A stretch of 64,000 nt of DNA from Marvania coccoides (taxonomy: Eukaryota > Chlorophyta > Trebouxiophyceae > Chlorellales > Chlorellaceae). The notes under the pieces were generated by a model. It did no database searches. It had not been told where the DNA came from and saw nothing but the letters and a program-made list of their open reading frames with translations. The translations under genes were made by a program, and so were the position numbers. Positions within the stretch are counted from its first letter, which is position 1. Every line of letters begins with the position of its first letter. Positions 1 through 64,000 of this stretch are shown one piece after another. The stretch lies in assembly GCA_963854735.1 (NCBI GenBank), contig OY978097.1, positions 62,001 to 126,000 on the forward strand. The letters run 5' to 3'.

Positions 1-480
1 CCTTCGCACCGCGTGCATGAGCTGCTGGCCGCTGCAAAGAGCGGCCCCAACCACACAGCGCCGGCGTTGACCAGCGATGCTGCTGCCGTGCTGGTGGGGT
101 GGCTGTCTGAGGAGGGCGCGGTGGAGGAAGCTCTGGATCTGTACGCGCTGTACGCTGAGGGATTCGATCGGGAGGTGAGGGCATGGTCGCTGCTGACGCT
201 GCTGGCTGGCGCTCTGGCGGTGTCTTCTGGTCAGGTGCAGGCCAGCCAGGTGCTGAGGCTGATGGCCGAGGCCAGAGCGTGGTCAAAGGCAGGCGGCGGG
301 TGGTGGTGGGATCCCCGTTCGCAGAGGGCAATAGCGCGCGTGCTGCGGAGCCACCCCGAGGTGGCGGGCTTGATGGGCAGCGGCGAGGAAGAAGACGGGC
401 CCCAAGAGGACATGGAGGCAAAGGTGCAGCGCTTCATACGGAGGCGCCCTCCCCCCCATGATCGAAATGAATCGAATTGA
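1..480 (+). CDS. 3' end of an unrecognised protein (5' truncated)
   Basis: An open frame runs from base 1 to a TGA at 478-480 with no ATG near its start, so this is the last exon or exons of a gene that begins before the window. The visible 159 or so residues are Ala/Leu-rich and helical, with paired-helix character (for example AVEEALDLYALYAEGF), like TPR- or PPR-type repeat proteins. They end in a basic tail (FIRRRPPPHDRNESN). High GC and codon use match the other exons in the window. I do not recognise the family; helical-repeat membership is inference from pattern only. Confidence 0.55.
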   Translation, partial: PSHRVHELLAAAKSGPNHTAPALTSDAAAVLVGWLSEEGAVEEALDLYALYAEGFDREVRAWSLLTLLAGALAVSSGQVQASQVLRLMAEARAWSKAGGGWWWDPRSQRAIARVLRSHPEVAGLMGSGEEEDGPQEDMEAKVQRFIRRRPPPHDRNESN

Positions 481-779
481 TGATGGCTGTATATATAACA
501 ATGACACTGTTGGTAACGCCCGCCCGCTGAGCGGGTTTGAAATGAGTACAAGGGCTAGTCGCATGTGGTTGCGGGTACCTGAGACCGGCCCTCAAATGTC
601 TCACGTTGCTCCCCTTGGTGACAGTAGACTGTGGCGAGGGCATGGCGAGTGGGCGAGCTGGACATGAATGAAGAAGAAAAGGAGACTCTCCTTTGTCCTC
701 TGAGAGGACAGAGGAAAAAAGTAAAGTAATACCGCAACGCACGCTGCTCCAAATTAAACAAATAAATACAGTTTGCATC

Positions 780-1671
780 ATGAAGGGCAAGGCTTTGGCC
801 CTACTTCTCCTGTTGGGGCTCGCCGCACTGGCAGCGCCAGTTGCGAGGTATGGTTGTGTTGATGATCAGCAATCTAAAAAAATACTGGCAAGCCTGGTAC
901 CATTTCAGGGATGGGCGCTAACACCGATGATGCCGTTTGGGTGCAGGGCGGATGCTACAGAGACCGTGGAAGATGAGGACGACGACCCCTATGCCGATGT
1001 CGACGAGTCGAGTGCGTTCCTCCTCGTGCGGCGCAAGCTCAGTGATGATAGGCTGCAGGTTGGGAAGATGGTAAACGTGCTGGTTGAGATCCACAACGCG
1101 GGATCAGCGTGAGTGCAGTTTTTTTTTCAAAAACCGATTGATGGTTCAGTCAGATCAGCGACTTTTGAACACAGCCACGCCCTTTCTCCATCGCAGGGAC
1201 GCCAAGAAGGTTTCCATCAAGGACCAGGCTTGGCCTGCCGAGGTGTTCCACACTGAGGGCCAGCTCGAAGCAGAGTACGACTCGATCCCTGCCGGCACCA
1301 CCCAGTCGTTCACCTACTCCATCTCCCCCAAGGCCCCCCAGCGCGTGCAGATCCACCCCATTCAGGTGTCTTACGTGCCTGCCGAGGACTCCAAGCCCGT
1401 CGAGGCCACCACCGGCATCGTTGTGCTGCAGGTCTACTCCGCCACCCAGGTGCTGGTGGGCAAGGCCCTCGAAGTCGGTTCCACCGTCACCATGGGCCTG
1501 CTCACCACCGAGAAGGACTGGATTCGATCGGGGGTCATCCTGGCTGGCGTGGCCGTGGCCTACGTGCTGATGGGGCTGTACCAGAAGGTGGCAAAGGTGC
1601 GGGCGCAGAGCAGGAGCAGGAAGGCGCTCAAGGCGCTGGGGCTGACGGAGGAGGACATGAAGACAAAGTAG
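780..1671 (+). CDS. SSR2: Translocon-associated protein subunit beta (TRAP-beta/SSR2)
   Basis: This is a subunit of the ER translocon-associated TRAP complex, which sits beside Sec61 and assists import of nascent proteins. The model has exons 780-847, 947-1108 and 1197-1671, giving 234 aa. Residues 1-23 are a classical signal peptide (MKGKALALLLLLGLAALAAP, cleaved near VARA). An acidic stretch follows, then the lumenal beta-sandwich domain (FLLVRRKLSDDRLQVGKMVN through the ISPKAPQRVQ region). One membrane span lies near residue 200 (SGVILAGVAVAYVLMGLY), with a basic cytosolic tail. This is the usual order and length for the family. Intron 1 (99 bp) is a multiple of three and has no stop, so its removal rests on the clean signal-peptide junction. 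It faces the next gene tail to tail. Confidence 0.88.
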
Positions 1672-1880
1672 TAGACGGTTTAAAAATAAATAGAAAAAAA
1701 TGGAGAGGAGACGTGAATGCGGCAGCCTGAAGTGTGTTGATTTTTCTTTACTTTTATATATTTTTTAACTGAGAATTTATCGGTTGTAGGCATACTTCCT
1801 CCTTCCACACATATCTTGGCAAAGAAATTTCAAAAAAGAGGGGGTGGGTGGGGAACAGGTTTTCCCAATATTTTTGTCTT

Positions 1881-2532
1881 TCAAGCTGATTCCTCGATGG
1901 TCTCTTGGCTCTTGAGTTGCGACGACACATCGTCAATGGCCGCGTTCAGCTGCGCAATCTTCTCCGCCAGGTTCTGCTTGGTCACCTCCGGGTCAAGGTT
2001 CTCCTCCTCCAAGAAGCGCGGCAGGCGCAGGCGCTGCTCTTCGCCAAGCAGGGCGCGGGAGATCTGGGGGGCAAACACAAAGCCCAGCACGCCGCACACC
2101 ACGCCGCCCACCATGAAGCCCGCCCAGAAGCTGCCGCCGTCACGGTCCGCCCTGTTTGCAGGGGAACAGAGATGCGTCTTAATTGTGTGGGCTATAATAT
2201 AACTATTCTGGAAAAAAATAGCAAGACCGTGTGAATGGCAAACATGCATAAACCAGTGGACCTCACCTCACTACGAGCGAGGAGGGGCGTGCTGCAATGG
2301 GGCGGGGCGCCACGCTGCGGATTGGTCGCAGATTTCCAGCGAATCCAGAGCGAGCGACGCCGATCCGGGGGGCAGCTGAAGGGGGGTGAAAGCAAAGGAG
2401 CACGGTGTCTGTCAGTCCAAGGGGCTTTGACGTTTGAGGGATCAAGGGGAAAAAAGTATCGAAATCTTGTCTGCTAAAAGTGAGATTCGTCTCACGTTTG
2501 CTGTGCATCGCAAAGGTCGTCAATGTCGACAT
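1881..2532 (-). CDS. Small chloroplast membrane protein (At1g42960-like, YtxH-like)
   Basis: The model on the minus strand has exons 2532-2496, 2375-2267 and 2151-1881, giving 138 aa. Residues 1-49 form a Ser/Arg/Ala-rich chloroplast transit peptide that ends ..SSLVVRAD. Then comes one glycine-rich membrane helix (FWAGFMVGGVVCGVLGFVFA) followed directly by PQISRALLG. The C-terminal half is acidic and helical (EKIAQLNAAIDDVSSQL). The helix-PQIS-EKIAQLN arrangement is that of a plant protein found in the chloroplast inner envelope; its biochemical role is not established. Both introns were placed by reading-frame phase, and both junctions restore the transit peptide. Confidence 0.75.
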
Positions 2533-2910
2533 CTGGGTGATTCAAGATCAGACGCTGCGCGAGCCGGTGTGCTTGGGAGCAGCAGCAATTAAATTAAACT
2601 CGATTGAGACACAGAACAAAGCCCACACAGTGCAGCTTCTATGCAGTTGGATAATTGATTTTATACAACTGGGTTTCAAGATTGTTCCGATAGTCTGGCA
2701 GCGAAAAAGGCAGAGGCCAAAAAGTAGAGCTTGAAAAAAAATATGCGAAAAAAACAAAAAAAAATGCTGCCTTTACTATTACAATTGGATGCTTTTGCAC
2801 ATCAGTCCATTTACCATCGCATCGGCAAAGACCCTCATCGCCGTCTGCCTTTCCCCAGCAACTCAATTTCAATCAAAGGCACCACCAGCACAGTTGCCCG
2901 CTGTGTAGCC

Positions 2911-3792
2911 ATGGCTGCAGCCCCTCCACCTCGTGACGAGCTGGAATCGTACATGTCTGTGGCTGTGGCCGCAGCCAAGGAGGCTGGCGCGGTGATCCAC
3001 GCCGCTTGGGACCAACCGAAGACCATCGAGCACAAGGGCGCCGTCGACCTGGTCACAGAAACCGACAAGTCCTGCGAGGCGCTGGTGCTGGGCGCCATCC
3101 GCGGCGCGTTCCCCACCCACGAGTTCATCGGCGAGGAGGGGTCGGCGGCGCAGGGCTTCACCGCCCAGCTCACCGCCGCTCCTACATGGATGGTGGACCC
3201 TGTTGACGGCACCACCAACTTTGTGCACCGCTTCCCCTTCTCTTGCGTTTCCATTGCGCTGGCCATCGACCGCCGCGTGGTGGTGGGCGTGGTATACAAT
3301 CCCATCATCGGCGAGATGTTCACGGCGGTGCTGGGTGGGGGAGCGTTCCGCAACGGGACCCCCATTCAGGTGTCAGACTGCAAGGAGCTGCAGAATGCGA
3401 TGTTTGCAACGGAGCTGGGCACGCGGAGGGACGACGCGTTCCTTGGCGCTGTGTTTGCGCGGATGCAGGCGGTGGCAAAGCTGACGCGCAGCGTGCGGTG
3501 CTGCGGGTCGTGCGCGCTCAACATGTGCGGCGTGGCGATGGGGCGGCTGGATGCGTACTACGAGGCGGGGCTGGGAGGGCCCTGGGACATGGCTGCAGCG
3601 GCGCTGATCTTGGAGGAAGCCGGCGGGAAGGTGCTGGACCCGGCTGGCGGGCCATTCATGCTCATGAGCCGCAGAGTGCTGGGAACCAATGGGCATCTGG
3701 CTGGGCCCATCAGTGACATCTTAAAGGACGCTCCATGGGCGCCGGATGAGCCCCAGGTCCTTGCCGCTTCAGACTCCGAGCACCCATATTGA
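2911..3792 (+). CDS. Inositol monophosphatase family phosphatase
   Basis: Single-exon gene for a Mg2+-dependent, Li+-sensitive type phosphatase of the inositol monophosphatase superfamily, 293 aa from the ATG at 2911, near the family norm. Visible motifs are the metal-binding EFIGEE at about residue 73, signature 1 (WMVDPVDGTTNF) at about 93, and signature 2 (GGPWDMAAAALILEEAGG) at about 225. The likely substrate is myo-inositol-1-phosphate, but histidinol-phosphate or galactose-1-phosphate phosphatase activity cannot be excluded from sequence. The frame stays open upstream to an ATG at 2764, which would add a basic, Ser-rich leader that could be a transit peptide. I prefer 2911 because the family homology starts there. 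Confidence 0.85.
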   Translation: MAAAPPPRDELESYMSVAVAAAKEAGAVIHAAWDQPKTIEHKGAVDLVTETDKSCEALVLGAIRGAFPTHEFIGEEGSAAQGFTAQLTAAPTWMVDPVDGTTNFVHRFPFSCVSIALAIDRRVVVGVVYNPIIGEMFTAVLGGGAFRNGTPIQVSDCKELQNAMFATELGTRRDDAFLGAVFARMQAVAKLTRSVRCCGSCALNMCGVAMGRLDAYYEAGLGGPWDMAAAALILEEAGGKVLDPAGGPFMLMSRRVLGTNGHLAGPISDILKDAPWAPDEPQVLAASDSEHPY

Positions 3793-4332
3793 GAAGAGAG
3801 AAAACAACATTCTTTTTATTTCTCTCTACATTTCATATATATTTTTTTGATTCTTTCTGAGCACATTTTACCCATTAAATAGTAGTTTTTATCCATTTTG
3901 TTACTTTTACACAGCAGCAGTGCAGTTTACGTATCCCCCCCCCCCAGAACAGAACATAATAATATCAACAAGTACAACAAAAGGTGTGGGGTTGGTTGGG
4001 CAGAGGCAGGTGCCGTCATCGTCTATAAAGTTCAAAAATTAGAGTTGTGTGTCATGTCACGTCATCAGAGACATGTACAGAGGGGAAAACAAACAAACCA
4101 ACCGTCCAAAATGTACTTTATCTTTTCCTACCAGGGGGCAATGCAGTGCAGTCATCACCACATAATCTAAATCCATCAGTATTCCTTTCGTCATCCGAAC
4201 AAAATTCAAAAATCAGTTATCCATCATCGTCGGTGCGCGCTGCCGTCATATATATTTCCAAATCCAAACAATGCCTATGCTATATGCTACATGTAAAGGG
4301 TCCCCATCCTTTCCTTTCCCTTTTCTGCCCAA
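3793..4332. other. Intergenic, between two convergent 3' ends
   Basis: AT-rich sequence between the phosphatase and MAF1. A run of ten C residues lies near 3935-3946. No coding region or RNA gene is recognisable; it presumably holds both 3' UTRs. Confidence 0.5.
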
Positions 4333-5277
4333 TCATAGGTCCATTTCGTTTGCCATCGACGCCGTCACCTCGCTCTCCTCCTCCCCGCCGTTTCCCTCGT
4401 CGTCGGTGTTGTATCGAGCGTCAGTGGTCACAGACAGCTCCACCGCGCTCTTGGCCAGCCCCCGGCACGAAAAGTACAGGATGCGCTTCTGCTTGCGGTT
4501 GTAGAAGAAGTAGTTGAACGCCCACACCGAGCCCTTTTCGCCAAACGGGTCGCTCTCCATGTCGCTCTGGTAGCTGTACACGTCGCATTCCTTGAGGTCA
4601 ATCACCTCGTCGATGGCAGTCCATAGGCAGTCCAAAAAGGGCTCCTCCCCGAACCCCGGCGTTGCCTCCCACACCTTTCCCACCTCGACCATGTGGGCGT
4701 CAACGCTCTCCTCAATGACCGGCACGCCGTCCTCCTTGCGGAAGTGCTGGGAGCGCAGCAGGGTGAAGTCGTAGTCGGGGTAGATCTGGTTGAGGGTGAG
4801 GATGAGGTAGACCAGGGTGCGGCGAGAGCCAGAGTCGGCAAGAGGGCCCACGGGGGACTTGCCAAGCTCAGCAGGGGAGCTGCTCTCGATGACCTCCTCC
4901 TCCAGGCTGCGGCTCAGCTTCTTATCCAGCCCAGCAAGTTTGCCTGCAGCGCGCAGGAGAATAAACGTGAAATTACTGTGAAAGATAAGACTAACAAAGG
5001 AAGGAGGAGCGGGTGACGGAAGAAAAATAATCTTCAGAGGTGTGTGGCTCACAAGAGAAGGCCTCCAGGTCGCCCCTGACTATCAAGTCGCCCACGTTTA
5101 CATTGTCCAAAAAGCTGTTGAGCCTGGAGAGCAGGGTAGAGTGGTTGGAGGAAGAGGTGAAGGATGGATGTTGAAAAAGGGTAAAAATTGAACGGCAAGG
5201 GACCTTGGCAGCCAGTTTATTTGCCAAAACCAAGCAATGCGTCACCTTGCGAGGGTTGGAAAATCCAGAAATTTCAT
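4333..5277 (-). CDS. MAF1: MAF1, repressor of RNA polymerase III
   Basis: MAF1 binds RNA polymerase III and shuts down tRNA and 5S transcription in response to nutrient and stress (TOR) signals. The minus-strand model has exons 5277-5246, 5123-5053 and 4943-4333, giving 237 aa. Exon 1 encodes MKFLDFPTLA and splices to RLNSFLDNVNVGDLIVRG. The second junction restores the conserved EAFSCKLAGLDKKL. Further family signatures are the central YPDYDF box (about residue 94), and a C-terminal block with WAFNYFFYNRKQKRILYF. The tail is acidic. Both introns are phase-consistent. The 32-nt first exon was found only by family knowledge. Confidence 0.92.
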
Positions 5278-5698
5278 CTATGCGACTTTAAAAAAAACAG
5301 GTCTTCAATTTATCAAGTGTCGACCGCGCACAGACATCGTGGTTGGGTAGTTGCAGCTAAATATGCGTTGAACTGGACAAATGTATTATTTTTCTGTATT
5401 TTTTTTCCAACCGTTGATTCGAAACGAAAAAATAATGAAAATTTTCAATCGGGCGCGTCCTTCGCCGTTGAAGCCTGACCCCCGCTTTATTTCGAAATGA
5501 AAAAAACTTTAAAATTAGGCAAGATGTATACTGGGGCCCACCCCCGAAAGTGCCTTGACAGGTTGAAAAGTTTTTGATCTGACGTCTCATCCCCCCAAAT
5601 GAACAGCAGGGACGCCAATTTCGACGTAAGAACAGCACATTGAAGCATTAAAACGGACAAAATTGACGCGTGATTGCCCTCCCTCACCCACACATGGC
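5278..5698. other. Divergent promoter region, MAF1 / FANCE
   Basis: About 420 bp lie between the MAF1 start (minus) and the FANCE start (plus). The sequence is AT-rich with no credible ORF and must hold both promoters. Confidence 0.5.
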
Positions 5699-6987
5699 AT
5701 GCAGAGCTCCAACGTCGGTGCTGCCCTGGAAGACTTGCTTCGACCGCTCTGCGACGCCTCTGGCAACCAAATCACGCGCTTCAACACGCTGACAATCCCA
5801 AATCAGGCAGACGTGCTGTTGGCGGTCCGTCAAGCGGACCCCAACCTCCATGCAGAAGACGTCGCCAAATTAAGGGAAGCAGCGCTGGCCCCTTGTTCTC
5901 CAGCGCTGATCAGGGCGCTCGCGGGCGGGGAAATAGGCGATGCCGCCCAATGCCCCAACTTTCTGTTCACCAGTGCCCCCGCTTTCCCCTTTGCGCCTCA
6001 GCTGCTGGCGCCAGAAGAGTTTGAGCGTAGAGCCACAGCAGCGGCAGAAGCAGAAGTAGCGCAGCAGCCTGTAATCACCGGGGGAGCGCCTGAAGGAGGC
6101 AACCCATCCGCAGAGGAGACCGAGCTTGAGGCAGCGCAGGCGTGCATTCGCAGTGAATTTGTGGAACGGAGGCGCGAGGGCATGGCTGAGCTGTCGCCTG
6201 ACGGCGCAGCTGCCCTGGAGGTGATACTGCAGTGCGCTGTGGCCGCTGAGACCTCACAAGGTAGTGGGATGGAGGTGCTGGCGGCCTCCGGCCTGTGTTC
6301 TTTGTCTGATGAGGCGCTGCATGTGGCACTCTTGGCAGGGGTGGCCGTCACGTCCAGCTCTGCACGCTGCGCTGTGGTGGCCAGGGCCATGCTGCTGCCT
6401 ACAGTCAGAGCACTGACTTCACCCCCCTCTCAAAGCCTTACCATCGCTGCAACCCACCTAGGTGAGAAAAATCGTTTCCCGACTGCAACGTAAAACATTA
6501 GAATTTGAATGCTTTCAATGCATGTTCAACTCTTTCAGGAGAGTGCAACCCGCTAGCACTGGTGGAGCACTGCCTGCAGCCCCTGATGGCCTCCCCTGGG
6601 GATCTCACCAAGCACCAGGCAGAGTTTGTGCTGCGTGCCCTCAAACAGGGAGCACTGCTAACGCCCCTGGCACACGGCCTCGTGGACGCTGCCCACGCAG
6701 CGGGATGCGCGTGCAACGAACACGCTGTGGCCGTGCTGCAGGGCGTGGTGGATGTCCGCGCCCCGCTGCCTGATTCGACCATGGTGTCCCTGGTTGCTGC
6801 GATTGGCGCAGCCAAGGCGGCGGGGCTGAGCGGCTCCGTGAAGCTGCAGAAGCTGATGCTGACGGCGGTGAAGGCTTACGGTGGGCAGATGGATGCGCAG
6901 ACTGTGGAAAATGCAAAGGCGGTTGCCCACGACATTGGCCCCCTCTCAAAGGCAATATACGCTGCGCTGGGGGCACTGAAGATATGA
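5699..6987 (+). CDS. FANCE: FANCE-like Fanconi anaemia core-complex protein
   Basis: FANCE bridges the Fanconi core complex to FANCD2 during repair of DNA interstrand crosslinks. Exons are 5699-6461 and 6539-6987, 403 aa. The C-terminal half (about residue 200 onward) is an all-helical repeat domain. Its last 80 residues, with VKLQKLMLTAVKAYGGQM and ending in LSKAIYAALGAL, follow the pattern of the FANCE C-terminal repeat domain, including the KLMLT..KY core. The N-terminal half is low-complexity and Glu/Ala-rich, which is normal for this poorly conserved protein. The start at 5699 is the second in-frame ATG candidate; upstream codons (MTRDCPPSPTHG) look non-coding. The intron junction (THLG/ECNP) is phase 1 and clean. 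Assignment rests on pattern recall and is less certain than for the enzymes. Confidence 0.7.
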
Positions 6988-7084
6988 CGCGGCGTGTTTT
7001 TTTGTGTGTATATACGAACGATCCCGTATTTAAGGCACAAGCATCTGTTAAACAAGCACATTAAGCATTCAAGTGGAATGATAT

Positions 7085-8742
7085 TCACGTTTTCTTGTTG
7101 GCAGCTGGCTTTGCAGCTGCTGCAGCTGCTGCTGCTTCGCCTTTTCCACCCAGCACCAGCTCCTTGGCCTCCTCAAATTGTTTGGTCGCCGTCTGCACCA
7201 ACATGTGCTCAGGGCCATACACCTGCAGCTCCTTCAGTGCAGTCTCCATCTTGGCCAACAGATTCTCCGCTGCTGCGCCTTCCTTTGCTCCCTCCTTGAT
7301 TTCCATCAAGGACTCTATCAACGCCAGCTCGTGCGACATCGGGTTGCCCTCTCCCAGCTTCGAATTCAGTTCTGGGGCAACCAGCGCCAACAGCTTTCTC
7401 GCCCTGCCATGATCCCCAGACACCGCCATTGCCATGCCCAGCCGGTGCCGCACCGTCACCAGGTGGTCCTCTGCGCCCTCAAACTCGCGTTCAAGCATGC
7501 GCAGGGCGCGTTGCAGGGTTTGGATGGCTAATTCTGGCCGCCCCTGGCAGTACTGCAGCGTGCCCAGCTGGTAGCAAAGTGCAGCGGCCTCCTCGCCATC
7601 GGGGTCAAATCTGAATTATTGTGTGGAAGAAAAGAAAAAACGTCTGCTTAAGAAATAATAAAAATAAATTGCAGAGTAAAACGCATTGCTTAAAAAAAAC
7701 CAATAGTACACCCATAACCAACTCACTGCTGGAACATCCTTATCTCTTGCATGTACAGCGCCTCAGCAATGTCCCCCAGCTCCGCCTCCACCGCCGCCTC
7801 GGTCAGCTTGTTGTGCTCGCGCATGGCGCAGGCAGCCAGCGGGTGACGGTGCCCTAGGTAGGCAGCCATGTCGGCAAGTGCCTGCTCCAGCTCTGCAGTG
7901 CTGGCCTCAACATGCGCCACGCTGGGCTCCTCCGCCAGCGCCACGCTCAGCAGCGCCGAGTAGAACCGCCCTTCTCCCTGCGCGGTGGCAAACTTCTCGA
8001 TGAACTGCTCCGGGCCTTCACCGTCTGACTCAGACTCCGCCCCTTCAGAGTCTGCCACAGTCTGCAGATGCTCCACCACCGCCTCCAGCTCAGTCATAGC
8101 TGGGCCCAGCACCTCTGCCGCCTCCTTGGGCATGCGGCAGGCCACGAGAGTTGCTGCGTACCGTACTGCAGCAGTTGCTGCGGCCCCTCGCGCGTCCGCT
8201 GACCCCTCTGCTGCCGCAAAATCACGCACCGAGGTCCACGCACGATGCGCCGATTCCCTCGCCTCCTCTGGCCGGTCGTGCATGAACTGAATGAGCGACA
8301 GCTGGTCCCACAGAGGTGCAACGTTCACCGACCCTTTGCCTAGCAGCCCCTCTGCGTGCTCGGCGCCTTTCCGAAGGACGGCCTCCGCCTGATCGGGGCT
8401 GCCGCGAGCGAGAAGGTCGTAAGCCCCCGCGATCAGGCCCCCAAATGCCTTTTCGTAGGCGTCGTCGATGTCGTCTTTAGAAGTGGTGCGAGCATGGCTG
8501 GCGAAAGTGGAGGACGAGACGCTGCGGGCGTCCACTCGGCGGAAAGCTCCTTCCTGGCGTCCAGAGCGGGAGGGGTGAAGGCCCAGTGTTGATGAGATGC
8601 CACGAACAATGCGGAAGCCAGCGGCGGGGGGAGCAGTGTCGAGTAATAGTAAACAAGTGGCTTCAGCTGCAGATGTTAGAGAACAAGGCTGCTCTAGAAG
8701 CCTCGCCGACAGCCGAATTATTTGTTTGCGAAATAAATTCAT
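7085..8742 (-). CDS. TPR-repeat protein, probably mitochondrial
   Basis: Exons 8742-7727 and 7610-7085 on the minus strand give 513 aa. Residues 1-90 are rich in Arg, Ser and Ala and poor in acids (MNLFRKQIIRLSARLLEQP), as in mitochondrial presequences. The rest is tetratricopeptide-like: AEAVLRKGAEHAEGLLG, then ALCYQLGTLQYCQGRPELAI across the splice junction, then HLVTVRHRLGMAMAVSGDHG near the end. The tail is a poly-Ala stretch plus KKT. The intron (7726-7611) is placed by phase and restores a TPR motif. No catalytic domain is seen; TPR proteins usually scaffold complexes. It lies tail to tail with FANCE, only 97 bp apart. Confidence 0.7.
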
Positions 8743-8979
8743 GTCTTATGCATGTGCGTTCGCCGGCGATGGCCGCCCTGCGCTGAGGGTAATGAAGCAA
8801 TAGAATTGTTTTATTCTATTTTCAAATTCGCCATTATTTAGAGCCTGGCCTCGCGCCTCGAAAAAAATTCAAAATTCCACGTGTCGGACATCCACCGGAT
8901 GCCCACTGGATCCATGTCTTATCGGACTTTGCATCAAAACTCAACGTCTAATTCATGATTTTTTTTACGAGTTTATGCC
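8743..8979. promoter_or_regulatory. Short divergent promoter, TPR gene / alpha-amylase
   Basis: Only 237 bp separate the two divergent start codons, so both promoters and 5' leaders must be packed here. The stretch is AT-rich (for example 8813-8850). No individual element is identified with confidence. Confidence 0.4.
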
Positions 8980-10664
8980 ATGCAAGCGCCTAGGGTGCAG
9001 ATTGCTTCGAGGAGACCAGGGCTAGGGCAGCATCCCCTCTTGGGGGGGTACCCCACGCGCTCTCGCGTACCTCGCCTAGCGCAATCTATAATCGTTTGTT
9101 TCAAATCAATTGCCGACCAGAAGGCCCCGACATCGCCAGACCCTGTCGCTGCCACCTCCACCAGAGATCCCAATGCCCCGCCCTATGCTGGGCCTCTCAC
9201 GGTGGATCGCCCTGAGCCGGTGCCCTGGAAGGACGTGGTGCTGATGCAAGGGTTTGGATGGGACAGCAGTAGCCACAGCGGAGACTGGTATCAAACCGTC
9301 AAGGACAAGATTCCTGAGATGACAAAGGCAGGGGTGACGCACCTGTGGCTGCCGCCCCCCTCCCGCTCAGTGGCCCCCGAGGGCTACCTTCCCACCCAGC
9401 TGTACGACCTCAACTCTTCTTACGGCGCCCAGGATTCGTTGATTGAGCTGAATACCGCGCTGTTGAAGGCCGGCATCCACCCAGTTGCCGACATTGTCAT
9501 CAACCACAGGTGAGCGGAAGGGAATGCGGGGAACGACGATACTATTGCCACAAAAGAATTAAATAAAATGTTCCCACTATTTATCTCAGGTGCGCCGACG
9601 AGCAGGACGAGAACGGCGTGTGGAACAAGTTCAAGGACACCGTGCCCCACCCCGGGCACAGAATCGACTGGGGACGGTGGGCCATCGCCAGCTCGGACCC
9701 TGATTACCGAGGGAAGGGCGGTCCAGACACGGGGCTTGACTACGGGCCTTCACCCGACCTGGACCACTCCAATGAAGAGGTGCAGGCTGGGCTGATTGAC
9801 TGGATGACGTGGCTGCGCACTCACGTTGGGTTTGAGGGGTGGCGGTTTGATTTTGCGGTGGGTTACGCTCCCAAGTACATAAAGCTGTACATGGACAATA
9901 CACTGGCACACCCGGGGAAAGATTTCAACGTGGCGGAGTACTGGATGGATGCAAAGTGGAACGGTGCGCACGGCAGAATTGTTACAATTTGCATATGAAA
10001 AAAAATTGCACGAAACCTGCAGGAAAAAACAGCGCATTTCAGAAAAACATGTATCTTGCATTTCTCTCTCTCAGGCTCTCACCTCGACTACAATCAAAAT
10101 GGCATGCGCCAGGGTCTGTGCGACTTCATGGACAAGGTGGGCGGCGACTGCGCCACCTTTGACTTTCCCACCAAGGCGCTCTTGCAGGCGGCAGTGCGGG
10201 ACTGCGAGTACGACCGCCTGCGGGACTCAGACGGCAAAGCCCCGGGGCTGATTGGGTGGTGGCCGAAGCGCGCTGTGACGTTTGTCGACAACCACGACAC
10301 TCTGCACCAGTGGCCCTTTCCGACAGACGACGCTGGCATCAAAATTGCGCAGGGCTACGCCTACATCCTCACCCATCCTGGATTGCCCTGCATCTTCTGG
10401 AAACACTTCTTCGAGTGGAAGGGGGACCTGCAGGCGCAGATTCTGAAGCTGGCGGGCGTGCGACAGCGCGCAGGGGTTCATGCGGCCTCGTCGCTTGAGA
10501 TTTTGGCAGCCGAGAAAGACATGTACGTGGCAAAGATTAACGGCAACGTGATGCTCAAGCTGGGGCCGAAGACTGACATGGGCCACTTGGTGCCGAACAA
10601 GGACCAGGGCTGGAAGAAAGAAGCGTCAGGGAAGGACTGGGCGGTGTGGGGACGCAGCCTGTGA
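8980..10664 (+). CDS. AMY: Plant-type alpha-amylase (GH13)
   Basis: This endo-hydrolase cuts alpha-1,4 links in starch. Exons are 8980-9509, 9590-9963 and 10075-10664, 497 aa. Residues 1-60 are basic and Ser/Pro-rich, consistent with a plastid transit peptide. The barrel starts with VLMQGFGWDSSSHSGDWY, a plant AMY hallmark, and continues with THLWLPPPSRSVAPEGYLP and ADIVINHRCAD. Catalytic residues are visible: the nucleophile Asp in GWRFDFAVGY (about 260), the acid/base Glu in NVAEYW (about 290), and the transition-state Asp in FVDNHDT (about 370). The short C-terminal domain ends KDWAVWGRSL, typical of plant enzymes. Both splice junctions fall in conserved blocks (NHR/CADEQ and WNG/SHLDYNQNG). 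No starch-binding domain is seen. Confidence 0.93.
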
Positions 10665-11346
10665 ATGGTTTGACGGCGGGGCCAAAATTGAAATTGCTTG
10701 ATATGATATAAATGAGAATACTATTTTTCTAGATGATATAAATCCAGTGCACGGTATTTTTCCTGAAGACAGTTGTTGTAGCGGCCGCTTTTTGACTTGC
10801 ACGTGTCTGTGTGGGCTTTGGGCAGTGCGTCGTTTTGCGGGACGCTTCATTGCAGACCCGTAGTAAAAGACTTTGCACCCCGAAGCAACCACTTGATCAC
10901 TTTGAACTACGAGCTAGACAGTTTTTTCTCTTTTTTTTTTTCTTCTTTCGGTTACAGCACTACTATTTTGTAAATGAAATTATTCGCTTGTAAATTCACA
11001 GACACATTCCGCTGCCGTATGCAGAATGGGGCTGAAAGCCCTTTTTCTCTTGCTCCTGGCCAAAAGTCAATGTATTCTCCCTTTCTACTCTGCATTTGCG
11101 CAAACGCCCCCGTATAACCAAATGAGAAATGTCCCCTTGCACTCAAGACTGAGTCTCCCCTTGGGACTGAACCATCAATTATTATTACTATAAATCCATA
11201 TTGCACGTCACATCACTAGTAGAGCTGGCCAATCCATTACAACGGTTGATGTTGCAGCAGCCACTTTAAAGAGGGGGGTGAGGTGCGCATGGTTTGTACG
11301 GCGGTTTGGGCATGCATCTTTTTGCTGGATGCCCCAATGAAAGAGT
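10665..11346. other. Intergenic, between convergent amylase and CYP38
   Basis: About 680 bp of mixed composition with a T-rich run at 10920-10950. ORFs present are short, low in coding character and unlike the GC-rich exons nearby. No RNA gene is recognised. Confidence 0.5.
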
Positions 11347-12677
11347 TCAATTGCTAGCCTCCACTGTCTGCTGCGGCTGCACCAGCTTGTCAGCTCCCAG
11401 CACCAGCTTTGCGCTCACCAGCAGGTCGCCGTCCTCCAGCCGCGGCAGCAGGTCCCTCCCCTTTGTGATGTAGCCAAACACACCAAAATTGCCCTCATCA
11501 AAAGAAAGCCCCGCCAGCCCGCTGCTCTGCCGCTGGTACTTGTACAAAAAGAACTGGCGAGAGGAAACAAACCCTACGGACGCGTCAGCGCCCGGCAGGT
11601 GCGTCATCGCAGCGCTGCCGTAGATAGACAGCGGCAGCGCAGGAAGCTCCCCGCTGCGCACCTCCAGAGGCAGCCTGTACACCGGCTCAAAGTCCCCTGC
11701 TTGCATGATCTCCAGCGGCAGAGCCCCAATGGCCTTGCCCTGGTCCCCAATCAGCACTGAATCGCGGTTAGCCACCAGCCGCTTGCCGTCGTAAACCCCA
11801 TCCAGCACGTTTTTTGCGAAATTGCCGGCGGTGATGGGGGCCGAGTACCCATCCAGAGTGAGCTCCAGCGTGGCCTGCTTTTGGGGCCCCAGCTCGCTGT
11901 CTGGCTCCACAAAATCGGCCCCGCCGCCCCGTTTTTCGAAAGTTAACTCAACAAGAGCGCGGCCGGTCAGCCGTGGGAGGGAGCTGTACTGGGCAGGGAT
12001 GGGGAACGGCAGACCTGGCGCCTGCAGCAGCTCCAGCGCTGACACTCGCTCCAGTGCGTTCGCCACTCGCGTGGATGTTCGCGTCGCATCCTTGACGCCC
12101 ACAGCCGCTGCCACCCGGCTCAGGTCCTCTCGAAGGTCCGCAATCAGGTCTGAGCCCGTGTCAGCGTCCCTGGGGAGGATGCCGCGCATCATGGCCACGT
12201 CGTCTGCAGCCAGCTTCTCTGTGATGGCCATGGTTTGTGCCATATCACCCCACGGCCTGTTGATATAATGAAAATATGTTTTGATGAGTTGCATTGTAAG
12301 TGCAATGGTGCAAATTTGTCAGAAAATAAGACTCCTTACTTGCGCTGTGGGATTCTCAGTCGAAACTGAACGTCCTCCAGGTTGCCTTGAATCGCAGCAA
12401 TGTTTTCATTAAAAGCAGGAATGGAGCGCCGCAAGGCTGCCCCAACTGTGCGTGGCACCTGGGCAACCGGGGAGTTGAGCACAGCGCCAGCAGGGAGGGC
12501 GGGGGTGAGCAGCGCTAGGCTGAGGGAGGCGGCAACGGCAGCCAGGGAGCGGGCAGCGGCGTCTAAAGGGTGCAGTAATCTGGGAATGTCAGAGCGCGCG
12601 GTTATTGTGCAGGGAGCTGGGCGATTGCTCGAACCCGTCATGCAAGCTGCCGACTTGGTTGTTAACGCCCCTTTCAT
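11347..12677 (-). CDS. CYP38: Thylakoid-lumen cyclophilin-like protein CYP38/TLP40
   Basis: CYP38/TLP40 works in the thylakoid lumen in assembly and repair of photosystem II. Exons 12677-12340 and 12256-11347 on the minus strand give 415 aa. The N-terminus is bipartite: a Ser/Thr/Arg-rich stroma-targeting part, then a hydrophobic lumenal signal (LAAVAASLSLALLTPALPAG) ending near AGAVL. Next is the helical-bundle region with family landmarks RSIPAFNENIAAIQGNLEDV and LRIPQRKPWG, the latter spanning the splice site. The cyclophilin-like beta-barrel begins near residue 220 (VELTFEKRGG) and contains ELTLDGYSAPITAGNFAKNV. Length is close to the plant protein without extra domains. Confidence 0.92.
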
Positions 12678-12755
12678 GGTGTACTAGAAAATCAGGCTAG
12701 CGGGAGCACTCAAGGGAAAAAAACAAAGTGGAAAACGAATCGACTCTTTAATTTT

Positions 12756-13123
12756 CTAGCTCCGCTCTCGGTGGACGTACTTGCCAGCGTTGGGGTCTAG
12801 GCCGATGTCCTTGCTCCCAGCGTTGATGTAGACGCCGCGAATGGTGGCGTCGGTGTTGAGGGGTTTGCCAGACAAGCTGGGCTGCGGCAGGGGGGGAGGG
12901 CGGTGAAAAAGTGGCGGGGAGGAGTGAAGAACTTTTCGTGGTAGGGAAGCGGACAACACGCGATCGGATCAAAACAAAAAAAAGGGAATACAGGCGTCGT
13001 TTGCGAAGCATCGTTTACCTTTCCGGCGTTCGTTGCGTAGTATACGGGGAAGGCAGCAGCGGCAGCGACAACAATCAAGACACCCGCAAGCGTCGCTCCC
13101 TTGAATCCGGACTTTGGCGGCAT
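12756..13123 (-). CDS. Small single-span membrane protein, 76 aa
   Basis: Exons 13123-13019 and 12881-12756 on the minus strand join in phase 0 to give 76 residues. The N-terminus is short and basic (MPPKSGFKGA), followed by one membrane helix (TLAGVLIVVAAAAAFPVYYA) and a polar tail of about 40 residues (TIRGVYINAGSKDIGLDPNA). There is no transit peptide, so it may be an N-anchored protein of the mitochondrion or ER. I do not recognise the family. The lack of stops, the clean splice signals and the GC-rich composition argue for a real gene. Confidence 0.6.
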
Positions 13124-13459
13124 TGATGAAGCCAAATTTAATTAATAATAGTCCGAGATGCGCAGACGTTTTGAGGGTTTATGCATTATTCAAAATGTAT
13201 TCAGCTGCTGTGATTATGTTGGCCCGGCGCACCCCTCTATGGGAAATGGGATATCTCACTGCCAGTAATCCCATCGAAGAAGCTCCGCACGCGGCACATG
13301 ATTTTCAAACAAAAATAACAAAAATAAAATAAAACATGTTGCTCTGTACCTTACACTGTAAGGGCTCTCTGGCAGAGCTCAAATCACAGTTTTTCAAAAT
13401 TCGAAAATAATAAACTAGTTCAGTTCATTAAATTAACAAGAGAGACAGGGAGAGCGCGT
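13124..13459. other. Intergenic, 336 bp
   Basis: AT-rich spacer holding the promoter of the 76-aa protein gene and the 3' end of the next minus-strand gene. Nothing further is recognised. Confidence 0.45.
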
Positions 13460-14306
13460 TCATTTCCTGTTGCTGCCCTTTGAATCTTGCACCAGTCCCT
13501 TGAGCTCGTCAATTTGCTGCTGGTGGTCCTCCAGGGCAAGCTGCTGCCTCAACACGAGCTTGGCCAGCTCAGCAACATCGTGTTCCACCCCGATTTTCGT
13601 TTGCATCGATGGTAGCTGACTGGAAGCAATGGTCGGTGCGGGCTGGACAGGCGTCTGCGATAGCGGAATCTGCTCTGCCGTGTTTGTCGGCTGCTCATTC
13701 CATGGTCGCTGTGTAGTGTCTCCCCCAGGACTTGTATTGCTGGGGCTGTTGACATGCGGGGCCACAGCAGCTGTTAGCGCTGGCGGCACCCTGTCTTTAA
13801 CAAATTGGCACAGTGTTGTCAGGGCGGAGGGCTTCACCATAACGCCAGCGCCCCATCCTACGGTTAGACAGTTGATGTAAGGATCCTATTTGAGATGCTG
13901 CGCTTGCAAGGCTCTCAGGGTGACGTAAAAAAAACACTCTGGTCCTTCTCACCGTAGCCTATCAACGCACCACACCCAACGCCAGCGGTCAGGCCCAGCG
14001 GCTTTGCTTTCGAGTTCATAGCACCACACGCTTTCCATCCAATGCCCCCCATTGCAGCATCGATCTGGCGTAGGCTTGCCTGCACCGACACTGCAATTTG
14101 GCCCAGCACTGGCACCGAGTGCATACTCACCGGCGTAAGTATTCCCACCCCTGCATGATTTTTAGTAATTTTATTAGCAATACAGCTAATGACGCTGGTT
14201 CACAATGGTAAAAATATTGAAATTTGTCAAATTCGTTACCTGCTCCGCAGCCAACGAAGGCGCCTGCCCCTGTGCTGCCCACCCTGATCTCCAAAAGACC
14301 AGCCAT
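13460..14306 (-). CDS. Glycine-rich hydrophobic protein, cadmium-induced AS8-like
   Basis: Exons 14306-14240, 14150-13953 and 13857-13460 on the minus strand give 220 aa. The N-terminal 100 residues carry glycine-zipper hydrophobic segments: GSTGAGAFVGCGAGVGILTP, then GLTAGVGCGALIGYGWGAGV spanning the last splice site. Between them lies PVLGQIAVSVQASLRQIDAA. This arrangement resembles plant cadmium-induced protein AS8 and relatives, whose function is unknown. After VMVKPSALTTL the sequence turns into a Pro/Thr/Gln-rich linker and a short coiled coil (LRQQLALEDHQQQIDELKGL). All three exons are phase-consistent. A membrane role is inferred from hydrophobicity only. Confidence 0.65.
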
Positions 14307-14650
14307 GTGTACTTTAAATAAGTTCCAAATAGGGGGTTTTGATATCTCGCGAGACGCGATTAAAAAATTGTTTATTTTTCTTTTCAAAAACGAGGCGGCG
14401 CTCGCGGTGGCTGCCCTTGGTGGCCTTGTGAACATAAATTATAATTTGTATATATTCATCGTAAGAGAGCCTACGGCGGTGCTCGGTTACGGATTCCGCG
14501 GATTGGAATTAAAAAAATACAGAAATAAATTATCACTTTTCAGGCTTGAGCCTTTTCACAGTTTGAATACAAACAAGATCGTCGGATATCAGCTCAACCG
14601 TGTTTTAAGGCCTGCTCTTTAATTTAATATCTCGGGAATCTCGCTGAAAA
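14307..14650. promoter_or_regulatory. Divergent promoter region, AS8-like / C2H2 gene
   Basis: These 344 bp separate two divergent start codons. The sequence is AT-rich. A long plus-strand frame at 14224-14622 overlaps exon 1 of the AS8-like gene and has no coding character. Confidence 0.4.
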
Positions 14651-15290
14651 ATGGGGGGGAAGGCCAAGCCTACGGCAAGTGAACTCCTGCTGCACTTTTA
14701 GCCAGCCAACTCTCTTGCTCTCCTCATTTAGAGGAGCGCCACTATATTGTTCAGTTCCCTCACAGTTTCTTCCCATGTATACACATTTCCTCCCTTTTTC
14801 AGAAACACACAGCCGCCGAGCTGAAGGCCAAGGCGTTTGCAGCGACAGTGAACCGTGGAGGAGGAAAGGACGGACTGGTGGACCGCAAGGGTGGAAGAGC
14901 AGGGCATGCAAAGTATAAGTGAGAGAGCACGCCCCTTATTGGGTAGTGAACCATTCTGTCCACTCACTCGAACAAAATTGTCAAACAAATGCAATTCCTG
15001 CAGGTGCCCAGTTTGTGCCATGCAAGCGCCTGATATGAAGACGATGCAGATTCATTGGGAGAGCAAGCACCCCAAGATGCCTTGGGATGCTGAGAAGATC
15101 GAGAACACCCACGAGATGACTGGGGGCATCACAGTGGCAGGTAAATAAATCAGAAATTTCAACCGAAAGTATTTAAAGAAATAGCTGTGCCGCATATGGT
15201 TGACGCGACGGTTGATTTCAGCATCCTGTTTGATTGCCTTGTGCTGCAGGAGTGGCGGTGCAGGGCAGCAAGAACCCTAAAAAGAAATAA
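14651..15290 (+). CDS. Small C2H2 zinc-finger protein, 103 aa
   Basis: Exons 14651-14678, 14813-14918, 15004-15140 and 15250-15290. The protein begins MGGKAKPTA, has a Lys/Ala helix (AAELKAKAFAATVNRGGG), then KGGRAGHAKYKCPVC and one C2H2 finger (CPVC, then MQIHWESKH) at about residues 46-66. This matches a conserved plant family of about 70-100 aa with the pattern TNRGGGKAGLADR..GHAKYECPHC..LKTMQIH. Members are annotated only as zinc-finger or stress-induced proteins. The last exon adds a short basic tail ending in NPKKK. The 28-nt first exon was placed by phase and the conserved MGGK start. Confidence 0.78.
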
Positions 15291-15610
15291 AGAAAATTAG
15301 GTGATGAGTGGGAGCATCTGCGCATGGCTGCAAGGCAGGTCCCACATACGTTGACTGAAATTGTTATTGGTAATTAAAGAGAGAGGCCGGGGAGGCAATC
15401 ATGTAAATGATAACAACTTTTCCCCGATGTTCTCCGCCACACTCCTTTCTCGAACTCGCCATCGTTCTTCTTTTTCTTTTTATCGACAATTTTTATTCGC
15501 ATGAACACCTGGGCCAGTAATGCTGGCGACTTGGTCTTCTTTCTTTTCATAAACCAATTTTCAAATAGTAAATAAATTTTATGCTATATGCTATATTAAA
15601 AATAAACAAA
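15291..15610. other. Intergenic, between convergent 3' ends
   Basis: About 320 AT-rich bp between the C2H2 gene and the PLPBP gene. No feature is recognised. Confidence 0.45.
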
Positions 15611-16512
15611 CTATTTTGCGTAGTTTCGAGCCCCAAAAATCGTGCTGCCCACCCGCACGTTGGTGCTGCCCATCTCTATCGCTGACTCAAAGTCTCCAGA
15701 CATTCCCATGCTCAGGTCTAGGTCAGCTTCGTTCACCCCCACAGCCTGGGCCACTTCCTGCCGACACCGCGACAAACACTCGAAATTAATAGGCAGGCAT
15801 GAGTAGTCGGGCATGCCGATAGTCATCAGCCCAGCCAGCCGCAGGTGGGGGCAATTTTTGGCGATATGGGTGGCCAGTGCAACGCACGCCTCCCCCGGTT
15901 CGACCCCGGATTTACTTTCTTCTCCACTTGTATTGACTTGAACCATCACGGCAAGCGGAGAGCGCCCCGTGGCATCCACTGCGGCGTCCAGCTTGATCGC
16001 CAGTTTTTCAGAGTCCACGGTTTCCACCATGGCCAGCGAGGGCACGCCTTCCACCAGCGCCTTCACTTTGTTGGACTGCAGGTGGCCAATGAAGTGCCAT
16101 CGAATGTCGGAGGGCAGCACTGGCGCCTTCTCCAGCACCTCCTGCACGTAGTTTTCGCCAAAATCACGGTGGCCAGTGTCGTAGGCCTCCTGGAGGGCAG
16201 ACGCAGGCTTGGTCTTGGAAACAGCAACCAGACGGACGGGTCGATCGCGGCCGGCCCGCTCAGCGGCGGCCTGCATCCTGACGAGAACCTGCAGAGAGGG
16301 GAAGAGGGAAGGAGACGGTGAAAGTGGGAAGGAGACGGTGAAAGTGAGAGTGCCAAAAAATCACGAGCTGCAGAGGCGAGCGGTGACGGGATTGCGTGTG
16401 GACATACATTTTTCAGGGACGATGCCACCCCAGACTCCCTCATGTTGGGTGAAAATGCAGCAGAAGCTCGAGCTCGAACAGCAATGTGGGAGGCAAAGAC
16501 GAGCGTTCGCAT
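15611..16512 (-). CDS. PLPBP: Pyridoxal-phosphate homeostasis protein (YggS/PROSC)
   Basis: This is a fold-type III alanine-racemase-like single-domain protein that binds PLP and keeps vitamin B6 pools balanced; it has no known enzyme activity. Exons 16512-16408 and 16288-15611 on the minus strand give 260 aa. Residues 1-30 (MRTLVFASHIAVRARASAAF) look like an organelle presequence. The PLP lysine is in LVAVSKTKP. Other signatures are RDFGENYVQE, WHFIGHLQSNKVK, VMVQVNTSGEESKSGV, MSMGMSGD in the form LSMGMSGDFESAIEMGST, and the closing VRVGSTIFGARNY. The splice joint SSLKN/VLVRMQAAAERAGR restores the first helix. Confidence 0.94.
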
Positions 16513-16732
16513 CAAGATTCTAACTCTCTGGGCATGTCAGACATCCAAGGAAACTCAATTCTATTTTTTTGAAAATTTGAAATGCGTCGAATGAGCATGT
16601 ATGTGGAGAAAAAGGCACCGAACCTCAGTCAGTTCCGCTCGAATTTATGCGAGCGTGTTTAAGACTGCAATTTGCGCGCATTTGCTTTAAAAAAAATGCG
16701 TATCCAATAAATTATACGATATAACGCCTGCG

Positions 16733-17363
16733 ATGATGCGCGCTGCCCCATCCACACGATCATTCCTTTCATTTTCTGATGCCCCGAGACACTCACCAGC
16801 AGCAGTGCCGACCCACACACCGACGCTTCGCACCGACTTTTTTGCACATCGATGCGCCGGGGGACTGCTCGCTGCGGTGCAGGTGATGGCGTCCATTCAA
16901 CTCGTCACTCTGGCTGTGCCGCTGCCCGCTCTTGCAAACACCCAAAACTTCACGCTTGAGGTGCGGGAGGGCGAAGAAGAGGAGTACTTCCAGACCGCCC
17001 CTGCTTCGTTGAGCTCGTCCGACGATGATCTGCGGCCAGCGCAGCGGTTGGGTTCATTGCTGGAAGGCAAGCGTGGGAAAGAGGTGCAGCAGTGCGCCAA
17101 GAAGTGTGTGCCGACGTGCATCCGTGGGGGACAAGGGGCGCCAGGGCTGGGTCCAATGAGCGTGCGGAGAGAGGAGGGGGGCGTTCTGTTCAAAGAGGGT
17201 TACCGCAGCCGGCGCTACTGTGAGTTTTAGTCTTTTTTCAAGGTATGCGCTGTTCCTCGACCATAAACCGAATCTCGGTTCCGCAGGCCTGAGCGAGTGC
17301 ATCCAAGTATGCAGCCTGGAGCTGACCGCCAAAGAAGGGGCAGCAGGAGTCACGAAAAAATGA
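16733..17363 (+). CDS. Conserved plastid protein with paired-Cys motifs
   Basis: Exons 16733-17219 and 17287-17363 give 187 aa. The first 50 residues are rich in Ser, Thr, Arg and Pro, like a transit peptide. A hydrophobic stretch follows (AAVQVMASIQLVTLAVPLPA) and ends in ALANTQ, which resembles a thylakoid lumen signal with an Ala-x-Ala site. The conserved core lies at about residues 120-178: CAKKCVPTCIRGGQGAPG, GVLFKEGYRSRRYC, and LSECIQVCSL across the splice. The same CxxxCxxxC.RGG..APG and FRSR.YCL.EC...C pattern occurs in an uncharacterised plant chloroplast family. Function is unknown; disulfide bonding or metal binding is inference. Confidence 0.68.
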
Positions 17364-17401
17364 TATCTGTCCATGTTTAAATTTTATCCACTTTTACACT
17401 C

Positions 17402-17528
17402 GTACCCCCATTGTTTTGGTTTTTTTTTTTTAATTGTAACTCTGCCGCAACCCAAATCAAGTACCCCCATTGTTTTGGGTTGTAGAGAGTTACCAAAAAA
17501 ACTACACCCCAAAACAATGGGGTACTTG
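17402..17528. repeat. Fold-back inverted repeat plus a third direct copy
   Basis: The arm at 17458-17485 (starting CAAGTACCCCCATTGTTTTG) and the arm at 17502-17528 are nearly perfect reverse complements over about 27 bp, with a 16-bp loop. A further direct copy of the core GTACCCCCATTGTTTTGG lies at 17402-17419, just before a T-run. The element sits 40-165 bp after the stop of the upstream gene. Confidence 0.8.
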
Positions 17529-17671
17529 TTATTTATCAAATAATGGCATTCATGCAAACCTTGATACTGCTGGAAACTTAAAATTTATTGATTAATGAAG
17601 CTATGGAGTATTTTATGTACAACGTCAGTCTAGGTAAAAATGTTTGCAAAATTGCCCGATTGCTGCGCCCC

Positions 17672-18577
17672 TCATGGGGCAGCCACCGCCTCCCCCGATT
17701 GGGCGTACACCACGTACTGCGCCAGCCGCCTGAGGTCTGCCTCACTCACCGCCATCGCTTCTTGGGCAGGCGGTGGGGGTACAACCATGCCTGCGCCCTC
17801 CTTCTCGACCTTCCACCCGTGCCCCTCGACCAGCTGCAGCGCCCCCTGCTCGTCGGTGCCCGTCAGTAGCGCTAGTTTCTGCAGGGAGATGCTGGAGTAG
17901 GCACGCCGTGTGAGCTCAAGCACGCTCTCCTGCAACCTGCTCCGCAGTGCGGCTGCCAGGCCCTGCAGCTGGGCAGGCCACGCGTAGCCCATGGCCCTCC
18001 AGACTCCTTCGTAGTCTTTGACCCACACCCGCTGCAGTACGCCAAAGGCTGCAGCAACATCTGCCGTCTTCTTGGCGGCGGCGGGGCTGCGCTTATACGC
18101 AAACCGTGCGTCCTCTCTGCGAAATAAAATTTGAAGGTTGGATGGTGGAAGAGAATGAACAAAATGGGGAAGGAAATGAGGAATGAGGTGAACGGATAGG
18201 CTGAAGAGCTAAAATGCCCGCGGCAGCCAGAGAGAGGAGTAAAGACCAAAAAGCTTGAAACAAACGTTAGATACAACCCACATCCTTGATTCGTAGATGT
18301 GCGCCATGATGTGGACGGCATGCGGCCATTCAGGCGTGTCGAAAAGGTTGGGCTCCTGCAAAATAAATATAAATAAATAAATGAACGATGTGATCTGGGT
18401 GAAACAAGGCTATCAACATGGCTTGCGCTGTGCCCATAATGTTGCTAGGATGATGCAAATACCATATTTAAATTTGCGGAAGCAGACCTTGAGCTCTTGA
18501 TCGTCCAGCGCTTTGCCAAGCCCGCTGAATTCTCGAGCGTCGAGTGCGGCTGCCACGCGCTGTTGCAGCTCCTCCAT
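17672..18577 (-). CDS. CSN8: COP9 signalosome subunit 8 (CSN8)
   Basis: CSN8 is the smallest PCI-domain subunit of the COP9 signalosome, which removes NEDD8 from cullin ubiquitin ligases. Exons 18577-18488, 18355-18282 and 18116-17672 on the minus strand give 202 aa, the usual size. Landmarks are TPEWPHAVHIMAHIYESRIE (about residues 36-56), then DARFAYKRSPAAAKKTADV, the VWVKDYEGVWRAMGYAWP block with its conserved Tyr/Trp residues, and a C-terminal winged-helix part with AYSSISLQKLALLTG. Phases match at both introns. The protein is diverged, so subunit assignment relies on the ARF..KR and W..DY..V pattern. Confidence 0.82.
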
Positions 18578-18906
18578 GGTATGTACATGTATATAAAATT
18601 CAAGAAAACCTAATCAAAGCGAACAAAGGTTGTGAGAGAGCTTTTTTTCTTCTCAAACTCGCCACAAAAAACACCACACAAGTGGCACAAGTTGTTCAAA
18701 TTCCTAGCCCCATTTCATTATATTTTTAATTTATAAAAAAAAATCTAGTACTCTTTAAATATGATATAGCGGCTACAGCTCACCAGCACTCTTGAAAGTG
18801 GAGTAAAAATTGGCAATTACAAGAGGTTTTAGGACCACAGTCCATCATTTATCATTCGTTGAAACAGCTCCTCTAGAATTGAATAAAACACTCTAGCCCG
18901 CACGAA
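18578..18906. promoter_or_regulatory. Divergent promoter region, CSN8 / SnoaL-membrane gene
   Basis: 329 AT-rich bp between two divergent starts. No individual element is identified. Confidence 0.4.
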
Positions 18907-20343
18907 ATGCAAGCGAGGCCTTTCCTTCCCCTCTCTGGGCGGCAATGCAGCTGGCTGGCTGGCACTGGCGTGATGCGGCAATGCCCCTCCGCTGCTGCTA
19001 CCCGTCGCCCCCACCGTGCTGTGGCCCCCACTGCTGCCGTGCGCACCGCCAGGGAGGCAGCGCTGGCGTACTACGACAATTACAATAAGAAGGACATCAC
19101 CGCCGTGCTGGAGCTGATCGCTGAGGACTGCGTGTACGAAGATCTCATCTACCAAGATCCTTTCCGTGGGCGTGCTGCCATCGCCAAGTACTTTGAGAAG
19201 ATCGAACAGCTTGTCCCCCCCGACATACAATTCGTCGTTGAAGACATCACCGATGGCGACCCCAAGAAAGTTGGCGTGCGGTGGCACGTCGAGCTTGAAG
19301 GCGTGGCGCAGTTTCCGTTCTCTCGCGGCGTTTCTTTCTACGAGGTGGACAACGACGGGCGCATCGTCTTCGCGCGGGACATTGTTGAGCCCACCTTCAA
19401 GCCGGGCGCAGCTGCGCTGCAGGGCATCTCCTTAGTGGCCCCGCTGGTGCGCAAGCTTGGCCCCAACGCCGACCCCTCAAATATGGGCCGTCTGCCGATT
19501 GCCGCTGGCGCCATGGCCTCCTTTTACGCGTTCTACATCTTCTACGTGCTGCTTTCAACCTCTGCCCCTGGGAACCCTGCCTGGCAGACCTCCCCAGAGG
19601 TGCTGCAGTCGGTTTTGAACGAGTCGTTCAACTTCTTCTACGTCAACATATTCTTCAGCCAGTTCGGGCTCAACCCCGTCCCTTGCGTGGCTGAGCACCC
19701 AGTCAGCGAGGCGCTGTTCAACTTTGTGAACGCGTGGAGTCTGATGATGCTGCCTGCGTGGATGGCAGATCCCAAGGGACGAAGAGTGGACAACAAGCTG
19801 CCAATCTGGGTAGGCACAATGTGAGTCAGCAATAGTTGCTGTGTGCAAAACAATAGCGAGTGTCGGTTTAGTTTCTGCTTGAATATCAAACACACGCAAT
19901 GTACATATATTCAATTTTCATTTCTTCCCTTCGTGACGTCCTACAACAGGTTCCTCACCAACGTCTTCCTGCCGCTCTACATGACGCTGCGGCTGGTGCC
20001 CGAAAAAGAGAATGCCGCTCCCCCTTCCCAGCCCGCAAAGCTTCCAAACTATGCGCCTGCGTTCGGGGCCACCGCGCTTGCTGTAGGCGTGGTATCTCTG
20101 GCGTGGGCAGCTGCTGCAAGGCCCGAGTACGGCGGCCTTGCTGAGCGTGCACATTATTTCTCCGAGCAGTTGTCTGGCGACCGTGTGTTTTGGGCGTTCT
20201 GCGTTGACTCATGCCTCTATTCTGTGTGGCAGGCGTGGGTGCTGGGCGCAGCAGGAGCCTCCGCATGGCAGCGCTTCGTGCCCTTCTTCGGCATGGCGGG
20301 GTGGCTGCTGCAGGGAGCAGCTGGGGAAGAAAAGAAAACCTGA
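18907..20343 (+). CDS. Plastid SnoaL/NTF2-like domain fused to membrane domain
   Basis: Exons 18907-19820 and 19950-20343 give 435 aa. Residues 1-45 resemble a transit peptide. Residues 48-175 form a SnoaL/NTF2-like fold: ALAYYDNYNKKDITAVLELI, CVYEDLIYQDPFRGRAAIAK, VRWHVELEG and VSFYEV. After about residue 195 there are four or five membrane spans (MASFYAFYIFYVLLS; YVNIFFSQFGLNPVPCVAE; later ALAVGVVSLAWAAAA and CVDSCLYSVWQAWVLGAAGA). SnoaL domains often bind small hydrophobic ligands or act as isomerases; plants have related plastid proteins without known function. The membrane half is not a family I can name with confidence. Confidence 0.72.
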
Positions 20344-20534
20344 GGAGTCGCACTCTCCGGCAGTAAAGAATGAACATGCTGCAAACACCGAAAATATGAA
20401 TTTAATATTAACATTGCATTTGTTGTTATTCACAATTAAAAAAATTATAAGAAATACTTATTCATATAGCATTAATTGCCCCAAATCCAAATATCCATTC
20501 AGCAGCACACCCTTCATATTTTATTTGTCTATCT

Positions 20535-22165
20535 TCAAACCTCCTGCGCCGCTGGTGCTGCTGCTGGCGAGGAGCGCAGCCGTTCCCGTAGTGACCTCAA
20601 CCGCGCCATCTTGTCCAGAGCCTCGTCCCGCTCTACGTCGCCACCACCTCTTGCCTCCACGACGGCGGCCATTGCCTCCTTGGCCTGCCGCCGCCTCAAC
20701 ACCTTGAACACCCGCTTTGCCTGCTCCCGCTCCTTCAGCGCCTGCTGCCGTTTGCGCCGCCTGGAGATGCGGCCCTCCCCTCGCCCTTTCACGATGGCAG
20801 CAACAGAGCCACCACCTTCTTCTGCGCCTTCCTCGCCAGCGTAGTTTGTCCACGAGCCGTACTGCCCCACGGTCTTGACGGGGCGCAGCAGGCGGGGAGC
20901 GTCCATGCACGCCTCGCAGCAGCAACCACGCAGCTGGGTGAGGCACGCATCGCAAGCAATGAACAGCTTGTTGCCTGTCAAAAGAGATAAAACAAATAAA
21001 GAAAGGTCAGACACAGTGTACTAATGGTTGTACGCAGCAGGAGATCTAGGCAGCCACGCTTACAATCGATGTTGGCGCAGTTGGCATGGGGCAGCACCGC
21101 CGTGCCTCCGCACACAGCGCAGGGCGCCGCCGCCTCCAGCTCCACATCCTTGCCCTTCTCCTGGCGGATGGCCATGCGCCCGTCAAACACAAAGCACGAC
21201 CCGTTCCATTGCGCCAGACCCTCCTCCTTCATGTAGTTCTGCACCCCCATCTCCAGCGTGTACAGGTTCTTGTACCCCTTCTGTTTGAGGTAGGTTGAGT
21301 AGACGTCGCACCGGATGCCGCCGGTGCAATACATCATCACGGGGGTGTCAGGGTCGGCGTTCTGCAGGTACGCAGGCACGTCCACGGGGGCGGACTCCGT
21401 GGGGGTCTCGTTAAACTCGTCCTCCAGCGGCCTTTCTGCCCCCTCAAAGTGCCCAGCGTCCCACTCGTAGCTGTTGCGAACGTCCAGCACTAACGGGCGC
21501 TTGCCGTCGATGCCCTCCTCCAGGAATTGCCTCCACTCTGCTGGCTTCAGCGGGGTGGCTCTGGCTGCAGGGTCGGTCACTGGCAGCGCCGCCATCCCTC
21601 CTGCCAGAGAAATCAAATTGGGCTTGTACTGCACGCGCAAGCGGGGGAACTGGTGCCCGTCGGTGGAGTCCAGTTTGATTTCGTACTGCACGCCTTGCAG
21701 AGGGGGCTGCGTGGTGGCCCACTCAGCGTAGGCGATGGCGTCGGCACGAGGGCCACCAAACTGGGCATTGACACCCTGCTCGGAGAAGTAGATGCGCCCC
21801 CGGACGTCGAGGCCCTGGAGAAACTCCTTGTGGGCCTGGATGACCGCATGGGGAAGCTCAATGTCCACCAGGTGGTAAAAATTGATGACCAGGTAGTCGC
21901 AGCCAGTAGCCGCTGCCGGCAGTTTCTGCGCTGCTGCTGTGGACGGCGAGGCATCTGCAGCTTCATCTGAGAAAGCAGCTGCAACAATGGAAGACCACCG
22001 CGCGGACCGGGACAGGCCCGGGGGGGGGGCGGAAGCGAGAGGAAGGTGAAAGTGGCGATGAGAGGCGAAGCCGCCGCTGCCCAAGCTCAAAGAAGCGAGG
22101 TGGCGGGGCAGGGGAGCCCCTGGGCGCGTGATTGTTGCCCTGGGTGCCACGCTGGAGCACGCCAT
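20535..22165 (-). CDS. TrhO-type rhodanese protein (tRNA U34 hydroxylation family), plastid-targeted
   Basis: Bacterial TrhO (YceA) hydroxylates uridine 34 of tRNA. Exons 22165-21064 and 20974-20535 on the minus strand give 513 aa. Residues 1-70 are a transit-peptide-like Ser/Arg/Pro-rich leader. The N-terminal TrhO domain follows (CDYLVINFYHLVDIELPH; YFSEQGVNAQFGG). The rhodanese domain holds LVLDVRNSYEWDAGHFEGA and the active-site loop MYCTGGIRCDVYSTYL with its catalytic Cys at about residue 277. A Cys-rich zinc-binding-like tail follows (CAVCGG..C..C then CDACLTQLRGCCCEACM), as in the Rhodanese_C region. The last 110 residues are a basic extension (RISRRRKRQQALKEREQ) that bacterial forms lack. 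An in-frame GTG at 22189 lies upstream; the first ATG was chosen. Confidence 0.88.
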
Positions 22166-22976
22166 TGACGATGCGCAGGCTCCAGCCACAAGCTTAGCCT
22201 GAAAACACGATATTTAAAACATGTTGAGAGTGGTGGCTCCTCAAGATAAGGCTGCACATTGTATGCGCAATTAAATAAAATGACTCGCCATGGGCAACCG
22301 TCGAAGATACAAAGAAGCCCTCGTCTTGTTTCTGTGCGAATAAGAAGATTATTTTTAAATCTTGCTGACAAAGGAGAATTTTAGCCCAATTCGAGATTGA
22401 GGCTTCAAGAACAAGCAAATTCCGATAGCACGGGATTTATTTTAATCTAAAAATAGAGCGGAAGGGACGGCCGTCTACGTGAACATCCTCCTTTCTTCGT
22501 GTATTTTTGAAGAAGAGGGTAGAGGGTAGTTGAGGAGCAACAGAGAGCGGCTTGGCCTTTGAATTCGCAAGCAAGGAATGCGCCGAGAGACCCGCTGGTG
22601 TGCACTGTGCCAGGTGCATGGCCTTCAGAATCCATGCAGCCGTCCTATGCAGCCGTCACTGCAGCCGGCCAAGAATGAATTTCCGCGGGTGCTTCTCGGG
22701 AATAGTTAAATAATGAACGTTGCAATTACATATTTTATATAAATCAAAGGTAGGGCACAGGGCAGCGAAGAAACAATACCATAGATGGCGCAATAATTCA
22801 CGTACACATTTCTTGTACAAAGGGCAGCGCGCAATAATACACCAAAGGATACTGGGAAGGGATATACGGAAACACAGGTGAACATCAAGCCCAGCAATAG
22901 CAGCAGAAGCAATGGCAATAAAAAGAACATGAAAAACGGGGCAATCATTGAATGGCATTTTTTTTTCTTCTTCTTT
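22166..22976. other. Intergenic, 811 bp
   Basis: Spacer between two minus-strand genes. It holds a short direct repeat of ATGCAGCCGTC-like units at about 22634-22668 and a purine-rich tract near 22470-22530. No ORF has convincing coding character. Confidence 0.45.
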
Positions 22977-24154
22977 TCACCCGGGGATGTAGACGTCCAT
23001 TTCTTCGACACTCTTGTTCAATACGTGGTTGTGTACCTTCTCCCAGGGCACAAACACGTAGCTAGACATCCCTCGCGAGTACTGCCTTCGCTCCACCCCC
23101 TCGTCCTCGACCTCTGCCTCAGAGGGCGCCGCCATGGGCACCACGCTGCCGTCCTCTCTGTCGTAGCTCACGATGGACTCGATGTCCAGCCTGTTGTTGG
23201 CGCCGCGCACGGTGGAGCGCAGGCGCAGGCGGGTGCGGATCTCCGTGTTCTTGGAATTATCGTACCTGGAGTTCGAAGCAGTTGAAAAGCGAGTCGTCGA
23301 TTGCAAGGCATTTTTTGAGTCGTTTAATCGAATCAGTGAATGAAGAATTAATGGCGAACTAATTAATTAGTACGTAAGTAAGAAATATATTTCATAATAC
23401 ATAAGTGAGAAAGGTACCTCAGCGCTGTGTAAACTAGCCCGGTGTTTCCGTTAAGCTTGTACCGGCCCCACTGCACCGGCGACCGGCTCTTGCTCGCGGG
23501 CTGCTTCCCTTTGGGCGGCGGGTGCAGCAGCGAGCGAGCCACCTTGCCGACCGGCTCCGGGCTGATGCGGCTCACAAAGGACCCATCGGGCAGGAAGCGG
23601 CAGTACCTGAAGTACGCCACCAGGTGCACTGGGTTGCGCACCCTCCACTCCGTGGCTCCTGTTCTCACGTAAGTATTGCGAGCAACATACACGCCGTGGA
23701 AATTGAGATGGGCACGGTCCAGAAACATATCTCGCCAGCACCCGTGGTGGTACTGCCGCAGCAGGCGCTCATTGGTCTCCAGAGACGCCTGCGCAAAAGC
23801 GTCCATGCAGGCAGCGCGCCACAGCGACGGCGCTTGCCCAGCAGAGCGCCACTGCCGGCAGACGCACTGCACGACGCCCAGAGCAGAGATGGGGAGCTGC
23901 TGTAACACCATGATCAGCATCTCGTTGGGCAAGAGGGACTCGATGAGCGAAAGTTGCCGCTGTAGGTCCTCTGCTGTGGTCTGCAGAGGCGGGGCATTGG
24001 TTGTTTGATTTGCATCAGAGTGTCCAGCTTCGTGACACAGCCGCACGCCATATAGGCTGTGCCAAGGCCGCAGCCCTTTGATGTATGCAGCGTCCTTGCT
24101 TTGTTTTGTGCCATGAGATTCAAAAAAGGGTTGTGACTCGCTGATCGAGGCCAT
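22977..24154 (-). CDS. FBXO9: F-box only protein 9 (FBXO9-like)
   Basis: This is a substrate-recognition subunit of SCF ubiquitin ligases. Exons 24154-23418 and 23265-22977 on the minus strand give 341 aa. The F-box is at about residues 72-115 (SLLPNEMLIMVLQQLPISAL, then CRQWRSAGQAPSLWRAACMD). The FBXO9-specific C-terminal domain follows: CWRDMFLDRAHLNFHGVYVA, RNTYVRTGATEWRVRNPVHL, VAYFRYCRFLPDGSF, and after the splice RLRLRSTVRGANNRLDIESI and SRGMSSYVFVPWEKV. The N-terminal TPR present in animal FBXO9 is not visible. Start is the ATG at 24154; the frame is open further but AT-rich. Confidence 0.88.
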
Positions 24155-25858
24155 GGCCGCCCGGCCACACACACTTTGAGCGTGAAAATCCGCTGTAAAA
24201 TAAAATTTATAAAAGTTTATTTTTTGTGTGTTGCTAAAGCGGTCGAGTCGATCGAGGGAGAAAAAAATGCCGCATTGCGAGTGGTCGAGAAAAACGAGAG
24301 AAAACTGCAGCTGGTGTGGCATTCGAAATAAAATTGGTTTAATGGTCGCCAGGTGGCCACCAGATACACTTCTTGGGGGGGTCTTCTTGCGTCTGGCTAT
24401 GCTAGATCGATCTTTGTGTGGACTTCCCCGGCCCGTTTATCTTCTCTACCCAAGTAAACCCCTGCGGTATCAGCTTGAAATACACTTCGCCGGAGGAAAG
24501 GTTCGCCTTCTGCTCCTGCCTGTTCATCATTTTTTTATGGTGGCCCGAAGCAAGGATTTGCTAGTACCACGCAGTTGAAACGGTGAATGAAACGGTGAAT
24601 GAAATGGTGAATGAAATGATGAATGTAAACAGCGCAGCTTCGGTGGCTTGCGCCTTTGGTGGGATTTCAGCATATGAGAGCCCCGAGTGTTGCAGGCATT
24701 GGCGCCGAAGCAGTGCTGGCGGTTGTCGATACAAGACAGCAGGGGAGGGCTGCCAGCCAGTTGAATGCCGAGAACTGATCCAAATCTTTGCTTCTTCCTT
24801 GCATCCTTGGGACGCTTTTTCTGCCCATGCAATGACTCCATTTATCATGAGATTGAATCAGATTCAAATTTATACTAGAGGGGGCTATTCAAGCTTGAGA
24901 GAGTGAAGGCAAATTTACTGTTGTTGGGACTGCTATGCGCCTGCCGTGCAGAAGAACTGTGGCTGGTGGAATTCGAATGGCTTCCACCTCTCAGAAGTAC
25001 TTCGCCGCCGCCGCCGTTGGGTATTTGCAACGCCCATGCACGGGGAGGAAAACTGAGACCCCGCTTCGACGAATTGGGATAAGGGAGATGGGGACATTCT
25101 CAGACAGGGGGCTCTGCACCCTTTTTCCTGTTTATTTCCTCTTACCCAACTTGCCAACTCGAGGGCTCAAGCTGGAAGCCAGATTTGCTGCAGCGCGCGC
25201 CAAACTTGATTTTCATCCGCGGGCTTTCAATATCTCCAAGAAACCGCCGCCTCGCGCATTTAAATCTTATTAACGGCACGCATACTGTTCATACTCACAT
25301 CACATTGGTTTTAGAGCGCAATGCACCAGTTTTAGCCGTCAAGCCGCAAGAGCCTTTTTGAGGGCAAGTCAAAAGAAGATCTTATTGGCCACTATACAGG
25401 GGGCTCCTGGTCCACAACTCCCCCGGGTCGTCAGACAATATGCTGAAGAGCCCCTCGGCGTGGTCCCAAGCCGCTTTTGGCAGCAGTCTCCAGGTGAGGA
25501 GGTTGATCAACATTTTGAGGAACGCCAGAATGTGCTGGCATTGTGCACCCGCTGCCCCGTGACCTTGTTGTATGTGTATATCCCTTGGTTTCGCGGCGGT
25601 AACAGTCGCTGCTGCTCGTCGAGCGAGAGAGGCAGCGTCTGTATTGTGCCCACGTGCGAGATTTTCTGTCGGGCGGGCCAATTGCCTCCACCTCAGCCGC
25701 TCTCTCCCCATTTTCTGGCCTCTACAATCACTGTCGCGACTCAACTCTGAGGCATTTGCCTTGAATAGCCCCAATTTTGGAATTAGTAACAAGCCCTCGG
25801 GGTCTGTTAACAACAACATGTTTTTAACAATATACTGTGTCCTGTGCTGCGATTGCAG
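24155..25858. other. Promoter region of FBXO9 and unresolved 5' part of the RhoGAP gene
   Basis: About 1.7 kb. The region must contain the FBXO9 promoter and the first exons of the RhoGAP gene. A candidate exon is 25440-25493 (MLKSPSAWSQAAFGSSLQ, followed by a good GTGAGG donor), and 25612-25800 looks semi-coding in more than one frame. I could not join them to the RhoGAP exon in phase, so no model is given. Confidence 0.35.
24577..24624. repeat. 12-bp tandem repeat, four copies
   Basis: Four head-to-tail copies of GAAACGGTGAAT, the last two changed to GAAATGGTGAAT and GAAATGATGAAT. Coding status is unknown. Confidence 0.9.
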
Positions 25859-26986
25859 GATCTGGCGCGCGCTGGCCAGCCCCCGCACGTCCTCCTCGAC
25901 TGCCTCCGATTCCTGGCTGCCCGCGGCCTCACCGCGCCCTCGCTCTTCTCCTCGCCCGTCAACAAACGCCAGCTGCTGGCGCTGAAGGAAGCCTACGACG
26001 CCGGGCGTCGCGCGTTGCGCTCCGCCAAGGTCGCAGCCAACCTTGACCCCTCGGCGGCCGCCAACCTGCTGCTGCTGTGGCTGGGCGCCCTGCCTGAGCC
26101 GCTGTTCCCGGCCGAGCACGTGCCAGAGCTGCTGGCTGCCCACGCCTCGGGCGCCCTCCCCCGCGACCAGAGCGTGGCCATCATGCGCGCCCTGCTCAAG
26201 CGCACCGAGCCCTTCATTGTGGAGGCGCTATTCCCGTTGTTTGAGCTGCTGCACCACTACTGGATCAATCAGAACGACAGGGAAGCGTGTCTGGCGGAGC
26301 TGGTCGCCACGTTTGCCGCCCCGGTGTTCGGCACCCCAGCAGAGCATGGCGCGGGGCCGGAAGCAGCGGCGACGCTTGAGGCGGCGGCGGCGCTGCTCAT
26401 CGTGGAGTACCGCCCGCTATTCACCCAGCCCTACAACCTGCAGCGCTACGCCGCAGACCTCGCGCGACAGGCTGCAGAAGCCGAGGCCAAGGCCAAGGCC
26501 TCCCGCTCCTCCGCTGTGGTGGCGTCCAGCCCGGTGCCGACGCAGGCAGCGGGCAAGGCGTCCCCCCACTACTACCACCCCGCCCTGGACAGCATTCTCA
26601 CGGACGTGGCTGGCTCTCCCAAGCTGGAGGTCGGTTCCCCGCTGCTCACTCCCCGCCGCATGGGCGCTCTGTCGGTGATGTGCCCCACCACCAGGGAGGA
26701 GCTGTTTGGCACCAGTCCGGACGACGGGCTGGGCAGCCCGATGCTGAATTCATCGTACTCCAGCGATGGTGGTGCCGCTGATGACGTGGAGGCCATGGTG
26801 GAGGGGCTGCTGGAGTCCACGGTGGCCGCTGCTTTTGTCGGCCAGCTCCACACCCACCACGCCGCCAGCAAGGGTGGCGCTCCTGGCGGCGTGTCTGTGC
26901 TGGATCACTGCGACGTGAGCCGCGATACCTCAGACAGCGACGCAGAGATGCCGTCCTACGAAGCAATGGCGACAATGCTGTCGTGA
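25859..26986 (+). CDS. RhoGAP-domain protein, C-terminal exon (5' exons unresolved)
   Basis: The exon starts after the acceptor GATTGCAG at 25851-25858 and encodes 375 residues. The first 180 or so fit most of a RhoGAP domain: PPHVLLDCLRFLAARGLTAP, LFSSPVNKRQLLALKEAYDA, AANLLLLWLGALPEPLFP, ALFPLFELLHHYW and a LVATFAAPVFG segment matching the usual APxxF box. The rest is a low-complexity Ser/Ala/Pro tail with SPLLTPRRMG and acidic patches. RhoGAPs speed GTP hydrolysis by Rho/ROP GTPases. The arginine-finger segment should lie in the exon just upstream, which I could not identify, so catalytic competence is unknown. The domain resembles a plant single-RhoGAP protein without PH or CRIB domains. 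Confidence 0.75.
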   Translation, partial: DLARAGQPPHVLLDCLRFLAARGLTAPSLFSSPVNKRQLLALKEAYDAGRRALRSAKVAANLDPSAAANLLLLWLGALPEPLFPAEHVPELLAAHASGALPRDQSVAIMRALLKRTEPFIVEALFPLFELLHHYWINQNDREACLAELVATFAAPVFGTPAEHGAGPEAAATLEAAAALLIVEYRPLFTQPYNLQRYAADLARQAAEAEAKAKASRSSAVVASSPVPTQAAGKASPHYYHPALDSILTDVAGSPKLEVGSPLLTPRRMGALSVMCPTTREELFGTSPDDGLGSPMLNSSYSSDGGAADDVEAMVEGLLESTVAAAFVGQLHTHHAASKGGAPGGVSVLDHCDVSRDTSDSDAEMPSYEAMATMLS

Positions 26987-28036
26987 AACATATCACATTT
27001 CACACACCCTCCATTTTGTTTTTTCCCCATTTCATCCAATTTTCGTTTGACTCGTTTCTGCACGGTGGGGGATGGGCTGCCACAATCCAACACAAGAACA
27101 TACGTCCCTGGATTTTTTCATCTCATCATCTGAGAGTGGGACTTGCTTGTGGATGACAGCCCGCCCTCACTGCTCATAGTCGGCCAGTCATTTCCTTCTT
27201 CACATCTTTTCAACGCAGCACTCTTCAGCATTTTATCTCCTTTACTCTGCCGACGCACGACGAGCTTTTTGATTATTATCGTCTGGTCCTCGTTTTTTTC
27301 CCCCGCACTCACCCATTTTGTTCGCATTTCTTGTTTCCCCCTTTTATTGATTTGTTTCTGTTAGCTTGTATTTAATGTTGTTTTGTTCATTTATCCTACG
27401 CCTACGCATGGCAGGTATTTTATGATCTCTTTTGCCCACCCACTTCCGACGTATATTCGCCCTGTCTAATAGACCAGAAGGGTTTTTCTATGTTGTTTTA
27501 TGTGCATGGTATTCAACCAAAAAGATTCATTTTTGCGACCCCCTGTGGGTGGGTACCTTATCTAGCTAGGCAGCCTTTGGCACTACGCACTTGACCTCTT
27601 TTTTTGCGGGCACTCAACTGACCTCCTTGATTTCATCGGCGGCAGGTTGAGTTGATTTCCCGACTAGGACTGTACGGGCTCTAGACTGAAGCGAGCGCTC
27701 AGAATTAATCCACATTTTGTTTTGAAAGTATCATAGCTTGTACCTACGGGTATCCCTTTGATTCGATTTGAGAGAAAAATTAATTAATGAATGCCATTTC
27801 ACAAAAAAATGTTATTATATGTAACGAGGCCAGCATTGCAATAAAAACCATTATATTTGACAGTTGGGATTTGTGGCACGTGCACGCCAATTGCTATTGC
27901 CAAGTGTGGGTGATCACAGAGAGGAAGACCCGGTTCCCAGCTCCTTGAGCACCTGGTTTTGTTTGGTTTTGTTTGGATTAAAAACAACAAAACCACACCT
28001 GGTTTTGTTTATATTTAAAAAGACAAAAAGTAGTAC
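26987..28036. other. Intergenic, about 1 kb, between convergent 3' ends
   Basis: T-rich sequence (T-runs from 27015 to 27360) after the RhoGAP stop, then mixed AT-rich DNA. No long ORF or RNA gene is recognised apart from the small repeat listed separately at 27950-28010. Confidence 0.5.
27950..28010. repeat. Short GGTTTTGTTT direct repeats
   Basis: CACCTGGTTTTGTTT occurs at 27950-27964 and again at 27996-28010, with an extra GGTTTTGTTT at 27965-27974. An inverted AACAACAAAACC segment (about 27983-27994) lies between them, so the DNA could fold into a hairpin just past the FAM91 stop codon. Confidence 0.75.
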
Positions 28037-30808
28037 TCATAATCCAACAAGACCGATGCCTTGCCCCGCTCCGCCCAGGTCAACCGCCCTCGCTCGCCCC
28101 TCGCCATCAACCTCAACAGCGGTAGCCAGCAGCGCCACCTCCGGCACCAAATGACGGTCAGGGCTGCCCCACTCAGGCCCTCTGGCGCCGTGCTTCGCCG
28201 TCAATGCAGCCAGCGCAGCAATCAGCGTGCGCTGCCCGTCCTCATGCCGTGCGCAAGACTCTGGCGATAGGAACGCCGCCTCCGCTGCGCGGGCGCACAC
28301 AGCAGCGCACAGAGGCAACGGCTGCAGCGGCATCCCCAGGGCCAGCGACAGGGGGACCCAGTCTCCGCGCTGGGGGTCCCTCAACAGGCGCAGCTCTCCC
28401 AGGGCGCCGCTCAGGCCCAGGGCTTCTAGCGCGGCAGGCAGCCCCGCAGGGAGGGTCACCTCCTCGGTGGCCCCGTCTTTGAAGAACCCAATAGGGTTGG
28501 ATGCTGTGATTGTTCTTGGTGCCCCACCAACCTCCGGCTGCTCGGAGGGCGACTCTTCTGCGTTTTCCTCGGCAGGCAAAAAAGGGTTGGTTTGCTTCGA
28601 AGTCAGGGGGAGGGCCACGCTGACGATGGCTGAATCTGCCGTTGCAATGCCGCCAGTCAGCGGCTGCACCAACAGCGCCGTCCTGCCCAGCAGGTAGTTC
28701 AACGAGTGCAGCATCGAGGGCGCGCCAACCACAAGCGGCGCGGCAGGTGGAGCACGCACTGCAGCGGGATCCCACGGCCACACCAGCGCCGCCTCGGCAG
28801 ACGCCAGCTGCGGAGGCAACCGCGCAAGGCGCAGCCCCACAGGCAGTCCCACGGATGCGGGACCTCGATTGCAGGCCTCGTACAACGCCAGCTGCAGCCA
28901 GGGGGTGGTGGCAGCCGGGAGGGGACCGTAGTTTGTTGGGGCGCTGGCTTCAGTCAATGACAGCGGCAGCACGGGGTTTGGGAGCCCAGCCACCGGGATA
29001 ACAACATTATAAGAGTGCGCCAGGATGCGGAACGCCGCCCCGGGCGGCAAGCTCGCCAGCGACTCTTTTCTGAGCAGCTCAATGGGGCGGGAGCCAGCTC
29101 CCGCTTTCACGCAATCTAGCACCTCTGCCAGCGACGCAGCCGTGGCAGCCAGCGCCATCATCTCGCCCTCAAACCCTGCCGCCATCTCCACGCTTGCCTT
29201 CAGCTCCTCCACCAGCTCCTCTATGACCTGAGTGCCGTACACTCGGCCGCCCTCAAACAGAGTCACAGAATGCTTCTTCACCGCAGGGGTCAACGCCCCC
29301 ATCATCAGAAATCCCGTGACCTCGGCGTCCACCACCAGCGCTACCCCGCCGCCCTTGCCTGCGTCCTGAAACGCCGGCGCTGATGCGGCAGTGTCTGCCA
29401 ACGCTGCTGCACTGCCACCACCACCGCCGACGGAGTCAGAAGCCGCTCCCAGAGCCAGATCCAGGTCCGCCATGTCCGCGGTGGCCGCGGCAAGGGCACT
29501 GCCAGGCTCTCCCAGGCTGGTTGAGCTGCCTTCGAGGCCCGACAGCGGGGGCGCCAACTGCGCACTCTCCCCGGTCTCTGGCAGCAGCTTGCGGCAGAAC
29601 TTGAGGCGGCACGCCACTGAGATGGCCACCGCCAGCGTGTCCACCCCCAGGTTGAGAATCGCAGCCAGTTTTGCCACCGTCACTCTATCAGACGCAGCCA
29701 CGAATATTTGGTACATCAGCGTCTCCAGGGGGTCGATGTCGTCGGCAGCGGTGGAGGTCTTGTTGGACACAAACCCCTCGAGCGGGGGGATGGAGAGGTG
29801 GTCCTCTGGGGCCACGGGAACGTCAAACCAGATGAGCCCTCTGCGGTGCAGGTATTCAACGATGGAGGTGTTGAGGGTATCGTAGCGGGCGCCGCCACGA
29901 CGGGCAGCAGCCTGACACACCTCCAGCTCGGAGCGCGTCAGCGACCGGTGCTCAGTCTCGGCTGCAGCAGCAACAGGCAGGGAAGCAAACAGCAGTTGAT
30001 TTTTTTTGCTGCGTACATTTCTTTTGCCCAGTGAGTGTGCCTGTGTTTATGTTTAATTCGCATTAAATTCAAGCGCCCTTGAACAGCGCTACTCACTCAG
30101 ATTGACGAGGTTGACTGTCCACCACGGCTCCGGCACTTGCGGCTTGGGCTCGGCCGGCAGCAGGTCCTTGACGATGCCCTTGTTCATCCTCCACATCAGC
30201 TTCTTGCTCTTCGCCTGCACCATGACAGCAATGTACTCGTTGCGCCCCACCCCGACCACCTTGACCCCGTCTGCTGCTGTGAAGTTGGGGATGGCGTCGT
30301 ACGCCAGGTCCTCTCGCATGGCGTCGGCCAAGATGTCGCGGTAGTAGCGGAAGGGGGTGACGCGCAGGAAGCGGCACACGTACTCGGCCAAGTGGTAGGG
30401 GAAAATCTGCTTTGTGGGGAAATTAAATTGAGGCACGACGCAAGGAGAGTATGAAAAGCACGCGTACCCTTTTTTTGGCTCGGTAGTGGGCCAGCAGCGC
30501 CTCGTAGTAGTCGTGTTCAGCGCAGACGGCAGCGGCGGGGGAACCAGCCCAGCCAAAGCCGCGCTGGATGCAGTGCGATCGGACTCTGTGCAGGATGAGA
30601 ATCAGTCGCGCGTTAAACCATCAATACACCAGCAAGAGCTAATTAAGGAGTGCTGTCAGAGTAGAGTACGCGCTGCAGATTGTTGCAATAAAACTCGATC
30701 TCACTTTCTGGCCCATTCCTCCTCGCTGATGGCCTGTCGCACGCGTTGTGGCAGCTCTTCGTACTTCTTTGTCTCTATGTAGCGCGTCAGATACTCTTGG
30801 GACGCCAT
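28037..30808 (-). CDS. FAM91A1: FAM91 family protein (FAM91A1-like)
   Basis: In animals FAM91A1 works with TBC1D23 to capture endosome-derived vesicles at the trans-Golgi. Exons 30808-30705, 30585-30468, 30406-30097 and 29961-28037 on the minus strand give 818 aa. The N-terminal FAM91 domain shows IFPYHLAEYVCRFLRVTPFR, YDAIPNFTAADGVKVVGVGR and KDLLPAEPKPQVPEPWWTVN. It continues after the splice into LHRRGLIWFDVPVAPEDHLS and IDPLETLMYQIFVAASDR. The C-terminal FAM91 domain includes TGFLMMGALTPAVKKHSVTL and ARLPPQLASAEAALVWPWDP. An Ala/Gly-rich linker separates the two. All four exons are phase-consistent and the length is close to the animal protein. Confidence 0.9.
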
Positions 30809-31722
30809 AATTAATTAGATTCTTGGTTGTTGTAAATTGATGCTGTTGAACGCACAATTCAAAGCTTGCGTGCTATTCGGCGCATGCGTTCAACATGAAA
30901 TTATGTGCTTTATTCAATAAATACGAGTAAATAAATTAGCAGCGGTGATAAAATATTAATAATAAGGAAAACGCCTTTTCCTTGAAGCCTTCAAACAAAG
31001 TTTAAACCATTGAAAAAACATACTGAAAAACATATAGCAAGGAAAAAAATAGCTAAAAAATCTAAGTTATCTTTGAAAAACACAACAGAAAAACATAAAA
31101 TCAAGGAAAACCATAGATTGTTCAACTATGTTTTTCAATATCAGTTCGTCGGTGGTTTAGAGAAGCCCACTCCATCTCTTCCCACCACAGCAACACAAGA
31201 GGGGCGCAATGCATGCGGGTTCCGCACCGACCTACTGACCAGGCTGTGTTGGCAAAACTTTTTGAATGAGCTTAGCAACAGCGCATTCCTCACCATTTTC
31301 TCTTGTTCAGCAGAAAACAGAATTTACATACTGGGCCTCCCTCAACGCGAGACTCCATGGCATGATGGTGTGATATTTAAACAATAAAGCCAAAGGAGAA
31401 GGTGGAAAGAATGAATCAAGTAGCAATGGCAAAAAGAATTGCTTGCACATATGCCACACGCCGGAATTGTTTTTTCAAAAAGCAAGACAAATAAAGAAAG
31501 TGGTCGGATTCAGTTCTGGGCTTGCAGCGCGAGGAGAGAAAGAGGGGCAGTCGCTCTCAGTTAACCCCCTCTGCCCTCCCAGCCGCGTCATCGTCGCTCA
31601 TCCGTTAATCTCACAACAAGCATCACAACAAACACAGATCATCAAAAACAGCAGACTCCAAGAAAGGGAATAGATGGGGGGCAGGGGGCATCATCAAATC
31701 AAAAAGAAGGAAAGAAAACTAA
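30809..31722. other. Intergenic, about 0.9 kb
   Basis: Contains the FAM91 promoter and the 3' region of the branching-enzyme gene. It is strongly A-rich (31000-31130 has many AAAAAC and AAAAAT runs). No coding or RNA feature is recognised. Confidence 0.5.
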
Positions 31723-34651
31723 TCACATTGCGTAGTACGGGCCGTGGTCTTTCACCGCCAGCCCAGGCACGCCGGTGGGCACGGCATCAGCCTTGGAGTC
31801 CACCCACTCGGAGGGCGCGTACACCACCACGGTCCTGCACGGCGCGTAAACCTGGAACGAGTTGGGCCTGCCGTCGTAGTCGCCCTCGGCAGAAATGAAC
31901 TCCACGTCAGAGTCCTTGGTGACGTTGCCCCACCCGCCAAACACGGGCTCGTCGGAGGATAGCACCACCTTGTACGCCCCGCCCTTGTAGGCGCCAATGC
32001 GGTAGTCGGTGTAAGAGTTGGTTGGGTGGTAGTTGAACACAAAGACCAGGTCGCCGCGCTCCACAATGATCACCTTGTCGCCCTCGTCCTTGCGGGACAC
32101 CCAGGTGTGGGGGGCGCCCACGAAGCCGAAAGCCTTGTCCAGGTGCTGCATGGCGCGGTCGAAGGCGTTCATCTCGCTGTAGCGCAGGCGCTCAGAGTCG
32201 CACAGGTCCCACCTCCGCCTGCACTTCTCCAGGGAGCCGCCGTTGCCGGGGACGAACGCACCCGTGGAGGTGTCGTAGGTGTCGTCCCGCGGGAAGTCGA
32301 TCCACTCGGGGTGCCCAAACTCGTTGCCCATGAAATTGAGGTACGACTCGCCGCCCAGCGTCATCGTCAGCAGCCGGATCATCTTGTGCAGCGCCACGCC
32401 GCGGTCCACCACCGCGCTGCGGGGGCCAAACTCGGGCTTGGCCATGTAGTCGTACATGTCCTTGTCCATCAGCCAGAACGCGATGGTCTTGTCGCCCACC
32501 AGCGCCTGGTCGTGCGACTCTGCGTACCCCACGCACGCCTCCGCGTACCGCCTGTTCACCATGGTGTGCACCAGGTTGCCCATGTTCCACGAGTAGTCGT
32601 CCAGCTTGGACAGCACGTCGATCCACTTGTCGGCGATGGCCATCTGCAGGCGGTAGTCAAACCCAACGCCGCCCTCCGTCCAAGGCCGGCAGAACGCGGG
32701 CATGCCGCTCACATCCTCGCCCACGGTCACCACCGTGGGGAACAGGTCGTGCAACACGTTGTTCACCAACATGAGGTACACCACCGCCTCCACGTCGGTG
32801 GCCATGCCAAAGTACTCGTCGTAGTTGCCGGTGAAGGTGGTCTGCAGTCCGTGGTGGTGGTACATCATGGAGGTGACGCCGTCAAAGCGGTAGCCGTCGA
32901 ACTTGTACTCGTCGATCCACCAACGCGCGTTGGACAGTAGGAAGCGGAGCGTCTCCCAGTTGCCGTAGTTAAAGCAGCGGCTGTCCCACATCCAGTGGTA
33001 CCCGCGGCCGCCGCCGTGGAAGTACATGCCATCGGTACCGTCAAACATGTTGATGCCGTCCTGGGTGTTCTTGGAGGCGTGGGAGTGCACAATGTCCATC
33101 AGCACCACCAGGCCCAGCCGGTGCGCCTCGTCAATCATCGCCTTGAGCTCGTCGGGGGTGCCGCAGCGCGAGGACACGCCGAAGAAGTTGGTGACGTGGT
33201 AGCTGCACAGTAGTGGCAAGTTGTAGACAGCAACTGTTAGTAAAAATAGCATTCAAGACTGCTGCGCCTGGGCAATAGCAGGCAAGAACAAACAAACAGC
33301 TCGTTGTGTACTACAAAAAAAACTACTTCAAAAACTAAACCACGCCTGTGTTCGTACCCGAAAGATCCGTAGTAGGCGTGCTCCTGGATGGCCATGATCT
33401 GGATGGCGTTGTAGCCCAGCTTGCGGATGCGTGGCAGCATCTGCTCCTTGAACTCCAGGTAAGAGTTCACCTTGGGCTCCTCGGAGGACATACCCACGTG
33501 GCACTCGTAGATGCGCAGGTTGCGGGGGCGGGGCGGGCGCGGGTACTTGAAGGTGTAGGCCTTGTCGGGGTGGATCTCCCCCGGGGCGCCAACCTCCAGC
33601 GGCTCGTAGTGCACGCCGTTGTACTGGATCTCGTTCCACTCCTGGGTGGCCCACTTGATCCAGGCAGGGATGCGCTCCACCCACTCCCCGTAGGCCGTCT
33701 CCACGCGGGCCTTGACCTTGGTGCGGTGCGTGATGGCGGGCGCGCCGTCGGCGCCGTCGGGCAGGAACAGCTCCCACACGCCGAACGCGTTCTTGATCGC
33801 CCAGTGCTCGGGCTTGGGCTCCCAGGCGTTGAACTCGCCGATCAGCGCCATGGCCTTGGCCCCGGGCGCCCACTCCCTGTACCACAGCCCCGTCTTCCCC
33901 TCATGCTCGCCACGGTTGATGCCGTAGTACTTGTACCCCTGAGTAAAGTTCTCGATGCCGCCCTCGTTGTCATCGATGGCCTGGCGGATGGACCGGAAGA
34001 TGTTCCAGCGGTAGCGGAAGTGGTCGGCGTGGGACCACAAGGAGGGGTCCCACTTCAGGCACTCAGTGCCGTCGTGGTCGGGCACAGGGGATACCAGACC
34101 GTACTGCTCAATGAAGGGCACGCCCTCGGGAACCACCTGCGCGGGGCTCCAGAAGTCCTCAGGGGAGGCGGGGGCGGCGGGGGCGGCGGCCACAGCGGCA
34201 GCAGCCACGGGGGCCGCGGCCTTCAGCTCTGCAGCCACGTCCACGCCGGCGGCCTTCAGCTCTGCCTCGGTGGCGGCGACTGCAATGGGGAGATTCGAAA
34301 GGGAGTGGATAGATTTAGGGTGCTTGTGCTGCGGTGATCTTGGGAGCCAAAAAAACAGAAACGGACCTGTGGCGTCAGTGGCTGCGATGGTGCGCTTCAG
34401 GAGCTCATTCTCCTCGCGCAGGATCTCCACGGGGGTGGAAGCCTTGCCCTTGCCCACAGCGGCTGCGAGAATGTGGTTAGATCAAGTTCATTGTCCTGGT
34501 TGGGTCAGCACAAAAATGTACGAATGCCCCGCTCGAGTGATCCAGGCCTGGTTACAGCATTCAACTCACCAGTGAAGGGCTTGCGGGAGGCAGAGAAGCG
34601 CTGCGCACCACGGCAAAGCCCGTTTTTGTGCAACAAGCTGCCTTGCTGCAT
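31723..34651 (-). CDS. SBE: Starch branching enzyme (GH13), plastid
   Basis: This enzyme introduces alpha-1,6 branches into starch. Exons 34651-34570, 34462-34367, 34279-33358 and 33202-31723 on the minus strand give 859 aa. The N-terminal 120 residues hold a transit-like leader, a short coiled coil ([18 protein letters not shown]) and an Ala-rich linker. A CBM48 domain follows ([20 protein letters not shown]). The catalytic barrel shows [35 protein letters not shown], the nucleophile Asp in [17 protein letters not shown] (about 470), the acid/base Glu in [11 protein letters not shown] (about 528), and [14 protein letters not shown] (about 594). The C-terminal beta domain ends PYYAM. Plant/eukaryote type rather than bacterial GlgB. 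Introns fall in the leader and at GSFG/YHVTN. Confidence 0.95.
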
Positions 34652-35129
34652 GTTCACGATCCGAGCGCTGGCACCTGCTGATTGGTGTGTTGATGTATAA
34701 TTAACAAAGCGTCACGGGGTCGCAACGATTTTTGCACGATGCGCTGGGAGCTGAATAACTGGCAACGCTCTTGCGAAGGGCGATTCCAGAATAATTTATT
34801 TTTCAATCTACTACTCCGCCCAAACAAATTTATAATTGATCTGGTTGGTTCTCAGTAGGTCAGGGCACGCCTACAATTGCGTTGGGACGAAGTTGACGTT
34901 GATGTAGAGATTGAGACCTTTGCGCGCTTGCGCCTTGCAAAAGACGCACAGACTCACTCAAATGGCAGCTGACTTAGGCAGCTTGCATAGCCTCAAGCCT
35001 CGGCGCACAAGCCCCTCCCCTCCCTCCCGCCCCTCGCGTGAGCTTTAGGCAAGTAGCTAGTTAAAAACCAAGTTCTTCCCCGCAAAGATGCCAAAAAAGC
35101 GGCCGCCATATTCAGTTGAAAAAAATACA
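34652..35129. other. Intergenic, promoter of the branching-enzyme gene
   Basis: 478 bp between the branching-enzyme start and the 3' end of GPN1, both on the minus strand. A C-rich block (about 35009-35035) lies near the middle. No element is assigned. Confidence 0.4.
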
Positions 35130-36338
35130 TCAATTGCCCGGCGTCCCCTCCCCTTTCACCCCTCCTCGCGCTTGATCCTTGGCCACATCCCCCTTCAGCC
35201 GCTCAATGTCCGCCACTTTTCTGGCCTTCTCCTCCGCTGCCCGCTCTGCTTTTTTCTGCTCCAACTCCACCAGGTAACCCTCGTCGTACTCCTTTCTACA
35301 CTGTTGCACCGCCGCCATGAAGTCATCCATTCCCTCCCCAGTCACCGCAGACACCCCCACGCCCTGCAGCGTCTCGTAGAACTCTTCCAGCACCAGCGAC
35401 AGCGATCGGCTCAGGGAGGCGGAGTACGAGGCCTCCGAGTCCAGTGCAGCCGAGAACGCGTCGAAGTCAGTCATCCACTCGGTGGCAAACTCGTGGCGCG
35501 CCACGTCGATCTTGTTGAACACCAGCAGCAGCGGCAGCTTGGTCTTGTACAGAATGGAGCACGCCTGCAGCATGTTGGTCATGAACGACTGCGGGGAGGC
35601 GCAACGCGGGGTATCTATGACGTAGGCCACCATGGTGGGGAACGCAGACGCCAGGGCCTCGGTGATGATGGCGCCCGATGCCGACCACGTGAATATTTCG
35701 ATCTGCCCAGGGGTGTCTGCCACGATGTACTGGGTGGGGGGGTCGCGGGGACGCTCGCACAGCGACACCACCTGGTCGAAGCGCGTCGCAAAGAGGTTGA
35801 GTGACGTAAGAATGCCGCCGTTGGGACCCAGGCTGTACTGCTTCATTACGTTCTTGTAATTCACCTGGTGGTTGCAAGATGAAAGGGAGAAACAGGAGCC
35901 ATGCGATTGAGCTGTGGTGTTGAATTGGCAGTAACCGAATCGGAAGGAAAGAGGTCACAGCTCTAACTTATACTTTCCCGTCAAATAAATATAATAATTA
36001 CTCACGGTGTCTCTGATGTCGATGTTGGGGCTGTAAGGCAGGTTCATTACGGCAGGGTCAAGGTTGATGATGTACCCAGGCAGGGACTTTTGGTGGAGGT
36101 GGGCGTTCAGTCGCTGCAAAAAGGTGGTCTTTCCTGAGCCCGCCATGCCTGTGGAAGTTGAATGAAAGGGGAAGGCGTGGGTGAGGTGCAGCGCTCGCAG
36201 CGGGGTGAATGTATTTTTAGACTTGCCAATGACGATGATTGCGATGGGTTTGGGCGCTGAAGGAGCAGAAGTGGAGGGCCCTTCATCTCCTTCTTCGATT
36301 GAAACTCCTGCCAACTTGTCTGCAGCTTGGTCTGCCAT
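35130..36338 (-). CDS. GPN1: GPN-loop GTPase 1 (GPN1/XAB1)
   Basis: GPN1 is a GTPase needed for assembly and nuclear import of RNA polymerase II. Exons 36338-36227, 36148-36006 and 35864-35130 on the minus strand give 329 aa. The P-loop [10 protein letters not shown] is formed by splicing exon 1 to exon 2. The GPN loop is intact (YSLGPNGGI, about residue 97). Other G motifs are VADTPGQIE and [11 protein letters not shown]. The C-terminal third is an acidic/basic helix ([20 protein letters not shown]). Intron 1 (36226-36149) starts with GCAAGT, not GT; any GT donor nearby would break the P-loop frame, so it is read as a GC-AG intron. Confidence 0.94.
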
Positions 36339-36642
36339 TTTGATTGAATGTTTGGATAAAAATTAAAATTGCTTTTATTTTTATATAAACTCATGTTAAA
36401 ATTCCTTCTCTTGGGTCGGAAAAAAGGGCCTGCCGCCACGAAAACCCAACTTTCGTCGAAATTTGAGCACTTTTTAAGTTTAAATTTTAATTTTAAAATT
36501 GATGAAAAAATCTCAGAATAGGATCATCAGCAAAGAGGATTAAAAAGTTGTTTTCAAAGAGATTTCGAAATCAAAATAGGAGCATCCCAACGCTTCTTTC
36601 TCGTCGATTCCGTTTTAAACCCCTGTTTTCAAAAGAGGGAAA
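36339..36642. promoter_or_regulatory. Divergent promoter region, GPN1 / NAA50
   Basis: 304 AT-rich bp between two divergent start codons, with A/T runs at 36470-36520. Both promoters must lie here. Confidence 0.4.
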
Positions 36643-37243
36643 ATGGATAGCGAGCGGATGCCCCCACTGAGCGTGGATTTTGCCAATCCCACTGAGAAAA
36701 ACATCGAGCAGCTCAAGGTTTTGAACCGAGCAATCTTCCCCATCAACTACCAGGATCGCGTGTACAAGGACATTTTGGCGTGCGCCGAGGTGACCCAACT
36801 GGCCTATCACAACGACGTCCTGGTGGGCGCCATGGCATGTCGCCTGGAAAAGGCGGCGGAGGTGAGCAATATATTTAATATTTAATGTTTTTTTGTTATG
36901 AAAAATTGGGCGCTAAGCCAACATTTCCATTTGTTTGCAGGGCCCCAAGCTGTACATCATCACCCTGGGCGTGCTTGCTCCCTACCGCGGCATGGGCGTT
37001 GGGTCTCGGTTGGTGGAGCGCTGCATCAGCCACGTCGTCAGCACGCTGCCAGAGGTGCAGGAGGCGTACCTGCACGTGCAGAGCAGCAACGAGGAGGCGA
37101 TTTCGTTCTACAAGCGCTTTGGATTCGACGAGGGGCAGACCATCGAGAACTATTATCAGAAAAACAGGCTAGACCCGCCGCATGCGGTGGTGCTCAGGCG
37201 AGCGCTGGGCGCGCATGAACAGAACAATAGCGGGGCGGCATGA
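36643..37243 (+). CDS. NAA50: N-alpha-acetyltransferase 50 (NAA50)
   Basis: NAA50 is a GNAT acetyltransferase that associates with the NatA complex and acetylates Met-starting N-termini (NatE activity). Exons 36643-36861 and 36941-37243 join in phase 0 to give 173 aa, the normal length. Hallmarks are the substrate loop LNRAIFPINYQDRVYKD, with the FPI(N)Y motif, at about residues 30-46, and the acetyl-CoA binding segment LGVLAPYRGMGVGSRLVERC (RGMGVG). Later come YLHVQSSNEEAISFYKRFGF and the closing NYYQKNRLDPPHAVVLRR. The start at 36643 is the first ATG in a short leader. Confidence 0.94.
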
Positions 37244-37488
37244 AATGTTTGGGGGCTTTAAAAAAAATGAAAACAGCTATGAAAGAAGAAAAAATGGTAA
37301 AGACGAAATGAAACATGGGTTTAAAGAAAAGGTTTAAAGAAAGTTAAGTAGCATACATTAGTAATTATCAATCTCCGGTAGCAATGGCTCGCCCTCTCTG
37401 CGCACCGCCGTTCAAAATGGCGTGCATTTGGATTGAACGCTGAGGATTGGAGGTGCCCATCATGCAACAACCGACTGGATGCACATAT

Positions 37489-39128
37489 TTATTTCTCTTG
37501 GCTCTGACTATTGATGCCGAGCTCTGTTTCGTAGTCCTCGATGCTCTTAAAGAGCGCCCCGAAGTTTCCTTTCCCAAACTGCAAGAGCACAAAAAAAAAA
37601 AAAGTGGGGGGCAAAGAGTGAGCCAACAATTTAAAAAAAATCAAAAAATTAATAAATAATAAATTTACGCCCACTTATTTTTTAGAGTGTTAAAAAATTC
37701 AAAAGCGCAACAAAAATTCAAAAGTACTCACCCCGCCGCAGCCACCAATCTCCAGGGCCTCGTCAACTGCAACCGCCTCCTGCTGCCCCTCTGCCGCTGC
37801 TGCTTCCCCACTTCCCTTCCCATGCCGCTCCACCAGGCACAGCCGCTCAATGATCTCAATGAACACCGTCGGACGGTCGCCCAGCGGCCGGGTGAAGATC
37901 TGCAGCAGCACCCCTTGGTCGTCAACGTCTACCAGGATGCCCAGCTCCTCGCACTGTTTGTACTTCTCAGCGGTGAGTTTGTCGCCAATTCTGCTGGGCA
38001 GGTCCTTGTAGTAGGAGCCCCCGGGGGCGGGCATGAACTCAAACCCGCCCAGATCAGACCGCGCCCGCATCTCCCGCAGCGTGGCCACGATGTCTGGCGT
38101 CTTGAGCGCCAGGTGCTGCAGCCCCGCTCCCTCGTTTTGTTCCAGGTAGGTCTGGATCTGGGACTTGCGGCGGGTGCCAAAGGTGGGCTCGTTCACGGGC
38201 ATCAGCACCATCTCGCTGTTGTTGGCCAGCACCATGGAGTTGAGCCCAGAGTCTATAGTGCCAACGTCGTCGGAAACAAACTCAGCAAACTCGTGGAAGC
38301 CTGTGAAGCCGCAGATATATTCCACTGCAGGGATGAGCTCCATAACATTGCCCACCGCGTGATCCAGCCGCTCCAGGCCGTAGCTCACTGGATTGGCTGC
38401 AGGGGTGACTGTCTCGTAGCCGGGGAGGTAAGGTCCCCCGAAGTCGCCACTGATGTACCGGAAAACCACGTCGCCGTACAACTTGACCTCTGCCACGACC
38501 GTGGATGTGCCCGTGGCTGCGTCCACCAGCTTGGTGGGGGGTTGGACTGCGATGCCACCATGCGCGATGCTTTCGTTGAAAGCTTGCTCCGCGTCGCCCA
38601 CAATCAGCCCCATGGCGCGCACCGCGGTGCCATGGCGCTTGAGAAAGTCGTAGGCGAAGCCTTGGTCGTACCAGGGCAGCGGAGGGTTGCTGGTGGATTT
38701 GTCGGTTGCTGTGCTGTAAGGAGCGGTGAAAGCAAAGACAATGTCGCCTGAGCGCATGACATAGGAAGCAAAATGGTGGTTGCCAGTACCCTGGTCGGAC
38801 TTGGCCACCTGGTGCATGCCCAGACCAAAGCCGAACCTGCAACAGTCGATGAATTACAAAAGGCGGTGAAATTTATTTATTGCGAGGAGCACATGACCAC
38901 TTGGTGTATTTTTAGGATACATGCGCGGGGCCTGAGCTTTACATATATGGCTTGCCTCTTGGACGTGCTCGTGGCGTCTCCACACCAAAACTCGACGTGG
39001 TGAAATCTCAACACCTGGAAGCGGTCAGTGCGGGGGTTGTGGCGCTGGAAGGCAGCATGGCCCACCAGTTGACGGGTGTGGCTGGACCCATTGCCCTCCT
39101 TTCCACTGCCTTCTCTCCCTGAGCCCAT
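37489..39128 (-). CDS. HPD: 4-Hydroxyphenylpyruvate dioxygenase (HPPD)
   Basis: HPPD is a non-haem Fe(II) enzyme that converts 4-hydroxyphenylpyruvate to homogentisate, the precursor of plastoquinone and tocopherol. Exons 39128-38956, 38836-37732 and 37578-37489 on the minus strand give 455 aa. Iron ligands are visible: His in GLERLDHAVGNV (about 218), His in GLQHLALKTPDI (about 297), and Glu in PTVFIEIIER (about 381). The N-terminal half has FHHVEFWCGDA. The C-terminal exon supplies GCGGFGKGNFGALFKSIEDY, the lid helix. Intron 1 (38955-38837) begins GCAAGC; the joint K-R-F-G-F-G-L-G-M is conserved, so this is a GC-AG intron. There is no obvious transit peptide. Confidence 0.95.
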
Positions 39129-39393
39129 TCGAAGCTTTGGGAAAGAGATGGCTGACTAAAATTTAAAAATGTGCGTAGGCGCTGCCTCGTTGTGGGGTCC
39201 TAGGCCTTGTGCAAATTTTATGCGAGTATGCAATTTATAAAAAAATGTGATCTTGAGGCGAAGCTGCGTGAAAGGCTGCAATTGTGACGTGGCTGCAAAA
39301 ACGTCGCAGCACCCAGCAGCAATTCTCAGCGCTTACGAATGCACATTTCGCACTGGCCATGTCAATTTATTTTTTTTCGGATCAATCATTGCA
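39129..39393. promoter_or_regulatory. Divergent promoter region, HPPD / SET methyltransferase
   Basis: 265 bp between two divergent starts. The SET gene's frame stays open from 39247, but without an ATG. Confidence 0.4.
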
Positions 39394-40794
39394 ATGGCAC
39401 AGCGGGCGGTGCTCCCCAAGCACCCTGGTTTCACCACCAACAGCCGGCAGCCAATCAAGACCAAGTGCTCGCCAAAACAACGAATAGTCACCAAATCTGC
39501 GGCCACAAAAGCAGCAGACACCGCCACTACTACATTTGCGGACTTGCTGGCCAACGCCGCCGACTGCACGACCCTCCAGTTGGAGAGGACAGGTGGCGGG
39601 CGCGGCCTCGTAGCCGCTGCAGACACCCCAGCAGCCCAGCACGTCATCTTGCGGGTGCCTCTGGATGCCTGCCTGGTGGTGGACTATACAGACGGCGTGC
39701 GACTGCCAGCTGGCCAGTGGCTTCGCGTACGCGGTGGCCTAGCCAAGGACGACGCCCTCCCCTGGGACCTAATCCAAGCCCTGGCGCTCCTAGACAGCCT
39801 GGCTGGAGATGGCAACGTGTTCTGGAGCCAGTACGCCAACGATATCCTTCCCCAGCCGCTGTCCCTGGCGCTGCCCTTTTGCTTGCCGGAGCGTCTCCTC
39901 GTCCAGCTGGGCCACGCGGACGTCATCGGCGCAGCGAGGGAGCAGAAGCAGCGCCTGGCGGCGCTGTTCCCGGGTCTGGCGATCCCCATCGCTGGCGACG
40001 GCCCCACATACCTGGAATGGGCCTTTGCCTGCGTCCGCAGCAGAGCGTTCAAGCTGGGGAAGGACTGTTTCGCGTTCCTGCCGTTTGTGGACGCTGCCAA
40101 CCACTCCATGGAGCCAAACGCCGACTTCAGGCTGGCGCCTGGGACTCCAGACACGGTGGAGCTCGTTTCTCTGAAGCCAATTGCCTCTGGCGATGAAGTG
40201 ACGATAAGCTACTCTGGGCCACAGGGGTACACCAACCAGCGCATGATGGCGCAGTACGGCTTTGTTCCCGAGGCTGGCAACCCCTTTGACCGGCTACAGT
40301 TCGCCTGCGCTGTAGGTTCATTTGAATATTTGTTTAACCATTCCCGGCAATGCAATGCTGGAAGCCAAGGCCAAGCTTTGAATTTATCTTAATTACTTCT
40401 TCTCTTCAAATATTGATTGATTCTACTTCAGGATGGGACACTCCTCTCGCTGGACGCCATGCAAGCTGCCCTGGGGGACAGCGAGCTGATGGTGGATGCT
40501 TTCAGCGGGAAAAATGCGTTCCTCTACGCTGCATTAAAAAGCCTGCCATGGGCAGTAGAAGAAAGTGGAGCGGCTCCCATGGCTGACCAAAAAGCGCTGG
40601 CCCACAAGATGATGGAAGAGCTGAAAGCGGAGCGGTCAACATGGGAGAGCAGCCTCGAAGACGACGAAGAAGCCCTCCAGGCAGCTGCAGCGGGCGCTGA
40701 TGAGCGGGAGACTGCTGTTGTTCGATACCGGCTGCACCGGAAAAAGCTGATTGAGGCTGCGGGGTGGATGCTGCAGGCATTTCTCTCACAATAG
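39394..40794 (+). CDS. SET-domain lysine methyltransferase, Rubisco LSMT-like
   Basis: Exons 39394-40311 and 40432-40794 join in phase 0 to give 426 aa. Residues 1-45 are basic and Thr/Ser-rich, consistent with a plastid transit peptide. The SET domain has its large insert: GGRGLVAAADTPAAQHVILR near the start, then KDCFAFLPFVDAANHSMEPN with the NH-S motif (about residue 230), then GDEVTISYSGPQGYTNQRMM with the catalytic Tyr, and MAQYGFVPEAGNPFDR. The C-terminal helical region matches the Rubisco LSMT substrate-binding domain. In plants this family methylates Rubisco or plastid aldolases; which substrate applies here cannot be told from sequence. Confidence 0.88.
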
Positions 40795-41026
40795 GCTTGA
40801 AAAAGGAATGGCTTAATTTAGACTGAAAAGCAGCACTTGTGAATTAGAAGGGAAAAGCATACAACTCGTAATGGTTAAGGAGTGGGCAAAAATTGGGCGG
40901 CAGTGAAAATAAGTTAGGAAAAAGAAAAAGAAAGAAAGAAAGAAAAGGCTACATAGTTAGTTATTTAAGTTTAGAATAGTTGATAAAAAATCTACCAAAA
41001 TTAAAAGAGGTGGGAAGCTCCTCTTT

Positions 41027-41874
41027 TCAAGTCTTTTTGGCCCTTTTCAACGAGGAGTCATACAGCACGAGCTGCGCTGCCGCAGTGCGCAACTGCACCA
41101 CGTTGATGGCCTGTTTGATGACGAACCCGGGCAAAGACATGCCAGCCAGCAGGTACAGCACCGGGACCTTGCCCCCCCACGCAGCAGGCAGCAGCCCCAG
41201 CCGTGTGGACAGCACACCCGGCAGCGGCACCTTCCCCCAGCTGCGGTACTGCTCGTGCGCCAGGAGGTACGCAAACAGGTACAGCGCTTCGACGCACACG
41301 CAGCAGAACCCCATGAACATGCGGTGTTGGTAGTAGAACCTAACCACCATGGAGCGTGAATTGACGTCTTTGTGGGAGGCCGAGCCCATGGCCAGGGTGG
41401 CGTACATCTGGAACCAGTGGCTGAAGATGTCAAGCATGAGGAGGAACAGGAAGGCGGGCTGCCATGTGGGGTAGAAAGTGCACAGCACGGCCAGCAGGCA
41501 CGACGTGGCCACCCTGTCAGTCACCATGTCCAGCACTGCACCCAGGGTGGAGGTTTGGTTGAACATGCGCGCGAACCGGCCGTCCAGCTCATCACACACG
41601 AAGCTGGCGAGGTAGAAGAGGAAGCAGCGGCCGGGGTCAGAGCGGGCGACGGAAAAGGCATACAAGGCAAAGACGACGCGGAAGTAGCCTGAAGATGTAC
41701 AGGAGAGGTTGATAAAGAGAGAAAGTGAACAAGGGTGTATGCCAAATGGTAATACACTAAATTAGTGGTTAAATGAGCTGCACCTATGAGGTTGGGGACG
41801 TAGACATAGACGTTGGCGTGGCGTTGAAAAAATCCAACAGCTGCGGTGCCCTGGGCGCGCGTTCGGGGCGGCAT
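41027..41874 (-). CDS. PIS1: Phosphatidylinositol synthase (CDP-DAG:inositol transferase)
   Basis: This ER-membrane enzyme joins CDP-diacylglycerol and myo-inositol to make phosphatidylinositol. Exons 41874-41784 and 41688-41027 on the minus strand give 250 aa. The CDP-alcohol phosphotransferase signature DGxxAR(x8)GxxxD(x3)D is seen as DELDGRFARMFNQTSTLGAV followed by LDMVTDR (about residues 58-84). VYVYVPNLIGYFRVVFALYA spans the splice and forms the first helix. Several further membrane spans follow (SCLLAVLCTFYPTW; FLFLLMLDIFSHWFQMYA). Length and motif order fit plant and yeast enzymes. Confidence 0.95.
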
Positions 41875-42248
41875 GGTGTGCAGCGCTGTGATGAGGAGAT
41901 GAAACGGCGGATGGATGCAATAAACCACACCGGGCTACAGCTTTGCGCAGTTGATGGACGATGGCTGTGCTGGGAGGCGTTAAAAATGCGTGTTGCTGAG
42001 CGTATGGATGGAAGTTTGCAGTGTGCATGAGCTTATTGAAAGGCTCTGCAGCCGCTGGAAACGGCTGAAATGGCCAATCGGGGGCCGCTAGAAAAAAGTA
42101 ACATTTGAAAGTTTGACCTTTGAAAACGGAGATTACAGAACGCATAATTGACATAAATTTATTTAGCAGTATTGTGCACATATGAAATGAACTATCCGCG
42201 CCCAGGCAGGCGCTAGCCTTTTTGTTTGCAAATTCAAACGAACGACCG
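41875..42248. promoter_or_regulatory. Divergent promoter region, PIS1 / giant coiled-coil gene
   Basis: 374 bp between divergent starts. No element is assigned. Confidence 0.4.
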
Positions 42249-45200
42249 ATGAGTGAGCAAAGCAAGAGGGGAAAGTCCAGCGTCAACAGGCTGAAAGAGC
42301 TGGAACATCAGGTGTGCACTGTCGAATGCATGCGCCTAGAGTCCGTGCAGTTGACCTCCACGCAGGCGAGGATGAAAGGATGTTAAACCTCTTTTCCCCT
42401 GTGGTTTCTTGCAGTGGGAGCAGTACGAGTCCAAAATCGCGCAGCGCAGCGCCTCGCGACTGGGCTCTCGGCGCGATGCGGGCAGCCCCGCAGCAGCTAC
42501 CCCCTCCGGCATGACTGGAATGGAGACTCCCGCCAATCCCTCAGCGGCTGGCCGGTCCTACGCGGGCGTGCCGCGCTCCCCCTTGAACGCTGCGTTCTCC
42601 ATGGCAGCCGTAACCAGCACCACGCCCCTCACGGGCGCCGCCAGAAGCGCAGCTGCCAAGACAACGGCAGTCGGTGATAAAAACAGCCCCCAATCCCCTG
42701 CAGAACGCATTGCTGCGGTGCGTGCTGGCCCAGGGCCCACTCCCGCCCCAGCCCTGCCATTTTTCACCCCCGTCTCCAAGCTCCCAATTACAGCCGCCGC
42801 CACGGGCGCTCCCAGTAATGGTAATAACAGCGACGATGACCCGGCGCTGCAGCAGGCCTCCACCACCTTTCTGCAGCAGGTGCAGCAGCTACAGGGACGG
42901 TACTCTCAGCAGGTGGAGCAACTGCGAGTGGAGGTGCATTCTTTGTCAGAGCAGCGCGACGGGTTGGTTGGTGACGTGACGGCAGCGGCCTCGGCCGCTC
43001 AAGACTTGATCACGCAGCGGACAACGCTGCAGGCGGACCTGCTGCAGACAGCCAGCGAGCTGGAGCGCGCCAGGGAGCGGCTGACTAGCCTGGAGGCTGC
43101 CGCCGCTGCGGAGCACAGCCGGCTGGAGGCCCAGCGCTCCCAAATGTTGGCAGCCATGGACGCCCAGGCGGCAGCTGCCCGAGACCTGCTGGCGGCGGAG
43201 CAGAGCGCAGCGCAGGCGGCGGCTGAGGAGGGCCAAGCGTCGCTGGCGCGCCAGGCGGAGGCTCTGACTGCCCGCGCCGAGCGGCTGGATGAGTCTGCGA
43301 GGGGGTTGGCTGACCGAGATGCCGCCCTTCATGAGCGGGAGCTGGACTTCGAGGCCCAGGTCAGAGATATCACGCAGTCACTGAGAGAGCGAGAGACCAA
43401 GCTCAGCAAGGTGGAGGAGATGGCGGCGGAGCACGTCACCCGCGGGAGGGAGCTGGAGGAGCGCGAAGCGGCAGTGGAAACGGCAGCAGGGGCAGCCGCG
43501 CAGGCCAAGGCTGAGGCAAGCGCTGCTGCTGCTGCTGCAGAGGCGGAGAAGCGCCGTGTGGCGGGAGACAGCGCGGCGCTTGACGCTCGCGTGACTGCTG
43601 CAGAGGCCCGTTTGGCTGCTCGCGAAGCCGAAGTCGAGCGGCGAGAAACAGGGCTGGAGGATGCTGCTAGTCGATTTGAGGAGCTGTGCGAGCAACAGAG
43701 CGAGGCGGACGAGGCTGACCACCGCCGGCTGGCGGAGGAGGCGCAGCAGGTGCAAGCGGCAGCTGCCGTGGCAAAGGCCCAAGCTGAGGCGGCCGAAGCC
43801 AACGAGGCAGCGGCCAGGGAGCGGCTGGCGGCGCTGCGGCGCGACATCCACGACGCAAAGCGCGCCAAAACGGAGGCCATCTCCGCGAAAGCTGCGGCGG
43901 AAGAGGAGATCAGCGCGGCGCAGCGTGCTGCTGCCGAAGCTGCCAAACGCTCCGCTGCGAGGGAGGCTCAGGTGGAAAGGAAGGAAGACGAGCTGGCGGC
44001 TCTGGCTGAGCAGCTGGACCGCCGCGAGGAGAAGCTGCAGAGCGAATTGCAGGCCCTGGCTGCCCGGCAGGCGGACCTGAAACATAGCGAAGAGGTAAAT
44101 ATTGTTATTATTTCACGGTGGTATATTTCGGCATTATAATTGTTTTTTCACAGTTTCGTGATTACAAAACGTGTCAACAGTTTCCAACCAACTCATAAAT
44201 CAATGTTTTGCAGGTATGTGTTGCGGAGGAGGAGAGGCTGCAATTCATTGCCGCCGACCTGCTGTCCGCGCAGTCGCAGCTCGCCACCGCCCGCGACAAG
44301 GCTGCTGCTGATGCCCGCCGCCTCGACGCCGCTCTCACCAAGCTGGAGCGTGATTCCGCAGAGGTGGACGCTCGTGCCGACGACGTTGCCGCTCGCGAGG
44401 CCGCCCTGGAAACAAGGGCAGCAGAGTGGCGCGCAGAAGCCGCCCGTCACGTCAGCGACCGTGAGCGGGTGCTGTCTGAGTACCAGGCTCGACTGGAGCG
44501 CAGGGCTATCGAGGTTGAGGAGGTTCAACGAGCTGTAGTTTCTCGCGAGCGTACCTCCCTGCAGCACGCCCAGGAGCTGGAGAACAAGGCTCGAGCCATC
44601 GATGACAAAGAGCGCAAGGTGTTGAGGGCGCTGGCGGACCGGGAAGCCGCGCTGACCGTGCAGGAGAGCAAGGCTGCCGAGGCGAGGGCGGAGGTGGCCA
44701 AACGCGAAGCTGCCGTGGATTCCGCTGCCGCCAAGCTGTCCAGCGAACAGGAGGCGGCGGAGAAGGAGCGTGAGGCGGCCGCCAAGGCGCAGTCCCAGGC
44801 GAGGTGGGCTCAGACGGACGCTGAGTTGGCGCTGTCTGAGGTGCAAGACGAACGGAGGAGGCTGGAGAAGCGGGAAGCGCGCGTGGCAGAGCTGGAAGCG
44901 GAGACTGAGGTTGTGCATAGGCGCATCACCAAGCAGAGTGCGGAGCTGTCGGCTGCGGTGGAGGCTGCTTGCGAACGTGAAATCCAGGCGGCTGCGGCGC
45001 TCAAGGAAGCTGAAGCGAAGCTGCGGGAGGCCGTGGCGCGCGACGAGGGCCTGGAGGCGGAGCTGGAGAAGCTGGAAGCGGCGGCTGCAGCTGCGGCGGA
45101 GCAGGGCTCAGCTGCCGACGCCGCCGTGCAGCGCTCCAAGCGGGAGCAGGCGCTGGCACATTCCAGTCGCACCGCGCTGGCTGAAGTGGAGCGCGCCCTG

Positions 45201-48200
45201 GACGCTCGCGAGGCCAAGCTGCAGGACAGCTGGCGGGCGCTCACGGCTCGGTTGACGTCTCTATCAGCCGCAACATCCGCCAGCAGCGACTCTAATTCGG
45301 GCGCGGCTGCTTCTTCTGACTCGCTTCTGCACAGCGATGCGTCCCTGTTTGACGATGCTCGCGGTGCGGCAGGGCGGGACCCGTTGCGCCCATTGCCACC
45401 GCTGCCTGAGCCCGACGATGCCTCTCCAGACGGAGCCATCGCCGCCGCCCACCGCCGCCGCATTGAGCTCACCGAGCGTGAAACAGCGTTGCAGCGCTGG
45501 GCCGCCGCCCTCCACCTGGAGGCGTCCCGGCAGGCGGAGGCGGCGCACCGCATTCGCGCCCGAGAATCCAAGCTGGGTACGTCGGAACAGACCACCAGGG
45601 AGGACCGCAGCACCGCGCAGGGCTTGCTGGCTGAAATCACCGCCCGCGAGGCGGAGCTGCACAAGGTGGTTCTGAATCTTGAGGCTGCCGACGCTCGCGT
45701 CAAACGGGAGCGTGCCACCCTCGCCGAGGACCGCTCCGCCCTGGATGAGCGCATCAAAGAGGTGGCAAAGCGCGTGACGGAGCTAGACCAGCGCGAGAAG
45801 CGCGTGAGGGAGGCAGAGACGCTGTGGGGCGATCGCTTGGCAGAGGTGCAAGAGCGGGAGGCGGCAGCGTCAGAAGCGCAGCGCCGCGCAGAACGCCAAC
45901 AACACGCGCTAGAGGTGCGGGAAGCAATACTGGTGGAGCGGGAGGCGACGGCAGGCGAAGCGCGCTCCTCCGCTGCCGTCCAGCTCACTCGGTTGGAAGC
46001 CACCGAGAAGGAGTTGGCGCAGCGTGCCAAGGCGCTTGCCGCTGCGGAGGCCGAGGTGGATCGCACTCGCGCTGAGGCGCAGCGTGAGCGTGAGGACGCG
46101 GCCACAGCGCATGCAGAAGCCCGCGTGCGGCTGGTGGCTGCCGAGGAGCGGTCCTCTCAGCTGACGGCCCTGTCTGACGAACTTGAAGGGCGACTGGCGG
46201 AGGCTGCAGGGGTGGAGGATCGGCTGCGTACCATCAAGGCTCTGGAACGGGAGCTTGCTGCCAAGGAGGAGACGCTGAAGCTGCGGGAAGAGAGCGCAGA
46301 CCGGCAGGCTGCCGCTGTGTCTGCGGCTGGCGAGGAGCTGGAGGCAGACGAGGAGCGGGTGCGCATGGCTGCTGCGGCGCTGGAGGAGCGTGAGGTGGCG
46401 GCGCACGAGGTGGAGGCGCAGCTGCAGCGCAAGTTGGAGCGGGCAGAGGCGGCAGAGGAGAGGGCAAAGAGCAGGGAGGCAGAGCTGGCGGCGCTGGCCG
46501 AAGACCTGGCGGCCCAGCGCACCCAGCTAGTAAGCATTCGATAATTACAACCAATTAAATTTTGTACTTCTGTTTCTTATAAACACATTATCATCGTTCC
46601 CCCGTCTTCTTCTTGTAGGACTCCGAGCACCAGGCGGTGGCCAAGCTGCGGGAGGAGCTGACGGACGCCCAATGCCGCGCCGACGACGCCCTAGGCCGCG
46701 CCTCCCAGGTGTGCGACCGCGAGAGCGACGTGGCAGCCCGCGAGGCAGCGCTGGTACGGAGGGAGGTGGCGGTGACAGCAGCAGAGGCTGACGTGACGCA
46801 ACTGCTGCGTGAGGCCGAGGGGGTGGCGCTCCGCGAAGTTGCGGTGGTGGATCAGGAGCGGGAAGTCGCTGCTGCACGCGAGGAGCTCGCTGAGGCCCGC
46901 CGGGAAATCAAAGAGGTGCAGCGGCGGGCTGCGGCGCTGGACGAGCGAGAACAGAGGGTGAAGCGGTCCGAAGAGGAGCTGAGGGAGGCTCGTGCCCAAG
47001 TGGAGGCTTCCTCGAGCGCTGCCGCGGCTGCTGCTGCTGAGGCTGAGGCCCTGCGTGAGCAAGCGTCTGCCGCCAAGCAGGCAGCCGAGGCCAAGCTGGC
47101 GGAGTCCCAGCGGCTGGCTGAAGTCGCTGAAGACAAGAGCCGCGCTGCCTCCGAGCGCCTGGCTGCCGCAGAGTCCAAGCTGGAGCAGGCTCGACGGGAC
47201 GAGGATGCCTTGGTTGAGGAAGTGCTCACCCTGGAGGCTCTGCAGAAGCAGCTGGAGGCCAAAGAGGCGGATCTGGTGTCGAACTCGACGGCGGTGCGTG
47301 GCGCCATGTCGCGCCTGCAGTCTGAGCAGGCTGCCTGGGCTGAGGGCGCGCCCCAGCGACAGGAGGCGGAGCGGCGACACTCTGCCCTGGTGGCAGAGGC
47401 AGACCGCATCGAGTCCAAGGCTGCTGCCGCCAGGGAGGACCTGCAGGAGGCGGCTGCCCTGCAGAAGCAGCTGCTGCAGCGGGAGCGGGAGCTGGCAGCG
47501 CAAGGGGTCGCCCTTGCCAAAGACTCATCAGACGCTAACGCTCGCGCTCGCGAGGCCGCAACGGCGCTGGCCCAGGCCAAGGCCTCCCAGCAGGTGGCGC
47601 AGAAGGTGCGAGACGATGCGGCGGCGGCGGAGTCTCGGGCACGCGAAGCTCAGACGCGGGCCGACCAGCAGCTGCGGGCGCAGGAGGCCCGAGAAGCGGA
47701 ACTTCGCGCTGCAGAAGTCGAAGTGGGGCAGCTGCGGCAGCGCGCTGAGGGGATGGCGGATCAGGAGGCCCGCCTGCGAACTGCAGAGCGCCATCTGGCC
47801 TCCCGCGAAACTGCGCTGGCGGAGCAAAAAGAAGACGTTGGCAGATTATTAGCTGAAGCTGAGCGCCGCGCTGCGTCGGTCAAGGAGCGCGTTCGCGCTG
47901 CTGACGCGCGTGAAGCTGAGCTGGACGCCCGCCAGACGGAGCTGCTTGCCAGAGTTGAGACTGCCACCGAGGAGGTTGAGAGCCGGCGGCGGGAATCTGC
48001 AGCCGCCGAGGCCGCTGCCACCGCCGCCTGGGCCAAGCTGGCTGACCGGGAGGAAGCCATATCTCGGCGAGAGACTGAAGCGCAAGAGTTCAGAGCGTCT
48101 GAGGTTGCCATCAGAGAGGAGGAGCTGGCTGCCGCCACGCAACGCCTGCAGAGCGTGCGCAAAGAGGTGGAGGAAGCGCAGCGCGCGGCCCGGGTCAGCG

Positions 48201-49147
48201 CGCACGACACCGCTGATGAGGTGGTGAGTTATTGGTTGTATTGGGTTCTTGATTATTTGCAGGCTTTGGGCTGGGGGGGAGTGTTTCTTGAATAACACAA
48301 TTTCATTTCAATAGTTATACGTTTGGGTTTGCAGGTCTCTAGGGCGCGATCTGAGGCTGACGCGCTGGTGCAGCAGGCGCACGAAGAGTTGCGGCGCACC
48401 CGCGCTGAGCTTGCAGCAGAGCGCTCAGCGTTGCACGACGCCGAGGCAGCGCTGCACCGACGAGAGCTCACCTCAGAAACCGCCGCAGCAGACGCAGCAG
48501 CAGCCAGGGAGGAGGCTGCAGCCGAGTTCCGCCGTGCTGAGGAGTCTCGGTGCATTCTGGCTGAGCGTGAGCGTCTAGCCTCCACGCGTGAGGAGGTGCT
48601 GTCATCCCGCGAGGCAGAGGTGCAGCAGCGGATGGCAGAGCTGGAGCGCGCTGAAGCCTCGGTGGCGCAGCTGATGCGGCGGTTCCACCTTGACTGCAGT
48701 GGCGGTGGCGCACACTCCAGCGGCGGCGCTCTGGCGAGGTCAGAAACCCACGGTAGCAATGACGGGGCTGCAGCAGCCCCTATCAGCAATGCCACGGCCG
48801 AGATGCAGCCTCTGCACGATGCCGTTGCCCAGGGAGCGGTGAGGGTGCAGCGCCTTGAGGGCATCGTTCGAGCGATATCTCACGGCGGGGCAGTGGATCC
48901 TGGGTCCATTGCAGCAGCCCAGCGCAGCGTGGCGGCGCTGCGGGAGGGGCTGGAGGAGCTGCAGGAGGGGCTGCAGCGGCTGACGCTGCGGTGCCAACAG
49001 GACGGCGCATGGTCGGTAGGCAGCCTGGTGGTAATGTTGGCCGAGGAGAGGGAAAGGGTGCGCATTTGGGAGGCGGCGCTAGGGCGGGGCCTTGAGGAGG
49101 TGGTGGCCATGCAGCGGGCGGCACTGGCAAGGTCGTCAGGGCAGTAA
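42249..49147 (+). CDS. Giant Ala/Glu/Arg-rich coiled-coil protein, about 2158 aa
   Basis: The model has exons 42249-42311, 42415-44094, 44214-46529, 46619-48223 and 48335-49147, all introns in phase 0. Residues 1-21 are basic (MSEQSKRGKSSVNRLKELEH) and lead into WEQYESKIAQRS. A Ser/Ala/Pro-rich stretch follows to about residue 160. From about 165 to 2000 the protein is almost continuous coiled coil, full of REAEL, ERREA and AREA-type units, broken once by a Ser/Asp/Pro spacer at about 940-1000 (near 45260-45440). The last 150 residues mix helices with Gly/Ser spacers. No motor, kinase or membrane segment is seen. Rootletin-, golgin- or centrosome-type scaffolds look like this, but I do not recognise an orthologue. 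Confidence 0.8.
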
Positions 49148-49569
49148 TCCATAGCCGATTTTGATACAAAAAATATGCATGATGTGATTCAGCGTTGGCG
49201 TGTAGAATGGACGCGCTAATTCCGCCAGGCTTGCTCATATACACGTCCCTGTGCCGAATGGAGGAGCTGCCTATCGCAATATTGAGGCACTCAGACATCA
49301 AACGGGTTTTTTACACGGCAGAGAGCCCCAATATATGCCACAGGGCATAGTCGGCACCAAAAATATTTGATACATATGGGCTACCAGCTGACGAGGTCCT
49401 TACTACGTGTGTTGGCGTATTCGCCAGGACGTACTCAGGCGACCGCGTACATTAGGTTTAAAATAATAATAAAATGGTGTATTTATAAACGTGTACACGC
49501 TCATAAAAGTAAAGAGAGACACTAGAAACATTCATTAATTTGGAGAAGCAGTTGGTTGAGTGAGAAAAA
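49148..49569. other. Intergenic, 422 bp
   Basis: AT-rich DNA after the coiled-coil gene; presumably its 3' UTR and the downstream side of the degenerate ORF on the other strand. No feature is recognised. Confidence 0.45.
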
Positions 49570-49929
49570 TCAACTTCCGCCGCCGCTGCTTCCTGCATAA
49601 TACGCCTTATAAAATGACGCTAAGCCGCACGATGCAGCATGCTGGCTCTTGTAGGCCTCGAGGTCGGCAATGGCAGCTTGCAGTTTCTCTGCGGTCACCA
49701 CCCGCCTCGGTACTCATTCCAATCGGTTTGTTTCCCGGCAGGCGTCTTGCAAAATCGCATTGAACAGTGCTGTTGCCACACACTTGTGCGCTACTCCGCC
49801 CCTCTTGATGCGTTGAAACAAGCGCACGAAAACGTCGGCATTCAAAACTTCTGTCAGCTCCCCTCCAACTATGCCATTTTGGCTCTTGCTGCTGCCACTT
49901 TCTCCTCCTTCCGCCCCAAGACATGCCAC
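49570..49929 (-). pseudogene. Gene fragment with one in-frame TGA (possible pseudogene)
   Basis: On the minus strand a frame encodes about 71 codons (49929-49717, including LNADVFVRLFQRIKRGGVAH and CVATALFNAILQDACRETNR), meets TGA at 49716-49714, and continues in the same frame for 47 more codons. The second part includes VVTAEKLQAAIADLEAYKSQ and ends SGGGS at a TGA at 49572-49570. Both halves have coding-like helix character and GC above the surrounding DNA. No GT or GC donor and acceptor of credible spacing would remove the TGA. Upstream the frame closes in AT-rich sequence without a plausible start. A decayed gene, an assembly error, a missed exon structure or a selenocysteine codon are all possible. 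Family not recognised. Confidence 0.4.
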
Positions 49930-50326
49930 GCATCATCAATTCTCTCTCTCTAAATTATAGGAAAGGAATCTCCTTTGGGAGATGTTTGATGTTTCTTACA
50001 AATCAAATTTAAAAAGCTCGGCCAAATTGCCCAAATTGCAAGTTGAGTCGTTTCTTTGTTACTGAAAGTGCATGATTTGATTTTATATATTTTATTATTT
50101 CGCTGATGACACGTACATTGGGTGATCATCAAAAATTCCGGAACAGTCAAATTTTTGGGTCGTTTGTGCATAGTCAAGCCATTGAAATCTACAATGTGCA
50201 TAAGACGACCTTGTTAAATAGGCTACCCACCCATCAGCTCCAATCAGCATCAAAAATATTTTGCAAAATTAAATCGATCAACCAAGGGGACTAGATGATT
50301 CGCCGTATTGCACATCGATAATCTAA
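49930..50326. other. Upstream region of Dicer, about 400 bp
   Basis: AT-rich DNA (about 65-70 percent AT by eye) before the Dicer start. It must contain the Dicer promoter and 5' leader. No element is assigned. Confidence 0.4.
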
Positions 50327-53300
50327 ATGAAAAAACCAATCGGTCAAATGGAGGCGGCCCGGGTCGCAAAGGGGGCTCAGCCTTCTGCTGCCGCTCCGCC
50401 AAAGCAACCACCGCTGGATGGGAACAGGAAAAGGGGAGGCGAGGCCCCCAAGCCCACTGACACCTTTATCCCCCGCGCTTACCAGCTGGAGATCGTGGAG
50501 ATGGCCAAAATCAGCAACATCGTAGCTTACCTGGACACCGGGGCCGGCAAAACCTTCATCTCAGTCCTGCTGCTACGGCACCGCCTGGAGGCCCACCTGG
50601 CAGCCGCAGAGGCCGCCAGAGAAGCTGGGGAAGACCGCTCGGCGTCTCTGCCGTGGAAATCGGTGTTTTTGGCGCCACAGGTGGCGCTGGTGGAGCAGCA
50701 AGCAGCGGTGCTGGCGCGGCACCTTCCAGCACGGGTACAAAAATTCGTGGGGGTGGACATTGAGCGCTGGAACTCGGACATCTACGTGTCCAAGTGAGTG
50801 ACAGATACCAGGCCTTCAATTTCATCATGCAGCGGCGGTAGATGGCTAGGATTAAGGATTTTAGATATATTTTTTCCACTCCCGTTACTCCCTATTTATG
50901 TCTACCAATTCTGTTTGCTTTCAGCTGGCGCAAGGCTCTCGGCGACCTGGACGTGCTGGTTGCAACGCCGCAGATTGTGGTGGACATGCTGAGCCGTGCT
51001 GTGGTGCCCGGCCTGCATGTTTTCGACCTGATAGTATTTGACGAGGCGCACCACTGCAAGGGCGGCCACCCCTACAACCGGATAATGGACTGGTACAGAC
51101 AGTGCAAAGAGGGTGAGCTGCGCATTTCATCGAACTACTAAAAAAAGATAAAACCTTTAACAGCGTGATAGTTAGTCATATTGAATTTCGTGATTATTTC
51201 TCCCACGCAACACTCTACTATTGATCGACTTTAAATTCCTCGCGCAGATCGGCGTCCTCGCATCTTCGGGATGAGCGCCGCCCCTGCCGGTGCCGGCGCC
51301 TCCAAGTTCCACCGTCTCTCTGCCAGCCTGATGCAGCTGCAGACCAACATGGACAGCAAAGTAGTGACTGTGGCCGACCGAACTTCTTTGGAGGAGGTGG
51401 TGCCGCAGCCAGAGCTGGAGGTTGTTCGATACCCCCCACACATCCTGCTGGCGGTGCCGGACCTGGCGAGCCTGGAATCTGCCATCGAGCACGCCATCGC
51501 CAGGCTGGAGATAGCAGTAGCCATAGCCCAGTGAGTGATGTATTTTTGTTTTAAAATCTATGTTTATTTCTTTCTTTAACGCACAGTAGTATTGCATAGT
51601 ATTGCGCACCACACTGACATGCTGTTGTTGTTGTTTTGCTGTTCTTTTGGCCAATTGGTTGAAATTGGTTTAACTTAAAATATGGTTAATTTTTTTTCTC
51701 TGGCAGTCTGCGGTGGAATGCTGGGCTGGAGGTTGCGATTGGGTGGTCTGCAAGCGCTGACGCCTTTTTCGCTGCATTTGAGCCGGGAGCCCCGCGCTTC
51801 AAGGTGGCGCGCATGAAAGATGCCATGCGCAGCATCCTCCACGTGCTCCAGGCAAGACATCGTTCATATCGTTAGTTGATTATTGTTCCACCTCAAAGAA
51901 ATCAATCTTTTTTTCAACAACGCCCACTTTTATCTTTGCGTAATTCACGCAGAACGTCGGCGCGTACGGCGCGGCCTGCTCCACCCTGGACGCTCTCAAG
52001 TGGCTCAGTGCCGGCGCCCCAGACCCCAGAAGCGACCCCTACGAGAACACATGCAGAGCAACAAAATCAGCGACAGGGTGCCAGGGAGCAAAAACCTCAC
52101 CGCCCGGCGCCGCTGCCTCCACGCCGTGGGCGCCAGCTGGAGGCAGTACAACCCGGCAGGTTGGGCAGTACGCCGACCTGCGCGTTCAGGCGGAAGCTGC
52201 TGGCATTGAGTGGGCAGAGGTGGATGAAATTAATCGAACCAGCTGGCTGTCCACGCTGGACCTAATCAGAGCTTTCGTGGCGCTGTTCTGCGGGCTGCAC
52301 GGCGCTGGAGGGGCCGGGGGCGGCGGCACGTCGGCGGCTGCAGCGGCCACGGCAGCGTTGGCTGACGCAGAGGCTTGCTTGGCGAGAAACAGGCCGCTGG
52401 GGCATCTCCCCCTGCGCGTGATGGATGCAGTGTTGCGCACGGTGAGAGCCCGGGACTTGGAGTTCAGCCTGGCGGCGTCTGCCGCCAAGGCCAGCGATCA
52501 CCACCGCCAGCGTTTTTCATTTCCGCTGGTGGCCCCCAAAGTCGCGACCCTGGTGGAGGTGCTGCAGCGGTACCGCACCGCAGCGACAGCAGCCAACGCC
52601 CCGCAGCAGCGGTGGAGCGGCATCGTGTTTGCGCAGCAGCGGCTGGCGGTGATGGCGCTCGGTTCCTTGCTGAAGGAGCTGGCCGAGTGCGGGGCAGCTG
52701 AAGGGCTGGCTGTGCACCCCTTCATGGCGCAGGGCTCGGCGTTCGGGGCCATGAAGTTCATGCCGGAGGACCAGGCAGCCATTCTGCGGCGCTTCAAGAT
52801 GGGGGACCTCAACCTGCTCATTAGCACCTCAGGTAACAACAAGACTAGTCGGTATTAAGACGTTTATATATATATTTTTGAACTGCACTCTCTCTCTCTC
52901 TCTCTCTCTCTCGTATTCCTTCCTTCTTCCCTAGTATAATCTCAAGAAAAAAAATGTTGAACTGCAGTCGCTGAGGAGGGCATCGATGTGAAGACCTGCC
53001 AGCTGGTTGTGCGATTCGACCCCGCCCCCACCGCCCAAGCGTTCCACCAAAGCAGGGGCAGAGCACGCGCAGCAGGCAGTCACCTGGTGGCCCTTGTGGA
53101 GGCTGGCAACGAGGTGCAGGAGGCGGCAGTACAGCGCATGGCAGAGTACCAACACATGATGAGGCGGGCGGCGTTGGACAACGTCGCTGGCCTGGGGGAG
53201 GCTGTGGGGGCCGAGGGCGAGGAGGCGGAGAGCTACAGCGCTGAGGATGACGAGATGGGAGAGGAAGACGGCCCGGAGTGGGCAGCTGAGGGAGAGGGGC

Positions 53301-56129
53301 GGGTCTATCGGGTGCCTGCAACTGGGGCCGTAGTTAGCCTGCACTCTGCCGCCGAGGTGCTGCAGCACTACGTCGCGCAGCTGCCGTCTGATGCGTACAT
53401 GCTGCTGCGGCCGGTGTGGATCCTGGACTTCATGGATGCGGAGGGGAGGAGCGTGAGGGCGACGGTGCGACTGCCATCCTCGAGCCCAGTGCAGACGGCC
53501 ACCGGGAAGGTGGTTCCCACCAAGCGACTCGCCAAAGCTACCGCGGCGCTGGAGGCGTGCCGGCAGCTGCACCAGGTAGGCGCTTTGAACGACCACTTGC
53601 TGCCGGCGGCGCTTGTGCAAGATGAAGAGGAGGAGGACGAGTACGGTGCGGGAGGTGAGGAGGAGGAAGAAGCGGAGGAAGGGGAGGTGGTGGAGGGGAA
53701 GAAGCGGCGCAAGAAGGGGCTGACGTCGGTTGAGGTGCGGAGCACGCCGCCCACTGCGCTGTGCCTGCCGCTGCCGCAGTACAGCGAAGGGCCCGACGCA
53801 GCGGCGCTGCAGCTGCACGGGTACGGGTGGAAGAAGCTGAACGGGAAGACAGAGTGGCTGCCCATTGTGCTGCTTCTGCCGCAGCCCCTGCAGCGTTGCA
53901 CGGACCTCCCTCCTGCCGTGGGGCAATTTGGCGAAGAGTGGAGCAGCGCCACCCCGCTGGGGGTTTTCAGCGTGGAACCGTCGCAGGTGAAGGCCATGCT
54001 GGGGTGCAGCTCAGCGATGCGCAGCGCCGCGGGGCCCTGGTGCGCTTTGCTGCCCAGCAGCGCAAGCGATGACAGCGAAAATGGCGAACCCGCTGCAGAG
54101 TACCACGCGTTCAAGGCTACCTACGCGCTGGCGCCGCTGTTACTCGCCCCAGAGCCCCGAGAGCTGGACTGGGCGATGATTCAGCGCGTGGGCGAGGCTG
54201 CAAGCCTGCCAACTGACCAGAACAGCGCGCTGCATCTGCTGCGCACGCTGGGCTGTGCTGGGCTGGACAATTCGGTGCTGATAACCAGTTACAATAAGAT
54301 GCAGTACGTGTTTGTCAGCGTGCTGCACGACCTCAAGGTGTCATCTCCTTTCCCTCTGGACCGAGAAGCCCCGCCCTCCTCAAGCTCAAGCTCTAGAACA
54401 TGCGCTCTGATCGCTGCGATGCCAGACGGCGCTACCTACGCCGACTACTACGCCCACAGATGGGGTCGCAGTGGGCTGGACCTCGACCAGCCTCTGCTGC
54501 TGGCCAGTAAATCCAGTCGCAGCGTTCTTCGGGGCAGCAGCATTGGCGGGGCGGCAGCTGTGGGAGCTGACCACCTTCCCCCCGATGCTGATTCTACAGA
54601 GAATCGAGATCGAGTGATGCTGGTGCCTGAGCTGTGCACCGTGCACCCCATCCCTCGCAACCTGTGGCCGGCGCTGGCAACGGTGCCGTGGCTGATTTGG
54701 GAGCTGGAGGGAGGGCTGCACGCCTGCGAGGTGGTGGACCAGCTGGTGACAGCAGGGCTGCCGAGCAGCGCGTGCCCTCCGCTGGGCCTCATTCGCCAGG
54801 CGCTGACCGCGCCGTCAGCAAAGCACAACGTAGGCAACTACGAAACGCTGGAGACCCTGGGGGACGGGCTGCTCAAGTTTGCTGCATCGGCGCAGCTGTT
54901 TTTCGAGCGTCCCACGTGGCACGAGGGCCAGCTGACCTCCTCCAAGGACCGCATGGTGTCCAACTCGCGGCTGGTGAGGGTGGCGCTGGTGTTGGGCCTA
55001 GAGACGAGGGTGAGGGTGGACAACTGGGCGCAGACGCGGCACAACCAGAGAGAAGCGGTAGAGGGGGAGGCAGGGGACATGCCGCGCGTGGCGAGGGCGA
55101 TCAGAACCAGGGTGCGGGTGAGTTACTGTGGAGCGCCTTTTTCTCTAGCTCGTGTTTAGTGATATGGAGTTTCTCGTGTTATTTTCTCCTGAATTCAATA
55201 CTATTTCCGTCCCTCCAAACATTGTATAGAACTCCAAACTGCTGGCCGACGTGGTGGAGGCCTTGATAGGCTCTTTCCTCCTAGGATGCGGCCGCCCCGC
55301 CGCGCTGTGCCTACTGCGCCACATCGGCGTGGCTCAAGTGCCCTTCAACACCCTCCCCGACTACACCGTTCCTCCCGCTGACGGTTTCCACCCCATGGTG
55401 GACATCGAGGCTGTGGAGGATGCCATTGGGTACAAATTTCGGTGCCCCTGGCTGCTGCAGGAGGCGCTCACCCACGGCAGCGTGCTGGGCAAAAAGTGCT
55501 ACCAGCGCCTGGAGTTCGTCGGGGACGCGATCATCGACTACGTGGTGGCGCAATATGCCTACAAGTCCAGAGCGTAAGGATAATCAGAGTTTTTTTCTTT
55601 ATTCAAGAAATGTTCTATTTTTACTAATGCTGTTCCTTTGGGGTTTTTTATAAATTCGCTTTCATGTCAATACCTCTGTCCTCCCCCCTCAATGTGCAGC
55701 AACCCCACCCCTGCCCAACTTCACGACATTCGCAGCTCCACCGTCAACATGGAACGCCTGGCCATGACGGCGGTGCGCTGCCGCCTGCACACCCACCTTC
55801 TCTACCACTCCCCCGTGCTCTTTGCTCAGATCGATGATTATGTTACCGAAGCAGAGGCAGTGGTGGATGCGATACGCAAGCGGTACGGCCTACGTAGTAC
55901 CAGCGATGCGTGGGATGAGGTCATGCTTCGTTACAGCTTCGGTTTGGACCAGTGCAGTCCCCCCAAGGTGCTTTCTGACGTTGTTGAGTCTGTGATGGGG
56001 GCTGTGTGGTTGGATGCTGGCGGCAGCATGGAAACGGCTTGGGAGGTCGTCGAGGGGCTATTTTCGCCGCTGCCGTGGCTGAATGGCGGCAGGGTGCCGC
56101 TCAACCCCCTCAGGATCATCTACGTAAGC

Positions 56130-56179
<50 letters not shown>

Positions 56180-56497
56180 TTTATCGCAGGAAAATATCAG
56201 AAATTCTCATCTTTCTACAATTTATTTTTGCAGGAAATTGGTGGTCGCTGCGGCTATATCACCGAGTTCCGGGTGATTGAGACTGACCAGGACGTGGAGA
56301 TGGCGCGGGCTAGTGGGGCGCGGGTGGCTGTCAACGTGTACATGGGGGAGACATGCCTCGGCAGCGGGCCACCAGCGCACAACAAGAACAGGGCATCCAG
56401 GCTGGCGGCGCAGGCTGTAATGTCCAGGATGAGCGAGGGGGAGATCGTGCGCATGGTGCAGAGGAAAAAGAATGAGGAAAGGAGATACAAGAAATGA
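50327..56497 (+). CDS. DCL: Dicer-like protein (helicase, PAZ, two RNase III domains, dsRBD)
   Basis: Dicer cuts double-stranded RNA into small RNAs. Exons are 50327-50793, 50925-51112, 51248-51530, 51707-51851, 51953-52832, 52968-55117, 55230-55573, 55700-56123 and 56234-56497, 1714 aa. The helicase has LDTGAGKTF (Walker A, about 69-77) and FDEAHH (about 198). The second lobe has STSVAEEGIDVKTCQLVVRF and FHQSRGRARA (about 653-695). A Dicer-dimerisation-like region lies near 770-840, flanked by acidic linkers. A PAZ-like region ends near DGATYADYYAHRWG. RNase IIIa has ETLETLGDGLLKF and LLADVVEALIG. RNase IIIb has YQRLEFVGDAIIDY and KVLSDVVESVMGAVW. The C-terminal dsRBD has NKNRASRLAAQAVM. Both RNase III acidic sites are complete. 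Intron 4 (51852-51952) is GC-AG. The ATG at 50348 is an alternative start. Confidence 0.93.
52888..52912. repeat. CT dinucleotide microsatellite
   Basis: About twelve CT units inside Dicer intron 5, near the acceptor side; may serve as a polypyrimidine tract. Confidence 0.9.
56133..56170. repeat. TA dinucleotide microsatellite
   Basis: About nineteen TA units followed by twelve T residues in Dicer intron 8, just after the donor at 56124. Confidence 0.92.
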
Positions 56498-57353
56498 ACG
56501 AATCGGTTGATAGTCAGGGTTTTTTTTTATGAATGAGCTTTTATGCTCACAGAGTACAGCCAAAGTGATACGACCAGGCTGTTTTGTGTAAATCTAGCAG
56601 AATAAACTCTGTCAGAAATGAGTTTGGGCGGGTGAAAGGCGGTGGGCAACGCATGGAGCGGTGCGGACTGGGAGGGTTTTTTGGGGCCTCCAGGGCAGCG
56701 TACCGTATCATGCTGGTCTTGCGAGCCGCAAAAAAAGTGTAGCCGGTTTTAATGTCGATAATTTTGTGCGGTAACGCACCAATAAAAAATAACGTAAGAA
56801 AGTCAACCCGGATTCATTGATCGGCTGCCCTTCATATTCGCTCTCTCCGAGCACCATCCTTAAATAAAAAAAACAGTGGTGCCCTATCAAAATAAACGCG
56901 ATTCTAGCTCGAGAACAGGCTCCAAGGTGCCGATTCTCCGCATTTTCAGATCAAACAGATCAAGCTAATCAAACGTTTCCCAATTTTTGACGCCTCAAAC
57001 GGAGAATCAGAGGGCTTCAGAAATTTTATTACGTCTTGCTCTACCTAAATCAGCCCCAGAACCTCTGTGAGTCGCTTTTTCACTTTTTTTTTTTTTCATC
57101 TTTGGGGATCATACATTCTTTTTCGTCTTGCTTCACCTCAAGCAGCGAGAGAACCTTTTCGAGTTGCGTATCCATCCCCCCCCCCCCCCCCCCCCCCCAT
57201 TGTTGTGATCATTCGGAGTTTCCAAGAGAAACGGTCTCCTCGGCTGAACAACTTCAAATTCCGGCGACTCGCCTCAAATTTTCCCACTCGTTTTCTAATC
57301 CATCCCCCCTGCCCCCCTTCCCCTTTCTGCAGAAACGGTGGCGGAGAATTACG
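56498..57353. other. Intergenic, Dicer 3' region and Argonaute promoter/leader
   Basis: 856 bp. The last 300 bp (from about 57070) are pyrimidine-rich (T-run 57084-57098, C-run 57176-57198, then C/T-rich to 57332) and probably form the Argonaute 5' leader. The frame upstream of the Argonaute ATG is open back to 57036 but has no ATG and runs through these tracts. Confidence 0.45.
57176..57198. repeat. Poly-C tract, 23 bases
   Basis: Uninterrupted run of 23 C residues, 155 bp before the Argonaute start codon. Its exact length may vary because homopolymers are error-prone in sequencing. Confidence 0.9.
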
Positions 57354-60300
57354 ATGTCGGGCTACGACCGGGGCTACGACCAGGGCTACGACCGAGGCGA
57401 AGACAAAGGCGAAGACAGGGGCGAAAGGAAACGAGGACGCGATAGAGGAGGCAGAGACGACCGCGATCGTGATCGCGAGCGCCACCGCGGGGGAGGCAAC
57501 CGCGACGATCGCCGGGAGGGCGGCGGTGGCAGCGGTTACCGAGAGGAGAGTCGAAGGGGCTCGGAATGGGGCCGTTCTGGAGGTAAGCTAGTTTTCTCGA
57601 GCCGAAAGTAATGTTTATGGCCTGCATTTTGCCATAATTTGGGCCCACGTGATGATTACATTGAATCTATGTGCTGCAGGCGGTGGCGGAGGCAGCCGTC
57701 AGGAAGCTGGAGGCTCCACATGGGGCCGTTCTGGAGGTATGCACTCGTTTTGAGCCATACACTAAGGTTCCTGCCGCCTTCCATTGCATTTACCGTTTAT
57801 TAATGCCTCCACTCCTTGTTTTTATCGTTCTGCGTTCAGGCGCCGGCCGCTCCTACGACGATCCGGTCCCCATGGAGAGCTCCCAAGGGGACCCCGCGCC
57901 CATGGAAGACCCTGGCCGGATGCCCATGGAGCTAGGAGAGGCGCCTGCGCCTCGTGCGCCCGCAGGCCCCATCACCGTCCCCGAACGCCCCAAGCGCCCC
58001 AATCAGGGCAAAGTCGGCAGGCCCTACTCGCTGCAAGCCAACTGGTTCCAGGCAAGATACATTGTTTTTTTCTTCTGGCGATTTTCCATTTTTTTTTCCT
58101 TTATGAAAATGTCGTTTTTCTGACGCTTCCTCTTATTCAAACATCATTTTCTTGCAGGTGTCCTTCAAGGCTCCCGAGGTGTACCAGTACGCGGTGCACA
58201 TCAAGAAGCTGCCCTACGAGGAGCCCGGCGCTGAGGGCGCAGAGGGCCGCCCCGCTCGCGCCCCCCGCGGCCCTCCCCGCGAGGGGCCCCTCCCCTCCCT
58301 CCTGTGCCGCGCCGCCATGTACAGTCTGAGCAAAGACATGGGGTGGGGGCGCGGGTCCTGGGCCTTTGACGGCCGCGCCAACATGTACGCAGCTGACGCT
58401 GGCATCATCCCTGGGGAAGTGCTGGAGAAGGAGGTCATCACCACCATGCCCAGCGAGAAGAAGCCCATTAAGTTCGCGATCAAGGTGGAGCGCGTGGCCA
58501 TTCTGCCCACCGACCTGCTCACCGATTTTTTCAAGCGAGTTTGTGGCGAAATTTTCAAGGAATAAATTATTTTAAATTTAATAAATGCGTTTTATTTGGT
58601 TTCCTTCCTTCTCCCTGCTTTTCCTTTCCTTTTATTCGAAAAAAAGCCCCCCTTTTTTCGAACGCAATTTGTTTTAATCAATCCTCCCTCTCAACGCTTC
58701 TTTTTCTTTTTCTTTTTCTTTTTCTGCAGGGGCCGTGGCGACCCCGACGCCCCCCACCACCTCCTGCAGGCCCTGGACGTGGTGCTCAAGCACCGCATGG
58801 GCATGCTATCTCTGCGCGCCCCCGACGTCATGGCCATGGGCCGCTCCTTCCTCCTGTACGACCGCCAAACCGCCAGCAGGGGCATCGGCGGTGGCGGCCA
58901 GGTCTGGCTGGGGTACAAGCAGGCCGTGCGCCCGTGCCAGTCGGGGCTGGCGCTCACCGTGGACACCGCCGCTGGCGCTGTGTGGGACGTGGGAGACCCG
59001 CAGAAGCCTCGCCGCCTGTCTGACCTCATGTACGACCTGCTGGGCGGGCGCGACCGCATCGGGCCGCAGGGCGCCAGCGGCCAGCAGCTGCGCACCCTGG
59101 ACCGCGAGCTGCGCGGCCTCAAGGTGCGGGCGGTGCACAACGGCTTCAAGCGCTCCATCGTGGGGGTTGCCCGCTCCACCCCGTTCACCGAGCGTTTCCC
59201 CGACTCCTCGGGGCGGGAGGTGTCGGTGGCTGACTACTTCCGCAGCACCTATCAAGTCAACCTCACCGACCAGCGGCTGCCTTGCATCAAGGTGGGCAAC
59301 GGCAAGGTGCTGCTGCCCCCCGAGGTCTGCGAGGTGCTCCCCAAGCAGCCTGTGGGCAAGCTGTCGGCGGAGCAGACGGCCGGCATGATCAAGCACGCCG
59401 CGCAGAAGCCCGACCAGAAGCAGGCATTCATCCAGAAGCAGGTGAAGGAGGTGCAGCGCGAGGCCAGCGATGAGATGGGGGTGTTTGCCGTCAAGGTGTC
59501 CAGCAGCATGGCGCAGGTGCAGGCGCGCATCCTGCCGCCGCCCATGCTGGCCTACGGCGGGCGCAACGACCGGTACAACCCCAAGGACTTTGGGTCGTGG
59601 AACATGAAGGACCTGGCTCTGCTGGACCCGAAGAAGCTGGACTCGTGGGCAGTGGTGTCCTTTGCATCCAAGCCCTGGGAGGCCAAGGGGCTGGGCGACT
59701 TCCTGCGCACTTTCGTCAACGAGCTGCGCAATACCTCCATCATTGCCGCCAGAGACCCGCCGGTGGTCACAGGCCGCCCCGGCGCCGCCGCTGGGCCCAT
59801 CATGCAGCGGGCGGTGGAGGAGGCCAAACGTGCCTTCCGTAGGCCCCCGCAGCTCATCCTGGTGGTGCTGCCAGACACTGGGGCTGCGCTGTACCGCGAG
59901 ATCAAGCAGGCAAGCGACTCCTCACTTGGCATCCCGTCGCAGTGCATCGTGGCGCAGAAGGCGAAGATCGGGGACAAAAACCCCAGGGGCCAGCAGCAGT
60001 ACATCGCCAACGTGGCCCTCAAGATCAACGCCAAGCTGGGCGGCCGCAACCTGTCGCTGTCCCCCTCCACTGTGCAGTCTGCCGGCGGGCTGATCCGCAA
60101 CTTCGGCACCAAGCCCTACATGATGTTTGGCGCCGACGTCACCCACCCCGGGGTTGGGTCCTCGGCGCCGTCGATTGCAGCGGTGGTGGGCTCCCTGGAC
60201 GCCACCGGCGCGCGCTACGCCACCCGGCTGTCTGCGCAGCCCACCTCCCGCGGCCGGCAGGTCGAGGAGATCATCGTAAACCTCAAGGAGATGGCCAAGG

Positions 60301-61051
60301 GCCTGCTGCTGGAGTTTTTCCGCGCCACGGGGGGGAAGCGCCCCGAGCACATCTTTTTCTACCGAGACGGCGTCAGCGAGGGGCAGTTTGACCAGGTGCT
60401 GGCCCACGAGTACGCTGCGCTGCGGCAGGCGTGCCAGGAGATGGGAGACCCAGGAGCGGAGTACGCACCCCCCATCACCTTCATCTCGGTGCAGAAGCGC
60501 CACCAGACGCGGTTCTTTGCGGTCAACCCCCGCGACGCTGACCGCTCTGGCAACGTCAAACCCGGCGTGGTGGTTGACACCGGCATCTGCCACCCCTTCG
60601 AGTTTGACTTCTTCATGAACGCGCACGCGGTAAGAAAAAGAAGAAGAAGACTATTTCGGCAATATTGAATTTTTTATCCCTGAAAACCTTCTTCTCATTA
60701 ATAGCGCTGTTATTAATGTGTATTCTTCCAAATTTTCGTTTACATCTTTTGCAGGGCATCCAGGGCACCAACAGGCCCGTGCACTACTACGTGCTGGCAG
60801 ACCAAAACGGTTTTGGCGCCGACGAGCTGCAGCTGTTCACCTATTGGCTGTGCTACCTCTTCTGCCGCTGCACGCGGTCAATCTCGCTGGCTTCCCCCGC
60901 GCAGTACGCCCACCTGGCTGCCTTCAGGGGCCGTGCGCTGATGAGGGGCGGCGACAGCGACACCGCCAGCATGGCCTCTTCGGGAGAGGGCCCCCCGGCT
61001 GAGCTGCTGGCTGTGCACCCCGCCCTCAGCGGCTCTATGTTCTTCGTATGA
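57354..61051 (+). CDS. AGO: Argonaute (N, PAZ, MID, PIWI)
   Basis: Argonaute binds small RNAs and cuts or silences matching RNA. Exons are 57354-57582, 57680-57736, 57840-58051, 58158-58534, 58730-60629 and 60755-61051, 1023 aa. Residues 1-100 are a disordered Arg/Asp/Gly-rich tail with [20 protein letters not shown] repeats. The N domain starts near [20 protein letters not shown], and linker 1 has [21 protein letters not shown] contains [20 protein letters not shown] and [18 protein letters not shown]. In PIWI the slicer tetrad looks intact: Asp in [12 protein letters not shown], Glu in [11 protein letters not shown], Asp in [15 protein letters not shown], and His in [17 protein letters not shown]. 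It ends LSGSMFFV, close to the eukaryotic YFV end. Introns 3 (58052-58157) and 4 (58535-58729) read as GC-AG. Confidence 0.95.
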
Positions 61052-61638
61052 AAATAAATAGAAAGATTAAAAAGAGGGGCCAGGCTTTTGTGCGCCCCCG
61101 CCATTTTGTTTTGTTTTTTTCAACTTGCCCTGTATTTGTTTTGCCACTAGATGCCCTCTGAATAACCATCACAAATGCCGGTTCCCCTGATACTCTCTTC
61201 GGGACCATTTCATCGACATCAGGATTCTGGAACCGCCTTCCGGCATTTTGATGTTTTCCAGCGCCTTGAACAAGAATTTTACCCGCCCTGTTTTATGCCT
61301 GCCATGCTTGTACTACCCCACAAAAATAACTAGCGTACACGGGTACGGTACCCTTGTTTTACCCTGCCTTGTTACCTGCCATTAAACCCTGCTTTGCCAT
61401 TGCAAATCAAATTGCTTGAAAATCAAAAAGGAGGGAGAAAGCGCTGCCTTCCAAAACGAAAGCTTGCTTAATAAAGAGTCGACAATTGCCGCGATTGCTG
61501 CTTTCCCCCTAAATGATTAAGAAACCGTCAGCAAGCGATAGCTGGGCTGTTTAACAGGCCCTTATACCAGAATTTGCTTTCACTCCCGCTGGCAAGCAAT
61601 TTTCTATGAAAAAGAAAACCATTCCTCATTCCATCCAG
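61052..61638. other. Intergenic, between convergent 3' ends
   Basis: About 590 bp after Argonaute. An AATAAA-like hexamer lies a few bases past the Argonaute stop (61051-61062). No coding or RNA feature is recognised. Confidence 0.5.
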
Positions 61639-62107
61639 TCACCCCAACGCTGTGGGTTCAGAAATGTACGCTTTCCCCTCCCCCAGGCAGTTCAAACACC
61701 GCTGCTGCATGGTCCCTCCACACGCTGGGCATAAACAATGCACCGGTGGCGATGCCGCCAGCTTCTCCCCTCTGGATTCCAACAGCAGCTGTTTCAGCGT
61801 CTTTGGTTGTCGGCTCTTCACTATTCCCCGCCCCATGCACACCTGGCAAGGCAGGTGGCCGGAGCCTTGGCACTTTACGCATGGCGTTGCAAATTTTTTC
61901 TGCGGGGAAGGTGCGAGAAATTGTTTGAGGGTTTTGTAACTTGGCATATTATAAAAAAATAGGTATTGAAGCGATTCTTACTCTTTTCTGGATTGATACT
62001 TTTGAGATGACCGAAATTGCAGTCGCCGACAGCAGTGTGGTAACGCCACCCACCACGACGATTGAGCCCACCGCACCGCCAATGGCTGCTAGGAATGGGT
62101 TTGCCAT
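61639..62107 (-). CDS. Membrane-anchored DnaJ-type zinc-finger protein, 128 aa
   Basis: Exons 62107-61982 and 61899-61639 on the minus strand join in phase 0. Residues 1-32 are a glycine-zipper hydrophobic segment (FLAAIGGAVGSIVVVGGVTT) that could be a membrane anchor. Residues 49-121 hold four CxxC units in DnaJ zinc-finger order: CVKCQGSGHLPCQVCMGRG, then CPACGGTMQQRCLNCLGEG. There is no J domain. Plant plastids have several such small proteins (BSD2, LQY1, PSA2 types) that act as thiol-dependent or Rubisco/photosystem assembly factors. The layout suggests this group, but no transit peptide is obvious and the exact orthologue is not assigned. Confidence 0.75.
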
Positions 62108-62755
62108 GACAGCTTTACGTTTCAGGGATGGTCAGCAGCGAAGCTCGTATTTATTAAAAAAAAAAAATGAAATTTATAAGTAATCTAATCGTGCTTCTCG
62201 TCGATTCGAGCTCCAATTAGCCATGCAAAAGTGCATATATTTCTACAGATTTATTTCTGAAATTATTTACAGTATTTTTTAATGCAACCTGAAAGGCGCC
62301 ATCAAAATTTGAAATTCTCTCTCCTGGGCCCTGGGCAGGCCGACCCCCCTCGACTCCAACTAAAAATTCCAACTCTGGGAATTTTTTACTCACTGGTTCC
62401 TCGTCTCTCACGACCCTCTCTTTGCCGTTGAATTCGGCCAGGAAGCCTTTCTTGTTGGCAGTCTCCGGGCGAAATATGACTCCTTTCTGCTGGACTGCTG
62501 GAAGCAAGCAAACTAAATTTTCATGGGCGCAGAAGCAGACTCTGCACCACTGGCTCTCCAGCTTCTTTCTCTTCTCGATACTTTACAACATGGCATCGTT
62601 CACAAATAGGATAAGCAAATAACCTTAACCTCACGCTGAGCTAACGCTAACGCATCTCATAACAAAAAAAAAAATGGGGGCAGGATGAGATTTTTCTATT
62701 ACTGTTTGAAATCAATTAATCAATTTAGAGATTGAGACAGTCGGTCGGTGTGTGT
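62108..62755. other. Intergenic with a possible small gene
   Basis: 648 bp between the zinc-finger gene start and the SBPase stop codon. The segment 62380-62510 has higher GC than its surroundings and is listed separately as a doubtful coding region. The rest is AT-rich. Confidence 0.4.
62217..62507 (-). CDS. Doubtful small ORF, no recognised family
   Basis: A minus-strand frame ends at 62217 and includes QQKGVIFRPETANKKGFLAE and FNGKERVVRDEEPVSKKFPE. The first 45 codons have GC and charge patterns like real exons; the rest is AT-rich and may be intron or UTR, since GTGAGT follows the codons for DEEP. Upstream a short possible first exon (MPCCK, then GTATCG) exists near 62585-62600. Exon structure is not settled, so treat this as a candidate only. 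Confidence 0.25.
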   Translation of the reverse strand: MLPAVQQKGVIFRPETANKKGFLAEFNGKERVVRDEEPVSKKFPELEFLVGVEGGRPAQGPGERISNFDGAFQVALKNTVNNFRNKSVEIYALLHG

Positions 62756-64000
62756 TTAGGCCTCCACCTCAGCAAAGCGAGGGGAAGAGCCGTACACGTA
62801 CTCCTCAAAGCGGCGGACCTCAGCCAGGGATCCGTAGCAGATTTGCGTGCGCTGATCGTGCTTGGTCACCTGAACATTTGTTGGGAGAGTAAGAAGGAAA
62901 GAAGTTAGGAATGTCGATTTACAGCATTACGATCCACACATCGGATGCATGTCCACGAAGAAATAAGTGGGTTGAGGGGCCTTTTCGGGTACTTTTGGCC
63001 ATGCTCGCATATAGTGCATTACACTCGTGCTCCGTACTTACCACAACATCCAGTCCAGACACGCACTGGCCGTCGCACGAGGAGTGGCCGCCGGCCTTCT
63101 CCACGAGCAGTGCCAGGGGCGCCACCTCGAACAGCAGGCGCAGCTTGGCCTTGGTGGAGGGGGAGGTGACGTTGGTGAACACTCCCTTCTCCTTGACGAT
63201 GATCTGGAACACGTCGGGCACCATGCCTCCGGTGTAGCGCAGGGTGTACTTCTCGCCGATGTAGTGGGAGATCAGGCGCTCGTAGTTGGGGTTGTCGAAG
63301 GTGGCGCGCAGGTTTCCGGGGGAGAAGAGCTTGCCCTCCCCGATGTGGGTGGTCTCCTTGACGTGCAGCCACTTGCCGTCATCTTGCAGCAGGAACTCGT
63401 GGCAGCCGGGGGCGTCCTTGAGGGCGACGCAGAACACGGTGCGGGGGCCGTAGATGCCCATGCCGGCGGCGGCCTGCTGGCGGCCGGTGATGCCGACGAG
63501 GTCGTCTCCGGGCCACACGCCAAAGATGGTGCCGACGGAGAAGTTGGTGTCCACGATGGAGGAGCCGTCCAGGGGGTCAAAGGCCACAGAGAAGCCGGAT
63601 CCTCCCATGTCCAGGGGCTCGGGCACCTCCTCAGAGCAGGCCAGCTTGCAGCAGCCGGAGAAGCGCAGCGCCTCAAACAGCAGCTTGTCGGCCAGCATGT
63701 CCACGGCCAGCTGCTCGTCTCCGAAGGAGTTGACGCAGGCGGTTCCGCCGCAGGAGGCGGTGCGCACCTTGTATGCGATGGTGCGGATGGCCTCGGACAT
63801 GGACATCATGAGCTGGCGCAGCTTGGCGTCGTCGGTGGCCTCGATCAGGAACTCCTCCAGGGTGTCTCCCACCTGCGTTGAATTGAAGAAGGGAGGGAGG
63901 GGGTTAGGGAAGAGAGGGGAGAGAGCGGCAGGGTTGTTTGTTTGCAGAAAATAGGTGAATTTAAGGACTTGGAATTCATTTTTTTTTCTCACCTTGGCCT
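62756..64000 (-). CDS. SBPASE: Sedoheptulose-1,7-bisphosphatase, 3' part (gene runs off window)
   Basis: SBPase is the Calvin-cycle enzyme that makes sedoheptulose-7-phosphate in the chloroplast stroma. Visible exons on the minus strand are 64000-63993 (partial), 63872-63042 and 62869-62756, all junctions phase 0; 314 codons in two full exons plus the edge. The redox-regulated cysteine pair is present ([20 protein letters not shown]). Active-site and metal motifs are CSEEVPE and [20 protein letters not shown]. Further family blocks are [44 protein letters not shown] and [16 protein letters not shown]. It is SBPase rather than FBPase because of the CGGTAC site and lack of the FBPase redox loop. 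The transit peptide and first exons lie beyond the window. Confidence 0.95.

What the first reader, a model, noticed from the sequence alone, without database searches (positions are those of the whole stretch)
50327..61051. Dicer and Argonaute encoded side by side on the same strand
A complete Dicer is followed, 856 bp later and in the same direction, by a complete Argonaute. Their products act in sequence: Dicer makes small RNAs and Argonaute uses them. In most plants and animals these genes are not known for being neighbours, so a tandem RNAi locus in an alga could mean co-regulation, a recent joint gain or retention as a unit. Many green algae have lost one or both genes. The linkage is seen directly; shared regulation is inference.
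Basis: partly seen in the sequence, partly recalled or inferred. Interest (0 to 1): 0.78.

Follow-up and report, generated by a model that had tools for sequence, protein, structure and literature searches.

The report
Adjacent Dicer and Argonaute genes
A small green alga carries the only Dicer gene and the only Argonaute gene found in its genome next to each other on one chromosome; the two genes are ordinary and intact, and whether their being neighbours means anything is not yet shown.

Summary
Spliced models give a 1714-aa Dicer at 50327-56497 (9 exons) and a 1023-aa Argonaute at 57354-61051 (6 exons), same strand, 856 bp apart, with their domains and catalytic motifs. In the 22.46-Mb genome they are the only Piwi, Dicer_dimer and PAZ genes found, so the core RNAi machinery found sits in 10.7 kb, 112-123 kb from a telomere. 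The host is inferred to be a Nannochloris-like chlorellalean alga. Both proteins group with chlorellalean relatives, so joint horizontal gain is unlikely. The pair does not look like a bicistron: gap 856 nt, first ORF 5,145 nt, TGTAA after Dicer. The two promoters share no more words than control stretches do. Neighbours of Argonaute differ in Micractinium and Nannochloris, judged from fused gene models. The Dicer locus of relatives could not be read, so conservation is open. Best reading: a vertically inherited single-copy RNAi pair whose adjacency is probably a lineage-specific rearrangement. A recalled, unverified lead (neighbouring DCL1 and AGO1 gene numbers in Chlamydomonas) keeps an old linkage possible.

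The parts
50327..56497 (+). Dicer gene (1714 aa, 9 exons; DEAD helicase, Helicase_C, Dicer_dimer, PAZ, RNase IIIa, RNase IIIb)
50327..50793 (+). Dicer exon 1 (Walker A DTGAGKT)
50925..51112 (+). Dicer exon 2 (DEAHH)
51248..51530 (+). Dicer exon 3
51707..51851 (+). Dicer exon 4, followed by a GC-AG intron
51953..52832 (+). Dicer exon 5
52968..55117 (+). Dicer exon 6 (helicase motif VI QSRGRAR, Dicer_dimer, platform-PAZ, first part of RNase IIIa)
55230..55573 (+). Dicer exon 7 (end of RNase IIIa, start of RNase IIIb)
55700..56123 (+). Dicer exon 8 (RNase IIIb)
56234..56497 (+). Dicer exon 9, C-terminal half-dsRBD-like stretch and stop
   Evidence: dsRBD-like by eye only, no Pfam match at E<=0.01
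56498..57353 (+). 856-bp intergenic region: Dicer 3' flank, Argonaute promoter/5' UTR
56587..56591 (+). TGTAA, candidate chlorophyte polyadenylation signal of Dicer (signal recalled)
57354..61051 (+). Argonaute gene (1023 aa, 6 exons; RG-rich N-terminus, ArgoN, L1, PAZ, L2, Mid, Piwi)
57354..57582 (+). Argonaute exon 1 (Arg/Gly/Asp-rich N-terminus)
57680..57736 (+). Argonaute exon 2
57840..58051 (+). Argonaute exon 3, followed by a GC-AG intron
58158..58534 (+). Argonaute exon 4, followed by a GC-AG intron
58730..60629 (+). Argonaute exon 5 (L1, PAZ, L2, Mid, most of Piwi)
60755..61051 (+). Argonaute exon 6 (end of Piwi with the catalytic His, C-terminal MFFV, stop)

Best explanation
The pair is the ordinary, vertically inherited single-copy RNAi core of a Nannochloris-like chlorellalean green alga. 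Dicer (helicase, DUF283, PAZ, two RNase III domains) cuts double-stranded RNA into small RNAs, and Argonaute (Piwi with D-E-D-H) uses them to slice matching RNA. The two genes are separate transcription units. Their adjacency most likely arose by lineage-specific gene shuffling; it is not an operon, not a joint horizontal gain and not an assembly join. Shown: gene structure, domains, catalytic motifs, sole copies found, phylogenetic placement. Inferred: host name, activity, independent transcription, lineage-specific origin of the adjacency.
For: Intact models. Domains; best solved relatives by sequence are Argonaute-2 and -1 chains and DCL1/DCL4. Catalytic motifs present (the Argonaute ones align with a solved Argonaute-2 chain). 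One Piwi gene, one Dicer_dimer, two PAZ genes found in the genome. Trees: Argonaute in a four-row clade with Nannochloris desiccata and two unnamed rows (SH-aLRT 100) inside a 16-row clade with the chlorellalean algae (100); Dicer in an 11-row clade with Micractinium and Chlorella vulgaris (99). TGTAA 90 bp after the Dicer stop. ORF1 of 5,145 nt, 71 ATGs in it (its own start included) and 7 in the gap, against bicistron medians of 291-357 nt for ORF1 and 40-183 nt for the gap (PMC11892635 passages). Neighbours of Argonaute differ in relatives: the M. conductrix model is fused to an upstream L21e, which here lies on the same contig about 1.68 Mb away; the downstream piece fused in N. desiccata has its matches here on C4, C8 and C10.
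Against: The position of Dicer in N. desiccata or any other relative was not read, so conservation of the adjacency is open. The fused models used for the neighbourhoods may be wrong. A recalled Chlamydomonas pairing (DCL1 Cre02.g141000, AGO1 Cre02.g141050) would speak for an old linkage; only the DCL1 number was seen in a paper. In the Dicer tree a long-branched Fusarium row stands next to the algal clade and the window's Dicer is flagged for odd composition. No transcript or small-RNA data.
Confidence: 0.66

Rival explanations
1. Retained unit: the linkage is old in green algae and kept by selection for co-expression or joint inheritance and loss of RNAi.
For: The sole Dicer and sole Argonaute found are adjacent. 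Some green algae lack both genes: Helicosporidium and Ostreococcus (PMC4014436 passage), Medakamo (PMC9871001 passage). Gene order is otherwise badly shuffled (252 conserved adjacent pairs among 5,232 orthologues between Coccomyxa and the compared species, PMC3446292 passage), so conserved linkage would be telling. Recalled only: neighbouring DCL1/AGO1 numbers in C. reinhardtii.
Against: The M. conductrix Argonaute model has L21e, not Dicer, just upstream. Two eukprot rows, Argonaute scaffold20.g7698 and Dicer scaffold21.g2196, may be one proteome with the genes on different scaffolds (not confirmed). No shared promoter words beyond controls (23 shared 8-mers; 86 of 108 overlapping control stretches share at least as many).
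Confidence: 0.2
2. Bicistronic or read-through transcript in which one promoter drives both proteins by leaky scanning, as in known green algal bicistrons.
For: Same strand, collinear, under 1 kb apart, closer than the median gap of 2,518-3,415 nt between other collinear genes in two green algae; such bicistrons are known there (PMC11892635 passages).
Against: Gap 856 nt and ORF1 5,145 nt against medians of 40-183 and 291-357 nt; 78 ATGs before the Argonaute start; TGTAA after Dicer.
Confidence: 0.04
3. Recent joint horizontal gain of an RNAi cassette.
For: Adjacency itself; place 112-123 kb from a telomere.
Against: Both proteins group with chlorellalean relatives; thirteen introns; GC3 of 0.76 and 0.86 beside 0.82 in the next ORF.
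Confidence: 0.02
4. The adjacency is an assembly join.
For: A 23-base C run in the gap (57176-57198) is a weak spot for some sequencers.
Against: No N; both genes intact within a 3.40-Mb contig that begins with telomere repeats; no second copy of either found. Read data were not available.
Confidence: 0.04
5. Co-regulated neighbours in this lineage only: a recent neighbour pair now sharing chromatin or regulatory elements (compatible with the best explanation as to origin).
For: Short gap and same pathway; possible in principle.
Against: No shared promoter words above controls; no expression data.
Confidence: 0.08

Closest known systems
Land plant Dicer-like proteins (DCL1/DCL4; PDB 7eld, 9kby)
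   Same: Helicase, Dicer_dimer, PAZ and two RNase III domains
   Different: No double-stranded RNA binding domain found by Pfam at E<=0.01; only 28-30% identical to the five land plant rows over exon 6; a single gene found in place of a family
Chlorellalean Argonaute 1 (Nannochloris desiccata Ndes2526B_g05451, Chlorella sorokiniana, Micractinium)
   Same: Full domain set, 49-63% identity
   Different: Neighbouring genes differ where a fused model shows them
Single-copy Dicer and Argonaute in Chlorella; both genes also in Auxenochlorella and Prototheca wickerhamii
   Same: One of each is already reported for Chlorella (PMC4014436 passage); presence in the other two (PMC7941945 passage)
   Different: Their genomic distance was not stated in the passages seen. 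For Coccomyxa the sources disagree: single copies of both or two Argonautes and no Dicer (PMC3446292 passage)
C. reinhardtii DCL1-3 and AGO1-3
   Same: Green algal Dicers and Argonautes; DCL1 is Cre02.g141000 (PMC11905391 passage)
   Different: Three of each there (PMC4817775 passage), one of each found here; PMC11905391 says PAZ is absent in its DCLs, here PAZ is present. Adjacency of DCL1 and AGO1 there is recalled, not seen
Green algal bicistronic loci (PMC11892635)
   Same: Two collinear ORFs on one strand
   Different: Gap, ORF1 length and ATG load do not fit

Membership tests
Dicer | DExD/H helicase with motifs I, II and VI | tested here: met
   DEAD 52 bits, Helicase_C 46.1 bits; DTGAGKT, DEAHH, QSRGRAR (motif names recalled)
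Dicer | Dicer dimerisation domain (DUF283) | tested here: met
   85.6 bits, cut-off 23.7
Dicer | PAZ domain | tested here: met
   26.1 bits on the whole protein, under the 28.8 cut-off; 31.1 bits and over the cut-off on the exon; the exon 6 model (mean pLDDT 65) matches human Dicer Platform-PAZ-Connector structures, best E 1.6e-9
Dicer | Two RNase III domains with catalytic acidic residues | tested here: met
   two stretches; ETLETLGDG/LLADVVEAL and QRLEFVGDA/VLSDVVESV (role of the residues recalled)
Dicer | C-terminal double-stranded RNA binding domain | tested here: inconclusive
   no Pfam match at E<=0.01; a half-domain-like stretch by eye; not every Dicer has one (recalled)
Argonaute (Ago clade) | N, PAZ, MID and PIWI domains in order | tested here: met
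   ArgoN, L1, PAZ, L2, Mid, Piwi; ArgoL2 alone under its cut-off
Argonaute (Ago clade) | Slicer tetrad D-E-D-H | tested here: met
   [32 protein letters not shown] align with a solved Argonaute-2 chain (tetrad positions recalled)
Argonaute (Ago clade) | Binds small RNAs and cleaves targets | not testable with these tools
   no experiment
Green algal bicistronic locus | Short first ORF and short gap, few ATGs before ORF2 | tested here: not met
   5,145 nt, 856 nt, 78 ATGs against medians 291-357 and 40-183 nt
Conserved syntenic RNAi unit | Same Dicer-Argonaute adjacency in relatives | tested here: inconclusive
   no relative's Dicer locus could be read; neighbours of Argonaute differ in two relatives by fused models

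The most novel reading that the evidence does not exclude
Dicer and Argonaute linkage is an ancient chlorophyte arrangement, shared with Chlamydomonas DCL1-AGO1 and kept through hundreds of millions of years of gene shuffling because the pair works, is regulated, or is lost as one unit.
Probability: 0.13. Interest if true: 0.68.

Novelty: new member of a known kind. Interest (0 to 1): 0.34.

Why it matters
A small alga with one Dicer and one Argonaute found, on 10.7 kb, is a convenient minimal RNAi system: both could be removed with one deletion, and small RNAs then asked for. If relatives share the linkage, it would help explain why some algae lack both genes, since one deletion would remove the pathway. 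If they do not, it is an anecdote of gene order.

Tried and rejected
Synteny in relatives: four scans of viral contigs (Argonaute exon; Dicer alignment; Dicer exon; Argonaute alignment) gave no relative. One scan of genome contigs gave a fungus-like Argonaute on a 4.6-kb contig filed as a Phycisphaerales MAG, too short and too distant to help. Locus-tag comparison: Argonaute tags of several algae were seen among the 120 listed of 942 hits, but no tagged Dicer from the same algal genomes among 60 and 104 hits; all three searches hit their candidate cap, so absence there means little.

Literature: ten searches, of which some aimed at Dicer-Argonaute gene position or algal RNAi genes, one at the two Chlamydomonas gene numbers, one at Nannochloris and one at a linked fungal locus. 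In the listings, and in the passages I opened, I saw no report of Dicer next to Argonaute. No paper was read whole. Casas-Mollano 2008 and Cerutti 2011, the likeliest places, are not held.

Other RNase III genes: C2:1.24 Mb is a 705-aa ORF with one RNase III domain plus dsrm; C2:1.52 Mb a 150-aa ORF with one RNase III domain; at C1:3.37 Mb I first scanned the wrong ORF (no match), and the right one, 151 aa, has one partial RNase III match. None has Dicer_dimer or PAZ, since those were found only in the window. RdRP and a HEN1-type domain (family choice recalled) gave no match, but no control genome rang, so this does not show absence.

Repeats around the pair: 16 direct families and 10 inverted pairs, mostly weak or low-complexity. 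Only short ORFs in the gap. Rfam: no match at gathering score in the window.

Full report
What is there. The window is bases 62001-126000 of contig C1 (3.40 Mb) of a 22.46-Mb, 15-contig genome; the contig begins with CCCTAAA telomere repeats. Reading the sequence and splicing it by hand at GT-AG or GC-AG sites gave two intact genes. Dicer: nine exons, 50327-56497, 1714 aa. Argonaute: six exons, 57354-61051, 1023 aa. Three of the 13 introns have GC donors. Around these the joined protein runs without a gap against relatives: HVLQNVGAYGAACSTL here, HVLGQIGPWGAAKSTL in P0122; NWFQVSFK here, NWFSVDLK in Nannochloris; DFFKGRGDP here, DFFAGKGDP in P0001 (sequences, compared by eye; first one located).

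Domains. Pfam finds DEAD, Helicase_C, Dicer_dimer, PAZ and two RNase III stretches in the first, and ArgoN, L1, PAZ, L2, Mid and Piwi in the second. Dicer PAZ (26.1 against 28.8 bits) and ArgoL2 (30.8 against 33.3) fall under their cut-offs in the whole protein. PAZ passes on the exon, and a model of exon 6 (mean pLDDT 65, so moderate) matches human Dicer Platform-PAZ-Connector structures, best E 1.6e-9. No double-stranded RNA binding domain was found by Pfam. Helicase, RNase III and slicer motifs are in place, the last aligned with a solved Argonaute-2 chain. The best solved relatives by sequence are DCL1 and DCL4 and Argonaute-2 and -1.

Copy number. In six-frame searches of the own genome the Piwi family matched two exons, both of this Argonaute; Dicer_dimer matched once; PAZ twice, once in each gene. 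Five RNase III matches were found: two are the Dicer; the others are a 705-aa ORF with one RNase III domain and a dsrm motif and two ORFs of 150 and 151 aa. So the sole Dicer and the sole Argonaute found are neighbours. One of each is not new in itself: single copies are reported for Chlorella (PMC4014436 passage). RdRP and a HEN1-type domain gave nothing, but without a ringing control.

Origin. The Argonaute's nearest kin are an unnamed protein (65%) and Nannochloris sp. 'desiccata' (63%), then other unnamed rows, with Micractinium, Chlorella, Parachlorella and Auxenochlorella at about 50%. A tree of 37 rows puts it with Nannochloris (SH-aLRT 100) inside a clade of 16 with the named chlorellalean algae (100). 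For Dicer, 26 rows: a five-row set with unnamed sequences (98), and an 11-row set with Micractinium and Chlorella vulgaris (99). The 36 and 25 other rows were chosen by me from the 120 listed of 942 Argonaute hits and from the 60 and 104 Dicer hits. Both trees are quick searches without bootstrap, and neither outgroup was one side of a branch. In the Dicer tree a very long-branched Fusarium row stands next to the algal clade, and 12 rows, the window's Dicer among them, are flagged for odd composition. The trees agree in placing both genes among chlorellalean algae, so joint horizontal gain is unlikely. GC3 is 0.76 (Dicer), 0.86 (Argonaute) and 0.82 (neighbouring FBPase ORF). The host name is inferred from these trees; N. 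desiccata has a genome of similar size (21.6 Mb) but 45.0% GC (PMC12636532 table passage), against 56.7% in this window, so it is a different species.

One transcript or two. Green algal bicistrons have, in C. reinhardtii and A. protothecoides, median first ORFs of 357 and 291 nt and gaps of 183 and 40 nt, against gaps of 3,415 and 2,518 nt between other collinear genes (PMC11892635, passages). Here the first ORF is 5,145 nt with 71 ATGs (its start included), the gap is 856 nt with 7 more, and a TGTAA, the recalled chlorophyte poly(A) signal, lies 90 bp after the Dicer stop. Two transcription units are the natural reading, although 856 nt is shorter than those medians for collinear neighbours. 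The 856-bp stretches before each gene share 23 non-simple 8-mers; 86 of 108 GC-matched (and overlapping) control stretches of the window share at least as many with the Dicer promoter. This is a weak test, but it gives no hint of shared regulation.

Is the linkage conserved? I could not read the Dicer locus of any relative. Indirect evidence: the M. conductrix Argonaute model carries an L21e ribosomal protein at its start, so L21e rather than Dicer seems to lie upstream. L21e here is on the same contig but about 1.68 Mb away. The N. desiccata model carries a foreign downstream piece whose matches here are on C4, C8 and C10. Both suggest rearrangement around Argonaute, if the fused models reflect true neighbours. 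Two eukprot proteins named scaffold20.g7698 (Argonaute) and scaffold21.g2196 (Dicer) may be from one species with the genes on different scaffolds; I could not confirm that they share a proteome. On the other side, I recall C. reinhardtii DCL1 as Cre02.g141000 and AGO1 as Cre02.g141050, consecutive numbers; the first was seen in a paper (PMC11905391), the second in none. Gene order in this class is badly shuffled (252 conserved adjacent pairs among 5,232 orthologues, PMC3446292 passage), so real conservation would be remarkable.

Chance. For two named single-copy genes among 9,123 (the N. desiccata count, PMC12636532 table passage) adjacency has probability 2.2e-4, on the same strand 1.1e-4. 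Since any pair of one pathway would have drawn the eye, some such neighbours per genome are to be expected (my estimate, not computed).

Verdict. Confirmed observation, ordinary genes, unproven meaning. The most useful fact is that this alga's core RNAi machinery, as far as found, is one Dicer and one Argonaute in 10.7 kb.

Noticed in passing
window introns 51852-51952, 58052-58157, 58535-58729: Three of 13 introns have GC-AG borders, well above the roughly 1% recalled for plants; genome-wide rate not examined.
   Followed up: no
window 54269-54667 (PAZ of Dicer): A PAZ domain is present in this Dicer and flagged in 3 (P0121, P0123, P0126) of the 9 rows P0121-P0129, although PMC11905391 (passage) suggests that PAZ may have evolved later because C. 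reinhardtii DCLs lack it; loss or divergence in Chlamydomonas may fit better.
   Followed up: partly
P0009 and P0002: Public Argonaute models of Micractinium conductrix and Nannochloris desiccata look like chimeras, fused to L21e upstream and to an unrelated downstream piece respectively.
   Followed up: partly
L021: A fungus-like Argonaute, split over several segments, on a contig filed under a Phycisphaerales bacterial MAG: probable eukaryotic contamination.
   Followed up: partly
window 57012-57174: Imperfect 71-nt direct repeat (70% alike, spacing 92) in the 5' flank of Argonaute, followed by a 23-base C run.
   Followed up: no
window 42409-49147: Long, Glu/Ala/Arg-rich, coiled-coil-like ORFs upstream of Dicer on the same strand; the three scanned (42409-44139, 44208-46544, 46637-48295) have no Pfam match at E<=0.001.
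   Followed up: no
window 39247-40392: SET-domain ORF about 10 kb upstream of Dicer; not tested for a link with silencing.
   Followed up: no
window 57354-58018: Arg/Gly/Asp-rich N-terminal tail of Argonaute (27 R, 37 G and 16 D in 155 residues), a candidate site for arginine methylation.
   Followed up: no
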